In this document: positions 1 through 64,000 of the stretch, one piece after another
How the letters are laid out: each line of letters begins with the position of its first letter
Numbering within the stretch: position 1 is the stretch's first letter
Source: Hymenobacter jeollabukensis
Lineage (GTDB): Bacteria; Bacteroidota; Bacteroidia; Cytophagales; Hymenobacteraceae
DNA: 64,000 nt
Assembly: GCF_005771675.1 (NCBI RefSeq)
Contig: NZ_VAJM01000009.1
Coordinates: forward strand, 62,001-126,000
Direction: 5' to 3'
Position numbers and translations under genes: made by a program
The notes under the pieces: model-generated
The model's database searches: none
Seen by the model: the letters and a program-made list of their open reading frames with translations, nothing else
Told to the model about the DNA's origin: nothing

Positions 1-1079
1 TCCACGCGGGCCACGAAATGCTGGGCTTCGGCCCCAAGGCGCAGGCTGAGATTAGGGCGCCACTGCCAAGTGTGTTCCAGCTGGGCCTGCCGCACGCTGC
101 TGCGCGAGTGGCTGGTGCTGAGCTGGTCGTTCTGGTAGTCGATCAGGTCGCCGAACCAGGCGGCCCGTACGCTGGTTTCGCTGCGGGCGGCGCGGCGGCG
201 GTAGCCCAGCACCGCGCGGGCGCTTTGGTCCCGCTCGCGGGCGTGGTTGTTGCTGGAGCCGATGGCGGGCTGAATCTGCCGGTTGGCGTCGGTGAGCCAG
301 AGCGCAGCCGTGACTTCGCCGCGCCGGCCGACCTGCACCGTCACGTCCTGCTGCAGACTGCTCTGCGTGAGGGCCGCGTTTTCCTGGCGCCGCCGCACCT
401 CGCCCTGCAGCTCCCGGCTATAGTAATGGAAGTCGTTGTCGGCCTGCCGCACCAGGAAGCTGGTGCGCACCGCCACGCGGGCGTCGCGCTGGCTGCCGCT
501 GAAGCTGAAGGCCCGGGCCCCAAAGCTGCCCGCTTCCGCCGAGGCGCTGACCTGCGTGCCCGTTGGCGCCGTGGCCGAGCCGAGGACCACCGCGCCGCCC
601 ACCGCGCCGGTACCGTAGAGCGCCGCCGCTGGCCCGTGCTGCACGTCCACGCGGCCCAAACCGGCCACTGGCAGCAGGGAAAAATCCGCTTCGCCCAGGG
701 TCGGAAAGTTCAGGTTGAAGCCGTGCCAGAGCACCGCCGTGTGCCGCGCCGACGTGCCCCGAATCGACAAGGAAGCCAGCTGCCCCGGGCCGTAGGTGCG
801 CAGATACAGCGGCGTGCGGCCCGATAGCGCATCGGCCACCGTGCCACCCTGGTAAGGCGCCAGCGCGGCCGAGTCGAGGGAGGTGAAGCGGCTACCGGCA
901 GCGTAGCGCGTGGGCCGCAGGGCCTGCACCCGCACCGTGGGCAGCACGTGCCGGGCTGAATCAGCCGAGGCGGTACGGCCCGATTGTGCCCACGCCGGCG
1001 CGAGGCCGCTGCCAAGCAGCAGCGCTAGCCAACCGCGACCAAGCGCGGAGCAGAAACGGGGAGCGTACAACCGAACCAA
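1..1079 (-). CDS. btuB: TonB-dependent outer-membrane receptor, BtuB-like (C-terminus outside window)
   Basis: The minus-strand frame is open from the window edge to an in-frame stop at 1136-1138. About 359 N-terminal residues are visible. They begin with a signal peptide (hydrophobic WLALLLGSGLAPAWAQ). A plug domain follows at about residues 60-165, with SIRGTSARHTAVLWHG and a plug end rich in GTGAVGGAV. After it come alternating beta-strands typical of a 22-strand barrel. The role, uptake of a cobalt corrinoid using TonB energy, is inferred from the cobalamin riboswitch just upstream. No ATG or GTG exists in this frame before the signal peptide, so TTG at 1077-1079 (or 1068-1070) is the likely start. 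A frameshift at the 5' end is the alternative. Confidence 0.85.
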   Translation of the reverse strand, partial: MVRLYAPRFCSALGRGWLALLLGSGLAPAWAQSGRTASADSARHVLPTVRVQALRPTRYAAGSRFTSLDSAALAPYQGGTVADALSGRTPLYLRTYGPGQLASLSIRGTSARHTAVLWHGFNLNFPTLGEADFSLLPVAGLGRVDVQHGPAAALYGTGAVGGAVVLGSATAPTGTQVSASAEAGSFGARAFSFSGSQRDARVAVRTSFLVRQADNDFHYYSRELQGEVRRRQENAALTQSSLQQDVTVQVGRRGEVTAALWLTDANRQIQPAIGSSNNHARERDQSARAVLGYRRRAARSETSVRAAWFGDLIDYQNDQLSTSHSRSSVRQAQLEHTWQWRPNLSLRLGAEAQHFVARV

Positions 1080-1106
1080 AATTTTCGTAGCCGAAAAATT
1101 CGGTTC
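1073..1106 (-). promoter_or_regulatory. Inverted repeat over the btuB-like start codon
   Basis: Two 13-base arms, 1073-1085 and 1094-1106, match at 11 of 13 positions and are separated by 8 bases. Read on the minus strand, the candidate TTG start lies inside the 3' arm. A hairpin here could hide the start codon and act as the expression platform of the upstream riboswitch. The pairing is seen; the regulatory role is inferred. Confidence 0.35.
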
Positions 1107-1244
1107 AGAACCAGGCGCGCGGCCGTGTAGGCTACTTACCGGGCTGAGGCAGAATCAGGGAAGCCGGGCCCGCCGCCAGATGACGACACCGCCCAAAATG
1201 ATTCATTCTCCGCCCGTCCTCCGCAGGCGCCGAACACTAAGATG

Positions 1245-1410
1245 CGCACGGGCAGGTCTCCTGACTTGCTTCGCGCCGGGCGGCCTTCCCATTCCTCCGC
1301 CGGTCAGGTCGACCGGCATCAGCGGAACAGTGGCGAGGTGGGCCCGGCGCATGATGGAAGCTTACAGTTGCGGGGACAGCTGCCGAATTTCACGGCATTC
1401 CCTTTTCAGC
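1245..1410 (-). promoter_or_regulatory. Cobalamin (B12) riboswitch
   Basis: On the minus strand the conserved blocks of the cobalamin aptamer occur in the right order. They are AAAAGGGAA and GCCGTG (about 1396-1407), then GCTGTCCCCGCAACTGTAAGC (about 1361-1381), CACTG, GGGAAGG, and finally the B12 box AGCAAGTCAGGAGACCTGCC at 1251-1270. It lies between a repeat element and the TonB-receptor gene and is oriented to control that gene. Binding of adenosylcobalamin is known to repress such leaders. Exact ends are approximate. Confidence 0.95.
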
Positions 1411-1448
1411 CGCGCCCCCCGATTGGGGTCTGGCCACCCATGCGTGGG

Positions 1449-1508
1449 GCAAAGATAACCACGGATTCGACGGATTTTTCGGATTCCACGGATTTTGTGG
1501 ACGGCTGC
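1449..1508. repeat. GGATT-repeat element, copy 1
   Basis: Four GGATT units spaced about 9 bases apart form a 60-bp element. It aligns with the reverse complement of 57181-57242 at about 53 of 62 columns. On the minus strand it ends in TATCTTTG, which matches the Bacteroidota -7 element, about 40 bases before the riboswitch. It may therefore supply the promoter of the riboswitch/btuB unit. Confidence 0.8.
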
Positions 1509-1596
1509 CGATGGGTTATTGCTGCTCGTCAGAAAGTTATCAGAGGAGCTGCGGCAGTCGTAGCCAGCCACAGCCCGCTTTGACCGTACAAGGCCC

Positions 1597-2196
1597 ATGA
1601 AACTCCCGCTTGCCTACTACCGGCAGCCCGACGTGGTGGCCATTGCCCGCGACCTAGTGGGCAAATACCTCTTCAGCCGCATCGACGGCGTGCTGACCGG
1701 CGGCCGCATCGTCGAAACCGAAGCCTACGCCCACATCGACGACCAGGCCTGCCACTCCCACCTGGGCCGCTTCACCAAGCGCACCCGCGTGATGTACGAA
1801 GCCGGCGGTGTGGCCTACGTGTACCTGATTTACGGCCGCTACGCCCTGTTCAACATCATCACTAACGTGGCCGGCAAGGCCGACGCCGTGCTCATCCGGG
1901 GCCTGGAGCCCACCGAGGGCCTGCCCGAAATGCAGCTGCGCCGCGGCCTCAGCCAACCGGCCCGCAACCTCACCGCCGGCCCCGGCCTGCTCACCCAGGC
2001 CCTCGGCATCGGCGTGCCGCACTACGGCACCGACCTCACCGGCAACCTCATCTGGCTCGAAGACCGGCAGGAGCCCGTAGCCGCGGCCGATATCGTTGCC
2101 AGCCCCCGCGTCGGCATCGATTACGCCGGCGCCGATGCTGCCCTGCCGTGGCGCTTTCGCCTGAAAGGCAACCCCTGGACCAGCCCGGCGAAGTGA
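1597..2196 (+). CDS. 3-methyladenine DNA glycosylase (AAG/MPG family)
   Basis: This 199-residue protein matches the AAG/MPG fold over its full length. It would excise alkylated purines such as 3-methyladenine and hypoxanthine and so start base-excision repair. The motif VETEAY at residues 39-44 carries the expected catalytic glutamate (E42) and stacking tyrosine (Y44). H53, Y76 and Y79 sit at the spacing of human AAG His136, Tyr159 and Tyr162. The ATG at 1597 starts directly on the conserved LAYYRQPDVVAIARDLVGK region. The gene stands alone and ends in a strong hairpin. Confidence 0.95.
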   Translation: MKLPLAYYRQPDVVAIARDLVGKYLFSRIDGVLTGGRIVETEAYAHIDDQACHSHLGRFTKRTRVMYEAGGVAYVYLIYGRYALFNIITNVAGKADAVLIRGLEPTEGLPEMQLRRGLSQPARNLTAGPGLLTQALGIGVPHYGTDLTGNLIWLEDRQEPVAAADIVASPRVGIDYAGADAALPWRFRLKGNPWTSPAK

Positions 2197-2342
2197 AATG
2201 GTGAGATGGTGAGTTTGACGTTCTGATAGCGCCTAAATACACAACGGCCCCGACAACCAAGGTTGCCGGGGCCATTGCTTCTGAAATAGATGATGGTGCC
2301 GATTGAACATCAACTCACCAGGTCACCACCTCGCCATTTCAC
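2193..2342. repeat. Intergenic inverted repeat of AATGGTGAG-type units (site A)
   Basis: The arm at 2193-2212 (GTGAAATGGTGAGATGGTGA) pairs with 2323-2342 at about 18 of 20 positions. The arms flank a compact terminator hairpin and lie between two convergent genes. Three similar structures occur in this window (13004-13081, 34953-35026, 54325-54435), each with different but related units. Confidence 0.6.
2246..2280. terminator. Bidirectional terminator between the glycosylase and methyltransferase genes
   Basis: A stem of GGCCCC plus CAACC/GGTTG (2246-2273) closes on a two-base loop. It separates two convergent genes and probably ends both transcripts. The T-run on the plus side is weak. Confidence 0.6.
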
Positions 2343-2348
2343 CGCCCG

Positions 2349-3545
2349 TCAGGGCGCCAGCCGGTCACACACCAGCACGATCAGGCGGCCGGTCAGGTCC
2401 GTGGTGGCCATGAGGTAAGTGGTGCCGCCTTCGCGGATGCCGGTGCGGTGGCGGAAATCGGCTACCGAGTCGGGGAAGTTGCGGGTGGTGACGTGGGCGC
2501 GTTGCTCGGGCCCGAGGTGGCTCAGCAGCTCCTTTTTGTCGTAGCGGCATACGGCCCGGCAGCGGAAGATGCGCCCCGGAAAGTCCTCGCGCAGCTGATT
2601 GGAGGTGTAGAGGTGGCTGTGCTGGTGCAGCTTCAGCAGGCTGAAGCTGGTGCCAATGCTCTTGAAGCTGCCGGCCTTGAGCACCGCCACGTTGGGTTCG
2701 TAGATGTAATCCTGCGGTTCGGCATAGCGCGGCACGGCTTTGGTCTCCCGGGTGCGGTTCGAGCGGAAGGTCTGCTCCCGCCCGTCGCGTAGCAGGTTCA
2801 CCGTCAGGCGTTCCGGGTCCACGGCCGGCTCCTGTCCCAGCTCGTACAGCACTTCCTTGCACTCGTTATCGACAGCCACCACCCAGAGGCGGCGCACGCG
2901 GCCCAGCTCCTGAATGGCCTGCTCCACGTCGAGCATGGGCGAGGTCTTGAGCAGCACGCGCTCGGCCTTGCGCAGCAGCAGCGGCAGCAACTTCACCACG
3001 TCCGGCTCGCAGTCGGCCAAGCGGTAGATTTTCTTGTCGGCCGAGTCGCGGCGGGCCGGGTCGAGGTACAGCCAGTCGAAATGCCCGTCAGGCTGCTCGC
3101 GCAGCCACGCGGCGGCGTCGCCTACGTGCAGGTGCACGTTGGTCATACCGAGCACCTCGAGGTTGTGGCGTACCACTTCCACCAGCTGCGCGTTGCGTTC
3201 CACGTAGTGCACTTCCTGCACGCTACGGGCGAAGTGGCTGCTGTCGACGCCAAAACCGCCGGTAAGGTCGGCCAGGCGGGTGCCGCTCACCAGCGAGGCC
3301 TTAAACGCCGCCGTGCGGGCCGACGAGGCCTGCTCCACCGACAGCGCAGGCGGAAATACCAGGTCGGGATTGGCCGCCCAGGTGGGTAGCTTGGTTTTGG
3401 CCTTCTGACGGGCCTGAATCTGGCGCACCAACTCGGGCACGGGCAGATTGGGGTAACGGCGGGCCTGCAGAGCCAGCTTGGCGGGGTCGTCGTGCAGGTG
3501 CTCGGCCACGTATTGGCGGGCCTCCGCCGACAGAGAAACGTCCAT
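2349..3545 (-). CDS. Class I SAM-dependent methyltransferase with THUMP-like C-terminal domain
   Basis: The 398-residue protein has an N-terminal helical segment, then a Rossmann methyltransferase core. SAM motif I is LADLTGGFGVDSSHFA (about residues 91-106), an acidic E116 follows VHYV, and motif IV is LYLDPARRD (about 159-167). The last 90 residues resemble the THUMP-like domain found fused to this family in Bacteroidota. An RNA substrate is plausible but not shown. ATG at 3545 is preferred to the GTG one codon earlier. A TACCTTTG element lies about 30 bases upstream on the same strand. Confidence 0.88.
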   Translation of the reverse strand: MDVSLSAEARQYVAEHLHDDPAKLALQARRYPNLPVPELVRQIQARQKAKTKLPTWAANPDLVFPPALSVEQASSARTAAFKASLVSGTRLADLTGGFGVDSSHFARSVQEVHYVERNAQLVEVVRHNLEVLGMTNVHLHVGDAAAWLREQPDGHFDWLYLDPARRDSADKKIYRLADCEPDVVKLLPLLLRKAERVLLKTSPMLDVEQAIQELGRVRRLWVVAVDNECKEVLYELGQEPAVDPERLTVNLLRDGREQTFRSNRTRETKAVPRYAEPQDYIYEPNVAVLKAGSFKSIGTSFSLLKLHQHSHLYTSNQLREDFPGRIFRCRAVCRYDKKELLSHLGPEQRAHVTTRNFPDSVADFRHRTGIREGGTTYLMATTDLTGRLIVLVCDRLAP

Positions 3546-3574
3546 CACAACGGTAAGATAGCGCCCAAATGGCG

Positions 3575-3582
3575 CAAAGGTA
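3575..3582 (-). promoter_or_regulatory. Candidate -7 element of the methyltransferase gene
   Basis: On the minus strand the sequence reads TACCTTTG, matching the Bacteroidota -7 consensus TAnnTTTG, 29 bases before the ATG. No TTG is found at the ideal 19-base distance; the nearest is at 15. Confidence 0.4.
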
Positions 3583-3591
3583 GGGGTGGGA

Positions 3592-4206
3592 CTAGCGCAA
3601 CGTCCAGCCCACCAGCAGCTGCGGACGGCCCGTAGGGGCCGTCACGCCGAGCAGGTCGGGCATGGCGCGCTCCATTCCCATACGGCGCGCGGCCGGCGAA
3701 GTCGCATTCTGGGCCTCCACCGCGCGGATAAAATGCTGGTTGGTGTGGCGCGTGATAAACGCGTTCGAAATCAGGCTGACCACGGCCACGCCGATAGCGG
3801 CCTTCTGGACGTTGCTGAAATACTGCGGCTTATCGGTGCTGAGGATCTGCTGGGCGTATACCCCGGCCGACCCTACGAATACCGCCCGCTCGGCCAGGTG
3901 CAGCCAGCGCTGCCGGCGGTAGCTGTCGAGGCTGGCAATGGCTTGCTCGTCGGTGAGGTAAGGACGCAGGCGCTGGCCGAAAAAGCCCGCGTTCTGGTAC
4001 TGCTCGCCGCTGCCAGTGGTAAACCAGAAGTTCTTCTGCACGCCATTCAGGCCGCGGTCCTGGTCTTCAGGGCTCAGGCGGATGCTGGTGCCGGGCGTCA
4101 CCGGCGTCTGCTGGGCCAGGGCCGGAGCCGCGGCGCCACACAGCAAGGGCAAGAAGAGAGCAGCGGCGCTTTGGCGCAACGGTTTCAGCAGGGCGGTAGA
4201 CGTCAT
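3592..4206 (-). CDS. Exported protein of unknown function
   Basis: The 204-residue protein starts with a signal peptide, a hydrophobic stretch at about residues 14-31 ending ALAQ, so it should enter the periplasm. The mature part is polar, with one weakly hydrophobic stretch (about 135-150, AAIGVAVVSLISNAF). The C-terminus LLVGWTLR ends in alternating hydrophobic residues, as last strands of outer-membrane proteins do. I do not recognise a family. TAACTTTG lies 5 bases before the ATG on this strand. The gene is separated from the divergent lipoprotein gene by about 120 bases. Confidence 0.7.
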   Translation of the reverse strand: MTSTALLKPLRQSAAALFLPLLCGAAAPALAQQTPVTPGTSIRLSPEDQDRGLNGVQKNFWFTTGSGEQYQNAGFFGQRLRPYLTDEQAIASLDSYRRQRWLHLAERAVFVGSAGVYAQQILSTDKPQYFSNVQKAAIGVAVVSLISNAFITRHTNQHFIRAVEAQNATSPAARRMGMERAMPDLLGVTAPTGRPQLLVGWTLR

Positions 4207-4327
4207 GCTACAAAGTTAATATTCAGGGACTCGGAATTGGGCAGGTTCCGACGAACAGCCCAACCAAACCGACGAACGTTACGTTTTCAGGCCCAACGCA
4301 TGTGGTGTTCACTTAATTCCTTCCTTC

Positions 4328-5050
4328 ATGAACCACCCTCTGAAACGCATTGGTCACCTCCTGCTTCTGGCCGCGGTGCCAGCCACCTTTCTCGCCAGCT
4401 GCGGCGGCGACGATGATCCGGATCCGGTGACGCCCGCCCCCGACCAGGGGCAGGTGCAGGCAGTACACGTAGCTCCCTACAACAAGGTCAAGATTGATCT
4501 GCTCGTCGATGACCAAAAAGCCGCCGACGCGGATTACGGCCGCGCCACCGGGTACAAGGCTGCCAACTCTGGCAACCGGGTGCTTAAGGTGAAAGCCACC
4601 ACCACTCAGGCTGACGTGGTGCCTGCTATTACCCAGACCATCGAAAAAGACAAACGCTACACGCTGTACGTGTACAACCCCACGGCTTCCACCGTCGGTA
4701 CCCTTATTACCACGGATGATCAAACCGCGCCTGCCGCGGGCAAAGCCAATGTGCGATTTGTCAATGCCGGCTTTGGGGCGGGCAACGTGACGTTGACGTA
4801 CCAGGGCACCGGGGCGACGCCCATTGTGTCGAACCTGGCTTACGGTGCCGCTTCGCAGCAGCCCACGACGGTAGATGCCCGGGCGTACACCTTGGAAGCC
4901 CGCGAGGCGGCCGGGCTGGGCAACACGTTGAAATCCAAGGCCGTCACGTTCGAATCCGGGAAAATCTACACCGTAGTGCTGCGGGGGCGCAACTCCCTAG
5001 CCGTGCCGACGGATGAACAGTTGGAATTGGATGTGATTACCAACAACTAA
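4328..5050 (+). CDS. DUF4397-type lipoprotein
   Basis: The 240-residue protein has a lipoprotein signal with lipobox LASC (C25), followed by an acidic GGDDD linker. It is therefore expected to be lipid-anchored in the envelope. The mature part shows the DUF4397 beta-sandwich pattern, with VQAVHVAPYNKVKIDLLVDD, then NVRFVNAGFGAGNVTLTY, and a C-terminal YTVVLRGR strand. DUF4397 proteins are common cell-surface lipoproteins in this phylum with no fixed function. It is a single-gene unit ending in a clear terminator. Confidence 0.85.
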   Translation: MNHPLKRIGHLLLLAAVPATFLASCGGDDDPDPVTPAPDQGQVQAVHVAPYNKVKIDLLVDDQKAADADYGRATGYKAANSGNRVLKVKATTTQADVVPAITQTIEKDKRYTLYVYNPTASTVGTLITTDDQTAPAAGKANVRFVNAGFGAGNVTLTYQGTGATPIVSNLAYGAASQQPTTVDARAYTLEAREAAGLGNTLKSKAVTFESGKIYTVVLRGRNSLAVPTDEQLELDVITNN

Positions 5051-5076
5051 AGCTCGTTTTCGAGCCACCTGCGCTA

Positions 5077-5104
5077 AGCCCGGGCCACTTGGTCCGGGCT
5101 TTTT
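5077..5104 (+). terminator. Rho-independent terminator of the DUF4397 gene
   Basis: AGCCCGG and CCGGGCT (5077-5100) form a stem followed by a run of T. It lies 27 bases after the stop codon. Confidence 0.85.
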
Positions 5105-5135
5105 GCTATGCCTAGTTCAAGGCAAACAAATTGGT

Positions 5136-5143
5136 TAACTTTG
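5136..5143 (+). promoter_or_regulatory. Candidate -7 element of ahcY
   Basis: TAACTTTG matches TAnnTTTG and lies 31 bases before the ahcY ATG, giving a short leader. No TTG is present at 19 bases upstream. Confidence 0.4.
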
Positions 5144-5174
5144 TACTTGTATTGCGACATTTCCACGACTGACC

Positions 5175-6488
5175 ATGGTTGAGACCAAGACCTACGTACC
5201 GTATAAGGTAAAAGACATTTCGCTGGCCGAGTGGGGCCGCAAGGAAATCCGTTTGGCTGAGGCTGAAATGCCCGGTCTGATGTCCCTGCGCGCGCAGTAC
5301 GGCGCCAGCAAGCCCCTGCAAGGTGCCCGCATTGCCGGCTGTCTGCACATGACCATTCAAACGGCCGTCCTGATCGAGACGCTGCAGGCCCTGGGCGCGG
5401 AAGTGACCTGGTCGTCGTGCAACATCTTCTCGACGCAGGACCACGCCGCCGCGGCCATTGCTGCCGCCGGCACGGCCGTGTACGCCTGGAAGGGCATGAA
5501 CGAGGAGGAATTCAACTGGTGCATCGAGCAGACGCTGTTCTTCGGCGAGGAGCGCCAGCCGCTGAACATGATCCTCGACGACGGCGGCGACCTGACCAAC
5601 ATGGTGCTGGACCGCTTCCCCGAGTTGGTGAGCGGCATCCGCGGCATCTCGGAAGAAACGACCACCGGCGTACTGCGCCTGGTGGAGCGCATGAAAGCCG
5701 GCAAGCTGCCCCTGCCCGCCATCAACATCAACGACTCGGTTACCAAGTCGAAGTTCGATAACAAGTACGGCTGCAAAGAGTCGGCCGTGGACGCTATCCG
5801 CCGCGCTACCGACGTGATGATGGCCGGCAAGATTGCCGTGGTGGCCGGCTACGGCGACGTAGGAAAAGGCACCGCCGCCTCGCTGCGCGGCGCCGGCGCC
5901 CGCGTGGTCGTGACGGAAATCGACCCGATCTGCGCCCTGCAGGCCGCCATGGACGGCTACGCGGTGAAGAAGATGGAAAACGCCATCAAGGAGGCCGACA
6001 TCGTCATCACCACCACCGGCAACTGCGACATCGTGCGCGAAGAGCACTTCCGCGCGCTGAAGGACAAGGCCATCGTCTGCAACATCGGCCACTTCGATGA
6101 CGAAATCGACATGGCTTGGCTGAACCAGAACTACGGCCACACCAAGGACACGGTGAAGCCGCAGGTGGACATCTACACCATCGACGGCAAAGAGGTCATC
6201 ATCCTCGCCGAAGGCCGCCTGGTGAACCTGGGCTGCGCTACCGGCCACCCCTCGTTCGTGATGTCCAACTCGTTTACGAACCAGACGCTGGCCCAGCTGG
6301 AGCTGTGGCAGAACCACGACCAGTACGAGAACAAGGTGTACACCCTGCCCAAGCACCTCGACGAAATGGTGGCCCGCCTGCACCTCGCCAAAATCGGCGT
6401 GGAGCTGGACGAGCTGACGCCCAAGCAGGCTGATTACATCAAAGTACCGGTGGAAGGCCCGTTCAAGTCGGACCTGTACCGCTACTAG
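5175..6488 (+). CDS. ahcY: S-adenosylhomocysteine hydrolase
   Basis: The 437-residue cytosolic enzyme splits S-adenosylhomocysteine into adenosine and homocysteine, removing the inhibitory product of methylation. The N-terminal substrate domain has [15 protein letters not shown] and [17 protein letters not shown]. The NAD domain has the glycine-rich [13 protein letters not shown]. The C-terminus FKSDLYRY is the family tail that reaches into the partner subunit. Length and motifs are normal. It is a single-gene unit with a -7-like element before it and a strong terminator after it. Confidence 0.98.
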
Positions 6489-6504
6489 GCTTGAAGCCGA
6501 GATA

Positions 6505-6541
6505 AAAAAGCCCCGCCGGACGATTCCGGCGGGGCTTTTTG
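6505..6541 (+). terminator. Terminator of ahcY
   Basis: AAAAAGCCCCGCCGGA and TCCGGCGGGGCTTTTT form a 16-bp stem around a four-base loop. The A and T runs suit both strands, so it may also end the convergent DUF4870 gene. Confidence 0.92.
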
Positions 6542-6554
6542 CTTTCGTGGCGCA

Positions 6555-6905
6555 TCAGGAGAAAATGCGCAGGGACAGTGGATACCGCCACAGCACGCCC
6601 TCGTTGGCCTTGATGGCACCGATGATGGGGAAGATCAGAGAAACCAGGCCCAGAATGGCCAGCAGCGGAAAACCAATCAAGACAAACACGAGCAGGCCGC
6701 CGACGGCACCGTAAATCAAGGCACTGATAAGCCAGTTGACGACCACTTTGCCGTGGGCATCAATACCGGGCAGCTCATCTTTCTTGAGTTGCCAGAGGAT
6801 AATGGGCAGTATAAAGCCGGCGCCGGGAAGCAGCAGGCCGGCTAGCAGCGACAAATGCAGAAACGTGGCCCATTGCCGTGCCTCAGATTCGGTTGTGTAA
6901 GTCAT
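6555..6905 (-). CDS. DUF4870 small membrane protein
   Basis: The 116-residue protein has an N-terminal hydrophobic helix (FLHLSLLAGLLLPGAGFILP), the family signature WQLKKDELPGIDAHGKVVVNW, and two more membrane helices (ALIYGAVGGLLVFVLIGFPL and AILGLVSLIFPIIGAIKANEG). This matches DUF4870 (Tic20-like membrane proteins of unknown role). The frame is open further upstream, but ATG at 6905 starts on the family N-terminus, and the upstream part overlaps the next gene. Confidence 0.85.
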   Translation of the reverse strand: MTYTTESEARQWATFLHLSLLAGLLLPGAGFILPIILWQLKKDELPGIDAHGKVVVNWLISALIYGAVGGLLVFVLIGFPLLAILGLVSLIFPIIGAIKANEGVLWRYPLSLRIFS

Positions 6906-7023
6906 TGGATGAAAGCCGGGAAAGTTGAAAGGCGGAAAGAACACGAAAAACCGGAACAAACTCTCGCCTTCCTTCTGATCTGAAGCCATGTGCTTAGCCA
7001 ATGGAATACGGATATTTGCCCTT

Positions 7024-7794
7024 ATGCCCACGGTTCCGCTCTCGGTTGTCATCATCACCTTCAACGAAGAAGCCAACATCGGCCGCTGCCTCGCGGCCCT
7101 GGACGGCCTGTCCGACGACGTGGTGGTGGTCGACTCCGGCTCCACCGACCGCACCGTGGCCATCTGCCGGGAGCATGGCGCCCGCGTCGTGGTGCATCCC
7201 TTCGCCGGCTACGTCGCGCAGAAGAACTTTGCCACCGCCCAGGCCCGCCACAACCACGTGCTGCAGCTCGACGCCGACGAAGTGCTGACCGAGGCCCTGC
7301 GCGCCGAAATCCAGCGCGTGACGGCCGACTGGCAGCACGCCGGCTACAGCCTGCCGCGCCTCACCAACTACTGCGGCCACTGGGTGCGCCACGGCGGCTG
7401 GTACCCCGACCGGAAGCTGCGCCTCTACGACCGGCGCCTGGGCGCCTGGCAGGGCCAGCTGCTGCACGAACGGTACGAGGTACAGCCCGGCCAGACGCTG
7501 GGCCAGCTCCAGTCCGACTTGCTGCACTATTCCTATCCGACCATCGAAAGCCACGTGCAGCAGCTCAACAAATTCACGACCATCGGCGCCGAGGAGCTGG
7601 CCGCCCGGGGCAAACGCGCCAACGGCCTGCAGCTGTGGGTGAAGCCGACGTGGAAGTTCTGGCACCTGTACCTGCTGCGCGGCGGCTGGCTCGACGGCTT
7701 TGCCGGCCTGAGCATTGCCGCGCTATCGGCCTGGGGCGTGTTTCTGAAGTACGCCAAGCTGCGCGTACTCACCCGCAAACCAGCTGCCGCATGA
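7024..7794 (+). CDS. Glycosyltransferase family 2 (WaaE/KdtX-like)
   Basis: The 256-residue protein has a GT-A nucleotide-sugar fold. LSVVIITFNEEANIGRCL is at the N-terminus, VVVDSGSTDRT follows, and LQLDADEV contains the metal-binding DxD-type motif. Overall it resembles lipopolysaccharide-core glucosyltransferases of the WaaE/KdtX type, including the KLRLYDRR and C-terminal WHLYLLRGGWLDG regions. The donor and acceptor sugars cannot be read from sequence. ATG at 7024 was chosen because the protein starts directly on the first beta-strand. Its stop overlaps the next start (ATGA). Confidence 0.9.
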   Translation: MPTVPLSVVIITFNEEANIGRCLAALDGLSDDVVVVDSGSTDRTVAICREHGARVVVHPFAGYVAQKNFATAQARHNHVLQLDADEVLTEALRAEIQRVTADWQHAGYSLPRLTNYCGHWVRHGGWYPDRKLRLYDRRLGAWQGQLLHERYEVQPGQTLGQLQSDLLHYSYPTIESHVQQLNKFTTIGAEELAARGKRANGLQLWVKPTWKFWHLYLLRGGWLDGFAGLSIAALSAWGVFLKYAKLRVLTRKPAAA

Positions 7795-8822
7795 AGACCT
7801 TCCTCGTCAGCCGCACCGACGCCATCGGCGACCTGGTGCTGACTTTGCCCGTCTGCGGCTGGCTGAAGCAGCGCTACCCCGGCTGCCGCGTGGTCTTGCT
7901 CGGCCGCGACTACACCCGCGCCGTAGCCGCCGCCTGCCCCGCCGTCGACGAATTCATCAGCGACGATGACCTGCAAAAGCTGCCCGCCGCCGAACAGGTA
8001 GCCACGCTGCGCGCCGTGGGCGCCGACGCCGTGCTGCACGTATTTCCCAGCCGCCGCCTAGCCCGGCTGTGCCAGCGGGCCCGCATTCCGCTGCGCATCG
8101 GCACGCGCAACCGCTGGTTTCACTGGCTGAGCTGCAACCGCCTGGTGCCGCTCAGCCGCCGCCACTCGCCCCTGCACGAAGCCCAGCTCAACATGGAGCT
8201 GCTGCGCCCGCTCGGCCTCACCGCCATTCCCGCCCTGGCTGAGCTGGTGCCGCTTGGCCGCTTGGCCGCCGATTCGCCGTTGCTGCCTGCTCACGCGGCC
8301 ATGTTGGCGCGCGAGCGGCCCGAACAGCTCAACATCATTCTGCACCCCCGCTCCCGCGGGCACGGCCGCGAGTGGGGCCTGGAGCACTACGGCACGTTGG
8401 CCCGGGCGCTGCACCAGCGCGGCCACCGCGTCTTCGTCAGCGGCACCCAGGCCGAGGGCGACTCCATGCGCGAGTGGCTGCAGGCGCACGCCGCCGTCCT
8501 CACCGACCTCACCGGGCAGCTGTCCTTGCCGCAGTTTCTGGCGTTCATTGCCGCCGCCGATGGGCTGGTGGCTTCCGGTACTGGGCCATTGCACCTGGCG
8601 GCGGCGCTGGGGCGGCACGCGCTGGGCGTGTTTCCGCCCATGCGGCCCATTCACCCGGGCCGCTGGGCGCCGCTGGGCCCGCACGCCGAGTACGTAGTGT
8701 TCGACAAGCCCGACTGCGAGGACTGCCGCTCAACGCCCGCCGCCTGCACTTGCATCAAGGCTATTACGGCCGCCGAGCTGCTGAGCCGCATCGATACTTG
8801 GCAGCCACTGGCCGCGTTGTAG
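7791..8822 (+). CDS. Glycosyltransferase family 9 (heptosyltransferase-like)
   Basis: The 343-residue protein starts MKTFLVSRTDAIGDLVLTLP, the GT9 N-terminal signature. A second nucleotide-binding half follows with IILHPRSRGHGREWG and the loop VASGTGPLHLAAALG. GT9 enzymes add heptose or related sugars to lipopolysaccharide core at the inner membrane; the exact sugar here is unknown. Near the C-terminus is a cysteine cluster (CEDC..TPAACTC), often seen in this family. It overlaps the GT2 gene by four bases, so the two are co-translated. Confidence 0.92.
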   Translation: MKTFLVSRTDAIGDLVLTLPVCGWLKQRYPGCRVVLLGRDYTRAVAAACPAVDEFISDDDLQKLPAAEQVATLRAVGADAVLHVFPSRRLARLCQRARIPLRIGTRNRWFHWLSCNRLVPLSRRHSPLHEAQLNMELLRPLGLTAIPALAELVPLGRLAADSPLLPAHAAMLARERPEQLNIILHPRSRGHGREWGLEHYGTLARALHQRGHRVFVSGTQAEGDSMREWLQAHAAVLTDLTGQLSLPQFLAFIAAADGLVASGTGPLHLAAALGRHALGVFPPMRPIHPGRWAPLGPHAEYVVFDKPDCEDCRSTPAACTCIKAITAAELLSRIDTWQPLAAL

Positions 8823-8850
8823 CTTTAGCCGCTCGTTTTTGTCTTTTCGC

Positions 8851-10125
8851 GTGAATGTTCGTCTGAACCCGTTACCGGATTGGTACCGTCGCGGCTACCT
8901 GTCGCAATACTTACTGCTGATTGCCTGCGTAGCCGGTGGCATCGGGTTACTATTTACAGCCCGGGCCTTGGTGGCGCTGGCGCCCTTAGCGGCCGTTGTA
9001 GCAGCGCTGCTCAATCCTCACCTGCGCCGGGCTGTGCCGCAGTGGCTGCGCAACGGGGCCGCCCGCCGCGCTGCTGTACTCTACCTGCTCATCCCGCTCA
9101 CTTGGTGGTACACCTCCGACTGGGACGTGTGGCGCCACGAACTGTACCGGCAGTTGCCGCTTATCGGCGTACCGCTGGCCTTTGTCTTGGCCGTGCCGTT
9201 GTCGGGGCGGCAGCGCTTCGGGCTGGGAGCGGGCTTCGTGGGTAGCACCGCACTGCTGGGCCTGGCTACCCTGGGCCGCTACCTCGCCGACCCTGTCTGG
9301 GCGCAGGAACTGATTGGTACCGGGCAAAATGTGCCTTCGGTCACCAATATCTTCCACATCTATTTCGGCGTGATGCTGGCCCTGGCGGCATTCTGGGCCG
9401 TGTCGCTCAGCCAGGAGCCGCGGGCCGGGCGGCTCGGGCGCTGGCTGCTGCTCGGCGCGGCGGCGGCGGCCACCGTCAGCCTGCACGTGCTGGTGTACCG
9501 CACCGGTTTGCTGGCGTTTTATACGGCGCTGTTCGTGTCGGGCCTGTTGCTGCTGTTCCGCCGGCCGCTGCTGGCGCTGGGGCTGCTGACCGTGGGCCTT
9601 GGGCTGGCCGTAACCGCTTACGTCAGCCTGCCCTCGGTGCAGAAACGCGTCGGGGCCACGCTCTACGACCTGCAGGAATACAACGCCGGCCGCGACATCA
9701 ACCAGCTGTCCATCGGTCGGCGGCTGGCGGCCCTGCACAATGCGCAGGCGCTGGTAACCGAGCACCCCTGGCTGGGCGTGGCCCCGGCCGACGTGCGCCA
9801 GGCCATGGACGCGCAGTTCGCGTGGCAGACCTACGGCCTGGAGCAGCAGAACCGCGTGATGATTCACAACCAGTACGTGCACTACCTCGTCGGGGCCGGC
9901 GCACTGGGCCTGCTGGTGTGGCTCTGGGTGCTCATTACGCCCCTGGTGCAACCCGGGCTGCGCCAAAATCCGTACGTGAGACACTACCTGCTCATTTTCG
10001 CGGCGGCGGCCCTGGCCGATTCGCTGCTGGAAATGCAGATAGGCTTCAACCTGTTCGTCTTCCTCTATGGCTTTCTGGTCGTCGCGGCCGAACGGCGCCG
10101 CCAGGCCAGCGGTGTAACCCGTTGA
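8851..10125 (+). CDS. O-antigen ligase family membrane protein (WaaL/Wzy_C type), first copy
   Basis: The roughly 424-residue protein has about ten membrane helices. The large periplasmic loop (about residues 265-335) contains GRRLAALHNAQALVTEHPWLGVAPADVRQAM, split here by its core words LVTEHPWLGV and HNQYVHYLVGAGALGL, as in O-antigen ligases and polymerases. It would transfer or polymerise glycans on the periplasmic side. GTG at 8851 is preferred; a TTG four codons earlier is possible. It lies 28 bases after the GT9 gene and is probably in the same operon. A second copy is at 37682-39001. Confidence 0.85.
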   Translation: MNVRLNPLPDWYRRGYLSQYLLLIACVAGGIGLLFTARALVALAPLAAVVAALLNPHLRRAVPQWLRNGAARRAAVLYLLIPLTWWYTSDWDVWRHELYRQLPLIGVPLAFVLAVPLSGRQRFGLGAGFVGSTALLGLATLGRYLADPVWAQELIGTGQNVPSVTNIFHIYFGVMLALAAFWAVSLSQEPRAGRLGRWLLLGAAAAATVSLHVLVYRTGLLAFYTALFVSGLLLLFRRPLLALGLLTVGLGLAVTAYVSLPSVQKRVGATLYDLQEYNAGRDINQLSIGRRLAALHNAQALVTEHPWLGVAPADVRQAMDAQFAWQTYGLEQQNRVMIHNQYVHYLVGAGALGLLVWLWVLITPLVQPGLRQNPYVRHYLLIFAAAALADSLLEMQIGFNLFVFLYGFLVVAAERRRQASGVTR

Positions 10126-10185
10126 ACCCAACCTTTCGTTACATTTAGCCGAGGCAATACTCACCTGCCTGAACCACCCACCTCT

Positions 10186-10836
10186 ATGAGCGACACTCCC
10201 GAACGGGTTCCTAAACTGAGCAAGGAGGAGAAAGACCGTCGTTTCCAAGCCGAGCTGCTGCCCGTGCTGGATTCCCTCTACAACTTTGCCTTCCGCCTGA
10301 CTCTCGACGAAGACGACGCCAATGACCTCGTCCAGGAAACCTACCTGAAGGCCTACCGCTTCTTCGAATACTTTGAGCCCGGAACCAACGCCAAAGCCTG
10401 GCTGTTTCGCATCCTGAAAAATTCGTTCATCAACGATTTTCGGAAAAAAAGCAAGCAGCCCGCCAAGGTCGACTACAGTGAAATCGAGGGCTACTACAAC
10501 ACCGAGGACGTGGATGCCGACGCCGATACCGGCGCCACCTCGCAGGACATGCGCCAGCAGTCCACCCGCGACCTGATCGGTGACGAAGTAGCCAGCGCCC
10601 TGAACTCCCTGCCCGTCGACTTTCGCACCGTCATCATCCTCTGCGACCTGGAAGGTTTCACCTACGAGGAAATGGCCAAGGTGCTCGATATTCCTATCGG
10701 GACGGTCCGCTCCCGCCTGCACCGCGCCCGTAATTTCTTGAAAGACAAACTGGAGCGCTACGCAAAAAAAATGGGTTACGGCAACGATTCTGAGGAAGAC
10801 GATGTTGCCCCAGCGTACGATGAAGACGAAGACTAA
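10186..10836 (+). CDS. ECF-type RNA polymerase sigma factor
   Basis: The 216-residue protein has region 2 (about residues 30-95: FRLTLDEDDANDLVQETYLKAY, quoted in part, and WLFRILKNSFINDFRKK) and region 4 (about 140-190: LNSLPVDFRTVIILCDLEG and IPIGTVRSRLHRAR). There is no region 1 or 3, as expected for group 4 sigma factors. An acidic tail ends the protein. The gene pairs with a small zinc-motif protein 38 bases downstream, as sigma/anti-sigma pairs do. Its regulon is not visible. Confidence 0.95.
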   Translation: MSDTPERVPKLSKEEKDRRFQAELLPVLDSLYNFAFRLTLDEDDANDLVQETYLKAYRFFEYFEPGTNAKAWLFRILKNSFINDFRKKSKQPAKVDYSEIEGYYNTEDVDADADTGATSQDMRQQSTRDLIGDEVASALNSLPVDFRTVIILCDLEGFTYEEMAKVLDIPIGTVRSRLHRARNFLKDKLERYAKKMGYGNDSEEDDVAPAYDEDED

Positions 10837-10874
10837 GTACATTTAACCTCCTCCACCGACCTACTTCCTCCGCT

Positions 10875-11165
10875 ATGGCCCCGAAGTCTACACCCAACCA
10901 ACAAGGCCCGGCCGCCCACATTGCCGCCGGCGCCGACTGTGAGCGTGTGAACACCATCCTCGACCAGATTATCGTAGGCCACGAGCCTACCATCGAGGAC
11001 GAAGAGTACTTCGTCCATCATGCGGAAGATTGCTCGCCCTGCTTCGATAGTATTGATAAGCAGCGCGTTTTCGTTGACTTCGTGAACCAGTACGTAGGGC
11101 GCAAAGGCGTACCCGCTGGTCTTTCTGCCAACATTATGGCGCGCGTACAGGCCGAAAAGGTCTAA
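10875..11165 (+). CDS. Small zinc-binding anti-sigma-like protein
   Basis: The 96-residue protein carries an HxxxCxxC motif (H49, C53, C56) plus C22, the pattern of zinc-binding anti-sigma (ZAS/zf-HC2) domains. There is no membrane helix, so it is cytosolic. Its place right after the ECF sigma gene supports a role in holding that sigma factor inactive, possibly responding to redox state through the zinc site. The role is inferred from context and motif only. Confidence 0.72.
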   Translation: MAPKSTPNQQGPAAHIAAGADCERVNTILDQIIVGHEPTIEDEEYFVHHAEDCSPCFDSIDKQRVFVDFVNQYVGRKGVPAGLSANIMARVQAEKV

Positions 11166-11174
11166 TTTTGCCCT

Positions 11175-11759
11175 ATGCAGGGCAAAATCATCGCGTTTTC
11201 GGCGCCTTCAGGGGCCGGCAAAACCACCATCGTCCACCGGCTCATGGAACGCATTCCGGAGCTGAGCTTTTCTATCTCGGCCTGCACGCGCGACCGTCGC
11301 GGCCGGGCCGAGCAGAACGGCAAGGACTACTATTTCATCACCGTTCAGGAGTTTCAGGAGAAAATCCGCCACGACGAATTTGTGGAGTGGGAGGAAGTCT
11401 ACGAAGGCTCCTACTATGGCACCCTGAAGTCGGAAGTTGAGCGTATCTGGGAAGGCGGCAAGCACGCCATCCTCGATATCGACGTAAAGGGTGGCCTCAG
11501 CATCAAGGAGTTCTACAAAGAGCGTGCCTTGTGCATTTTCGTCAAGCCGCCGTCCCTGGAAGTGCTGGAGCAGCGCCTGAAGTCCCGCGCCACCGATTCG
11601 GCGTCGAGCATTTCGGCCCGCCTTTACAAGGCCAACTTCGAGCTGACTTTCGAGGACCGCTTCGACGCCGTTATCGTCAACGACGACCTCGACTTGGCCA
11701 CCTTCCAGGCCGAAAAGCTGGTGCGCGACTTCATCACCGCCGAGCCGGCCATCGTCTGA
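11175..11759 (+). CDS. gmk: Guanylate kinase
   Basis: The 194-residue enzyme phosphorylates GMP to GDP with ATP. The P-loop APSGAGKTT is at residues 10-18. The GMP-binding region has SACTRDRRGRAEQNGKDYYF and EWEEVYEGSYYGT, and the lid has RLKSRATDS. Length is normal for the family. The start follows TAATTTTG by four bases. Its stop shares bases with the nadD start (TGATG), so the two genes are translationally coupled. Confidence 0.97.
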   Translation: MQGKIIAFSAPSGAGKTTIVHRLMERIPELSFSISACTRDRRGRAEQNGKDYYFITVQEFQEKIRHDEFVEWEEVYEGSYYGTLKSEVERIWEGGKHAILDIDVKGGLSIKEFYKERALCIFVKPPSLEVLEQRLKSRATDSASSISARLYKANFELTFEDRFDAVIVNDDLDLATFQAEKLVRDFITAEPAIV

Positions 11760-12346
11760 TGAGCAGCCCGCGCCGCGTGGGCCTGCTCTTCGGCTCGTTC
11801 AACCCCGTCCACGTCGGGCACCTGATCCTGGCCAACCACCTGGCCACCCGCACCGATCTGGAGGCGGTGTGGCTGGTGGTGTCGCCGCAGAGCCCGTTTA
11901 AGGTGGGGGAGGAGTTGCTATCCGAGCAGGCGCGCCTGCACCTCGTGCAGCTGGCCATTGCCGGCAACGAACGGCTGCGCGTGCTCGACGTGGAGTTCGG
12001 CCTGCCCAAGCCCAGCTATACCATCGATACCCTCGATGAGCTGCGCCGGCAGTATCCGGGCACCGAGTTCGTGCTGCTCATGGGCGGCGACAACCTGCCG
12101 GGTTTGCCCCGCTGGAAGTCCGCCGACCGCCTGCTGACCGAGTTTGAAGTGTACGTGTACCCCCGGTCCGGTTATGCGCTGCCGGAGCCGTTGCCCGCGA
12201 AGGTGCGCGTGGTGGAAGCTCCGCTGCTGGATATTTCGGCTACGTTCATCCGTGCCAGCATCCACGCCGGGCAATCCATCCGCTACCTCGTACCGGAGGC
12301 GGTGGAGCGTGAGATAGAAGCGCAGGGCTACTGGCGCGGCAACTAG
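11759..12346 (+). CDS. nadD: Nicotinate-nucleotide adenylyltransferase
   Basis: The 195-residue enzyme makes nicotinate adenine dinucleotide from the mononucleotide and ATP in NAD synthesis. The nucleotidyltransferase motif GSFNPVHVGH is at residues 12-21, and the second family motif LDISATFIRASI is near the C-terminus. The start was set at ATG 11759, one base inside the gmk stop; a longer open frame upstream only shadows gmk. A terminator follows 14 bases after the stop. Confidence 0.96.
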   Translation: MSSPRRVGLLFGSFNPVHVGHLILANHLATRTDLEAVWLVVSPQSPFKVGEELLSEQARLHLVQLAIAGNERLRVLDVEFGLPKPSYTIDTLDELRRQYPGTEFVLLMGGDNLPGLPRWKSADRLLTEFEVYVYPRSGYALPEPLPAKVRVVEAPLLDISATFIRASIHAGQSIRYLVPEAVEREIEAQGYWRGN

Positions 12347-12360
12347 ACCAAGTAAACGCA

Positions 12361-12401
12361 ACGCGGCCCGGCTGATTTCTCAGTCGGGCCGCGTTGTTTT
12401 T
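12361..12401. terminator. Bidirectional terminator between nadD and frr
   Basis: ACGCGGCCCG and CGGGCCGCGT pair over 12361-12394, followed by GTTTTT on the plus strand. It separates convergent genes. Confidence 0.88.
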
Positions 12402-12418
12402 CAGCTTGAGCCGAAAGC

Positions 12419-12982
12419 TTAGATGGTCATAATCTCCGCTTCCTTCTTGCTCATCGCGTCGTCAATCTTCACGATGTAGCTGTCGGTGTACTTCTGCACC
12501 TTGGTTTCGGCGTCCTTCACGGCGTCTTCCGAAGCGCCTTCCTTCTGCAGCTTGCGCAACGACTCGTTCACGTCCTTGCGGATGCCGCGGATGCGGACTT
12601 TGCCGTTTTCGGCTTCGTTCTTCACCTGCTTCACCAGGTCGCGGCGCCGCTCCTCGGTCATCGGGGGCAGGTTCAGGCGAATCGAGTCGGCATCCGAAAT
12701 GGGGTTCAGGCCCAGGTCGCTGTTCTTGATGGCCTTGGAGATTTCGCCCAGCATGTTCTTTTCCCAGGGGCGGATAACCAGCGAGCGGGCGTCGGGGGCC
12801 GATACGTTGGCCACCTGCGCCACCGGCGTAGGCGTGCCGTAGTAGTCGACGCGCAGGGAGTCCAGCATCGAGGGCGTGGCCTTGCCGGCCCGGATGCGGC
12901 TCAGCTCCGTGTTGGTGTGCTGCAGCGCCTTCGCCATCGATTCTTCGGCGTCGCTCAGGTACAGCTGAATTTCTTCGTCCAT
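12419..12982 (-). CDS. frr: Ribosome recycling factor
   Basis: The 187-residue protein works with EF-G to split ribosomes after termination. It has the RRF N-terminal helix with TELSRIRAGKATPSMLDSLR, the beta domain PVAQVANVSAPDARSLVI, and the C-terminal helices with LPPMTEERRRDLVKQVK. Length is normal. It follows pyrH on the same strand, the common order pyrH-frr, but an inverted repeat and about 105 bases lie between them. Confidence 0.98.
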   Translation of the reverse strand: MDEEIQLYLSDAEESMAKALQHTNTELSRIRAGKATPSMLDSLRVDYYGTPTPVAQVANVSAPDARSLVIRPWEKNMLGEISKAIKNSDLGLNPISDADSIRLNLPPMTEERRRDLVKQVKNEAENGKVRIRGIRKDVNESLRKLQKEGASEDAVKDAETKVQKYTDSYIVKIDDAMSKKEAEIMTI

Positions 12983-13003
12983 GTGTGGAAAGGGAATGGT
13001 TAA

Positions 13004-13081
13004 ATTGTTGAATGGCTAAAGGGTTGATTGTTCTGCAAACCTAGAACGACCAGCCGTTTAACCATACAGCCATTTGACAAT
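13004..13081. repeat. Inverted repeat of AATGG-type units between pyrH and frr (site B)
   Basis: The arm at about 13004-13028 (AATTGTTGAATGGCTAAA onward) pairs imperfectly with 13057-13081, with roughly three quarters of positions matching. The region is AT-rich against its surroundings. It resembles three other intergenic structures in the window. Confidence 0.5.
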
Positions 13082-13087
13082 TAAGAG

Positions 13088-13885
13088 TTACGCCTGTTGC
13101 CCGCTGGCAGCGGGGGAGGAGTGGTGCAGGTCGGGCTGCAAGCCGCTGTGCTTGGGGTCGAGGTTGGGTTCGGCACCGTTCATCGTCACCAAAGTACCCA
13201 CGGCCTCGCCGCGGAGCAGCTTCTGCAGGTTGCCTTCCTTGTTCATGTCGAACACGATGATGGGCAGATTATTCTCCTTGCAGAGCGTGAAGGCGGTCAT
13301 GTCCATCACGTTGAGGTTCTTTTCCATCACCTCGTCGAAGGTAATCTGCGGGTAGCGCGTGGCCGTGGGGTCCTTCTCGGGGTCGGCCGTGTAGATGCCG
13401 TCGACGCGGGTACCCTTCAGCACCACGTCGGCCTCCACTTCGATGGCGCGCAGCGAGGCGGCCGAGTCGGTGGTGAAGTACGGGGAGCCGATGCCGGCGC
13501 CGAAGATGACCACGCGGCCTTTTTCGAGGTGGCGCATGGCCCGGCGGCGGATGTACGGCTCGCACACGCGCTGAATGGTGAGGCCCGAGAGCAGGCGCGT
13601 AGGCGTGCCCAGCTTTTCCAGGGCGCTCTGCAGGGCCATCGAGTTGATGACCGTGGCCAGCATGCCCATGTAGTCGCCCTGCACGCGGTCGAGCCCGAAG
13701 GCTTCGGCCTGCACGCCGCGGAAGATGTTGCCCCCGCCGATGACCACGGCCACTTGCACGCCCAGCTCGGCCACGGCGCGTACTTCTTCGGCGTACTGCA
13801 TCAGGCGCTCAGCATCAATGCCGTACTGCTGCTTGCCCATCAGGGCCTCGCCGCTCAGCTTCAGCAGGATTCGGTTGTATTTCAA
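13088..13885 (-). CDS. pyrH: UMP kinase
   Basis: The 265-residue enzyme phosphorylates UMP to UDP. It has the amino-acid-kinase fold motifs LLKLSGEAL (residues 7-15), [10 protein letters not shown], the UMP-binding [16 protein letters not shown], and the TDSAASLRA region. The family core ends near residue 237 (LVTMNG). A 28-residue polar tail rich in Pro, His and Ser follows, longer than usual. frr lies downstream on the same strand. Confidence 0.97.
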
Positions 13886-13950
13886 CGGTCTGGAGTTAGG
13901 TTGATGACTTTGCTAGGTACGCGACGCGGCAAGGGAGCGGCCGAAACAGC

Positions 13951-14451
13951 TTAGGCAAACTGAATCAGCACCTGGCCCTTCTGCACGTTGTCGCGCATGC
14001 CCACTTTTACGGCGCCTACCACCCCGTCGCCGGGCGACTTGAGGATGTTCTCCATTTTCATGGCTTCCAGCACCAGCAGCGGGTCGCCCTTCTGCACGGC
14101 CTGGCCCGGCTCCACCCGAATGGCTACGATAAGGCCCGGCATGGGGGCTTTCACCTCGTTGATCTTGGTACTGGCCGCCTGGCTCATGCCCAGTTTATCG
14201 AGCAGCAGGTCGAAACGGTCCTTGGCCTGCAGCTCAAAACGCTGCCCGTTAAGCTTAAGATGCACGGTCTTGCTGGCCGCGTCGATTTCCAGCAGTTCGG
14301 CGGCGTAGGAGCGCCCCTGATACAGCAGGTGGTAGCGGCCTTCGCCCAAGTCAATCAGGTCCCACTCAAAGGGTTGCTCGTCGACGGAGATGCCGTGGGC
14401 GTTGATGTCGACACTCCATGAGTGTCCGGGGCCAGCGCTGACCTGTAGCAT
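13951..14451 (-). CDS. Biotin carboxyl carrier domain protein
   Basis: The 166-residue protein ends in a biotinyl/lipoyl domain (about residues 95-166) with the attachment motif EAMKMEN, biotin lysine K132. The first 85 residues resemble the linker domain that precedes the carrier domain in propionyl- or methylcrotonyl-CoA carboxylase alpha chains. It probably carries CO2 for an acyl-CoA carboxylase encoded elsewhere, since no carboxylase subunit is adjacent. pyrH lies 65 bases downstream on the same strand. Confidence 0.9.
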   Translation of the reverse strand: MLQVSAGPGHSWSVDINAHGISVDEQPFEWDLIDLGEGRYHLLYQGRSYAAELLEIDAASKTVHLKLNGQRFELQAKDRFDLLLDKLGMSQAASTKINEVKAPMPGLIVAIRVEPGQAVQKGDPLLVLEAMKMENILKSPGDGVVGAVKVGMRDNVQKGQVLIQFA

Positions 14452-14561
14452 GCGGGTGGGGTAGGATGAGGGGGAGAATGCGGCGGAAAAGGGCTTAAAG
14501 ATAGAGGGAATCTGAAATTATTTCGGAACTTCAACCCTCAGATTACCCCAACTAGCTCCTC

Positions 14562-17144
14562 ATGAAATATCCGGCACTCGGGGCTTTTACGCTGGCTATT
14601 GCATTGCCTTTTACCTTGCTGGGACAGCCTTCGAAGCCGGGTTCGGCCAAGAAGAACACCCCCCACAAGGCCGCGGCCACCGAGCCGACCGACAGCAGGC
14701 AGCCGGCTTCCCAGTCCATCATGATTGTGCCGAACTGGCTGCCGCCGGTCAATCCCGTTCAGCCCGCCGCCACCCTGCTGCACGACCTGGTCGATACCAA
14801 GCTCGACGTGCGCTTCGACTGGGCCAAGCAGTGGCTGCTGGGTACGGCCACCCTCACCGTGCGCCCGCATTTCTACCCGCAGACGCAGCTGGTGCTCGAC
14901 GCCAAGGGCTTCGACGTGAAGAGCGTGAAGCTGGTGACGAGTGGCAAGGAAAAGACCCTGAACTACCAGTACGACAAGCGCCGCCTGGCTATTACGCTGG
15001 ACCGGGCCTACGCCCGCACTGAACCGTACCAGGTCCGTATTCAGTACGTGGCCAAGCCCAATGAGCTGCCCGCCGGCGGCAGCGCGGCCATTCGGGCTTC
15101 CAAGGGCCTGTACTTCATCAACCCACTCGGCGCCGAGAAAAACAAGCCCCGCCAGCTGTGGACGCAGGGCGAGACGGAAGGCAGTTCCTGCTGGTTTCCG
15201 ACCATCGACCGGCCCAACCAGCGCATGACGCAGGAAATCAGCCTGACGGTGGAGCAGCAGTTCAAGACCCTGTCCAACGGCTTGCTGATCGGCTCGAAGA
15301 AGAATAACGACGGCACCCGCACCGATACCTGGAAGCAGAGCCTCGCCCACGCGCCCTATCTGGCCATGATGGCCGTCGGCGACTTTGCCGTCGTCAACGA
15401 CTCCTGGCACGGCAAGGCCGTCGACTACTACGTGGAGCCGCAGAACACCGCCGACGCCCGGCCGCTGTTCGGGCGTACCCCGCAGATGCTGGAATTCTTC
15501 AGCAAGAAGCTTGGCATGGAGTTTCCCTGGGAGAAATACAGCCAGGTCGTCGTGCGCGACTACATCTCGGGGGCCATGGAGAATACCTCGGCCACCGTAC
15601 ACGGCACCGAGATGACGCTGAAAACCCGCCGCCAGCTCCTCGACGGCAACAGCGACGACGTCATTGCCCACGAGCTGATTCACCAGTGGTTCGGCGACCT
15701 GGTCACGGCCGAATCCTGGAGCAACCTGCCGCTCAACGAGGCCTTCGCCAATTACGGCGAGTACCTCTGGAATGAATTCAAGTACGGCCGCGACGCCGCC
15801 GACCTCTGGAGCCAGAAGCAGGCCGCGCTGTATTTCGAGGAGGCCCAGAGCAAGCGTGAGCCGTTGGTGCGCTACCGCTACGCCGACAAGGAGGACATGT
15901 TCGACCGCCATTCTTACCAGAAAGGCGGGCAGGTGCTCCACATGCTGCGCAACTACGTCGGCGACGACGCCTTCTTCACGGCCCTCAACCGCTACCTGAC
16001 CCAGCACAAGTTCTCGGCCGTGGAGCTGGCGGAGCTGCGCATGACCTTCGAGGAAGTCACCGGCGAAGACCTGAACTGGTTTTTCGACCAGTGGTTTCTG
16101 CAGCGCGGCCACCCCACGGTTGCCGTGGCGCATTCCTATGCCGATGGGAAAGTGACGCTGCGCGTGGTGCAGAAGCAGGATACCCTCTACCAGCCCATCT
16201 ACCGCCTGCCCGTTACCGTTACCACCTGGGTCAACGACAAGCCCACCGACCACCGCATTGTCGTTACCAAAGCCAGCCAGACCTTCCAGCTGCCCGTTAG
16301 CCAGAAGCCCGGGCTAGTACAGTTCGACTCAGATAAGACCTTGCTGGCCGAGCTGACCGAGGAGAAAAGCCAGGACGAGCTGGTGTATCAGTTCTACCAC
16401 GCCCGCAACCTGCTCTCGAAAACCCAGGCCATTGCCGAGTTGAAGCCCAAGCTGGCCGATCTGGGCGTGAGCAGCATGATGCGCAACGCTCTTAACGACC
16501 CGTTCTGGGGCGTGCGGGCCGCCGCCGCCGAAGGCCTGCGCCGCTACCGCGGCCCCGAAGGCGGTGCGGTGCGCAAAGACCTGGAGCGCGTAGCCACTAC
16601 CGACAAGGACAGCCGCGTCCGCGCGACAACCCTAACCACCCTCGCCGCCTTCCAGAACGAGGACTTCGGCAAAGTATTCACCCAGGCGCTGAACGACAGC
16701 TCCTACTTAGTAATGGGCGCCGCCATTACGGCCCTGACCAAGGCGCCCACGGTGGCCGCGCAGTCGCGCATCGACGGCCTGCGCACCGAGAAGAACCCGC
16801 TCATCGTCGGGGCCCTCTCGACGTATTTTACCCTGAACGGCAGCATCGACCAGTACCAGTGGTATCTCGCCCAGCTCGACGACGCCGACGCCGCCACGCT
16901 CTACCAGCTGCTGCAGGATTTTGGTACCTACATGCTGCGCATTCCGGCCGTGGAACGCGACAAGGCCTTGAAGAAAATGGAGCAGATGGCCCGGACCAAT
17001 CCGAACTACGAAGTGCGCCTCGGGGCCTACAAAGGGCTCAGCACGCTGTCTTCGAACATGCCGGCGCTGAAAACTACCCTGGCCGACATTCGCAGCAAGG
17101 AAAAAGATGAGCGCCTCATCGGTATCTATAACCTGCTGCAATAG
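14562..17144 (+). CDS. M1 family zinc aminopeptidase, exported
   Basis: The 860-residue protein begins with a signal peptide (residues 1-20). It has the M1 substrate motif GAMEN at 337-341 and the zinc site HELIH (H370, H374) with the third ligand E393 in LPLNEAF. A tyrosine in HSYQKGG is the likely transition-state residue. The C-terminal part from about residue 620 has HEAT-like helical repeats (VRAAAAEGLRRY, RVRATTLTTLAAF). It should cut N-terminal residues from peptides in the periplasm. It is divergent from the biotin carrier gene. Confidence 0.95.
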   Translation: MKYPALGAFTLAIALPFTLLGQPSKPGSAKKNTPHKAAATEPTDSRQPASQSIMIVPNWLPPVNPVQPAATLLHDLVDTKLDVRFDWAKQWLLGTATLTVRPHFYPQTQLVLDAKGFDVKSVKLVTSGKEKTLNYQYDKRRLAITLDRAYARTEPYQVRIQYVAKPNELPAGGSAAIRASKGLYFINPLGAEKNKPRQLWTQGETEGSSCWFPTIDRPNQRMTQEISLTVEQQFKTLSNGLLIGSKKNNDGTRTDTWKQSLAHAPYLAMMAVGDFAVVNDSWHGKAVDYYVEPQNTADARPLFGRTPQMLEFFSKKLGMEFPWEKYSQVVVRDYISGAMENTSATVHGTEMTLKTRRQLLDGNSDDVIAHELIHQWFGDLVTAESWSNLPLNEAFANYGEYLWNEFKYGRDAADLWSQKQAALYFEEAQSKREPLVRYRYADKEDMFDRHSYQKGGQVLHMLRNYVGDDAFFTALNRYLTQHKFSAVELAELRMTFEEVTGEDLNWFFDQWFLQRGHPTVAVAHSYADGKVTLRVVQKQDTLYQPIYRLPVTVTTWVNDKPTDHRIVVTKASQTFQLPVSQKPGLVQFDSDKTLLAELTEEKSQDELVYQFYHARNLLSKTQAIAELKPKLADLGVSSMMRNALNDPFWGVRAAAAEGLRRYRGPEGGAVRKDLERVATTDKDSRVRATTLTTLAAFQNEDFGKVFTQALNDSSYLVMGAAITALTKAPTVAAQSRIDGLRTEKNPLIVGALSTYFTLNGSIDQYQWYLAQLDDADAATLYQLLQDFGTYMLRIPAVERDKALKKMEQMARTNPNYEVRLGAYKGLSTLSSNMPALKTTLADIRSKEKDERLIGIYNLLQ

Positions 17145-17208
17145 CGCGGTTTAGGCCTTTTTCGAGGAAAACGACGAAAAAAAATAGTTCAGGTTTTTGC
17201 GCGGGTGC

Positions 17209-17238
17209 TTGACTTGCATCAGAAAGCCCCTAATTTTG
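17209..17238 (+). promoter_or_regulatory. Bacteroidota promoter of the tRNA-tuf unit
   Basis: TTG (17209-17211), exactly 19 bases, then TAATTTTG (17231-17238) fits the full TTG-N19-TAnnTTTG consensus. It lies about 85 bases before tRNA-Tyr and is the likely start of the tRNA-Tyr/Gly/Thr-tuf transcript. Confidence 0.85.
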
Positions 17239-17323
17239 CAATCCAATTCAGCGACCTAGCTACCACGGCGGGTTAATGAGGCGAACAAAATGAGTTTCGG
17301 CATCCGGCCGAAGTCCTGAAAAC

Positions 17324-17406
17324 GGGGGGATTCCAGAGCGGCCAAATGGGACGGACTGTAAATCCGTTGTCTTACGACTTCGAAGGTTCGAATCCTTCTC
17401 CCCCCA
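17324..17406 (+). tRNA. tRNA-Tyr (GTA)
   Basis: The acceptor arms GGGGGGA and TCCCCCC pair fully. The anticodon GTA is at 17358-17360. A long variable arm (TTGTCTTACGACTTC region) marks a class II tRNA, as expected for Tyr. The 3' CCA is not encoded. Confidence 0.96.
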
Positions 17407-17437
17407 CTTCATTTCTTCTTGCTAATCAGCTCATCAC

Positions 17438-17510
17438 GCGGGAGTAGCTCAGTTGGTAGAGCGGCAGCCTTCCAAGCTGCAGGTCGCGGGTTCGAACCTC
17501 GTCTCCCGCT
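17438..17510 (+). tRNA. tRNA-Gly (TCC)
   Basis: GCGGGAG pairs with CTCCCGC. The anticodon stem GCAGC/GCTGC encloses CTTCCAA, giving anticodon TCC. The T-arm has GGTTCGAACC-type pairing. The gene is 73 bases without encoded CCA. Confidence 0.97.
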
Positions 17511-17548
17511 CTTTTTCCGCTGACCGAGTCTGATAAAACAAGAAACAA

Positions 17549-17620
<72 letters not shown>

Positions 17621-17783
17621 CAAGAGTGAACCTAACGGGGCAGCGCGCCTGCCGCCGTCTGGCCTGCAGCAAGCGACGTGCAGTTTTTTCCTAGGGAGAA
17701 GTCTGCGTATCGCTTTCTTGCAGTATACCCGCAGCGCGTAAGCACCCTCTTTTCCCTCAAAATTTCTTCCCAATCTCTTTACA

Positions 17784-18971
17784 ATGGCTAAAGAAACTTT
17801 TGACCGGTCCAAGCCGCACGTAAACATCGGCACGATCGGTCACGTGGACCACGGCAAAACGACTCTGACCGCCGCCATCACCACGGTGCTGGCTAACAAA
17901 GGTCTGGCCGCTAAGCGTGACTTCTCCTCGATCGACAACGCTCCGGAGGAAAAAGAGCGCGGTATCACCATCAACACCGCTCACGTCGAGTACTCCACCG
18001 CCAACCGTCACTATGCTCACGTTGACTGCCCGGGTCACGCTGACTACGTGAAGAACATGGTAACCGGTGCTGCTCAGATGGACGGCGCTATCCTCGTGGT
18101 AGCTGCTACCGACGGCCCGATGCCCCAGACCCGTGAGCACATCCTGCTGGCTCGCCAGGTAGGTGTACCGCAGCTGGTGGTGTTCATGAACAAAGTCGAC
18201 ATGGTCGACGACCCCGAGCTGCTCGAACTCGTTGAGATGGAAATCCGCGAGCTGCTGTCGTTCTACGACTTCGACGGTGACAACATCCCGGTTATCCAAG
18301 GTTCGGCCCTCGGCGGTCTGAACGGTGATGCCAAGTGGGTTGGTACCATCGAGGCTCTGATGGATGCTGTTGACTCCTTCATTCCGATTCCTCCCCGTCT
18401 GACGGACCAGCCGTTCCTGATGCCGGTAGAAGACGTCTTCTCGATTACCGGCCGTGGCACCGTAGCTACCGGTCGTATCGAGCGCGGCGTAATCAACTCG
18501 GGTGAGCCGGTTGAAATCCTCGGTATGGGTGCTGAAAACCTCAAGTCGACCGTAACGGGCGTTGAGATGTTCCGCAAGATCCTGGACCGTGGCGAAGCTG
18601 GTGACAACGTAGGTCTGCTACTCCGCGGTATTGAAAAAGAGGCCATCCGTCGCGGTATGGTTATCTGCAAACCCGGCTCGGTAACCCCCCACAAAAAGTT
18701 CAAGGCTGAAGTTTACGTTCTGTCGAAGGAAGAAGGTGGCCGTCACACGCCGTTCTTCAACAACTACCGTCCGCAGTTCTACTTCCGCACCACCGACGTA
18801 ACCGGTATCATCACGCTGGCTGAAGGCGTAGAAATGGTAATGCCCGGCGACAACGTGACCATCAACGTTGAGCTGATCAACGCTGTGGCCATGGAGAAAG
18901 GTCTGCGCTTCGCTATCCGCGAAGGTGGCCGCACGGTAGGTGCCGGTCAGGTAACCGAAATCCTCGACTAA
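17784..18971 (+). CDS. tuf: Elongation factor Tu
   Basis: The 395-residue GTPase brings aminoacyl-tRNA to the ribosome. It has G1 GHVDHGKTT (about residues 19-27), switch [14 protein letters not shown] for guanine binding, and the C-terminal domain with FRTTDVTG and VMPGDNV. Length is normal. It follows tRNA-Thr by 163 bases and ends in a terminator. Only one tuf is present in the window. Confidence 0.99.
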
Positions 18972-18997
18972 TTACGACCTCTGGTCTTATTAGACAC

Positions 18998-19037
18998 ACG
19001 GCCTCTACTGGGAAACCGGTAGAGGCCGTAGTGTTTT
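18998..19037 (+). terminator. Terminator of tuf
   Basis: ACGGCCTCTAC and GTAGAGGCCGT form an 11-bp stem (18998-19029), followed by GTGTTTTT. It ends the tRNA-tuf unit before the tRNA-Trp-secE unit. Confidence 0.92.
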
Positions 19038-19274
19038 TAAGCTATTGGAATAAGCTTATAAGCCCCAATTTACCGGTTATCGACTTCGGTTTCTAATAAG
19101 GGCACTGGTTGGCCAGAATAGGGTTAAATCAGGCTCACGATGCTATTTGCAGTTGTCGGCGTATATGATGCCTGAGCGCCGCATTGGTCTTAAAGTGCAG
19201 AAGGACGACAACCCTATTTACTGTAATTAGCGGACCGTCAAGAGCATCCGATAACGTTTTTTTTACGCTTGAAT

Positions 19275-19304
19275 TTGTTTTATCCATAACCTTCGGTACA
19301 TTTG
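19275..19304 (+). promoter_or_regulatory. Promoter of tRNA-Trp/secE/nusG unit
   Basis: TTG (19275-19277), 19 bases, then TACATTTG (19297-19304) fits the full consensus. It lies about 40 bases before tRNA-Trp. The preceding 19038-19274 is AT-richer and shows no gene. Confidence 0.85.
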
Positions 19305-19344
19305 CACTCCGAATTGAAGCATAGCTGCCTCAATAAGCGCTTAC

Positions 19345-19415
19345 ACGGGCGTAGTTCAAGGGTAGAATAGAGGTCTCCAAAACCTTTGATGGGAGTTCGA
19401 ATCTCTCCGCCCGTG
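19345..19415 (+). tRNA. tRNA-Trp (CCA)
   Basis: ACGGGCG pairs with CGCCCGT. The anticodon loop CTCCAAA gives anticodon CCA. It is 71 bases with discriminator G, has no encoded CCA end, and is directly upstream of secE, as in many bacteria. Confidence 0.96.
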
Positions 19416-19485
19416 CAGATTAAACCTAAAGACGGCCGCTGCTGAAGCGGCCGCTTTTGCCTTACCGCCAACCGGTCCTTCAATC

Positions 19486-19680
19486 ATGGATAAGCTGTCG
19501 AAATACTTCCGCGATACCGTCGAAGAGATGCGCTACAAGGTGACTTGGCCATCGTTCGAGGAATTGCAGAAGAGCGCCGGTCTGGTGCTCATCGGTTCGC
19601 TGGTGTTTGCCATCGTGGTGGGCCTGATGGACGTGACCTTTGAGTCGCTGCTGAAGGCGTTCTACAACTCGTTCCGCTAA
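19486..19680 (+). CDS. secE: Preprotein translocase subunit SecE
   Basis: The 64-residue protein is the small essential SecYEG subunit. It has the amphipathic stretch EEMRYKVTWPSFEEL, with the typical VTWPS motif, then one membrane helix (VLIGSLVFAIVVGLMDVTF). It is the single-helix short form common outside gammaproteobacteria. It sits between tRNA-Trp and nusG. Confidence 0.96.
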   Translation: MDKLSKYFRDTVEEMRYKVTWPSFEELQKSAGLVLIGSLVFAIVVGLMDVTFESLLKAFYNSFR

Positions 19681-19710
19681 CCTTCACCTATAACCTAACT
19701 ACGCAGGACA

Positions 19711-20271
19711 ATGGGAGAATTGAAGTGGTACGTGGTACGCTCGGTAAGCGGCCAGGAGAAGAAAGCCAAGCAATACCTCGAAACGGAGATTCACCGTCAC
19801 GGGCTCGACGAGCTGGTACCGCAGGTGCTGATTCCGGCCGAGAAAGTGTACGAGATGCGCAACGGCAAGAAGCGGGTGCGCGAGCGTAGCTTCTTCCCCG
19901 GTTACATCCTCATCCACGCCGATTTGACGCACGGGGAGGTGGACCACATCATCACCACCACGCCGGGCGTGCTGGGCTTTCTGAGCGACAAGGAAAACAA
20001 GACGGCTAATGCCAAGCCCATTCCGCTCCGCATGAGCGAAGTGAACCGCATCCTCGGTATCGTGGATGAGACGGAAGAGCAGCCGGCAGCGCTGGAAGTG
20101 CCTTTCGTGGTTGGCGAGCTGGTGAAGATTATCGACGGCGGCTTCGCGGGTATGTCGGGTACGGTATCCGAGGTATTCGAGGAGCGCAAGAAGCTGAACG
20201 TAATCGTGAAGATTTTTGGCCGTAGCACTCCGATGGAGTTAAGCTACACCCAGGTCGAGAAAGAAGTCTAG
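19711..20271 (+). CDS. nusG: Transcription termination/antitermination factor NusG
   Basis: The 186-residue protein has the NGN domain (WYVVRSVSGQEKKAKQYLE, with FFPGYILIH) and a C-terminal KOW domain (GELVKIIDGGFAGMSGTV). It binds RNA polymerase and couples transcription to translation or Rho. It is 30 bases after secE in the same operon. Confidence 0.97.
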   Translation: MGELKWYVVRSVSGQEKKAKQYLETEIHRHGLDELVPQVLIPAEKVYEMRNGKKRVRERSFFPGYILIHADLTHGEVDHIITTTPGVLGFLSDKENKTANAKPIPLRMSEVNRILGIVDETEEQPAALEVPFVVGELVKIIDGGFAGMSGTVSEVFEERKKLNVIVKIFGRSTPMELSYTQVEKEV

Positions 20272-20381
20272 AACTGTTACAGTTGGGCTATCGGTCGTCC
20301 GCTCCGGACTGGTAGCCGCTTCCATAGGAGCATTTTTCACAACGGCGGTGGGAGCCACCCACAGTCGAAGTAATCAACCAA

Positions 20382-20825
20382 ATGGCCAAGGAAATCAGAG
20401 GTTACCTGAAGCTTCAGGTAAAGGGAGGCGCGGCTAACCCAGCTCCGCCGATTGGACCTGCGCTTGGTTCGAAAGGCTTGAACATCATGGAGTTCTGCAA
20501 GCAGTTCAATGCTCGCACCCAGGATAAAGCCGGCCAAGTGTTACCTGTTCTCATCACCATGTACACTGACAAGTCGTTTGACTTTGTCATTAAGACGCCG
20601 CCTGCGCCGATCCTGCTCATGGAAGCAGCGAAGATTCAGAGCGGGTCGAAAGAGCCGAACCGGAACAAGGTTGGCTCGGTGACCTGGGACCAAGTCCGCC
20701 AAATTGCCGAAACGAAGATGCCCGACCTGAACGCGTTCAAGATCGAGTCGGCCATGAAACTCGTTGCCGGTACCGCTCGCAGCATGGGCCTCACCATTAC
20801 GGGCGAAAGCCCCCTCACCAAGTAA
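20382..20825 (+). CDS. rplK: Ribosomal protein L11
   Basis: The 147-residue protein binds the GTPase-associated centre of 23S rRNA. The proline-rich [13 protein letters not shown] near residues 20-32 is the site that affects thiopeptide sensitivity. [11 protein letters not shown] and the C-terminal AGTARSMGL complete the family pattern. A 110-base leader separates it from nusG. Such leaders often carry an L1 autoregulation site, but I could not define one here. Confidence 0.98.
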
Positions 20826-20837
20826 TCGGCTAAGACC

Positions 20838-21536
20838 ATGGCTAAAGTGAGCAAAAAGCGCAAGGAAGCCCTTGCCAAATTCGATCTGACGGAAGTACGG
20901 TCGCTGCAGGACGCCGCCAAAGTGGTAAAGGAAATCACCTTCACCAAGTTTGACGCTTCGGTAGACATCGACGTACGCCTGGGCGTTGACCCGCGCAAAG
21001 CGGACCAGATGGTTCGCGGCGTGGCCACGCTGCCCCACGGCACAGGTAAAACCGTACGGGTGCTGGCGCTGGTGACCCCGGACAAAGAAGCTGAAGCTAC
21101 GGCAGCTGGTGCTGATTTCGTGGGTCTGGACGACTACATCTCGAAAATCGAGAAGGGTTGGACCGACGTGGACGTTATCATCACGATGCCGGCCGTAATG
21201 GCGAAAGTGGGCCGTCTGGGCCGGGTACTGGGTCCGCGTGGCCTGATGCCGAACCCGAAGTCGGGCACCGTAACCACGGACGTGGCCAAGGCTGTGCAGG
21301 AAGTGAAGGCTGGTAAAATCGACTTCAAAGTTGACAAGACCGGCATCATTCACACCTCGGTTGGCAAAGTGTCGTTCGACGAGCAGAAGCTGGCCGAAAA
21401 CGCACTGGAGCTTATCCAGACCCTGCAGCGTCTGAAGCCTTCGTCGGCTAAGGGTACGTACATCAAGAGCATCACGCTCTCGAGCACGATGAGCCCCGGC
21501 GTGCCGGTTGACACGGCTGCCAATTCCGCCAAGTAA
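20838..21536 (+). CDS. rplA: Ribosomal protein L1
   Basis: The 232-residue protein forms the mobile L1 stalk by the E-site tRNA. It has [17 protein letters not shown] and the signature [20 protein letters not shown], split here as [11 protein letters not shown] and LMPNPKSGT. Length is normal. It is 12 bases after rplK. Confidence 0.98.
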
Positions 21537-21551
21537 TTATCACGCCTGATC

Positions 21552-22106
21552 ATGACGAAGGAAGAAAAATACGCCCTCGTAGATGAGCTGGCCGGTAAAT
21601 TCGGCGAGTACAGCTTCTTCTACATCACGGATGCCTCGGGCATGTCCGTGGCGAAGATCAACGAATTCCGTCGCCTGTGCTACAACCGCGGGATGGAATA
21701 CAAGGTCTACAAAAACACGCTGATCCGTAAGGCTCTTGACCGTCTGGAGGGTGATACCTCAGCGATGGACGAGGCGCTGAAAGGCCAGTCGGGCATCCTG
21801 TTCTCGCAGGAATCCGGTTCGGCTCCGGCGAAGCTGCTGAAAGACTTCTACAAGTCGCAGAACTACGGCCGCGGCGTTGAGCCCAAGCCGGTGTTCAAAG
21901 GTGCTTACCTGGACAGCGACGTGTACGTTGGTACCAACCAGCTCGACACGCTCAGCACCATCAAAGGCAAGCAGGAACTCATCGGTGACATCATCGGTCT
22001 GCTCCAGTCGCCCGCCAAAAACGTTATCAGCGCTCTGTCGAGCGGTGGCAACAAGCTGGCCGGCATCCTCAAAACCCTTTCGGAAAAAGAAGAGGCCGCA
22101 GGCTAA
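21552..22106 (+). CDS. rplJ: Ribosomal protein L10
   Basis: The 184-residue protein anchors L7/L12 dimers on the ribosomal stalk. It has the N-terminal RNA-binding part (MTKEEKYALVDELAGKF, NEFRRLCYNRGMEYKVYKNT) and a C-terminal helix (SALSSGGNKLAGILKTLSEK) for L12 dimers. Only 15 bases separate it from rplA, so the long L10-binding leader known in E. coli cannot be present here. Confidence 0.97.
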   Translation: MTKEEKYALVDELAGKFGEYSFFYITDASGMSVAKINEFRRLCYNRGMEYKVYKNTLIRKALDRLEGDTSAMDEALKGQSGILFSQESGSAPAKLLKDFYKSQNYGRGVEPKPVFKGAYLDSDVYVGTNQLDTLSTIKGKQELIGDIIGLLQSPAKNVISALSSGGNKLAGILKTLSEKEEAAG

Positions 22107-22166
22107 CCGCTGCTCTCTTTCTCTCTCAATTCATCGTTTTCAACAACACCCCAAATTTTTTGCAAA

Positions 22167-22547
22167 ATGGCAGATCTGAAAGCATTTGCAGAGCAGCTCG
22201 TTAGCCTGACCGTTAAAGAAGTTAACGAACTGGCTGGTATCCTGAAGGACGAGTACGGCATCGAGCCGGCTGCTGCTGCTCCGGTAATGATGGCCGGTGG
22301 TGGCGCTGGCGCTGCTGCTGACGCTCCCGAAGAGAAAACCTCGTTCGACGTCATCCTGAAAGCCGCTGGTGCTCAGAAACTGGCTGTCGTGAAGCTGGTG
22401 AAAGACCTGACGGGCCTGGGCCTGAAAGAAGCCAAAGAACTGGTTGACGGCGCTCCGAAGCCCCTGAAAGAAGGTGTGACCAAGGACGAGGCTGAAGGCC
22501 TGAAGAAGCAGCTGGAAGAAGCTGGTGCTGAAGTAGAGGTTAAGTAA
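22167..22547 (+). CDS. rplL: Ribosomal protein L7/L12
   Basis: The 126-residue protein has the N-terminal dimer domain (residues 1-33), an Ala/Gly-rich hinge (34-54) and the C-terminal factor-binding domain ([35 protein letters not shown]). It recruits translation GTPases. It is followed by a terminator-like hairpin before rpoB. Confidence 0.98.
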
Positions 22548-22652
22548 TTACCTCTCTCCACTACCTGCTTTAACCGGACTGATCAAACCTTAAACAGAAA
22601 CGGTCGATTCCATTTGCCGCACCTGTTTTTCCAGTCCGACAAAGCATGGATT

Positions 22653-22680
22653 AGACCTGGCAACTAAGTCAGGTCTTTTC
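22653..22680 (+). terminator. Attenuator-like terminator between rplL and rpoB
   Basis: AGACCTG and CAGGTCT (22653-22676) form a stem followed by TTTTC. In a ribosomal-RNA-polymerase operon such partial terminators lower rpoBC expression relative to rplJL. Here it leaves a further 214 bases before rpoB. Confidence 0.7.
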
Positions 22681-22894
22681 CTGTTTGTAGCCTGCAAACT
22701 TTGCTAAAAGCTGTTTCTGCGCTCTGGGAGCGTTTTTACGGCGAATCAGTAGCGCGACCCTACCACGTCTCACTAGCACCGAAGAACGTTTTTGTAGCCC
22801 CCGGGGTTATTCTTCGATGCGTGAGTGGTTGGCTCGCGCTACTGGCATGGTTTGAAGATTCCATCCTCCCAGTGTCATTTTAATTCTTAACACA
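22681..22894. other. Leader region before rpoB without a gene
   Basis: No credible coding frame is seen. A sequence GCAAACTTTGC at about 22694-22704 is one base off a -7 element (AAACTTTG instead of TAnnTTTG), so rpoB may have its own weak promoter. This is uncertain. Confidence 0.3.
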
Positions 22895-26779
<3,885 letters not shown>

Positions 26780-26796
26780 TTAAAAGCTGCTAACAG

Positions 26797-26832
26797 AATG
26801 GTTGTCGGTGCCTCGGTGCCGGCAACCATTTT
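26797..26832 (+). terminator. Hairpin after rpoB
   Basis: AATGGTTGTCGG (26797-26808) pairs with CCGGCAACCATT (26819-26830), followed by only TTGC. It looks like a weak terminator or an RNA-processing or stability hairpin between rpoB and rpoC. Confidence 0.6.
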
Positions 26833-27158
26833 GCGCATCCTGCCCTAGGCTGACTCGTCGGCAAGCAGGGGAGGAGCTTGGCAAACCAGACAGATAGTAC
26901 GAGCGGCTTTGCGACATGCTTTTTGGCCGTTGTTCCGAGATAAGGTCAGGACAACACTACAAGGCCCGGAAGTCATCAATGAGCTGGTCGATTGGAGCCG
27001 ACGAGGCTTCGCCCAGACCCGATAAAACCTACTGCGCGGCGTACCTATCCGACCCGCAGAGCACTTTTACCGAAGTCGAGCTGTTCTGAGTGTTTGGGCA
27101 CTGCCCGAAGAAACCGAACGGTGAAATAGCAACAAGCTAAAGCTTAAACACAAGCAAC
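26833..27158. other. Long rpoB-rpoC spacer
   Basis: These 326 bases carry no recognisable gene, RNA or strong promoter. A weak 6-bp stem occurs near 27094-27108. The length is unusual between rpoB and rpoC. Confidence 0.4.
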
Positions 27159-30100
27159 ATGGCGTTTGCAAAAACGAAAAAGCTGGTTCAAGACTTCTCG
27201 AAAGTCACCATCTCGCTCGCCTCTCCGGAAGCCATTCTGGAGCGCTCGAACGGGGAAGTGGTGAAGCCCGAGACGATCAACTACCGCACGTACAAGCCCG
27301 AAATGGGCGGCCTGTTCTGCGAGCGGATCTTCGGACCGGTAAAAGACTGGGAGTGCCACTGCGGCAAATACAAGCGTATTCGCTACAAGGGCATCATCTG
27401 CGACCGGTGCGGCGTGGAGGTGACTGAGAAGAAAGTGCGCCGCGAGCGGATGGGCCACATCGAACTGGTGGTCCCCGTCGCGCACATCTGGTACTTCAAG
27501 TCGCTGCCCAACAAGATTGGTTACCTGCTGGGCCTGCCCACCAAGAAGCTCGACCAGATCATCTACTACGAGCGTTACGTGGTAGTGCAGCCGGGCTTGC
27601 TGGAGGCCGACGGCGTGCAGCAGCTCGACTTCCTGACGGAAGACGAATACCTGGACATCATCGACAAGCTTCCCCGCGAGAACCAGATGCTGCCCAACGA
27701 GGACCCGCAGAAGTTCATCGCCAAGATGGGTGCCGAAGCGCTGTACATGCTGCTGGAGCGCCTGAACCTGGACGAGCTGAGCTACTCCCTGCGTGACTCC
27801 GCCGCCCACGAAACTTCGCAGCAGCGTAAGGCGGAAGCCTTGAAGCGTCTGCGCGTGGTGGAAGCTTTCCGTGAAGCCAACGGCCGCATCGAGAACCGCC
27901 CCGAGTGGATGGTGATTCGCATGGTGCCGGTGATTCCGCCGGAGCTGCGCCCCCTCGTGCCCCTGGACGGTGGCCGTTTCGCTACCTCCGACCTGAACGA
28001 CCTGTACCGTCGCGTTATCATCCGCAACAACCGCCTCAAGCGCCTGATCGAAATCAAGGCGCCGGAGGTGATTCTGCGCAACGAGAAGCGCATGCTGCAG
28101 GAAGCCGTCGACTCCTTATTCGACAACTCGCGCAAGGTGAATGCCGTGCGCGCCGAAGGCAACCGCGCCCTGAAGTCGCTGTCCGACATGCTGAAAGGCA
28201 AGCAGGGCCGCTTCCGTCAGAACCTGCTCGGTAAGCGCGTCGACTACTCGGGCCGTTCGGTTATCGTGGTAGGCCCCGAGCTGAAGCTGCACGAGTGCGG
28301 CCTGCCCAAGAACATGGCGGCCGAGCTGTTCAAGCCGTTCATCATCCGCAAGCTCATCGAGCGCGGCATCGTGAAGACGGTGAAGTCGGCCAAGAAAATC
28401 GTGGACCGCAAGGACGCTGTGGTGTGGGACATCCTGGAGAACGTGCTGAAAGGCCACCCGGTGCTCCTGAACCGCGCTCCTACGCTGCACCGCTTGGGTA
28501 TCCAGGCGTTCCAGCCGCGTCTCATCGAGGGCAAGGCCATCCAGCTGCACCCGCTGGTGTGTACCGCCTTCAACGCTGACTTTGACGGTGACCAGATGGC
28601 TGTGCACGTGCCCCTCGGGCCGGCCGCCGTGCTGGAAGCCTCGATGCTCATGCTGGCCTCGCACAACATCCTGAACCCGGCCAACGGCGCTCCGATTGCG
28701 GTACCGTCGCAGGACATGGTTCTGGGCTTGTACTACGTGACCAAAGGCAAGCGCACCACCGAAGAGGAAGTAGTGCAGGGCGAAGGCCGTGCGTTCTACT
28801 CCGCGGAGGAAGTCGTTATTGCCATCAACGAAGGTCAGCTTTCGAAGCACGCCTACATCAAGGTGCGCACGAAAATCCGCGACGAGGAAGACAACCTGGT
28901 AACGAAGGTGATTGAGACCGTGGCTGGCCGCGTGCTCTTCAACCTGCACGTGCCGGAGGAAGTCGGCTTCGTGGACGAGCTGCTGACCAAGAAGAAGCTG
29001 CAGCAGATCATCTCGCTGGTGTTCAAGCGCACGGGCATGGCCCGCACGGCGCAGTTCCTCGACGACATCAAGACGCTGGGCTTCCAGTCGGCTTACAAAG
29101 GTGGTCTGTCGATGGGTCTGGGCGACATCAACATCCCGAAAGAGAAGGATGAGCTGATTCTGCAGGCGCAAAACGACGTGAAGGCGGTAACCCAGAACTA
29201 CCAGATGGGTCTGATTACCGACAACGAGCGTTACAACCAGGTTATCGACATCTGGACGCGCATCAACAACCAGATTACCGAGACGCTCATGTCGCGTTTG
29301 GAGAAGGAGAAGCAAGGCTTCAACTCCATCTACATGATGATGCACTCCGGTGCCCGTGGTTCGCGCGAGCAGATTCGTCAGCTCGGCGGTATGCGTGGTC
29401 TGATGGCCAAGCCGCAGAAGTCGCTGCAGGGTTCGGTGGGCGAAATCATCGAAAACCCGATCCTGTCCAACTTCAAAGAAGGCCTGGACGTAATCGAGTA
29501 CTTCATTTCGACCCACGGTGCCCGTAAGGGTCTGGCCGACACCGCACTGAAAACGGCTGACGCCGGCTACCTGACCCGCCGTCTGGTGGACGTGTCGCAG
29601 GACGTCATCGTGAACGATGTGGACTGCGGTACCCTCCGCGGCATCGAGACCTTCGCCCTGAAGGACAACGAGGACATCGTGGAGCCGCTGGCCGAGCGTA
29701 TCCTGGGCCGCGTAGCCGTGCACGACATCGTGGACCCGCTGACGGACGAGGTAATCCTGCCGGCTGGCGAGGAAATCACCGAGGAAATCACGCGTCGCAT
29801 CGACCAGACCAGCATCGAATCGGTGGAAATCCGCTCGGTACTGACCTGCGAAGCCAAGCGTGGTATCTGCGGCAAGTGCTACGGCCGTAACCTCTCGTCG
29901 GGCCGCATGGTCCAGAAAGGTGAAGCCGTCGGTGTAATTGCTGCCCAGTCCATCGGTGAGCCGGGCACCCAGCTCACGCTGCGTACCTTCCACGTAGGTG
30001 GTACGGCCTCGAACATTGCCGTGGAAGCCAACATCCGCGCCAAGTTCGCCGGCGTTATCGAGTTTGAAGACGTGCGCACCGTGGATTCGGTGAATGCCGA

Positions 30101-31505
30101 AGGCGAACCGGTGAAAGTGGTGATGGGCCGCTCGGGCGAAGTACGTATCGTGGAGAAAGGCACCGGCAAGGTGTACATCTCGAACCACGTACCGTACGGC
30201 TCGTTCCTGCTCGTCGACGAAGGTCAGGAGGTCGAGAAGGGCCAGGAGCTCAACAACTGGGACCCCTACAACGCCGTTATTCTGGCCGAATTCGATGGTA
30301 CCATCGTCTACGAGGGTATCAAAGAGGGCATCACCTACCGCGAGGAGTCGGACGAACAGACCGGCTACCGCGAGAAAGTGGTTATCGAATCGAAGGACAA
30401 AACCATGGCTCCGGCTATTATGGTGAAGGCCGGACGTTCGGGCGGCGACGAAAACCAGAAGGCGTACAACATCCCCGTAGGCTCGCACATCAACGTGGAG
30501 AACGGCGAGAAAATCAAGGCTGGTCACATCCTGGCTAAGATTCCGCGCGCCGTGGGCAAAACCCGTGACATTACGGGTGGTCTGCCCCGCGTAACCGAGC
30601 TGTTCGAAGCCCGCAATCCGTCGAACCCGGCAGTGGTGTCGGAAATCGACGGCGTGGTAACCTACGGGACGGTGAAGCGTGGTAACCGTGAAATCTTCGT
30701 GGAGTCGAAAGACGGCGTGAAGAAGAAATATATGGTGCCGCTGTCCAAGCACATTCTGGTGCAGGACAACGACTTCATCCGCGCCGGTTCGCCGCTGTCG
30801 GATGGCGCCATCACGCCGAACGACATCCTGAGCATTCAGGGCCCTGGTGCCGTGCAGGAGTACCTCGTGAACGAGATTCAGGAAGTATACCGCTTGCAGG
30901 GTGTGAAAATCAACGATAAGCACATCGAGGTGGTCGTCCGCCAGATGATGCAGAAGGTGATTATCATGGACCCGGGCGACACCTCGTTCCTGGAGCACCA
31001 GTCGGTCGACAAGGTGACGTTCATGGAAGAAAACGACTCCATCATCGACATGAAAGTCGTGACGGAGGAAGGTGATTCTTCCATCCTGAAGCGTGGTCAG
31101 ATCGTGACGGCCCGCAAGCTGCGCGACGAGAATTCCTCGTTGCGCCGCCGCGACCTGAAACTGGTGGAAGTGCGCGACGCTTCGCCGGCCGTTTCGCGTC
31201 CGACGCTGCAGGGCATCACGCAAGCCTCGCTGGGCACGCAGTCGTTCATCTCGGCCGCTTCGTTCCAGGAGACGACCAAGGTGCTGTCGGAAGCTGCCAT
31301 CCGTGGCAAAGCCGACGAACTGCTGGGCCTGAAGGAAAACGTTATCGTGGGTCACCTCATTCCGGCCGGTACCGGTCTGCGCGAATACACGCGCATTCAG
31401 GTCGGCTCGACGGAGGACCCGGAACCGGCTCCTGCCGCTCCGGCCGCCACGGAAACGCGCCCCGCCCGCGCCAGCCGCAGCAAGCGCGAAGTATCGGCCG
31501 ATTAA
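27159..31505 (+). CDS. rpoC: RNA polymerase beta' subunit
   Basis: The 1448-residue subunit has the N-terminal zinc site ([17 protein letters not shown]), the catalytic loop [10 protein letters not shown] with D474, D476 and D478 holding magnesium, the bridge and trigger regions ([21 protein letters not shown] in part), and the second zinc site ([11 protein letters not shown]). The C-terminus has a roughly 30-residue Pro/Ala and basic tail ([20 protein letters not shown]). A strong terminator follows. Confidence 0.99.
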
Positions 31506-31525
31506 CGTTGGCTGATTGAACAGGG

Positions 31526-31557
31526 AAGCCCGCCGGAAGCAATTCCGGCGGGCTTTT
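31526..31557 (+). terminator. Terminator of rpoC
   Basis: AAGCCCGCCGGAA and TTCCGGCGGGCTT form a 13-bp stem with loop GCAA, followed by TTCTTTT. It ends the rplK-rpoC unit. Confidence 0.92.
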
Positions 31558-31577
31558 CTTTTATGTATGTTTGACTA

Positions 31578-31922
31578 ATGCTTGTTAAACTCATAATGAG
31601 CGACGGAACTCTATTTCTACTATTGGATGGTGGGCGACTCCCTAATTGGATTGCCGGCTTGGCGATGATGGCGTTTTGGGCTCCGCAACTATTATGGGCC
31701 GGCTTGATGCTGTGGGCATTGCAAAAAGGCCTAAAGAATACGGCAGAGTCGATAATGCCGGTGGTTTGGCCTTATCTCGGAGTTGGGCTGGTCCCGCTAG
31801 TAGCCATGAGCATCGGCGGAGTGAGCAGGGAGGCATTCGCGCTACCGACTTTGGGGCCTACTTGGTTAGGGCTATTGGTCATGTTGATTATGCACGCCGT
31901 CTTTCTGTACCGCAGCCGCTAA
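31578..31922 (+). CDS. Small membrane protein of unknown function
   Basis: The 114-residue protein has three hydrophobic segments, about residues 23-48 (WIAGLAMMAFWAPQLLWAGL), 60-80 and 92-112, so it is probably an inner-membrane protein. No family is recognised. Base composition is more AT-rich than its neighbours, and the gene sits alone just after the rpoC terminator. It may be a recent arrival. It could also be a non-conserved orphan. Confidence 0.55.
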   Translation: MLVKLIMSDGTLFLLLDGGRLPNWIAGLAMMAFWAPQLLWAGLMLWALQKGLKNTAESIMPVVWPYLGVGLVPLVAMSIGGVSREAFALPTLGPTWLGLLVMLIMHAVFLYRSR

Positions 31923-31990
31923 TTTTTCAGCGGTAAATTGCTGCATAAAGTGCTTTCCTGATCTTGAAACGCTAAACGCCCTGACATAGA

Positions 31991-32320
31991 ATGGCCCAAC
32001 AACCACCCGTACCCGGACCCGAAGAACAACAAATCAACATCGAATTGTCGGAAGACGTGGCCGAGGGCGAATACGCCAACCTGGCCATGATTGCGCATTC
32101 CAGCAGCGAATTCGTCATCGACTTCATCCGCCTGATGCCCGGCCTGCCCAAGGCCAAGGTGAAGGCCCGCGTCGTCATCACGCCGGAGCACGCCAAGCGG
32201 CTGCTGTCGGCGCTGCAGGACAACCTGGACCGCTACGAGCGGAGCTTCGGCCCGGTGAAAACGCAGACGGAAATGACCAGCTTCCCGATGAACTTCAGCG
32301 GGACGATGGGGGAGGCGTAA
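31991..32320 (+). CDS. DUF3467 family protein
   Basis: The 109-residue protein matches DUF3467. INIELSEDVAEGEYANLAMI and SSSEFVIDFIRLMPGLPKAK are the family core, and VVITPEHAKRLLSALQDNL follows. The function is unknown. It is regularly found close to rpoC in Bacteroidota, which suggests a link to transcription, but that is context only. It ends in a strong terminator. Confidence 0.9.
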   Translation: MAQQPPVPGPEEQQINIELSEDVAEGEYANLAMIAHSSSEFVIDFIRLMPGLPKAKVKARVVITPEHAKRLLSALQDNLDRYERSFGPVKTQTEMTSFPMNFSGTMGEA

Positions 32321-32336
32321 GCCTTACCTGCTACTG

Positions 32337-32370
32337 ACAAAGAGCCGCGGCATTCCCCGCGGCTCTTTGT
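32337..32370 (+). terminator. Terminator of the DUF3467 gene
   Basis: ACAAAGAGCCGCGG pairs with CCGCGGCTCTTTGT around the short loop CATTCC. The stem is symmetrical and could act on both strands. Confidence 0.88.
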
Positions 32371-32381
32371 ATTTTGTACCC

Positions 32382-33122
32382 ATGGCCCTCGACCGTTTCT
32401 CCTCCCACGCCGCTCAGTACGCGCAGTTCCGCATCAGCTACCCGCCGGCGCTGTACAAGTTCCTGCTATCCGTCACGCCCGGCCGCGCCGCTGCCTGGGA
32501 CTGCGGCACCGGCAACGGCCAGGTCGCCGCCGACCTGGCCCCGCACTTCGGCCGGGTGGAAGCCACCGATATCAGCGCGAAGCAGCTGGCCCAGGCGGTG
32601 CAGCAGCCCAACATCCGTTACCAGGTCAGCGGCGCCGAGCAGACGCCATTTGCCGCCGATACCTTCGACCTCGTGGCCGTGGCGCAGGCTCTGCACTGGT
32701 TCGATGCGGCGGCCTTTCACCGGGAAGCCACGCGGGTAGCCAAGCCGGGGGCCACCATTGGCGAATGGGGCTATGGGCTGGTGAAAGTCAACGAGCAGAT
32801 TGATCCGCTGATTCAGCACTTCTACACCGATATCGTCGGACCGTACTGGGACGAGAACCGCCGGCACATCGACGATGAGTTTGCCCGCATTCCGTTTCCC
32901 TTCGCCGCAGTGCAGCACCGTCGATTCGAGGAACGGCAGCACTGGGATGCTGAGCGGTTTCTGCGTTATTTGCAGACGTGGAGCAGCGTGCAGCGCTACC
33001 AGCAGGCAGTAGGGGAGGAGCCGCTCCAGCAGATTGAGCAACCGCTGCGGGAGCTATGGGGCGCGGAAAAGCGCGAAGTATGCTTCCCGATATTCCTGCG
33101 GGCCGGCCAAATCAGTAAGTAG
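32382..33122 (+). CDS. Class I SAM-dependent methyltransferase
   Basis: The 246-residue protein has the methyltransferase_11-type core. Motif I is AAWDCGTGNGQVAADLA (about residues 36-52), VEATDISAKQL follows, and FDLVAVAQALHWFD marks the post-I region. It resembles small-molecule or ubiquinone-type methyltransferases of the UbiE/YafE group, but the substrate is unknown. ATG at 32382 is chosen; an earlier TTG lies inside the preceding terminator. Confidence 0.88.
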   Translation: MALDRFSSHAAQYAQFRISYPPALYKFLLSVTPGRAAAWDCGTGNGQVAADLAPHFGRVEATDISAKQLAQAVQQPNIRYQVSGAEQTPFAADTFDLVAVAQALHWFDAAAFHREATRVAKPGATIGEWGYGLVKVNEQIDPLIQHFYTDIVGPYWDENRRHIDDEFARIPFPFAAVQHRRFEERQHWDAERFLRYLQTWSSVQRYQQAVGEEPLQQIEQPLRELWGAEKREVCFPIFLRAGQISK

Positions 33123-33175
33123 TAAATCTTGCTACAAAAAGTCGCTATTGGTAAATCAGCTTACGAGCTAAAGCA

Positions 33176-33469
33176 ATGTGCTTAATAGAAACCGGCTTTG
33201 AGTACCGCATTATCTGCACGTTGACTATTGAGCAGGCCAATAGCATCCTCGGCAAAGCCCCCAGCTTCGACCACTGCGACGAGTTGGGCCTGCACGAGTA
33301 CCGCGGCTCCGGCAGCCTCGCCAGCCTCCCCGACGCCGTGCTGCAGCGCGCCGAGTACGGACTCTACTTCTGCGACTACAGCCGCGGCCGCGTCAGCCTG
33401 GAAGTACTCGGCTACGTGCTCAGCCGCTGCGCCGACTTTGGGCCGGTGACGTTGCAGGCGGCGGATTAA
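33176..33469 (+). CDS. Small protein of unknown function
   Basis: The 97-residue protein has no signal peptide or membrane helix and contains four cysteines (C3, C14, C34 and one in the LYFCDYSRG segment) plus a fifth near the end (SRCADFG). No family is recognised. The GC-rich third codon positions agree with the neighbouring genes, which supports real coding. It starts 54 bases after the methyltransferase gene. Confidence 0.55.
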   Translation: MCLIETGFEYRIICTLTIEQANSILGKAPSFDHCDELGLHEYRGSGSLASLPDAVLQRAEYGLYFCDYSRGRVSLEVLGYVLSRCADFGPVTLQAAD

Positions 33470-33485
33470 CACAAGCACCGTTTAG

Positions 33486-33740
33486 ATGAAACTGACCCGC
33501 TACTGGATTGAATTGAAGGGAAAGGCCGCACCTGCGAACCAATTTGGCGTTACTGCTTATACCGTAGATGATGCACTGGGCCTGATTACGGAGTATTTCG
33601 AGCGTACTTATCAGGAAGAGGGACCGGTAGAAGCACTTCGGATTGTTGAGAATGTCGATGTCAGCACACTGGATGAGGGACATGTGCTGCCGAACATGCT
33701 TCCACCTACCTATAGGGGCGTTTGGTACCCGATGAGTTGA
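33486..33740 (+). CDS. Small protein of unknown function
   Basis: The 84-residue cytosolic-type protein starts MKLTRYWIELKGK and is rich in acidic residues (YFERTYQEEG). I recognise no family. It is 16 bases after the preceding small gene and ends at a clear terminator, so the two may be co-transcribed. Codon use is more AT-rich than in the ribosomal genes around it. Confidence 0.6.
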   Translation: MKLTRYWIELKGKAAPANQFGVTAYTVDDALGLITEYFERTYQEEGPVEALRIVENVDVSTLDEGHVLPNMLPPTYRGVWYPMS

Positions 33741-33744
33741 AAGG

Positions 33745-33779
33745 AAAGGCCCGCTGAGCGCAAAGCTTGGCGGGCCTTT
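33745..33779 (+). terminator. Terminator before the rpsL operon
   Basis: AAAGGCCCGC pairs with GCGGGCCTTT (33745-33779). It separates the accessory genes from the str operon. Confidence 0.88.
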
Positions 33780-33859
33780 CTGCTTAGTGTTGTTCAGCCG
33801 CCTCAAAAGTCCTTGATACTGAGCCTGCAGGCCTCTTCAGGTTAAGTTACATTACCCGT

Positions 33860-33890
33860 TTGCTATTGTAAATCAGAGTGTCTACCTTTG
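33860..33890 (+). promoter_or_regulatory. Promoter of rpsL-rpsG-fusA-rpsJ
   Basis: TTG (33860-33862), 20 bases, then TACCTTTG (33883-33890) is one base from the ideal spacing. It lies 49 bases before the rpsL start. Confidence 0.75.
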
Positions 33891-33939
33891 CAAGCCTAAT
33901 TTTTTGGGAGAAGACCCTCCCGGACAAAACGCTCAATAG

Positions 33940-34368
33940 ATGCCAACCATCAACCAATTAGTGCGCAAAGGCCGCGAGAAGCTGACGACGAAATCCAAGT
34001 CGCCGGCCCTCGATTCGTGCCCGCAGCGCCGTGGTGTGTGCACCCGCGTGTACACCACCACGCCCAAGAAGCCGAACTCGGCCATGCGTAAAGTAGCTCG
34101 CGTGCGCCTGACCAACGGCAAAGAAGTTAACGCCTACATCCCGGGCGAAGGCCACAACCTGCAGGAGCACAGCATCGTGCTGATCCGCGGTGGTCGTGTG
34201 AAAGACCTTCCCGGCGTGCGTTACCACATCATCCGTGGCGCCCTCGACACCGCCGGCGTAAACGGCCGTCTGCAGCGTCGCTCGAAGTACGGCGCCAAGC
34301 GTCCGAAGCCCGGTCAACCGGCTGCAGCAGCTGGCAAAGGTGGCAAACCCGCAGGCAAGAAGAAATAG
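33940..34368 (+). CDS. rpsL: Ribosomal protein S12
   Basis: The 142-residue decoding-centre protein has [11 protein letters not shown] (about residues 41-51), the streptomycin-sensitive site, and [18 protein letters not shown] Gly/Ala/Lys-rich tail ([17 protein letters not shown]) extends the C-terminus by about 17 residues beyond the usual length. It is the first gene of the str operon. Confidence 0.98.
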
Positions 34369-34478
34369 TAATCAGGTAGTTGGGGCCTGAACGTTGACCA
34401 CGGGTCTGAGTAATGCGCCGCAGGGCGCGTGAAGCTAGGTCGACGAACTACCCCAGTCCCCACGACTCCTCATATACC

Positions 34479-34946
34479 ATGAGAAAAGCAAAACCGAAGA
34501 AGCGTATCCTCCTGCCGGACCCCAAGTTCGGCGAGACGCTGGTAACCCGTTTCGTTAACTACCTGATGTACGACGGCAAGAAGAGCCTGGCGTACGGCAT
34601 CTTCTACGATGCCCTGGAGCAGGTAGAATCGCGCACCAAGGAAAACGGCCTCGAGCAGTGGCGCAAAGCCCTGAACAACGTGATGCCGACCGTGGAAGTA
34701 AAGAGCCGCCGCGTAGGCGGTGCTACCTTCCAGGTGCCCACCGAAGTTCGCCCCGACCGTCGTATTGCCGTTGGCTCGAAGTGGCTGATTCAGTACTCGC
34801 GTCGCCGCGGTGAGAAGACGATGAAAGACAAGCTGGCCGGCGAGATTATCGCCGCCGCCAAAGGTGAAGGTGCCGCCGTCAAGAAGAAGGACGACACCCA
34901 CCGGATGGCTGAAGCCAACAAGGCCTTCTCGCACTTCCGCTTCTAA
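34479..34946 (+). CDS. rpsG: Ribosomal protein S7
   Basis: The 155-residue protein nucleates assembly of the 30S head. It starts [19 protein letters not shown] and has [17 protein letters not shown] and [16 protein letters not shown]. The frame is open upstream, but ATG 34479 gives the family N-terminus. The spacer from rpsL is 110 bases. Confidence 0.98.
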
Positions 34947-34952
34947 TTCAGC

Positions 34953-35026
34953 GAATGACGCAGATGAGGGAATGAGTGATTTTGCCGCTACGGAACCTAA
35001 TCACTCATTCCCTCATTCTCTCATTC
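34953..35026. repeat. Perfect inverted repeat between rpsG and fusA (site C)
   Basis: ATGAGGGAATGAGTGATT (34964-34981) and its exact reverse complement (34999-35016) are separated by 17 bases. A further GAATGA/TCATTC pair extends the stem after a bulge. The right arm continues into CTCATT-type tandem units. There is no T-run, so it is not a standard terminator. Confidence 0.85.
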
Positions 35027-35044
35027 ACTCATTGACACAGAGAA

Positions 35045-37183
35045 ATGGCTGTTAACGAAAACCTGAAGTACCTCCGCAACATTGGGATTATGGCGCACAT
35101 CGACGCCGGTAAGACCACGACCTCGGAGCGCATTCTTTACTACACGGGCAAGACCCACAAAATCGGGGAAGTGCACGAAGGTGCCGCCACGATGGACTGG
35201 ATGGAGCAGGAGCAGGAGCGTGGTATCACCATCACCTCGGCCGCTACCACCACGTTCTGGAACTACCCGACCAACGAGCAAGGTGACCCGACCCCGGACA
35301 CCAAGCAGTACAAAATCAACCTGATTGACACCCCCGGCCACGTTGACTTCACCGTTGAAGTTGAACGCTCGCTGCGCGTGCTCGACGGTGCCGTTGCCCT
35401 GTTCTGCGCCGTATCGGGCGTAGAGCCGCAGTCGGAAACCGTATGGCGTCAGGCCGACAAATACAAAGTGCCGCGCATCTGCTTCGTCAACAAGATGGAC
35501 CGCGCCGGTGCTGACTTCTTCAAAGCCGTAACCGAAATCAAGGACAAGCTGGGTGCTAACCCGGTGCCCCTGCAGATTCCGATTGGCGCTGAAGACACCT
35601 TCAAAGGCGTAGTTGACCTGCTGACCGGCAAAGCCATCGTGTGGGACGACGCTACCCAGGGCAAATCGTACCACGAAATCCCGGTTCCCGAGGATCTGGT
35701 GGAAACGGTAGCCGAGTGGCGCCAGAAGCTGGTGGAAAGCGTTGCCGAATACGACGACGCCCTGCTGGAGAAATTCTTCGAAGATCCGGACAGCATCACC
35801 CGCGAGGAAATGATGAAGGTAATCCGCCAGGCGGTTATCGACATGAAGTTCTCGCCCGTAATGTGCGGCTCGGCCTTCAAAAACAAGGGTGTTCAGTCGA
35901 TGCTGGATGGCGTAATGGCCTACCTGCCCTCGCCGCTCGACATGCCCGCCATCATCGGTACCAACCCCGACACCGGCGAGGAAGTGGAGCGTCACCCCGA
36001 CAACTCGGAGCCCTTCACCGCCCTGGCGTTTAAGATTGCCACCGACCCCTTCGTGGGCCGTCTGTGCTTCTTCCGCTGCTACTCGGGCCAGCTCGATGCC
36101 GGTTCGTACGTGTTCAACAACCGTACGGGCAAGAAGGAGCGCATCTCGCGTCTGATGCAGATGCACTCCAACAAGCAGAACCCGATCGACAAAATCCAGG
36201 CTGGTGACATTGCCGCCGGCGTGGGTTTCAAAGACATCAAGACCGGTGACACCCTGACGGAAGAGAAAGACCGTCTGGTTCTCGAGTCCATGTCGTTCCC
36301 CGAGCCCGTAATCGGCTACGCCATCGAGCCCAAGACTCAGGCGGACGTCGACAAGATGGGTATGGCCATTGCCAAGCTCGTGGAAGAAGACCCCACCCTC
36401 ACGGTATTCACCGACCAGGAGACTGGCCAGACGGTACTGCGCGGCATGGGTGAGCTTCACCTGGAAATCATCATCGACCGCATGCGCCGGGAGTTCAAGG
36501 TTGAAATCAACCAGGGTGCTCCGCAGGTAGCCTACAAGGAGATGATTACCAAGAAAATCGAGCACCGCGAAGTCTACAAAAAGCAGACGGGTGGTCGTGG
36601 TAAATTCGCTCACATCGAATTCGAAATCGGTCCGAAAGAAACCGATCCGGAGAAACCCGGTCTGGAATTCGTCAACGGCATCACCGGCGGCGTTATCCCG
36701 AAAGAATTCATTGCTCCGGTGCAGAAAGGCTTCGAAGAAGCGATGAAGCACGGCGTACTGGCGGGCTTCCCGATGGACTCGATGCGCGTACGTATCTACC
36801 ACGGTTCGTACCACGACGTTGACTCGGACGCCCTGTCGTTCGAAATGGCCGCTCGTCTGGGCTACAAAGAGGCAGCCCCGCGTTGCGCTCCGAAGCTGCT
36901 CGAGCCCATCATGGCCGTGGAAGTAGTGTCGCCGGACGAGTACACGGGCCCGGTAACGGGTGACCTGAACCGTCGTCGTGGCATCATGAAAGGCATGGAC
37001 ACGAAGGCTGGTGCCCAGGTTATCAAGGCTGACGTTCCGCTGTCGGAGCTGTTCGGCTACGTAACCGACCTGCGCACCATCTCGTCGGGCCGCGCCTCGG
37101 CTTCGCTGACCTTCTCGCACTACGAGCAGGTGCCGCAAAACCTCGCCGAGGGCATCATCGCCAAAGTAAAGGGCGGTAAATAA
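35045..37183 (+). CDS. fusA: Elongation factor G
   Basis: The 712-residue GTPase drives translocation and, with RRF, ribosome recycling. It has [14 protein letters not shown] (P-loop, about residues 17-30), [10 protein letters not shown] (switch I), DTPGHVDF (switch II), [10 protein letters not shown], and domain IV with [17 protein letters not shown] in its loop. Length is normal. It lies between rpsG and rpsJ. Confidence 0.99.
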
Positions 37184-37207
37184 TCATTGCTTTCACAAGC
37201 TGACCTC

Positions 37208-37513
37208 ATGAACCAGAAAATTCGTATCAAACTGAAGTCTTACGATCATAACCTCGTCGACAAGTCGTCGGAGAAGATCGTAAAGGCGGTGAAAGCAACG
37301 GGTGCCATCGTGAGCGGCCCGATTCCTTTGCCGACGGTAAAAGAAAAGTTCACCGTGCTCCGTTCGCCCCACGTGAACAAGAAGTCGCGTGAGCAATTCC
37401 AGCTCTGCACCTACAAGCGCCTGGTAGACATCTTCTCGACTTCGTCGAAGACGGTGGACGCCCTGATGAAGCTCGAACTGCCGAGCGGCGTTGACGTAGA
37501 AATCAAAGTCTGA
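37208..37513 (+). CDS. rpsJ: Ribosomal protein S10 (NusE)
   Basis: The 101-residue protein starts [20 protein letters not shown] and has [20 protein letters not shown], typical of S10. It works in the 30S head and in antitermination. ATG 37208 gives the family start. It ends the str-type unit here. A strong terminator follows, so it is cut off from rplC. Confidence 0.98.
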
Positions 37514-37528
37514 GCCTAACCACTCAGC

Positions 37529-37566
37529 AAAAAAGCCCCACTGGCCTCGGCCGGTGGGGCTTTTTT
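37529..37566 (+). terminator. Terminator of rpsJ
   Basis: AAAAAAGCCCCACTGGCC pairs with GGCCGGTGGGGCTTTTTT. The long stem with flanking A and T runs is among the strongest in the window. It blocks read-through from rpsJ into the next genes. Confidence 0.95.
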
Positions 37567-37681
37567 ATGTGCAACCATTTCCCGATGCCCCGACTCTGCG
37601 TAGAAGGTGGGCAACGCCGTGCCGGGCAAGGCTGGCACGAAATCGGTAACTTGCGTTTCGCCCAAGCGTGCAGCTGTGGGT

Positions 37682-39001
37682 ATGCGTTCAACGTCTGTGA
37701 GTATTTCTGCCGCTTCAAGTACATCCTCCTGGCTAACGGTCGGCCGCATCCAAACCGCCGCGGCTATCAGCTGCGGCATGGTAATTACCGGGTTGTTCAC
37801 CTTCCCGTTTTTTCGCGTGCTGTCGAGTATCGGTCAGGGCTGCTTGGTCTTGTCAGCGCTGGCTTACCTAGCGCAGTTTCGGGAAGTAGCGCAGCTGCGT
37901 AAGTGGCCCGTCTACTTCTGCTTCGTGCTGATTTTTGTGATGCACCTGGCGGCGGGCTTGAATACCACCGCGGCCAACGCCAAAGAGTTCTGGCGGGACG
38001 TAGTGCTGCAGCTGCCCTTCCTACTGCTGCCGTTGTCGTTCTGGATTCTGCCCCCCCTGCGGATCGACGATCTGAAAAGGCTCTATAAGCTGCTGCTGGG
38101 CGTTACCACGTTTTCCGCCTTCGGCAGCACGATTTACTACCTGTTGAATGCGGATTACATCAATGAGTTGTACATCCACTCCAAGATAATGCCCACGGTA
38201 CCGGACCATATCCGGTTCAGTCTGCTCATCGTGCTTTCCGTGGCCGTGGGTGCTGTTATGCTCAACCGCAAAGTGCTGACCGGTTGGCGGCGGGCGGCGG
38301 TGATGGGCGCGACTATCTTCTTGGCGGGGTTTCTGCACCTGCTGGCGGTGCGCAGCGGGTTGGTGGCGCTGTACGTGCTGGCCGTAGTGGCCATCGGGTA
38401 TTTGCTGAAGAAGCAGGCTTGGCGCAAAGCCGCTTCGGTAGCGGCTCTGATGGTAGTGCTGCCCGTGGTCAGCTATTTCACGCTGCCCACGTTTTACAAC
38501 AAATACCATAATACCAAGGACGACGCCAGCCGCGTCGAGCAGACGCATTCGGCCAACAACTATTCCCTCGTAGGTCGGGTGTACTCGTACCAGACGGCCC
38601 TGCAGGTCTGGAAAGACAATCCACTGCTGGGAGTTGGCAAAGCGGATCTGCGCGACGAAATGGCGGAGCGCTACCGGGAGTTTTTCCCACAGATCGATAC
38701 CATGCACCAGATTCAGCCGCACAATCAGTTTCTGCTGTATCTGGTAGCTTTCGGGGCGCTGGGACTGGCACTATTTATTGCGGCCTTTTACTACCCACTG
38801 TGGTGGGCCCGCCGCCGGCACGCGCCCATGCTCGTGGCCCAGTACCTCATCGTGACCTTATCCTTCATGGTCGAGCCGACGATGGAGGGACAGACGGGAC
38901 TCACGTTTTCCTTGTTCTTTCTGCTGTTGCCGCTGAGCAGCGTGGCTGAATGCAGGAAAGAGCGTGGCGTGCGTAAAGGCCGCCAGTGGCGCCCGGCATA
39001 A
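37682..39001 (+). CDS. O-antigen ligase family membrane protein, second copy, inserted in the S10 region
   Basis: The roughly 439-residue protein has about ten membrane helices and a periplasmic loop with VWKDNPLLGVGKADLRDEM and HNQFLLYLVAFGALGLALF. These match the WaaL/Wzy_C features seen in the copy at 8851-10125 (TEHPWLGVAPADVR, HNQYVHYLVGAGALGL). The start is uncertain: ATG at 37682, or a later ATG at about 37778 before the first helix. It sits between the rpsJ terminator and the rplC promoter, where bacteria normally have no gene. Confidence 0.85.
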   Translation: MRSTSVSISAASSTSSWLTVGRIQTAAAISCGMVITGLFTFPFFRVLSSIGQGCLVLSALAYLAQFREVAQLRKWPVYFCFVLIFVMHLAAGLNTTAANAKEFWRDVVLQLPFLLLPLSFWILPPLRIDDLKRLYKLLLGVTTFSAFGSTIYYLLNADYINELYIHSKIMPTVPDHIRFSLLIVLSVAVGAVMLNRKVLTGWRRAAVMGATIFLAGFLHLLAVRSGLVALYVLAVVAIGYLLKKQAWRKAASVAALMVVLPVVSYFTLPTFYNKYHNTKDDASRVEQTHSANNYSLVGRVYSYQTALQVWKDNPLLGVGKADLRDEMAERYREFFPQIDTMHQIQPHNQFLLYLVAFGALGLALFIAAFYYPLWWARRRHAPMLVAQYLIVTLSFMVEPTMEGQTGLTFSLFFLLLPLSSVAECRKERGVRKGRQWRPA

Positions 39002-39193
39002 TCCAAAAACAGGTGTGGGAATAGGATTCGGCCGCGCTTAGCAAATTGCTGACCAGTTTCGCAAAGCAGATGGGGGAGCGGTTGAGAAAGCAACCGGTGT
39101 CGGCAGCAAACTGATTGACTAGTAGCCGCAAGGACAGACCGATCTATCTGAATTATTTTCAGATGGGGTGATGCTTTTGTCTTAACAATTCCC

Positions 39194-39201
39194 TAGCTTT
39201 G
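39194..39201 (+). promoter_or_regulatory. -7 element of the rplC operon
   Basis: TAGCTTTG matches TAnnTTTG and lies 64 bases before rplC. A TTG occurs at 14 bases upstream rather than 19, so the -33 part is weak. Confidence 0.6.
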
Positions 39202-39264
39202 CACTCCCTTTCCGAAAACGTCATTCGGGCGTTTTCACTGTGTCTTTTCTAAAACCCCATTCGA

Positions 39265-39885
39265 ATGCCTGGCATTATCGGTAAAAAAATCGGTATGACA
39301 AGCCTCTTCACTGCCGATGGCCGGAACGTGCCCTGCACGCTCATCCAAGCCGGCCCGTGCGTAGTGACGCAGGTGAAGACGCTCGAAGTTGACGGCTACA
39401 CGGCCGTTCAGCTCGGTTACGGCGACAAGAAGGCCAAAAACACCAACAAACCGTTGGCTGGCCACTTCGCTAAGGCGGGAGTTACCCCCCGCAAAAAACT
39501 CGTCGAGTTCCGCACCGACGACGTGGCATCCTACTCGCTAGGTGCTGAAATCAACGCTGACTACTTCGCCGAAGGTGACTTCGTAGACGTGGTTGGTACC
39601 TCGAAAGGCAAAGGTTTCCAGGGCGTTGTAAAGCGTCACAACTTTGCTGGTGTAGGTGGCCAGACCCACGGTCAGCACAACCGCGGCCGTCACCCTGGCT
39701 CGATCGGTGCTTGCTCCTGGCCTTCCCGCGTGTTCAAAGGCATGCGTATGGCTGGCCGCATGGGCGGTGACCGTGTAAAGATCCAGAACCTGAAAGTGCT
39801 GCGCGTGATGAACGAGCAGAACCTCATCCTGGTGAGCGGCTCGGTACCCGGTGCTAAAAACGGTTACGTGATTCTGGAGAAATAG
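39265..39885 (+). CDS. rplC: Ribosomal protein L3
   Basis: The 206-residue protein starts [19 protein letters not shown] and has [20 protein letters not shown], the loop near the peptidyl-transferase centre. It is an early 50S assembly protein. It is the first gene of the remaining S10 operon after the inserted ligase gene. Confidence 0.99.
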
Positions 39886-39890
39886 GCGCG

Positions 39891-40529
39891 ATGGAACTCT
39901 CTGTATTGACGATCAAAGGCGAGGACACCGGCCGCAAGGTGACGCTGTCCGACGCAATCTTCGGGCTGGAGCCGAACGAGCACGCCATGTACCTCGACGT
40001 GAAGCTGTACCTGGCCAACCAGCGCCAGGGCACGCACAAGTCGAAGGAACGTGCTGAAATCGCCCGCACGACTAAGAAACTGAAGAAGCAGAAAGGCACC
40101 GGCGGTGCCCGCGCTGGTTCGATGAAGTCGCCGGTGTTCATCGGTGGTGGCCGCGTATTCGGTCCCAAGCCCCGTGACTACGGCTTCAAAGTGAACAAGA
40201 AAACCAAGCAGCTGGCCCGCCTGTCGGCCCTGTCGGTTCTTGCTCGCGAAAACCGTCTGGCCCTGGTGGAGAACTTCTCCCTGGAAGGCCCCAAGACGAA
40301 GGATTTCCTGAACATCCTGAGCGGCCTGAAGCTGGACAACGGCAAGAAGACCCTGCTGGTAACCGGCTCGGTTGACAAGAACGTGGTACTGTCGGCCCGC
40401 AACATCCAAAAGGTGAAGGTGGCTGTTCCCACGGCTCTCAACACCCACGACCTGCTGAACACCGACACGCTGCTGCTGTCGGAAGCTGGTCTGGAGACGC
40501 TCACCCAACTTTACACGGCCGCTGAGTAA
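39891..40529 (+). CDS. rplD: Ribosomal protein L4
   Basis: The 212-residue protein lines the exit tunnel. GTGGARAGSMKSPVFIGGG is the extended loop that reaches the tunnel, and FGPKPRDYGFKVNKK follows. Stop and start of rplD and rplW overlap by one base. L4 autoregulates S10 operons in some bacteria; no such leader was identified here. Confidence 0.98.
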   Translation: MELSVLTIKGEDTGRKVTLSDAIFGLEPNEHAMYLDVKLYLANQRQGTHKSKERAEIARTTKKLKKQKGTGGARAGSMKSPVFIGGGRVFGPKPRDYGFKVNKKTKQLARLSALSVLARENRLALVENFSLEGPKTKDFLNILSGLKLDNGKKTLLVTGSVDKNVVLSARNIQKVKVAVPTALNTHDLLNTDTLLLSEAGLETLTQLYTAAE

Positions 40530-40816
40530 TGAGCATCATCAAGAAGCCCATCGTGACCGAGAAGGCAACGTCGCTGAACGAGAAAGGCCAATACGCCTTT
40601 GAAGTGGAGCGCACCGCCAACAAGGTTGAAATCAAAAAAGAAATCGAGAAGCTCTACGGCGTGACCGTGGTGGGCATCAGCACCATCCGCAGCCAGGGCA
40701 AACTCAAGTCGCGCTTCACCAAAACAGGTGCCGTTACCGGCCGTCGTGCTTCCAGCAAGAAGGCCATCGTAACCGTGAAGGAAGGCGAAGTAATCGACTT
40801 CTACAGCGGCATCTAA
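40529..40816 (+). CDS. rplW: Ribosomal protein L23
   Basis: The 95-residue protein starts MSIIKKPIVTEKATSLNEKG and has KKEIEKLYGVTVVGISTI. It sits at the tunnel exit and docks trigger factor and SRP. It is followed by 51 bases before rplB. Confidence 0.98.
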   Translation: MSIIKKPIVTEKATSLNEKGQYAFEVERTANKVEIKKEIEKLYGVTVVGISTIRSQGKLKSRFTKTGAVTGRRASSKKAIVTVKEGEVIDFYSGI

Positions 40817-40867
40817 GCCGACTGAATTTCTGACCGAGGCCCCTCGCTAGAGCATTTTCGCTATAAA

Positions 40868-41695
40868 ATGGCACTCAAAAAACTAAGACCAACATCACCG
40901 GGTCAGCGCTTCCGTATCGCCCCGGGTTTCGACGAGATTACCACGTCGACGCCGGAGAAGTCGCTGTTGGCACCCAAGAAAAAATCCGGTGGCCGGAATG
41001 ATTCCGGGAAAATGACCAACCGTTACATCGGTGGTGGTCACAAGCAACAGTATCGTATCATCGACTTCAAGCGCAGCAAGCACACCGTGCCGGCTACCGT
41101 GAAGTCTATCGAGTACGATCCGAACCGTACGGCGCGCATCGCCCTGCTCAGCTACGCTGACGGCGAGAAGGCCTACATCATCGCCCCGAATGGCCTGCAG
41201 GTGGGTGCTACCGTGGTAGCCGGCCCCGGCGCCGCACCGGAACTGGGCAACGCCCTGCCGCTGCGCGAAATGCCGCTCGGTACGATTGTTCACAACATCG
41301 AGCTGATGCCGGGTGCCGGCGCAGTGCTGGCCCGCTCGGCCGGTACCTACGCCCAGCTGGTGGCTCGCGAAGAAAAATACGCGACGCTGAAACTGCCCTC
41401 CGGCGAGATGCGCATGGTTCTCGTGACCTGCATGGCTACGGTCGGCACCGTTTCGAACGGTGAGCACATGAACGTACGTCTCGGCAAAGCCGGTCGTCAC
41501 CGTTGGTTGGGCTACCGTCCGCGCGTTCGTGGTGTGGCCATGAACCCCGTCGACCACCCGATGGGTGGTGGTGAAGGCCGCTCGAGCGGTGGTCACCCGC
41601 GCAGCCGCAAAGGCTTGCTTGCGAAGGGCTACAAGACCCGCAACAAGAACAAGTACTCTGAGCAACTCATCGTTTCGCGTAAAGGCAAGAAGTAA
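40868..41695 (+). CDS. rplB: Ribosomal protein L2
   Basis: The 275-residue protein is one of the most conserved 50S proteins. [20 protein letters not shown] contains the histidine near the peptidyl-transferase centre. The N-terminus has [10 protein letters not shown]. The stop overlaps the rpsS start by one base. Confidence 0.99.
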
Positions 41696-41973
41696 TGGCA
41701 CGTTCGCTTAAAAAAGGCCCGTACATCGACTTCCGCCTGGAGCGGAAAGTGCAGGTGATGGAGGAGTCCAACAAGAAATCGGTGGTGAAGACCTGGTCGC
41801 GCCGCTCGATGATTTCGCCGGACTTCGTAGGGCATACCTTCGCCGTGCACAACGGCAATAAGTTCATCCCGGTGTACGTGACCGAAAACATGGTTGGTCA
41901 CAAGCTTGGGGAATTTGCGCCGACGCGCAACTTCCGCGGCCACGTAGCCAAGAAAGATAAAGGCAAGCGCTAA
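41695..41973 (+). CDS. rpsS: Ribosomal protein S19
   Basis: The 92-residue protein starts [19 protein letters not shown] and has [20 protein letters not shown] and [14 protein letters not shown]. It contacts tRNA in the 30S head with S13. It lies between rplB (one-base overlap) and rplV. Confidence 0.99.
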
Positions 41974-41976
41974 GAC

Positions 41977-42474
41977 ATGGAAGCAGTAGCCAAACTCCGT
42001 AACGTACCGACCTCGCCGCGCAAGATGCGCCTCGTGGCCGGCCTAGTACGCGGCAAAAGCGTTACCCGTGCCTTGGGCTTGTTGAAGTTTGAGGCCAATT
42101 CGGGTGCTGAGAAAATCGAGAAACTGCTCCTGTCGGCCCTGGCCAACTGGCAGCAGAAGAACGAGGACGAGCGCATCGAAGACGCTAACCTGTACATCAA
42201 AGAAATCTTCGTTGACGAAGGCCGCCAGCTGAAGCGCCTGCGCCCCGCCCCCCAGGGCCGTGGCCACCGCATCCGTAAGCGTAGCAACCACGTCACGCTG
42301 ATCATCGACTCCAAGGTGGAAGCCATCGGCAGCCGCCAGGGTCTGAAGAACGCCGCTGCCAAGCAGGAAACTGCCCCGGCCGCTGCTCCGGCTGCTGAAG
42401 AAGCTCCGAAGAAGACGGCCCGTCGTTCGACCAAGAAAGCTGACACCCAAACCGCGGCTAACGCCGCCGAATAG
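41977..42474 (+). CDS. rplV: Ribosomal protein L22 with a C-terminal tail
   Basis: The core (about residues 1-115) has [20 protein letters not shown] and the tunnel loop [18 protein letters not shown] tail of about 45 residues rich in Ala, Lys and Glu ([20 protein letters not shown]) extends it well past the usual 110-115 residues. The tail lies on the solvent side and is low-complexity. Normal operon position. Confidence 0.97.
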
Positions 42475-42479
42475 TAACC

Positions 42480-43394
42480 ATGGGACAGAAAGTTAATCCC
42501 GTTGGCTTCCGCCTCGGTATCGTTAAAGGTTGGGACTCTAACTGGTACGGCGGCAAAGACTTCGCCGACAAGCTGGTAGAGGACGAAAAGATCCGCAAAT
42601 ACATTCTGGCACGCATCCCGAAGGGCGGCATCTCGAAAATCATCATCGAGCGCACCCTGAAGCGTATCACCATCACCATCAACACGGCTCGTCCGGGTGT
42701 GGTAATCGGTAAAGGCGGTCAGGAAGTTGATAAGATCAAGGACGAACTGAAAAAGCTCACGAGCAAGGACGTTCAGATCAACATCTTCGAAATCAAGCGT
42801 CCGGAACTCGACGCCAAGCTGGTAGGTGAGAGCATTGCTCAGCAGCTGCAGGCTCGTATCTCGTTCCGTCGTGCGATGAAGCAAGCCATTCAGGGCGCAC
42901 TCCGCGTGGGCGCTGAAGGCATCAAGGTGCAGTGCGGCGGCCGCCTCGGCGGTGCTGAAATTGCCCGTTCGGAACAATACAAGGAAGGCCGCACCCCGCT
43001 GCACACCCTCCGCGCCGATATCGACTACGCCCTGTCTGAAGCTCAGACCGTGTATGGCAAAATCGGCATCAAGGTGTGGATCATGCGTGGCGAGGTATTC
43101 GGCAAGCCCGACCTGTCGCCCAACCAGCTGCTAAGCCAGCAGCAAGGCCCGGCCGGCAACGACCGCGGCGACCGTGGCCCGCGCGGTGAGCGTGGCGACC
43201 GGGGTGACCGTGGTGGCCGTGGCGGCGACCGTGGTGGCCGTGGTGGCAACGACCGTGGCCCGCGTGGCGGCGGTGACAACCGTGGTGGCCAAGGTGGCTT
43301 CGGCGGTGGTGCCGGTGGCAACCGTGGCGGCCAAGGTGGCGGCGCTAATCGTGGCGGTCAAGGCGGCGGCGCAAGCCGTGGCCCGCGTCGCTAG
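42480..43394 (+). CDS. rpsC: Ribosomal protein S3 with a long RGG-like tail
   Basis: The core (about residues 1-218) has [20 protein letters not shown], the KH domain ([20 protein letters not shown]) and the S3 C-domain with [10 protein letters not shown]. From residue 227 a tail of 78 residues consists almost only of Gly, Arg, Asp and Asn in GDRGGRGG-type repeats. S3 lines the mRNA entry channel, so the tail may touch mRNA; that is inferred. The tail is in frame and ends cleanly at the stop. Confidence 0.98.
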
Positions 43395-43430
43395 TCCTTC
43401 TTCCTTCCACTTCTTTTTCGAGACTAAGAC

Positions 43431-43853
43431 ATGTTACAACCGAAAAGAACCAAGTATCGGAAGATGCAGAAGGGCCGCGTAAACGGCCTGGCCTATCGTG
43501 GCAGCTCGCTGGACTTCGGTTCGTTTGGCATTAAGTCGCTGGAGGCCGCTTGGATCACCGCGCGTCAGATTGAAGCTGCTCGTATCGCTATGACCCGCGC
43601 TATGAAGCGTGAAGGTCAGGTATGGATTCGCATCTTCCCAGACAAGCCTATCACCAAGAAGCCTGCCGAGGTACGTATGGGTAAGGGCAAAGGCTCGCCC
43701 GAGTACTGGGTAGCCATCGTGAAGCCCGGCACCATCCTCTTCGAATCGGATGGCGTTTCGCTGGAACTTGCACAAGAGTCGCTGCGTTTGGCGGCTCAGA
43801 AGCTGCCGGTTCGCACCAAGTTTGTCGTTCGTCGTGACTTCGTTGAGGCATAA
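43431..43853 (+). CDS. rplP: Ribosomal protein L16
   Basis: The 140-residue protein starts [20 protein letters not shown] and has [20 protein letters not shown] and [18 protein letters not shown]. It helps place tRNA in the A site. It is 36 bases after rpsC. Confidence 0.99.
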
Positions 43854-43858
43854 GCAAG

Positions 43859-44059
43859 ATGAAAAACGCTGAAATCCGTGCCCTTTCGATCGAGGATCTG
43901 AAAGAGCAAATCAACAAGGAGCAGTCGGGCGCGCAAACCCTGCGTTTCGCTCACGCTATTTCCCCGCTCGAAAACCCGGTCCGCATCAAAACGGCCCGGC
44001 GCAACATCGCCCGCCTGCTCACCGAGCTGAAGCGTCGCGAGCAGGAGCAGCAATCGTAG
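43859..44059 (+). CDS. rpmC: Ribosomal protein L29
   Basis: The 66-residue two-helix protein has [18 protein letters not shown] and [18 protein letters not shown], typical of L29. It sits near the tunnel exit beside L23. It is five bases after rplP. Confidence 0.97.
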
Positions 44060-44072
44060 TCCCCCGCTAGTA

Positions 44073-44363
44073 ATGGAAAACAACGCAGAACAGCAGGGCA
44101 CCGCTACGGTAGAGCGTAACCTGCGCAAAGAGCGTATCGGCCGCGTGACCAGCAACAAGATGGATAAAACCATCGTGGTCGTGGTCGAGAGCAAAATGAA
44201 GCACCCGATTTACGGCAAGTTCGTGTCGAAATCGACCAAGTTCACCGCCCACGACGAGAACAACGAGTGCGGCGAAGGCGATACGGTGCGCATCATGGAA
44301 ACCCGCCCGCTGAGCAAGCGCAAGCGGTGGCGTCTGGTAGAAATCGTAGAGCGAGCCAAGTAA
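44073..44363 (+). CDS. rpsQ: Ribosomal protein S17
   Basis: The 96-residue OB-fold protein has [20 protein letters not shown] and [20 protein letters not shown]. The first 15 residues are a polar extension not needed for the fold. It binds 16S rRNA early in assembly. It overlaps nothing and is one base from rplN. Confidence 0.98.
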
Positions 44364-44364
44364 T

Positions 44365-44733
44365 ATGATCCAGCAAGAATCCCGTCTGACGGTAGCCGAC
44401 AACAGCGGCGCCAAAGAAGTGCTCTGCATCCGTGTCCTCGGTGGCACCGGCAAAAAGTACGCTTCGGTAGGCGACAAAATTGTCGTAGCTATCAAGTCGG
44501 CCATCCCCTCGGGCAACGCCAAGAAGGGTTCCGTATCAAAAGCTGTGGTGGTTCGCACGAAGAAGGAAGTACGCCGTAAAGACGGTTCGTACATCCGCTT
44601 CGACGACAACGCCGCCGTGCTGCTCAACAACAACGACGAGCCTCGCGGCACGCGTATCTTCGGCCCGGTGGCCCGCGAACTGCGCGAGAAGCAGTTCATG
44701 AAGATCGTTTCGCTGGCTCCTGAAGTTCTCTAA
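44365..44733 (+). CDS. rplN: Ribosomal protein L14
   Basis: The 122-residue protein starts [20 protein letters not shown] and has [20 protein letters not shown]. It forms an intersubunit bridge. Start of the spc-type segment. Confidence 0.99.
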
Positions 44734-44738
44734 CCGCA

Positions 44739-45005
44739 ATGGCACTGAAAACCAAAGAAGCAAAGCCCGCGAAGCTGCACGTGAAAACCGGTGATACCGT
44801 CCAGGTAATCGCCGGTGACGAGCGCGGCAAGACTGGCGTCATCAAATCGGTGAACCGCCAGACCCAGCGCGTCATCATCGAAGGCCTGAACCTGGTCACG
44901 AAGCACTCGAAGCCGAGCGCCAAGAACCCCCAGGGCGGCATCTCGAAGATCGAGTCGCCGATTCACGTCAGCAATGTCAAGCTTGTTAGCTCGGCTAACG
45001 CCTAA
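44739..45005 (+). CDS. rplX: Ribosomal protein L24 (short form)
   Basis: The 88-residue protein has a KOW motif ([20 protein letters not shown]) and [18 protein letters not shown]. It is shorter than the usual 100-105 residues because the C-terminal part after the IHVSNV strand is reduced. It initiates 50S assembly. Confidence 0.97.
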
Positions 45006-45019
45006 TCAAGTATCCGACA

Positions 45020-45574
45020 ATGGCTCGACTGAAAGAAATTTACGACAAGGAGATTCGCCAGCAGCTGCAGGAGAAATTCCAGTTCAAGAGCACCATGCAG
45101 GTGCCGCGCATTACCAAAATCTGCATCAACCGCGGTATTGGTAAGGCCGTAGCCGACAAGAAGCTTGTTGACAACGGCGTGGACGAACTGACCATCATCA
45201 CCGGTCAGAAAGCCGTTCCGACCATCGCCAAGCGTTCGGTTTCGAACTTCAAGCTGCGCGAGGGCATGCCGATCGGCGCCCGCGTAACGCTGCGTGGCAA
45301 CCAGATGTACGAGTTCCTGGACCGTCTGCTGACCGTGGCCCTGCCCCGCGTCCGCGACTTCAAAGGCATCAACGACAAAGGCTTCGACGGCCGTGGTAAC
45401 TACACCCTCGGCATCAAGGAGCAAATCATCTTCCCGGAAATCTCCATTGACAAGATCAAGGAGATTGGCGGGATGGATATTACCTTCGTGACGACGGCTG
45501 AAAACGACGAGCAGAGCTACGAGCTGCTGCGCGCCTTCGGGATGCCGTTTGCTAACGCCAAGAAAAACAGCTAA
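45020..45574 (+). CDS. rplE: Ribosomal protein L5
   Basis: The 184-residue protein has [40 protein letters not shown] and [15 protein letters not shown]. It binds 5S rRNA and contacts P-site tRNA. It lies four bases before rpsN. Confidence 0.99.
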
Positions 45575-45577
45575 TCC

Positions 45578-45847
45578 ATGGCTAAGGAATCCATCAAAGC
45601 AAGAGAGCGGAAGCGTGAAGCGCTGGTAGCTCGCTACGCCGAGAAGCGCAAGGCCCTGAAAGCCGCTGGCGACTTCGAAGGCCTCGACAAACTGCCCCGC
45701 AACGCGTCGCCCGTACGTCTGCACAACCGCTGCAAACTGACCGGCCGTCCGCGTGGCTACATGCGCAAGTTTGGCATCAGCCGCGTAACGTTCCGGGAAA
45801 TGGCTTCGGCCGGCAAAATCCCCGGCGTAACGAAAGCCAGCTGGTAG
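45578..45847 (+). CDS. rpsN: Ribosomal protein S14, zinc-free long form
   Basis: The 89-residue protein has the S14 core [20 protein letters not shown]. It is the long form and lacks the CxxC...CxxC zinc motif of the 61-residue form. The operon is broken after it by a terminator and an extra gene. Confidence 0.98.
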
Positions 45848-45872
45848 TCCGCTACCGCCAGCAACGCTCAGC

Positions 45873-45923
45873 AAAACTGCTCAGCTGAAACTCTCCCGGG
45901 AGTTTTGGCTGAGCAGTTTTCTT
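45873..45923 (+). terminator. Terminator after rpsN
   Basis: AAAACTGCTCAGC (45873-45885) pairs with GCTGAGCAGTTTT (45908-45920), followed by CTTTTTG. An inner CTCCCGGGAG stem fills the loop. It interrupts the spc operon. Confidence 0.92.
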
Positions 45924-45958
45924 TTTGTCATTTGGCTACGCCTTCGACTCTTCCTCCT

Positions 45959-46393
45959 ATGTTTTACTCTTGCTCGCTCCATATTGCTCTGCTCTGCCTT
46001 TCTAGTAATTCTAATCAGTCCAGTTGGCGTATTGAAAATAATCTAAGCCTGGTAAACCCGAAGCCAAATATCAAGACCCAGCAGCTTGGAGTAATAAAAA
46101 CGGCCAATGGGCAAGTAGCATTTTACGTTACAACCCAATTCGAAACGGTTCAGGCGGCGATTGTATTACATGGACATAGCTGGGTCTGCTTTTATGATGT
46201 CCAACGCAGGCTTGTAGCTAGATATGAAGTTGGTTCTCCTGATGAGCTTCCAATCAAGTTGGTCAGGAATACTCTGTATTTCTCTTACTATGATAAGAAC
46301 AAGCTAAAAAAGACCTTTACTCAGAGTGTAAATGCGAAGCTACCGGATGCATTGTGCGTAGCTCCTGACGATTGTTATACCCGAAAGAAGTAG
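45959..46393 (+). CDS. AT-rich gene of unknown function inserted between rpsN and rpsH
   Basis: The 144-residue protein starts with a short hydrophobic stretch (MFYSCSLHIALLCLSS) that could be a signal peptide. The rest is beta-rich and polar (VAFYVTTQFETVQAAIVLHG, LYFSYYDKNKLKKTF). No family is recognised. Codon use is clearly AT-richer than the flanking ribosomal genes, which suggests later acquisition or low expression. An upstream TTG is open in frame but lies in the terminator, so ATG 45959 is preferred. Confidence 0.6.
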   Translation: MFYSCSLHIALLCLSSNSNQSSWRIENNLSLVNPKPNIKTQQLGVIKTANGQVAFYVTTQFETVQAAIVLHGHSWVCFYDVQRRLVARYEVGSPDELPIKLVRNTLYFSYYDKNKLKKTFTQSVNAKLPDALCVAPDDCYTRKK

Positions 46394-46447
46394 AATGTGG
46401 TTTGCTCGGTAGCTGCGAACAATCTATCAATTAAGCTACTGTGCCTA

Positions 46448-46479
46448 TTGCTTTTGTGTTAAGCATTTACGTATCTTTG
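46448..46479 (+). promoter_or_regulatory. Promoter restarting the spc operon (upstream)
   Basis: TTG (46448-46450), 21 bases, then TATCTTTG (46472-46479) resembles the consensus with slightly long spacing. It lies about 200 bases before rpsH and after the inserted gene. Confidence 0.6.
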
Positions 46480-46635
46480 CACCCCAGAATGCTCTAGGGC
46501 AGTGGGGGACGCCCCACATACCATTTGGCAGGTTGCCACAAGAAACCATTGGCTGCGGCGGAAACGCTGTGGATGTCAAGTAGTCTTAACCGAGGATTTC
46601 GCCGTCATAGGAAGACTATGGCTGCGAAATTTTCC

Positions 46636-46643
46636 TACCTTTG
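46636..46643 (+). promoter_or_regulatory. Second -7 element before rpsH
   Basis: TACCTTTG matches TAnnTTTG and lies 38 bases before the rpsH start. No TTG is found 19 bases upstream. It could be the main rpsH promoter or a chance match. Confidence 0.5.
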
Positions 46644-46681
46644 CGGTTCCCTTAAAACGGGATGCCCTTCAAATCATCCAA

Positions 46682-47080
46682 ATGAACACAGATCCGATTG
46701 CCGACTACCTGACCCGGGTGCGCAACGCCATCAAGGCCAACCACCGGGTAGTAGAAATTCCGGCTAACAAAATCAAAAAGGAAATCACGAAAGTGCTCTA
46801 CGAGAAAGGGTACATTCAGAGCTACCGTTTTGATGACTCGGCAGTACAAGGCACGATCAAAATCGCGCTGAAGTACCACCCCGTGACCAAGAAGCCCGCC
46901 ATCCAGAAGCTGCAGCGGATCAGCACCCCGGGCCTGCGTACGTACGCCCACGTTGAAAACCTGCCGCGCGTGCTGAGCGGTCTGGGCATTGCCATCCTGT
47001 CGACCTCGAAAGGGGTAATGACGGAGAAGGAAGCTCGCACCCAGAACGTAGGCGGCGAGGTGCTGTGCTACGTGTACTAA
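46682..47080 (+). CDS. rpsH: Ribosomal protein S8
   Basis: The 132-residue protein starts MNTDPIADYLTRVRNAIKAN and ends with STSKGVMTEKEARTQNVGGE, both typical. It binds the central domain of 16S rRNA and in E. coli represses the spc operon. The frame is open 60 codons upstream, but ATG 46682 is the family start. Confidence 0.98.
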   Translation: MNTDPIADYLTRVRNAIKANHRVVEIPANKIKKEITKVLYEKGYIQSYRFDDSAVQGTIKIALKYHPVTKKPAIQKLQRISTPGLRTYAHVENLPRVLSGLGIAILSTSKGVMTEKEARTQNVGGEVLCYVY

Positions 47081-47109
47081 GCTCAACGCAGCAGTAAACT
47101 CCCGACAAT

Positions 47110-47664
47110 ATGTCCCGCATTGGTAAACTCCCGATCAGCCTGCCCTCGGGCGTGCAGGTATCGGTTGATAACGACAACACCATCACGGTTAAAGGCCCCA
47201 AAGGGGAACTGAAAACCGCTGTCGACCGCGACATCACGGTACGCTCCGAAGACAACACCGTAGTCGTAGAACGTCCTACCGAGCAAAAGCGCCACAAGGC
47301 CATGCACGGCCTCTACCGTTCGCTGCTCAACAACATGGTAACCGGTGTCAGCACCGGCTACACGCACCAGCTGGAACTGGTGGGCGTAGGTTTCAAGGCA
47401 ACTGCTACCGGCTCGACGCTGGAGCTGGCCTTGGGCTACTCGCACAACATCTTCCTGGCGCTGCCGAAAGAAGTAACCGCTACGGCCGTTACCGAAAAAG
47501 GTAAGAACCCCATCATCACCCTGACCAGCATCGACAAGGAACTCATCGGCCAGGTGGCCGCTAAGATTCGTTCGCTGCGCAAGGTGGAGCCCTACAAAGG
47601 CAAAGGTGTGCGCTTCGTTGGTGAGCAGATTCGTCGTAAGGCTGGTAAGACTGCCTCGAAATAA
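47110..47664 (+). CDS. rplF: Ribosomal protein L6
   Basis: The 184-residue protein has two similar alpha/beta halves. It starts MSRIGKLPISLPSGVQVSVD and has the signature YKGKGVRFVGEQIRRKAGKT near the end. It lies by the sarcin-ricin loop and factor site. Confidence 0.99.
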   Translation: MSRIGKLPISLPSGVQVSVDNDNTITVKGPKGELKTAVDRDITVRSEDNTVVVERPTEQKRHKAMHGLYRSLLNNMVTGVSTGYTHQLELVGVGFKATATGSTLELALGYSHNIFLALPKEVTATAVTEKGKNPIITLTSIDKELIGQVAAKIRSLRKVEPYKGKGVRFVGEQIRRKAGKTASK

Positions 47665-47673
47665 CCGAGCATC

Positions 47674-48021
47674 ATGGCTTTTAATAAAACTGAGAGAAGA
47701 CTCCGGATCAAGCGCCACATCCGCACGAAAGTGTCGGGTACCGCTGAGCGCCCCCGCCTGTCGGTGTTCCGCAGCAACAAGGGCATCTACGCCCAGATCA
47801 TCGACGACACCGCTGGCCGCACGCTGGTAGCTGCTTCGTCGAAGAACGTAACGGTTGGCGACTCGCCGGTAGCTACTGCTGCCGCCGTAGGCAAAGAGCT
47901 GGCCTCGCGGGCAACGGCCGCTGGTATCACGACGGTTGTATTCGACCGTTCGGGCTACCTCTACCACGGTCGCGTTAAATCATTGGCAGAAGGTGCCCGC
48001 GAAGGCGGCCTGAATTTCTAA
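47674..48021 (+). CDS. rplR: Ribosomal protein L18
   Basis: The 115-residue protein has [37 protein letters not shown], and the C-terminal [20 protein letters not shown]. It binds 5S rRNA with L5. Confidence 0.99.
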
Positions 48022-48027
48022 GCAGCT

Positions 48028-48546
48028 ATGCGCGAGCAAAATAAACCCACGGCGAAGACCACCGAGTCGGACCTGAAGGAAAAAGTAGTTGCCATCAACC
48101 GCGTAGCGAAGGTGGTAAAAGGTGGTCGTCGCTTCAGCTTCTCGGCCATCGTAGTAGTAGGTGACGGCGCTGGCACCGTAGGCTACGGCCTGGGCAAAGC
48201 CAACGAAGTAACCGACGCCATTGCCAAAGCCATTGACGATGCCAAAAAGAACCTGGTGAAGGTGCCGCTGTACAAGCACACCGTTCCCCACGTGATGGAA
48301 GGCAAGTACTCGGGTGGCTTCGTGCTGGTGCAGCCGGCTGCTGCCGGTACCGGCGTAATTGCTGGTGGTGCCATGCGTGCCGTGTTCGAAAGCGCCGGCA
48401 TCAAGGACGTACTGGCCAAGTCGAAAGGCTCCTCAAACCCCCACAACGTGGTGAAGGCTACCTTCGACGCCCTGAACAAGATGCGCGACCCGATGCAGAT
48501 TGCACAGCAGCGCGGCATCTCCCTCGCCAAAGTATTTAACGGCTAA
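48028..48546 (+). CDS. rpsE: Ribosomal protein S5
   Basis: The 172-residue protein has [40 protein letters not shown], and [16 protein letters not shown]. It works in decoding fidelity and at the mRNA entry site with S3 and S4. Confidence 0.99.
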
Positions 48547-48552
48547 GCGACG

Positions 48553-48732
48553 ATGGCACTGATTCAAATCAAGCAAGTGCGCAGCGTAATTGACCGCCCC
48601 GAGCGTCAGAAGCGCACGATGAAGGCCCTGGGCCTCACCAAAATCGGCGCAGTGAAGGAAGTGGAAAACACTCCTGCTATTGCCGGCATGGTAGCCAAGG
48701 TTGGCCACCTGGTAGAAGTAACCGAACTGTAG
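48553..48732 (+). CDS. rpmD: Ribosomal protein L30
   Basis: The 59-residue protein ([20 protein letters not shown] at the start) has the L30 pattern [13 protein letters not shown]. Only some phyla keep L30. It lies between rpsE and rplO in the standard order. Confidence 0.97.
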
Positions 48733-48745
48733 ACCTCAGCTCATC

Positions 48746-49192
48746 ATGAATCTCAGCAATCTTAAGCCCGCTGAAGGCTCGGTACGCAATAACAAGCGTC
48801 TGGGTCGTGGTGAAGGCTCGACCCGCGGCGGTACCTCGACGCGCGGCCACAAAGGCCAGAAGTCGCGTTCGGGTTACTCCAAGAAAATCGGCTTTGAAGG
48901 TGGCCAGATGCCCCTGCAGCGCCGCGTGCCGAAGTTCGGCTTCAAAAACATCAACCGTGTGGAGTACAAGGGTATCAACCTGGACGTACTGCAAGCCCTG
49001 AACGAGAAATCGGCGACGGGTACGATGGATGTGGCCTACTTCATCCAGCACGGTCTGGTGTCGAAAAACGCCAAGATCAAAGTTCTCGGCCGTGGCGAAC
49101 TGACCGCCGCCGTGGAAGTACACGCCCACGCTTTCTCGCAATCGGCTATCGAAGCCATCGAGAAGGCGGGTGGCAAAGCAGTGACCCTGTAG
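48746..49192 (+). CDS. rplO: Ribosomal protein L15
   Basis: The 148-residue protein has a Gly/Arg-rich N-terminus (LGRGEGSTRGGTSTRGHKGQ) and FEGGQMPLQRRVPKFGFKN. It is a late 50S assembly protein and precedes secY as usual. Confidence 0.99.
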   Translation: MNLSNLKPAEGSVRNNKRLGRGEGSTRGGTSTRGHKGQKSRSGYSKKIGFEGGQMPLQRRVPKFGFKNINRVEYKGINLDVLQALNEKSATGTMDVAYFIQHGLVSKNAKIKVLGRGELTAAVEVHAHAFSQSAIEAIEKAGGKAVTL

Positions 49193-49208
49193 TCAAAGCA
49201 CGCCGGCG

Positions 49209-50522
49209 ATGAACAAGTTTATCACGACGATTAAGAACATTTTTGCGATTGAGGATCTGCGTACGCGGATTCTCAATACGCTTTTTTTCATCGCCATTTA
49301 CCGGCTGGGTTCTTACGTTGTGCTGCCGGGCGTCGATCCGTCCCGTCTCGACACCAAGTCGGGCGGGATTTTCGGCATCCTCGACACCTTGCTCGGCGGC
49401 GCGTTTAGCCACGCTTCCATCTTCGCGTTGGGCATCATGCCCTACATCTCGGCCTCTATCGTACTGCAGCTGCTGACCATCGCAGTGCCGTACTTCCAGA
49501 AGCTGCAGAAAGAAGGGGAGTCGGGACGTAAGAAGATCAACCAGTACACCCGTCTGCTCACCATTCCTATTGTAATGGCACAGTCGGTAGGCTTTATCGC
49601 CACGATTAACGCAGATGCGCTGGTTAACCCCGGCGTGTTCTTCACCGTCTCGACGATGATTATTCTCACGGCCGGTACGCTGTTCTGCATGTGGCTGGGC
49701 GAGAAAATCACCGATAAGGGCATCGGTAACGGTATCTCGATGATCATCATGATCGGTATCGTCTCGCGCTTTCCCGGCGCTATCATCGGGGAAGCCGCGG
49801 CGAAAGGGATGCGTGGTTCGCTGATCTTCCTGATCGAGCTGGCGGTGCTGTTCTTCGTGGTTATGGGCGTTATCATCCTGACGCAGGCTGTGCGCCAGAT
49901 TCCAGTGCAGTACGCCAAGCAAGTCGGTGGCGTAAGCCAACTGAATGCCCAGCGTCAGTTTATCCCGCTGAAGGTGAATGCGGCCGGCGTTATGCCGATC
50001 ATTTTCGCCCAGTCGCTGATGTTCGTACCGGCCATTGCCGCCTCGGCGTGGAAGGACAGCGACACGGCAACGTTCATCGGCCAGAAGTTTTCGGATTACA
50101 CATCGTGGCAATACAACCTAGTGTTTGCGGTACTGATCATCCTGTTCACGTACTTCTACACCGCCATCAGCGTGAACCCGAAACAGATTGCCGATGACCT
50201 GAAGCGCAGCGGCGGTTTCGTGCCGGGCGTGAAGCCTGGTGATGCTACCTCGGAGTATATCGACGAGGTGCTGACCCACATTACCCTGCCCGGCGCAATT
50301 GCTTTGGCTTTGATTGCAATCTTTCCGGCCATTGCGTTGTTGTTTGGGGTCACTCGTCCGTTCTCAGCCTTCTACGGCGGCACGTCGCTCATCATTATGG
50401 TGGGCGTGGTACTCGATACCATGAATCAGATTGAAAGCTATCTGCTCATGCGCCACTACGATGGAATGATGAAAACGGGCAAGCTGAAAGGTCGGTCGCA
50501 AAACATTGCGCTGGCCTCCTAA
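49209..50522 (+). CDS. secY: Preprotein translocase subunit SecY
   Basis: The 437-residue protein has ten membrane helices. Helix 2/plug region carries GIMPYISASIVLQLL, and the cytosolic loops have QIPVQYAKQVGG and GGFVPGVKPGDAT. It forms the protein-conducting channel with SecE. There is no adk between secY and map. Confidence 0.99.
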   Translation: MNKFITTIKNIFAIEDLRTRILNTLFFIAIYRLGSYVVLPGVDPSRLDTKSGGIFGILDTLLGGAFSHASIFALGIMPYISASIVLQLLTIAVPYFQKLQKEGESGRKKINQYTRLLTIPIVMAQSVGFIATINADALVNPGVFFTVSTMIILTAGTLFCMWLGEKITDKGIGNGISMIIMIGIVSRFPGAIIGEAAAKGMRGSLIFLIELAVLFFVVMGVIILTQAVRQIPVQYAKQVGGVSQLNAQRQFIPLKVNAAGVMPIIFAQSLMFVPAIAASAWKDSDTATFIGQKFSDYTSWQYNLVFAVLIILFTYFYTAISVNPKQIADDLKRSGGFVPGVKPGDATSEYIDEVLTHITLPGAIALALIAIFPAIALLFGVTRPFSAFYGGTSLIIMVGVVLDTMNQIESYLLMRHYDGMMKTGKLKGRSQNIALAS

Positions 50523-50525
50523 GCC

Positions 50526-51332
50526 ATGATCCTCTACAAGACCGAAGACGAAATTGAGTTGATCCGAGCCAGCGCTGATGTGCTGGCTCGTGCCCATGGG
50601 GAAGTTGCGGGCATGATCCGGGAAGGAATTACCACTGGCGAGCTGGATAAGCGCGCCGAGGAGTTTATCCGGGACCACGGCGGAGTACCTTCCTTTAAGG
50701 GCTACAACGGGTTCAAATACAGCCTGTGCATTTCGCCCAATGCGGTGGTAGTGCACGGGTTTCCCGGCAACCATGTATTGAAGAGCGGTGACATCGTTTC
50801 GGTAGACGCGGGCGTGAAGCTCAACGGCTACCACAGCGACAGCGCCTATACCTACCCGGTAGGGGAGGTGAAACCGGAAATCCTGGCCTTGCTCGAAGCC
50901 ACCAAGCAGTCCTTGTACGAGGGCATCGAGCAGGCCGTAGCTGGCAACCGCATGGGTGACGTCGGCTACGCCATTCAGAACTACGTGGAAAAACGTGGGT
51001 ATTCGGTGGTTCGGGAACTTGTTGGGCACGGCATCGGTAAGAGCCTGCACGAAAAGCCCGAAGTGCCGAACTACGGCAAGCGTGGCTCGGGCCTGAAACT
51101 GCAGAGCGGCTTGGTTATGGCCATCGAACCGATGGTGAACCTTGGCACCAAAGCCGTAGTGCAGGAACAGGACGGCTGGACCATCCGAACCAAAGACCGA
51201 CAGCCCTCGGCGCATTTCGAGCACACCGTAGTGGTTCGTCAACACAAAGCGGAGATACTAACCTCTTTCGCCCACATAGAAAAAGCGTTACAGCAGACCT
51301 CGCAGCCTTATGGCCAAACAGTCATCGATTGA
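50526..51332 (+). CDS. map: Methionine aminopeptidase, type I
   Basis: The 268-residue enzyme removes the first methionine from new proteins. The metal ligands are visible: two aspartates in [17 protein letters not shown], histidine in [10 protein letters not shown], glutamate in AIEPMVNLG, and glutamate in [10 protein letters not shown]. Its 3' end overlaps the infA start by 23 bases, so translation is probably coupled. Confidence 0.98.
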
Positions 51333-51528
51333 GCAGGACGGAACCATCCTGGAAGCCTTGTCTAATGCCATGTTCCGGGTGGAACTGGAAAACGGGCACC
51401 AGCTGATTGCGCACATCTCCGGAAAGATGCGCATGCACTACATCAAGATTCTGCCCGGCGATAAGGTGAAGCTCGAAATGTCGCCCTACGACCTGTCGAA
51501 GGGGCGAATCGTTTACCGTTACAAATAA
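51310..51528 (+). CDS. infA: Translation initiation factor IF-1
   Basis: The 72-residue OB-fold protein has [39 protein letters not shown] and the end [10 protein letters not shown]. It binds the ribosomal A site during initiation. The start lies inside map. Confidence 0.98.
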
Positions 51529-51538
51529 CCCCCCGGAC

Positions 51539-51655
51539 ATGAAAGTCAAAGCCTCGGTCAAGAAGCGCAGCGCCGACTGCAAAGTGATCCGCCGTAAAGG
51601 GAAGCTTTACGTGATCAACAAGAAGAACCCGCGCTACAAGCAGCGTCAGGGCTAA
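51539..51655 (+). CDS. rpmJ: Ribosomal protein L36, zinc-ligand-poor form
   Basis: The 38-residue protein starts [20 protein letters not shown] and ends PRYKQRQG. Of the usual ligands Cys11, Cys14, Cys27 and His33, only Cys14 remains (Ser11, Asn27, Tyr33). It therefore should not bind zinc. It lies in its normal place between infA and rpsM. Confidence 0.97.
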
Positions 51656-51676
51656 TCAACAAGCAATAGGAAGAAC

Positions 51677-52054
51677 ATGGCACGTATTGCAGGGGTAGAC
51701 ATCCCGGACAAAAAGCGCGGCGAAATCGCCCTCACCTACATCTTCGGCATCGGTCGTTCGTCGGCCCAGGCTATCCTCACCAAGGCAGGCGTCGACCTGA
51801 ACAAGAAGGTGAGCGAGTGGACGGAAGCCGAGTCGGGTGAAATCCGTAGCATCATTGCTTCGGAATACAAAACCGAAGGTGTGCTGCGCTCGGAAGTTCA
51901 GCTCAACATCAAGCGTCTGATGGACATCGGTTGCTACCGCGGCCTCCGTCACCGCAAAGGGCTGCCGGTTCGGGGTCAGCGCACCAAGAACAACTCGCGC
52001 ACCCGCAAAGGCAAACGGAAGACCGTTGCCGGCAAAAAGAAGGCTACGAAATAA
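51677..52054 (+). CDS. rpsM: Ribosomal protein S13
   Basis: The 125-residue protein has [34 protein letters not shown] and [20 protein letters not shown]. The Lys/Arg-rich tail contacts P-site tRNA. It begins the alpha-type segment. Confidence 0.99.
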
Positions 52055-52135
52055 TTCATAGCGGGAATCGGCGGCGGGCCTTCATGACTTTCCAACTGCC
52101 GCCAACACCTCTCGCTCGTTTTCTGCGAAAACCAA

Positions 52136-52528
52136 ATGGCACAAAAGAGAAAAGACAAAGCCAAGAAGCGCATTGTGCAGGTGGAAGCCACCGGCCAGGT
52201 GCACATCAAGGCTTCGTTCAACAACATCATCATCTCGGTCACCAACAACAACGGCCAGGTGATTTCGTGGGCTTCGGCCGGCAAGATGGGCTTCCGTGGT
52301 TCCAAAAAGAACACGCCCTACGCCGCGCAAACCGCAGCTCAAGATTGCGGCAAAGTGGCTTACGACCTGGGCATGCGCAAGTGCGAAGTGTTCGTGAAAG
52401 GTCCGGGCGCTGGCCGCGAGTCGGCTATCCGTGCGTTCCAAAATATGGGCATTGAGGTGCAGACCATCCGCGACGTGACGCCGCTGCCGCACAACGGCTG
52501 CCGTCCGCCCAAACGTCGCCGCGTCTGA
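52136..52528 (+). CDS. rpsK: Ribosomal protein S11
   Basis: The 130-residue protein has [20 protein letters not shown] and the end [18 protein letters not shown]. It shapes the 30S platform near the mRNA exit. It lies 81 bases after rpsM. Confidence 0.99.
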
Positions 52529-52620
52529 GTAACGGCAGACGCGTGGCCGCTACCGCCCCGTGAGGGAGCTATGGTGGTCAGGCAGTTTTCTTTTCTTCCC
52601 AGAAAAATCACCTCTCAAGA

Positions 52621-53226
52621 ATGGCACGTTATACCGGCCCTAAAACCAAGATTGCCCGTCGCTTCGGGGAAGCCATTTTCGGCCCGAGCAAGGCACTCAC
52701 CAAGAAAGCATATCCTCCGGGCCAGCACGGCCGCGGCCGCCGCAAGAAGCAGTCGGAATACGCCGTGCAGCTGATGGAGAAGCAAAAAGTGAAGTACCTC
52801 TACGGGGTACTGGAAAAGCAGTTCGCTAACCTCTTCGACAAAGCCGCCCGCGTACCCGGTATCACCGGCGAAAACCTGCTGGCTTTCCTGGAGACGCGTT
52901 TGGACAACGTGGTATACCGTCTGGGCATTGCCCCGACGCGCCGCGCTGCCCGTCAGCTGGTTTCGCACAAGCATATCACGGTAAACGGCGAGGTAGTAAA
53001 CATCCCGTCGTACCACGTGAAGCCCGGCACCATCGTAGCCGTGCGCGAAAAGTCGAAGTCGCTGGAAGCCATCGTGAACAGCCTGTCGGTGCGCAACGCC
53101 CGTCAGTTCGGCTGGCTCGAATGGGACGGCAAAGAGCTGGCCGGCAAGGTCATCTCGACGCCGCAGCGCGACCAGATTCCCGAGAAAATCGAGGAGCAGC
53201 TGATCGTCGAACTGTATTCGAAGTAA
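52621..53226 (+). CDS. rpsD: Ribosomal protein S4, zinc-free form
   Basis: The 201-residue protein has [20 protein letters not shown], the S4 domain ([20 protein letters not shown]) and [15 protein letters not shown]. No cysteine cluster occurs in the first 40 residues, so it is the zinc-free form. It starts 16S assembly and lies between rpsK and rpoA. Confidence 0.99.
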
Positions 53227-53328
53227 GCCTGATAGCAGAGCCGGCCGCTGCCTGGAATACCCATTCCGGCAGCGGCCGGCTCCTGCATTGGTTTCTTCCT
53301 TCCTTCAACATCCCTTACATCCGCATCT

Positions 53329-54318
53329 ATGTCAATTCTCGCTTTTCAAATGCCGGAGAAGGTCGTAATGGAGAAATCCGACGACTTCTACGGAACGTTT
53401 GAGTTTAAACCGCTGGAGAAGGGTTACGGCGTGACGATCGGCAACGCGCTGCGGCGCATCCTGCTGTCGTCGCTCGAGGGGTACGCAATTACCTCGGTCC
53501 GCACGAGCAACGTGCTGCACGAGTTCCAGACCATCGAAGGCGTTATCGAGGACATGTCGGAAATCATCCTGAACCTGAAGCAAGTTCGGTTCAAGAAGAT
53601 CAACGACGTTATCGAAGACAAAATCACGGTGCGCATCAGCGGCCAAGAGTCCTTCACGGCCGGCGACATCAACAAGTTCACCAACGGCTTCCAGGTGCTG
53701 AACCCGGACCTGGTGATTTGCAACATCGACCCGAGCACCTCGCTGGAGTTCGAATTCACGGTTCAGAAGGGCCGTGGCTACGTGCCCGCCGAGGAAAACA
53801 AGCCGGCTGACCAAGTATTCGGTCAGATTGCCATCGACGCCATCTTCACGCCCATCAAGAACGTGAAGTACAGCATCGAAAATACCCGCGTGGAGCAGAA
53901 GACCGACTACGAGCGGTTGTTGCTGGAAATCCACACGGACGGCTCGATTCACCCCGAAGATGCGCTGAAAGGCGCCGCCAACATCCTGATCCAACACTTC
54001 ATGTTGTTCTCGGACAACACGATGACCTTCGAAACGGCCAAGGCCGAAGAGGAGACCAGCGTGGACGAAGAGACGCTGCACATGCGCAAGGTCCTCAAAA
54101 CCCCGCTGCAGGACATGGACCTGTCGGTTCGCGCCTACAACTGCCTCAAGGCCGCCGATATCAAGACCCTCGGCGACCTGGTGCAGCTGGATCTGGCCGA
54201 CATGATGAAGTTCCGCAACTTCGGCAAGAAGTCGCTGACCGAGCTGGAAAACCTCGTTGAGGAAAAAGGCTTGCACTTCGGCATGGACGTGGCCAAGTTC
54301 CGTCTGGAAGAAGACTAA
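53329..54318 (+). CDS. rpoA: RNA polymerase alpha subunit
   Basis: The 329-residue subunit has an N-terminal dimer domain ([20 protein letters not shown], with [18 protein letters not shown]) and a C-terminal domain ([33 protein letters not shown]). The C-terminal domain binds upstream DNA and activators. It lies 102 bases after rpsD. Confidence 0.99.
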
Positions 54319-54324
54319 TTCTGT

Positions 54325-54435
54325 AATGTGCGGAATGCGGGTGAATGTGGGTAATGTGAAAATGCCGTTTTGACGGCTTCGCACGACCCGGTTCATTCTT
54401 CTGCATTCCGCACATTAATCACATTTCCCACATTC
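54325..54435. repeat. Interlaced inverted repeats between rpoA and rplQ (site D)
   Basis: AATGTGCGGAATGC (54325-54338) is the exact reverse complement of 54403-54416. GAATGTGGGTAATGTG (54343-54358) matches 54420-54435 at 15 of 16 positions. The order is A-B-A'-B', so the two stems cannot form together as nested hairpins. A small GCCGT/ACGGC stem lies between them. Confidence 0.8.
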
Positions 54436-54527
54436 AACTAGGTGTGCCCTCCGGGGCGGCGGTTCTAATGAGGTTTCGGCCCGCCGTGGTCGTCGTCCGC
54501 AAGCACACCACTAACTTTTCTTGACCA

Positions 54528-55097
54528 ATGCGTCACGGTAAAAAAGACAACCACCTGGGCCGGACTACCGCCCACCGCAGCGCCATGCTGTCGAACCTCG
54601 CCATCTCGCTGATCCTGCACAAGCGGATTACGACGACCACGGCTAAGGCCAAGGAGCTGCGCAAGTACGTAGAGCCGATTCTGACCCGCTCGAAGGACGA
54701 CACGACGCACTCGCGCCGCATCGTATTTGCTGAGCTGCAGAACAAAGAAGCCATCAAGGAGCTGTACGGCGAAGTAGCTGGCAAAATTGCCGGCCGTCCG
54801 GGCGGTTACACCCGCATCATCAAGCTGAGCGCCGGCCGTGCCGGTGACAACGCTGATATGTGCGTAATCGAGCTGGTGGACTACAACGAAGCTATGCTGG
54901 AAGCCAAATCGGCTGGCGAGGCTAAGGCTACGACCCGTCGTTCGCGCCGCGGTGGTAAGAAAGCTGAAGGTGCCGCTCCGGCTGCTCCCGCTGCTTCGAC
55001 CACGCAGGTAGAAACCTCGGCTCCGGCTGATACCGCTACCGAAACGCTGAAAGAAGGCGAAACCCGCGAAGACAAGACCGAAGAGTCGGCTTCGTAA
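54528..55097 (+). CDS. rplQ: Ribosomal protein L17 with a C-terminal tail
   Basis: The core (about residues 1-118) has [20 protein letters not shown] and [21 protein letters not shown] tail of roughly 65 residues follows, first basic ([11 protein letters not shown]), then Ala-rich and acidic ([16 protein letters not shown]). It ends the alpha operon with a strong terminator. Confidence 0.97.
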
Positions 55098-55125
55098 TTC
55101 GCCGCGCTGACAGCGCTTAGAATTG

Positions 55126-55160
55126 AAAGGGACGGTTCCTGCGGGAGCCGTCCCTTTTTT
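55126..55160 (+). terminator. Terminator of rplQ
   Basis: AAAGGGACGG pairs with CCGTCCCTTT, followed by TTT. It closes the alpha operon. Confidence 0.92.
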
Positions 55161-55263
55161 GTGACCTCACCCCCCGGCCCGCTCTCCTTAGATTCCGCGA
55201 ATAAAGCGGCGGAAGGGGGAGCCACGGCGGCGCAGATAGGGTGCGTTTTGATATTGAATTGGG

Positions 55264-57022
<1,759 letters not shown>

Positions 57023-57086
57023 TCAAGGATTTCGGCGGATTTCTGGCTCCGCCGACCTTCGGTTCGGATTGCACGTGTAGATGATC

Positions 57087-57120
57087 AAAAAGGTCGGGGC
57101 TTCGTGTCCCGGCCTTTTTG
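57087..57120 (+). terminator. Terminator of eno
   Basis: AAAAAGGTCGGG pairs with CCCGGCCTTTTT (one G-U pair). Confidence 0.9.
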
Positions 57121-57180
57121 TTTTGTGACCTGAACCCGCAAACAGCCCGGTAACGATGTCAACTGCTTGCGGTTGTCCGG

Positions 57181-57242
57181 GCAATCGTCCACGAAATCCG
57201 TGCAATCCGGAAAATCCGCCGGAATCCGTGATTATCTTTGGC
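57181..57242. repeat. GGATT-repeat element, copy 2 (inverted)
   Basis: This is the reverse complement of the element at 1449-1508, with AATCC units on the plus strand. It ends in TATCTTTGGC, and the DivIC-like ATG follows two bases later. Its position directly before a gene is the same as copy 1 before the riboswitch. Confidence 0.8.
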
Positions 57243-57243
57243 T

Positions 57244-57558
57244 ATGCGTTTTTCTGACGTGCTGGGGCGCGTACCACGTTTGCTGCGCAACTTTTACCTG
57301 CTCACCGGGCTGGCGTTTTTGGTGTGGATGCTGCTGTTTGACTCGAACGACCTGCTGAAGCAGTACGAGATGCTCGATAAGTACCGCGAGTTGCAGGAGC
57401 AGAAGCAGTACTATACCGGCAAAATAGAGGAGGTAAAACAGGATCGGGCCGAGCTGTTGAGCAGTCCGGAGATGCTGGAAAAGTTTGCCCGCGAGAAATA
57501 CGTGATGAAGCGGCCGGGGGAGGACGTGTTCTTGCTGGTGCCGGAGGAGAAGGAATAG
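57244..57558 (+). CDS. DivIC/FtsB-like septum protein
   Basis: The 104-residue protein has one membrane helix (about residues 16-34, FYLLTGLAFLVWMLLFDSN), a coiled coil (about 40-75, with QEQKQYYTGKIEEVKQDRA) and a short C-terminal domain with FAREKYVMKRPGEDVFLL, the FtsB/DivIC signature. It should act in the divisome at the inner membrane with FtsL and FtsQ. ATG at 57244 starts two bases after the repeat element. Confidence 0.92.
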   Translation: MRFSDVLGRVPRLLRNFYLLTGLAFLVWMLLFDSNDLLKQYEMLDKYRELQEQKQYYTGKIEEVKQDRAELLSSPEMLEKFAREKYVMKRPGEDVFLLVPEEKE

Positions 57559-57754
57559 CGCGGCTGTAGCGCAAGGCTGGTTATCAGCTCATTCGGCTGA
57601 TGCTTGTACAAAGGGCAGGTGAATTATGACGCCTCATTGCGCAACGCGTGATGATTGGGTGTTTATTGTAATATTTTGTGGGTGGGCTAAAACTCTGAGT
57701 GATTTTTCGCCTTAACTTTCGGAGTTCATTCTAACCAACAAATCATTTTTGGAT

Positions 57755-60700
57755 ATGGAGAAGCCCTACTTTTCGAGGTACGGTAACAAGCTCCGGCTGT
57801 TAACATGGCTGGTAATGAGCTGGTTGGGCCTACAGCAGGCCGCCGCTCAAACGTACACCATGCCGGTAACCGGCAGCAACACCATCACCACCTGCGCGGG
57901 AACCCTGTATGACAACGGCGGAGCCAATGGCCCCTACGTCGGTAACACCGGCTCCCTGACCATCATGCCGGCTACCACCGGCAACAAGGTGCAGCTCACG
58001 TTTTCGTCGGTATCGATTGATTACTACGATTACCTGACCATCTACGACGGCACCAGCACGTCGGCCCCGATTATCGGCACGTACTACGGCACTGCCAACA
58101 TCGGAACGGTGTATGGTACGTCGACCAGCGGGGCCATCACGCTGCGCCTGACCGGCACCAACTACTACGGCTACACTGGTTTTGCGGCCAGCATTGCCTG
58201 CGTAACCAGCGTGCCGCAGCCTGACCTGGCCGTGCAGGGCGCTTCCGCTTACCCGCTGTCGGCGGTGGCGGGCAGCTACCTCTCGCTGAGCTGCAGCATC
58301 TACAACCTCTCGGGCACTACGGCCACGAGCAGCAACGTGGGCTACTACCTCTCGACGGACAACACGCTGAGTTCTTCGGACCAACTGCTGGGCTACTCCA
58401 CGGGCTACGCGCTGGCCGTGGGCGGATCGTCGTCGCGGAGCGCTTCGGTGCAGATTCCGACGACGGTGGCGCCCGGTTCGTACTACCTGCTGTTTGCGGG
58501 CGACTACGATAACCTCGTCAACGAAAGCAACGAGAACAACAACGTCGCCAGCGTGTCATTCACGGTCAGCTCGCCGACCTACGACCTGGTGATTCAGACG
58601 CCGAGCGTGACGCCGACCTCGGTGGCGCAGGGCGGTACGCTCTCGCTTTCGTGCTACATCAGCAACCTGGGCAACGCCACGACGACCTCGAGCAGCGTGG
58701 GCTACTATCTCTCGAGCAACACTACGCTGGACGCTTCGGACGTGCTGCTGACCTCGACCTACGGCGGCTCATTGGCTCCTTCGTCGTTTGGCACCAGCCG
58801 CTACGGCTACACCAACATCCCGACGACGACGCCGACGGGCAGCTACTACGTGCTGTTCGTGGCCGACTACCAAGGGCTGGTTTCGGAAAGCAACGAAACC
58901 AACAACGTCGCCTCGGTGGCCATTACGGTGTCGCCGCCCGGCGTTGACCTGCAGATTCAGCAGGCCCAGTTGGGCAGCACTTCGGTGCTGGCCGGCTCGA
59001 GCATCTACGCCTCGGGCTACCTCTATAATACTGGCAACACCAACGCCGGCGCTCATCGGGTGGGTTACTACCTGTCGAGCAACACCACCTTCGACGCCTC
59101 GGACGTGCTGCTCTCGAGCGGCAGCGTAACCAGCCTGACGGCCGGTCAGTACCTCTCGCTGTACCCGACGCTGACCATTCCGTCGTCGACTACCACCGGC
59201 AGCTACTACGTGCTGTTCGTGGCCGACGACCAGGCCCAGGTGACGGAAACCAACGAAACCAACAACGTGGCCAGCGTGGCCCTGACGGTGACGCAGCCGA
59301 ACGTGGACCTGCAGATTCAGCAGGCTACGCTGACGCCCACGACGACCACGGCCGGGGGCAGCGTGTACGCCAGCTGCAACATCTACAACGCCGGTACCAC
59401 CTACGCCTCCTCGTCGTACGTGGGCTACTACCTCTCGACCAACACCACGCTGGACGCTTCGGATACCTATCTGAACTACGCGTACGGCAGCTCCCTGTCG
59501 GGTGGCTACAGCTCGTCGCGGGCAATGTCGCTGACGATTCCGTCGTCGACGGCTACCGGCAGCTACTACATCCTGTTCGTGGCCGATTACCAGGGCCAGG
59601 AGGCGGAGACCAACGAAACCAACAACGTGGCCAGTGTGGCCCTGACGGTGACGGCTCCGAACGTGGACCTGGTCATTCAGCAAGCGACGCTGACGCCCAC
59701 GACAACCTCCGCCGGGGGCAGCGTGTATGCCTCCAGCAGCATCTATAACCAGGGCACCACCCAGGCGCTGTACAGCCCCGTGGGCTACTACCTCTCGACC
59801 AACACCACGCTGGACGCTGCGGATACTTACTTGAGCTCCTCGTACGGCAGCACGCTGTCGGGCGGTTTCAGCTCGTCGCGCACGGCTACGCTCTACATTC
59901 CGACCGGTACCGCGGCGGGCAGCTACTACGTGCTGTTCGTGGCCGACTATCAGGCGCAGGTGACGGAAACCAACGAAAACAACAACGTGAGCAGTGTGGC
60001 GCTGACGGTACTGCCGCCCAGCCCCGACCTGACCGTGAACAGCTTCTACCCGGCTTCGTACTACCTGAACTCCGGCTCCAGCACTGCCGTGTCGGGCTAC
60101 GTGTACAACCAGGGACAGGCCTCGGCCACGTCGAGCAACGCTGGTTTCTACCTCTCGACGGATGCCTCCTTCAGCACCAACGACGTGCTGCTGGCCAGCA
60201 GCACCGGCGGCGCGCTGAGCGCCGGCGCGTCGAGCTACCGTACGTCGACCGTGACGATTCCGGCCGCCACGGCCACCGGTACGTACTACCTGCTGTTTGT
60301 GGCCGACGACCAGGCCCAGGTGACGGAAAGCAACGAAACCAACAACGTGGCTTACTACTCGGTCTACGTGACGAACGTCGCGCCGATCAACGGTACCCTG
60401 GTTCCGTACTCGGGCTCGGCCAGCATTACCAGCTGCAGCACCAACATTTACGACAACGGGGGCAACGGCCTCTACTCCAACTATTCGGACGGCTCGCTGA
60501 CGGTTAACCCCGGCACGACCGGTAGCAAGGTGCGCCTCACGTTCAGCACGTTTAGCGTTGAAACCTGCTGCGACTACCTCATGATCTACGATGGCACGAG
60601 CACCAACTCGCCGTTGCTAGGTACTTACAGCTACAACCCGGGCGTGGTAACGGCGTCGAGCACCAATTCGAGCGGTGCGCTGACCGTACGCTTTGTTTCC

Positions 60701-61765
60701 AACAGCAGCGGCACTTACGCGGGTTTCGAAGCCGCCGTATCGTGCGTGACGACCGTGCCGGCCGACCTGACGCTGACGCAGGTAACTGCTACACCCACGA
60801 CCGTTATGGCCGGTGGCACCACTACCGTGAGCCTGAGCGTGAACAACGTGGGCGCCGGCGCGGCTGCTTCGACGCCGGTGGCCTACTACCTCTCGGCCGA
60901 CAATACGCTGGATGCCGCTGACCGTCTGCTGGCCAACGTGACCGGCGCGGGCCTGAACGCCAACACCAGCGTGACGCGCAGCAACGTGGTGACGATTCCG
61001 TCGACTACCACGGCCGGCAGCTACTACCTGATCTGCGCTGCTGACGCCAACAACGTGGTGACGGAAAGCAACGAGAACAACAACGTGGCTACGGGCGTCG
61101 CCATCACCGTGACGGCCGTTACCGCCGACCTGGCGGTCAGCTCGCCGACGCTGACGCCGACCACGGTAATGGCCGGCAACAACGTGACGGCAACCTGCTT
61201 CTACGAAAATGCCGGTATGGTAAGCTCCAGCGCCCATACGCTTGGTTTCTACCTCTCGACCGACGCTACCTTCAGCACCAACGACGTACTGCTGCACAGC
61301 ATCAGCATTCCTTCGATGGCAGCCGGCAGCGGCCTGACGCGCGTAGGCACCTTTGCCATTCCGGCCGCCACGGCCGCTGGCAACTACTACCTGCTCTACG
61401 TGGCCGACGCGCAAGGGCAGATTACCGAAGGCAACGAAGTCAACAACATCGCCAGCCAGGCCCTGACCGTGACCGTCAACACGGCCGCACGGGAGCAGTC
61501 GGCGGGCTTTGCCATCACCCTGCACCCCAATCCCACCGCCACGGGCCAGCCCTTCCTGGTGGAGTTTGCGGGCAACGGCACGGCCCCGGCGGCCAACCTG
61601 GCGCTGTACAACAGCCTCGGTCAGCTGGTGAGCGAGCAGCGGGCTACGCTGCGCGGCAGTGCGGCTCCGGTGAGTGTTTCGACGGCGGGCCTGGCCCGTG
61701 GCGTGTACACCCTGCGCATCACCGGCGAGAAGCTGAACGCCACGCGTCAGGTTATCGTCGACTAA
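57755..61765 (+). CDS. Secreted CUB/CARDB repeat protein with type IX sorting domain
   Basis: The 1336-residue protein has a signal peptide (residues 1-32, ending AAAQ) and a CUB-like domain (about 33-150, TTCAGTLYDNGG). Eight CARDB repeats start at residues 157, 277, 398, 518, 638, 758, 1004 and 1125. A second CUB-like domain lies at about 878-1000 (SCSTNIYDNGGNG). A C-terminal sorting domain follows from about 1245 (LHPNPTATGQPF, with LARGVYTLRITG). CARDB modules are adhesion-type beta-sandwiches. It is probably exported by the type IX system to the cell surface. ATG 57755 is preferred to TTG two codons earlier. Confidence 0.92.
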   Translation: MEKPYFSRYGNKLRLLTWLVMSWLGLQQAAAQTYTMPVTGSNTITTCAGTLYDNGGANGPYVGNTGSLTIMPATTGNKVQLTFSSVSIDYYDYLTIYDGTSTSAPIIGTYYGTANIGTVYGTSTSGAITLRLTGTNYYGYTGFAASIACVTSVPQPDLAVQGASAYPLSAVAGSYLSLSCSIYNLSGTTATSSNVGYYLSTDNTLSSSDQLLGYSTGYALAVGGSSSRSASVQIPTTVAPGSYYLLFAGDYDNLVNESNENNNVASVSFTVSSPTYDLVIQTPSVTPTSVAQGGTLSLSCYISNLGNATTTSSSVGYYLSSNTTLDASDVLLTSTYGGSLAPSSFGTSRYGYTNIPTTTPTGSYYVLFVADYQGLVSESNETNNVASVAITVSPPGVDLQIQQAQLGSTSVLAGSSIYASGYLYNTGNTNAGAHRVGYYLSSNTTFDASDVLLSSGSVTSLTAGQYLSLYPTLTIPSSTTTGSYYVLFVADDQAQVTETNETNNVASVALTVTQPNVDLQIQQATLTPTTTTAGGSVYASCNIYNAGTTYASSSYVGYYLSTNTTLDASDTYLNYAYGSSLSGGYSSSRAMSLTIPSSTATGSYYILFVADYQGQEAETNETNNVASVALTVTAPNVDLVIQQATLTPTTTSAGGSVYASSSIYNQGTTQALYSPVGYYLSTNTTLDAADTYLSSSYGSTLSGGFSSSRTATLYIPTGTAAGSYYVLFVADYQAQVTETNENNNVSSVALTVLPPSPDLTVNSFYPASYYLNSGSSTAVSGYVYNQGQASATSSNAGFYLSTDASFSTNDVLLASSTGGALSAGASSYRTSTVTIPAATATGTYYLLFVADDQAQVTESNETNNVAYYSVYVTNVAPINGTLVPYSGSASITSCSTNIYDNGGNGLYSNYSDGSLTVNPGTTGSKVRLTFSTFSVETCCDYLMIYDGTSTNSPLLGTYSYNPGVVTASSTNSSGALTVRFVSNSSGTYAGFEAAVSCVTTVPADLTLTQVTATPTTVMAGGTTTVSLSVNNVGAGAAASTPVAYYLSADNTLDAADRLLANVTGAGLNANTSVTRSNVVTIPSTTTAGSYYLICAADANNVVTESNENNNVATGVAITVTAVTADLAVSSPTLTPTTVMAGNNVTATCFYENAGMVSSSAHTLGFYLSTDATFSTNDVLLHSISIPSMAAGSGLTRVGTFAIPAATAAGNYYLLYVADAQGQITEGNEVNNIASQALTVTVNTAAREQSAGFAITLHPNPTATGQPFLVEFAGNGTAPAANLALYNSLGQLVSEQRATLRGSAAPVSVSTAGLARGVYTLRITGEKLNATRQVIVD

Positions 61766-61788
61766 CGGCGGGCAAACTATCCGCTAAC

Positions 61789-61839
61789 ATCGGCGGCATC
61801 GGCCGTGGGTTTTCGAACCCGCGGCCGGTGCCGCCGATT
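61789..61839 (+). terminator. Long hairpin after the CARDB gene
   Basis: ATCGGCGGCATCGGCCGTGG pairs with the complementary 3' arm ending CCGCCGAT, loop TTCG. The stem is over 20 bp, but no T-run follows, so it may be a stability hairpin or a Rho-independent terminator of weak type. Confidence 0.65.
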
Positions 61840-61893
61840 GGCGTTTATGGCCCCAGCCGCAACTTATGGCCGCAATCGACGCGTTAGCCAATC

Positions 61894-62349
61894 ATGTTTC
61901 GTAGAGCAACTCGATTTCGGGCCGGACGGGCCGGCGTGCTGACCCTGACCCTGGGGCTGTGCCTGACGACGTGGCCGGCCACCCCGGCGGCGGAAGCGCC
62001 TTCGCAGGTGCAGGTGGCGCGGCGCTTTCTGCTGGCCGTGCTGGCCGGGCACCGGGCGGCGGCATACCGCCTGCTGGCTCCCGAAACCCAGGCTCGTTTG
62101 TCGCCCGACGGGTTTGCCGCCGCCGCGCAGCCGCTCTACGCCGAAGGCCAGCGCCGCGGAGCCACCATCGACCTCTACAAGTTCGGCGTGCGCATCGGCG
62201 ACACCGACAGCCAGCCGTTCTGCGCCTTCATGTTTCGCAGCGACACGGCGGCGACGCGGCCCGAGGTACAGCTGGACGTGACCTTCGGCAGCGACGCGGC
62301 CCGGCAGGTGCAGGGCTTCGGCCTGGTGCCATCACCGCCCGCCCGCTAG
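61894..62349 (+). CDS. Small exported protein of unknown function
   Basis: The 151-residue protein has a signal peptide (about residues 1-33, LTLTLGLCLTTWPATPAAEA). The mature part has one helix-rich segment with VARRFLLAVLAGHRAAAYRL and a beta-rich end. The pattern recalls DUF3887/SnoaL-like secreted domains, but I am not sure. Its TAG stop overlaps the stop of the convergent anmK gene (shared CTAG at 62346-62349). Confidence 0.65.
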   Translation: MFRRATRFRAGRAGVLTLTLGLCLTTWPATPAAEAPSQVQVARRFLLAVLAGHRAAAYRLLAPETQARLSPDGFAAAAQPLYAEGQRRGATIDLYKFGVRIGDTDSQPFCAFMFRSDTAATRPEVQLDVTFGSDAARQVQGFGLVPSPPAR

Positions 62350-63551
62350 CCCGGCAGGGAAATCTTGCCCATGGTGACGGCCGGCACGCGCTGCCGTCCC
62401 TGCCCGATGGAGAGGGCCGAGCCGGCCAGCGTCTCGTTGGCCAGCACGGCGAAGAGCACGGCTTCCTTGGCATCGGGCGCGACGTCCAGGGCCTGGGTGT
62501 CGGCGAAACGGCAGTGGGGGAGGCCCTGCCGGATGGCGCCCAGCAGCGCCGGATTGTGCATACCGCCGCCGCTGACGTACACGGCCGCGCGTGGACTGCT
62601 GCCCAATGCCTGCTCGACGGCCAGCCGGATGCCCGCGGCGCTGAAGGCCGTGAGCGTAGCTAGCAGGTCGGCGGGGGAGAGGCTGGTGGAGGCGCTGCGC
62701 TGCTGGGCGGCGCGCACGTAGGCGGGGCTGAACAGCTCGGGGCCGGTGGTCTTGGGCAGCGGCGCGGCGAAGAACGGGTGGTCGAGCAAGGCGGCGAGCA
62801 GCGCGGCATCGGTGGTGCCGGCGGCGGCAAACTGCCCGTCGGGGTCGAAGCTGTGGCCGGGGTACAGCTCGCGCACGAAGGCATCGAGCAGGGTATTGCC
62901 GGGGCCCACGTCGGTGCTGAACACGAGTGCCGCGTCGCGGGAGGCGGGCAGGTAGGTGAAGTTGGCAATGCCGCCGAGGTTGAGCAGCAGTCGGTCTTCG
63001 GCCGCGCTCGAAAACAGCAGGTAGTCGCCGTAGGCAGCCAGCGGGGCACCTTCGCCGCCGGCGGCTATGTGCTTCTGGCGGAAGTCGCTGAGCGTGATGA
63101 GGCCGCTGCGCACGGCCAGGTGGTCCCCGTCGCCGATCTGCAGCGTGGCGTTGAGCGGGTATTCGGCGCGCTGGTGCTGGTGCTGCGGGGCGTGGTACAC
63201 CGTCTGCCCGTGGCTGGCCACCGCGTCAACGTCGGCGGGGCGGATGCCCCAGCCTTGCAGGGCCTCGAGCACCAGCTGGCCGTGCAGCGTACCGATCCAG
63301 GCGTTGAGCAGGGTCAGCTCTTCCAGCGAGGCGGTTTCGAGGGCGAATACCCGCCGGATGCGCTGGCGCACGTCTTCCGCGTAGGGCAGGGTGATGAACT
63401 GCTCCAGGGTGAGGCGGGTGGCGGGGCCGTGGCCTTCGAAGCGGCACAGGGCCAGGTCGAGGCCATCGAGCGAGGTGCCGGACATCAGGCCGAGGATGCG
63501 GCGGGTGGGCTGCTGGGCCGCCTGACAGAGGCGGGCGAGGTGCGGGTTCAT
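62346..63551 (-). CDS. anmK: Anhydro-N-acetylmuramic acid kinase
   Basis: The 401-residue enzyme phosphorylates anhydro-MurNAc for cell-wall recycling. It has the phosphate-binding GLMSGTSLDGLDLAL (residues 21-35), VASHGQTVYH, LLNLGGIANFTYLP, DVGPGNTLLDAFV and VYVSGGGMHNPALL. ATG 63551 is chosen; an upstream in-frame start adds ten residues without support. It is divergent from the YdeI gene. Confidence 0.97.
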   Translation of the reverse strand: MNPHLARLCQAAQQPTRRILGLMSGTSLDGLDLALCRFEGHGPATRLTLEQFITLPYAEDVRQRIRRVFALETASLEELTLLNAWIGTLHGQLVLEALQGWGIRPADVDAVASHGQTVYHAPQHQHQRAEYPLNATLQIGDGDHLAVRSGLITLSDFRQKHIAAGGEGAPLAAYGDYLLFSSAAEDRLLLNLGGIANFTYLPASRDAALVFSTDVGPGNTLLDAFVRELYPGHSFDPDGQFAAAGTTDAALLAALLDHPFFAAPLPKTTGPELFSPAYVRAAQQRSASTSLSPADLLATLTAFSAAGIRLAVEQALGSSPRAAVYVSGGGMHNPALLGAIRQGLPHCRFADTQALDVAPDAKEAVLFAVLANETLAGSALSIGQGRQRVPAVTMGKISLPG

Positions 63552-63616
63552 GGCGGTGAAGGTAGCGCCCCGGGCCGGCACGCTGTATCTTCCGGCGTCA
63601 CCAATTACCCGCCGCT

Positions 63617-64000
63617 ATGCCACCCAAAACTACCCTTGCCGACCTGCCCCTGGTAACTGCCGCCACCCGCGCCGAGTGGCGGCAGTGGCTGCTGGAAAAT
63701 CACGAAACCGCCCCCGGCATCTGGCTGGTCTACCACAAGAAAGCCAGCGGGCAGCCCAGCATCAGCTGGTCCGAAGCCGTGGAAGAGGCACTGTGCTTCG
63801 GCTGGATCGACTCGAAGGCCGTGAGCCTCGACGCGCACCGCTACAAGCAGGTATTCACGCCGCGCAAGCCCCGCAGCGTGTGGTCGAAGATTAACAAGGC
63901 CACGCTGGAGCGGCTGCAAGCGGCTGGGCAGATGATGCCCGCTGGCCTGCGCGCCGTGGAGGTGGCCCGGCAGAACGGCTCCTGGACGGCCATCGACTCC
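63617..64000 (+). CDS. YdeI/OmpD-associated family protein (C-terminus outside window)
   Basis: 128 residues are visible before the window edge. AEWRQWLLENHETAPGIWLV, WSEAVEEALCFGWIDSKAV and YKQVFTPRKPRSVWSKINKA are the family signature. The C-terminal YdeI domain would follow. The precise function is not established; the family is linked to bacteriocin or peptide resistance in some annotations. It is divergent from anmK. Confidence 0.9.
   Translation, partial: MPPKTTLADLPLVTAATRAEWRQWLLENHETAPGIWLVYHKKASGQPSISWSEAVEEALCFGWIDSKAVSLDAHRYKQVFTPRKPRSVWSKINKATLERLQAAGQMMPAGLRAVEVARQNGSWTAIDS

Follow-up and report, generated by a model that had tools for sequence, protein, structure and literature searches.

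The sequences described below resemble four known kinds of short repeat or small element. REPs, 20–40-bp palindromes with a tag, stand in large numbers between genes, often at the ends of genes as inverted pairs; a minority of them flank a gene that possibly moves them and that encodes a tyrosine transposase (RAYT; PMC3733652). The IVS that carry S23p/IVP (PF05635) are short elements with one small ORF and stem-forming terminal inverted repeats, located within 23S rRNA and excised by RNase III (PMC4990558). Arrays of the TAACTGA heptamer, described by MacGregor in 2015, are short direct repeats, the largest class of which ends 1 nt before a start codon (PMC4679880). The BrickBuilt MITE of Porphyromonas gingivalis, also a member of the Bacteroidota, has tandem 23-nt units and inverted ends and lies 49–591 nt from the nearest coding sequence (PMC4596501).

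The DNA analysed here is a stretch of 64,000 nt (the window) from the 6.18-Mb draft genome of Hymenobacter jeollabukensis (Bacteroidota; 27 contigs; G000). A sequence-only reading of the window had pointed out two copies, in opposite orientation, of a 62-bp element built of GGATT units every 9–10 nt, and the alignment of the two copies is as it described. The limits of the element had to be redrawn: the repeat proper is confined to the intervals given in Table 1, a third, degenerate copy was added, and the sequence TATCTTTG, said to end both copies, does adjoin both of them but lies outside the repeat. Genes were called with a simple gene finder trained on the window together with the loci retrieved, and its calls agreed with Pfam in the four window genes checked.

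Table 1. Features of the window around the two repeat copies
Feature	Position	Strand	Basis
TonB-dependent receptor gene	3-947	-	Pfam Plug
Cobalamin riboswitch, leader of the TonB-dependent receptor gene	1234-1456	-	Rfam RF00174, 99.3 bits
TATCTTTG beside copy 1, putative host promoter box of the riboswitch leader	1449-1456	-	sequence; promoter role by inference
Copy 1 arm, outer end toward the cobalamin riboswitch leader	1457-1506	-	R1 model, E 4.9e-16
Methylpurine-DNA glycosylase gene, inner side of copy 1	1597-2196	+	Pfam PF02245
Enolase gene, stop codon adjoining the partner arm	55751-57022	+	Pfam
Degenerate partner arm of copy 2	57021-57075	-	weak R1 match (E 0.5), fold pairing, partner match
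Intrinsic terminator hairpin between copy 2 and its partner arm	57087-57119	+	sequence; hairpin in fold
Copy 2 arm	57182-57233	+	R1 model, E 3.2e-16; alignment A2
TATCTTTG, outside the repeat; -7-like host box in the DivIC promoter	57233-57240	+	present in G001, G004, G005 and G007 without the repeat
DivIC/septum formation initiator gene, following copy 2	57244-57558	+	Pfam PF04977

The inner end of copy 2 (AATCGTCC) lies to the left and its outer end (CCGTGATT) to the right, abutting the promoter box of the DivIC gene. The degenerate copy is flush with the enolase stop codon and contains an insert of about 20 nt. Its match alone is not significant; it was taken as the partner of copy 2 because it directly follows the stop codon of enolase, base-pairs with that copy in the predicted fold and was its best match of 13. 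Copy 2 and this decayed partner enclose the terminator behind enolase, and the RNA of positions 57020-57243 is predicted to form one long stem around that terminator (z -7.4); a second arm pair gave z -16 in its predicted RNA fold. No partner arm was detected for copy 1. Further along the window, a large ORF (57749-61765) contains a tandem repeat with a 360-bp period (59168-60009; 2.3 copies, 81% matches).

That the repeat is dispersed, as had been proposed, is borne out by the genome, which holds about 60 copies. A 24-nt pattern of three units, with at most two mismatches, matched the genome 70 times and its reversed form not at all, so that the repeat is not a product of chance. We built a sequence-only model (R1) from 29 copies, copies 1 and 2 among them (alignment A2); of the roughly 3000 candidates from a first look, 150 received a score. 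R1 found 68 places in G000 up to E 1 and 59 at E <= 0.001, one of which (C23:159029) was taken as a chance match. BLAST with copy 2 as query missed copy 1. For the description of positions we examined 62 matches, that is, the 68 minus the six weakest (E 0.014-0.41), the partner arm in the window being kept; two apparent chance matches inside genes were then dropped, leaving 60 for later counts. Each arm, as we call the repeat, is about 50 bp long and has five GATT-type units, with the consensus AATCGTCCACGAAATCCGTGnAATCCGAAAAATCCGTCGAATCCGTGGTC, inner end first. Among the 38 genomes searched (G000 counted), 16 have R1 matches at E <= 0.001, and the numbers within the genus vary widely (G001 67, G006 43, G003 25, G005 16, G004 4, G002 3, G007 0).

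Other short sequences accompany the arms. An insert of 20-22 nt (e.g. AAACGAAGTTCGGCGTAGCC) occurs within arms at varying unit junctions and differs in presence between orthologous arms; it was seen in G000 at C22:347515, C15:62545, C2:190336 and C4:14292, as well as in the window at 57021-57075. At L059, L062, L088, L096 and L104, the terminator palindrome GTGGTGCCACGACTTTGGAGTCGTGGCACCAC and its variants, standing behind several arms, form a repeat in their own right.

The position of the arms relative to genes is precise. The outer end faces a gene stop in 37 of the 62 matches and a start or upstream side in 25, two of which are the apparent chance matches inside genes. In 35 of the 37 stop-facing arms the gap to the stop codon is at most 3 nt (one of these overlaps the called gene by 9 nt), and in the other two it is 8 and 9 nt; if arms were placed uniformly in these gaps, the probability of this would have a log10 of -59. 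On the start side, nine arms directly abut a TAnnTTTG sequence (9/60, against 41/18800 for random 14-mers in the same loci), ten abut a called start codon or contain a called GTG start, these start calls being tentative, and four touch nothing that we could name. Stop, TAnnTTTG and start-codon tallies together make 54 of the 60 arms flush. The sequence-only reading had the element lying just before a gene, which holds for copies 1 and 2 only; an orientation bias toward genes does exist, but its rule is that the outer end stands at a coding or promoter boundary, mostly a stop codon.

The stops themselves are ancestral in most of the orthologue rows listed: the orthologous proteins end at the same residue there and differ by 1-4 residues in a few, and truncation of genes by insertion was rejected on these grounds. 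We then asked what follows the orthologous stops of the 37 stop-facing cases, calling arm-like any sequence whose score exceeded 99.9% of those of shuffled sequence. Arm-like sequence was present at 24/35 stops in G001, 8/13 in G006 and 3/33 in G002, and a control stretch further downstream of the same stops gave 0/35, 0/13 and 0/33, respectively. Many arm sites are therefore common by descent, and in G002 they are mostly absent or decayed. At one G000 locus (L074, C5:94892-94943), the arm, by our reading, apparently encodes the first residues of a lipoprotein signal peptide (MRIFRIARISWTIG...); the G001 ortholog of this gene is present without the arm.

Such constancy of position and orientation at coding boundaries, together with the arm-like sequence at orthologous stops in G001 and G006, is what one would expect of host regulatory sites, that is, DNA or RNA sites at which a post-transcriptional or termination factor acts at gene ends or starts. 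MacGregor likewise proposed translational regulation for TAACTGA arrays near start codons (PMC4679880). We nevertheless regard this reading as improbable: G002, which is close to G000, has arm-like sequence at so few of these stops and only three matches genome-wide, the flanked genes share no function that we could see by eye, one placement serves stops, starts and promoters alike, and similar arms enclose cargo genes in several phyla (see below).

The promoter box deserves separate consideration. Both window copies end against TATCTTTG, which is of the form TAnnTTTG, presumably the Bacteroidota -7 element, and the original proposal was that the repeat itself carries a promoter. In the gap between enolase and DivIC, TATCTTTG is found just before the DivIC ATG in G001, G004, G005 and G007, where the repeat is absent; G002 has TATCTTTA there, G003 has no such box and G006 has a different gene next to enolase. 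The box at the DivIC gene is thus the host's and separate from the repeat, since relatives have it without the repeat and only 9 of the 60 arms adjoin one. By analogy with the enolase-DivIC gap, the box beside copy 1 would likewise be a host promoter box. Although a TAnnTTTG does stand beside those nine arms, and TATCTTTG beside both window copies, a promoter-carrying repeat is contradicted by the four relatives, and the 51 arms without a box add to this; we consider that proposal almost certainly wrong.

Arms often come in pairs. We counted 13 pairs of arms within 400 bp of each other in G000, all in -/+ orientation, with 102-246 bp of inner DNA; 34 of the 60 arms have no partner within 400 bp. 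Partner arms are more similar to each other than to other arms of the same genome (0.908 vs 0.884 over 32 pairs, 0/20000 permutations) when gaps are ignored, and not significantly so (p 0.07) when gaps are counted. The 32 pairs comprise the 13 from G000 (p 0.00035 alone) and 19 from relatives (p 0.0048), the latter chosen by eye from the R1 list. The 13 pairs, with terminal inverted repeats around a non-coding interior, have the build of a MITE. We considered a single MITE family and rejected it, the spacers of the 13 pairs being unlike and having no common interior. By eye and BLAST these spacers are mostly unrelated, and three have a second, nested inverted repeat. In the latter (L069, L072 and L071; C2:188774, C4:33795 and C4:14292), the second repeat family, GTCATTGCGAGCGAAGCGCGGCAATC and its variants, forms its own inverted pair inside the arms and around the terminator, giving concentric inverted repeats; sequence like the 20-22-nt insert also occurs inside this family.

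The content of more widely spaced pairs was informative. Five such pairs were read in relatives (G001, G005 and G006), and in three of them the arms stand around a gene of the GxxExxY family (TIGR04256, E 7e-41 to 3e-43; also PF13366). The remaining two (L143 and L146) have no GxxExxY gene: one holds a 125-aa ORF without a Pfam match and the other nothing clear. We then performed the converse test, comparing the two flanks of 30 loci of PF13366 genes in 38 relatives, and of 30 loci each of PF05635 (S23/IVP) and, as control, PIN genes. Inverted arms scoring >= 15 were found at 22/28 PF13366 loci and 26/29 PF05635 loci (loci with long enough flanks) and at 0/30 PIN controls; at >= 20 the numbers were 18, 14 and 0. 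Shifted windows of the same loci gave none at either limit in any of the three families. Mismatched locus pairs reached >= 15 in 17, 21 and 9 of 400 cases and >= 20 in 4, 15 and 7 (PF13366, PF05635 and PIN, respectively). Genus g55 and G115 provided 19 more GxxExxY loci, which partly represent the same site in several genomes; of these, only 6/19 scored >= 15 and 1/19 scored >= 20.

The arms differ with the enclosed gene. Units are about 7 nt long around PF05635 genes and 9-10 nt around PF13366 genes. Within PF13366, GATT units accompany 16/19 GxGFxE-type genes and 0/7 GPGLLE-type genes, whose arms have CAGAG/CAAAG-type units; the two types were assigned by us from the protein sequences, and two of the 28 loci fell below a score limit of 12. 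The arm unit follows the GxxExxY protein subfamily. In three genomes the PF13366 match lies inside an 883-aa open frame, possibly a domain fusion (G063:C9:91047, G075:C22:338274 and G091:C1:72351). G000 itself holds three PF05635 genes (C23:275263, L282; C5:220922; C12:419342), one with an in-frame stop; the gene at L282, with the stop in its open frame, is flanked by 7-nt arms.

We know of no context, partner sequence or role for the GxxExxY and S23/IVP families, and in the papers found to name it GxxExxY appears as incidental annotation only. In 24 GxxExxY proteins (alignment A3), H22, E31, Y34, D70, E80 and K82 are invariant, and D70, E80 and K82 correspond to the D...ExK core of PD-(D/E)XK proteins (Pfam PF13366). 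A search of PDB sequences with A3 gave nothing up to E 1. The predicted structure (pLDDT 89, pTM 0.82) best matches Cas4 SSO0001 (Foldseek E 5e-4; VIA Z 9.6 over 103 residues at rmsd 4.9), and restriction enzymes and Hjc resolvase match less well (Z under 8); absence from the list of folds was not counted as excluding any family. The model supports a nuclease fold and says nothing on function.

We compared three elements across six genomes of genus g55, reading each site singly and without a tree. Between an AspA-like gene and scpB, the gap measures 438-439 bp in G063, G091 and G136, where the element extends from the stop to 6-8 nt before the start; G075 has a decayed copy of 349 bp, and the gap is empty in G106 (15 nt) and G102 (14 nt), measured to the aligned start, an earlier in-frame ATG lying by eye 2-3 nt past the stop in both. 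Between sdhC and sdhA, the 458-459 bp of G063, G091 and G102 include arms that come within a few nt of either gene, an empty gap of 15-16 bp is found in G106 and G075, and the 35 bp of G136 apparently retain the right end of the element. At the third site (552-553 bp in G063, G075 and G136), the arm is not flush but about 20 nt from the stop, and the 119 bp of G091 are apparently arms without cargo. The element is present or absent as a unit, and gain and loss cannot be told apart case by case. No target-site duplication was noticed by eye at the three filled/empty sites. The arms-only state at an orthologous site gives cargo-less arms an origin.

These comparisons bear on how the arms came to be flush. 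The position could be secondary, a random intergenic insertion being followed by loss of spare DNA, and this would be compatible with a mobile origin of the arms; the elements are old and common to orthologous sites, which leaves time for such loss. Yet almost all stop-facing outer ends lie within 3 nt of the stop while the inner DNA of the 13 G000 pairs has been retained, and empty operon sites, by eye in the junctions listed, already have gaps of 2-13 nt. We therefore find secondary flushness rather unlikely. Candidate steps are insertion directed to the border of untranslated DNA and very strong filtering. Selection could explain much in operons, whose genes are so close together that an insertion must be flush to keep both of them whole; in the genus of the window, with its longer gaps, selection alone seems insufficient.

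We extended the analysis to other phyla by scanning GTDB contigs for loci of the GNGFQE subfamily. The best 80 of at least 567 relatives belong, according to their record titles, mainly to Bacteroidota, but also to Chlorobiota, Cyanobacteria, Chloroflexota, Nitrospirae, Calditrichota, Spirochaetes and Fibrobacter. Among the 76 of these loci with enough flank, inward GATT arrays of at least three units stand on both flanks in 24 and on at least one flank in 57, as compared to 0/66 and 1/66 in shifted windows and 5 and 27 for arrays in the wrong orientation. The outer end of these arms, GTCTGAACTATGATT, occurs in both flanks of 35/76 loci and in none of the shifted controls. An inverted-arm score >= 20 was reached by 19/76 loci and by 39/600 mismatched pairs; because the arms are alike between loci, mismatched pairs also pass, and we relied on the shifted and PIN controls. 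With a second model (R2) made from 49 GTDB GATT arms (alignment A5), arms were found in 22 of 118 Bacteroidota genomes, 58 of which have PF13366. The family is present in 19/22 genomes with R2 arms and in 39/96 without (Fisher p 1e-4); G042, G060 and G108 have R2 arms and no PF13366 gene.

Outer ends of these wider sets also lie at gene boundaries. An ORF boundary is within 15 nt of 31/42 outer ends at PF05635 loci with an arm score >= 17 (random shifted positions 67/2100) and of 21/36 outer ends at PF13366 loci of relatives with a score >= 20 (random shifted positions 102/1800). In the GTDB set, 57/87 outer ends have an ORF of at least 100 aa ending between -400 and +25; 18 of these ORFs end more than 60 nt away and are not flush, and the other 39 end from -15 to +23, most often at +6 and at +13/14, positions at which the arm contains TGA. 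Some of the stop codons in the GTDB set may thus come from the arm itself, since 31/49 GATT arms have stops in all three frames when read inward, against 0/60 in G000. Both outer motifs are present at 31 GTDB loci, and 15 of these have ORFs within 25 nt on both sides. For these 15, Pfam was applied to 20/30 neighbouring proteins; left and right genes differ, and several of the proteins checked have an intact C-terminus. By Pfam, 8/15 loci contain RhuM or type I restriction-modification genes, as does a ninth (L307) by eye. Many GxxExxY elements thus stand within type I restriction-modification operons or beside RhuM genes (L309, L315, L316, L318, L328, L338, L340 and L367).

Arms flank GxxExxY genes, filled and empty sites exist, and at one site arms remain where relatives have the gene. 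We consider it probable (roughly 0.65) that the window repeats are cargo-less terminal arms of small elements of the GxxExxY type. The full element consists of an arm, one small gene and an inverted arm, and the cases read span about 430-820 bp. Each arm is an array of short units directed inward, and its outer end usually adjoins the stop codon, start codon or promoter box of a neighbouring gene. The product of the small gene in relatives is a GxxExxY protein, for which a PD-(D/E)XK nuclease fold is predicted, and this protein may recognise the arm units of its own element and cut DNA during spread. The G000 arms would have been left by such elements or moved by them in trans, the solitary ones being non-autonomous or decaying. 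In favour of this we count the three of five pairs with TIGR04256, the inverted-arm counts, the GTDB arrays, the match with protein subfamily, the co-occurrence across genomes, the similarity of partners and the empty, filled, decayed and arms-only sites. Copy 2 and its degenerate partner are inverted, inward unit arrays, and both window copies and the partner have their outer ends flush with a coding or promoter boundary.

Several observations count against it. At E <= 1e-6 there is no PF13366 gene in G000, despite its 59 arm matches, nor in G003, despite its 25, and tblastn found no GxxExxY remnants in the G000 loci taken from the genome (best E 0.88); the absence from G000 is why we file the window copies only as cargo-less relatives. 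The unrelated spacers, the 34/60 unpaired arms, the lack of a GxxExxY gene in L143 and L146, the 6/19 further loci and the fact that neither a target duplication was noticed nor a transposition seen weigh in the same direction. With copies far outnumbering GxxExxY genes, and none of these in G000, one could suppose a REP- or MITE-like repeat mobilised by another enzyme, the GxxExxY and S23 genes being passengers; REPs too lie downstream of genes, and they form inverted dimers (PMC3733652). A passenger is not predicted to track the arm units, as GxxExxY subfamilies do, and two protein families share an equal layout with unlike units, so that we judge mobilisation by another enzyme unlikely.

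GxxExxY and S23/IVP might, as a tentative and rather doubtful generalisation, define one minimal class of mobile element. Each protein would recognise its own arms and insert them exactly where translated DNA borders on untranslated DNA (at stop codons, start codons or the upstream edge of the promoter bubble), perhaps cutting at the single-stranded DNA fork of transcription; orphan arms would then be found in many phyla and include some 'regulatory' TAACTGA arrays. With the preferred reading of the window repeats as cargo-less arms, two common protein families acquire a genomic context, a sequence partner and a role that can be tested; the reading also offers a likely origin for a type of repeat found in several phyla. 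Arms standing exactly at gene ends also carry a risk of false calls of promoters, regulatory sites or start codons.

Among open-licence papers, preprints excluded, we found no published description of GxxExxY arms; the nearest are MacGregor's TAACTGA repeats. How the arms relate to the systems introduced above is as follows. Like REPs, the arms are short, numerous and intergenic, are often paired and inverted where genes end, and in a minority of cases flank a gene whose product possibly moves them (PMC3733652). They differ in being direct-unit arrays: alignment A2 shows direct units, and a short CACG/CGTG match is by eye broken in many copies. The arm-linked gene has a PD-(D/E)XK fold in place of a tyrosine transposase, and the arms are flush with coding boundaries; a CGTC does occur near the inner end of the arm consensus (REP tags are GTAG or CGTC). 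With the IVS of 23S rRNA the elements have in common their small size, single small ORF and stem-forming terminal inverted repeats (PMC4990558), and in our analysis PF05635 genes also lie between other genes with the same arm layout. Unlike the IVS, the window arms lie between protein genes and have other units; Rfam detected no rRNA in the window, and the neighbours of the copies are, by our gene calls, protein genes. BrickBuilt shares the Bacteroidota host, the tandem units and the inverted ends, but its units are of 23 nt and its distance from coding sequence means that it is not flush (PMC4596501). The TAACTGA arrays differ from GATT arms in heptamer sequence and were read as translational regulation, in a text that does not mention S23 (PMC4679880). 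Being short direct repeats with stops in three frames, they are similar to the 31/49 GATT arms, in contrast to the 60 arms of G000, and they resemble the 7-nt arms of PF05635 genes.
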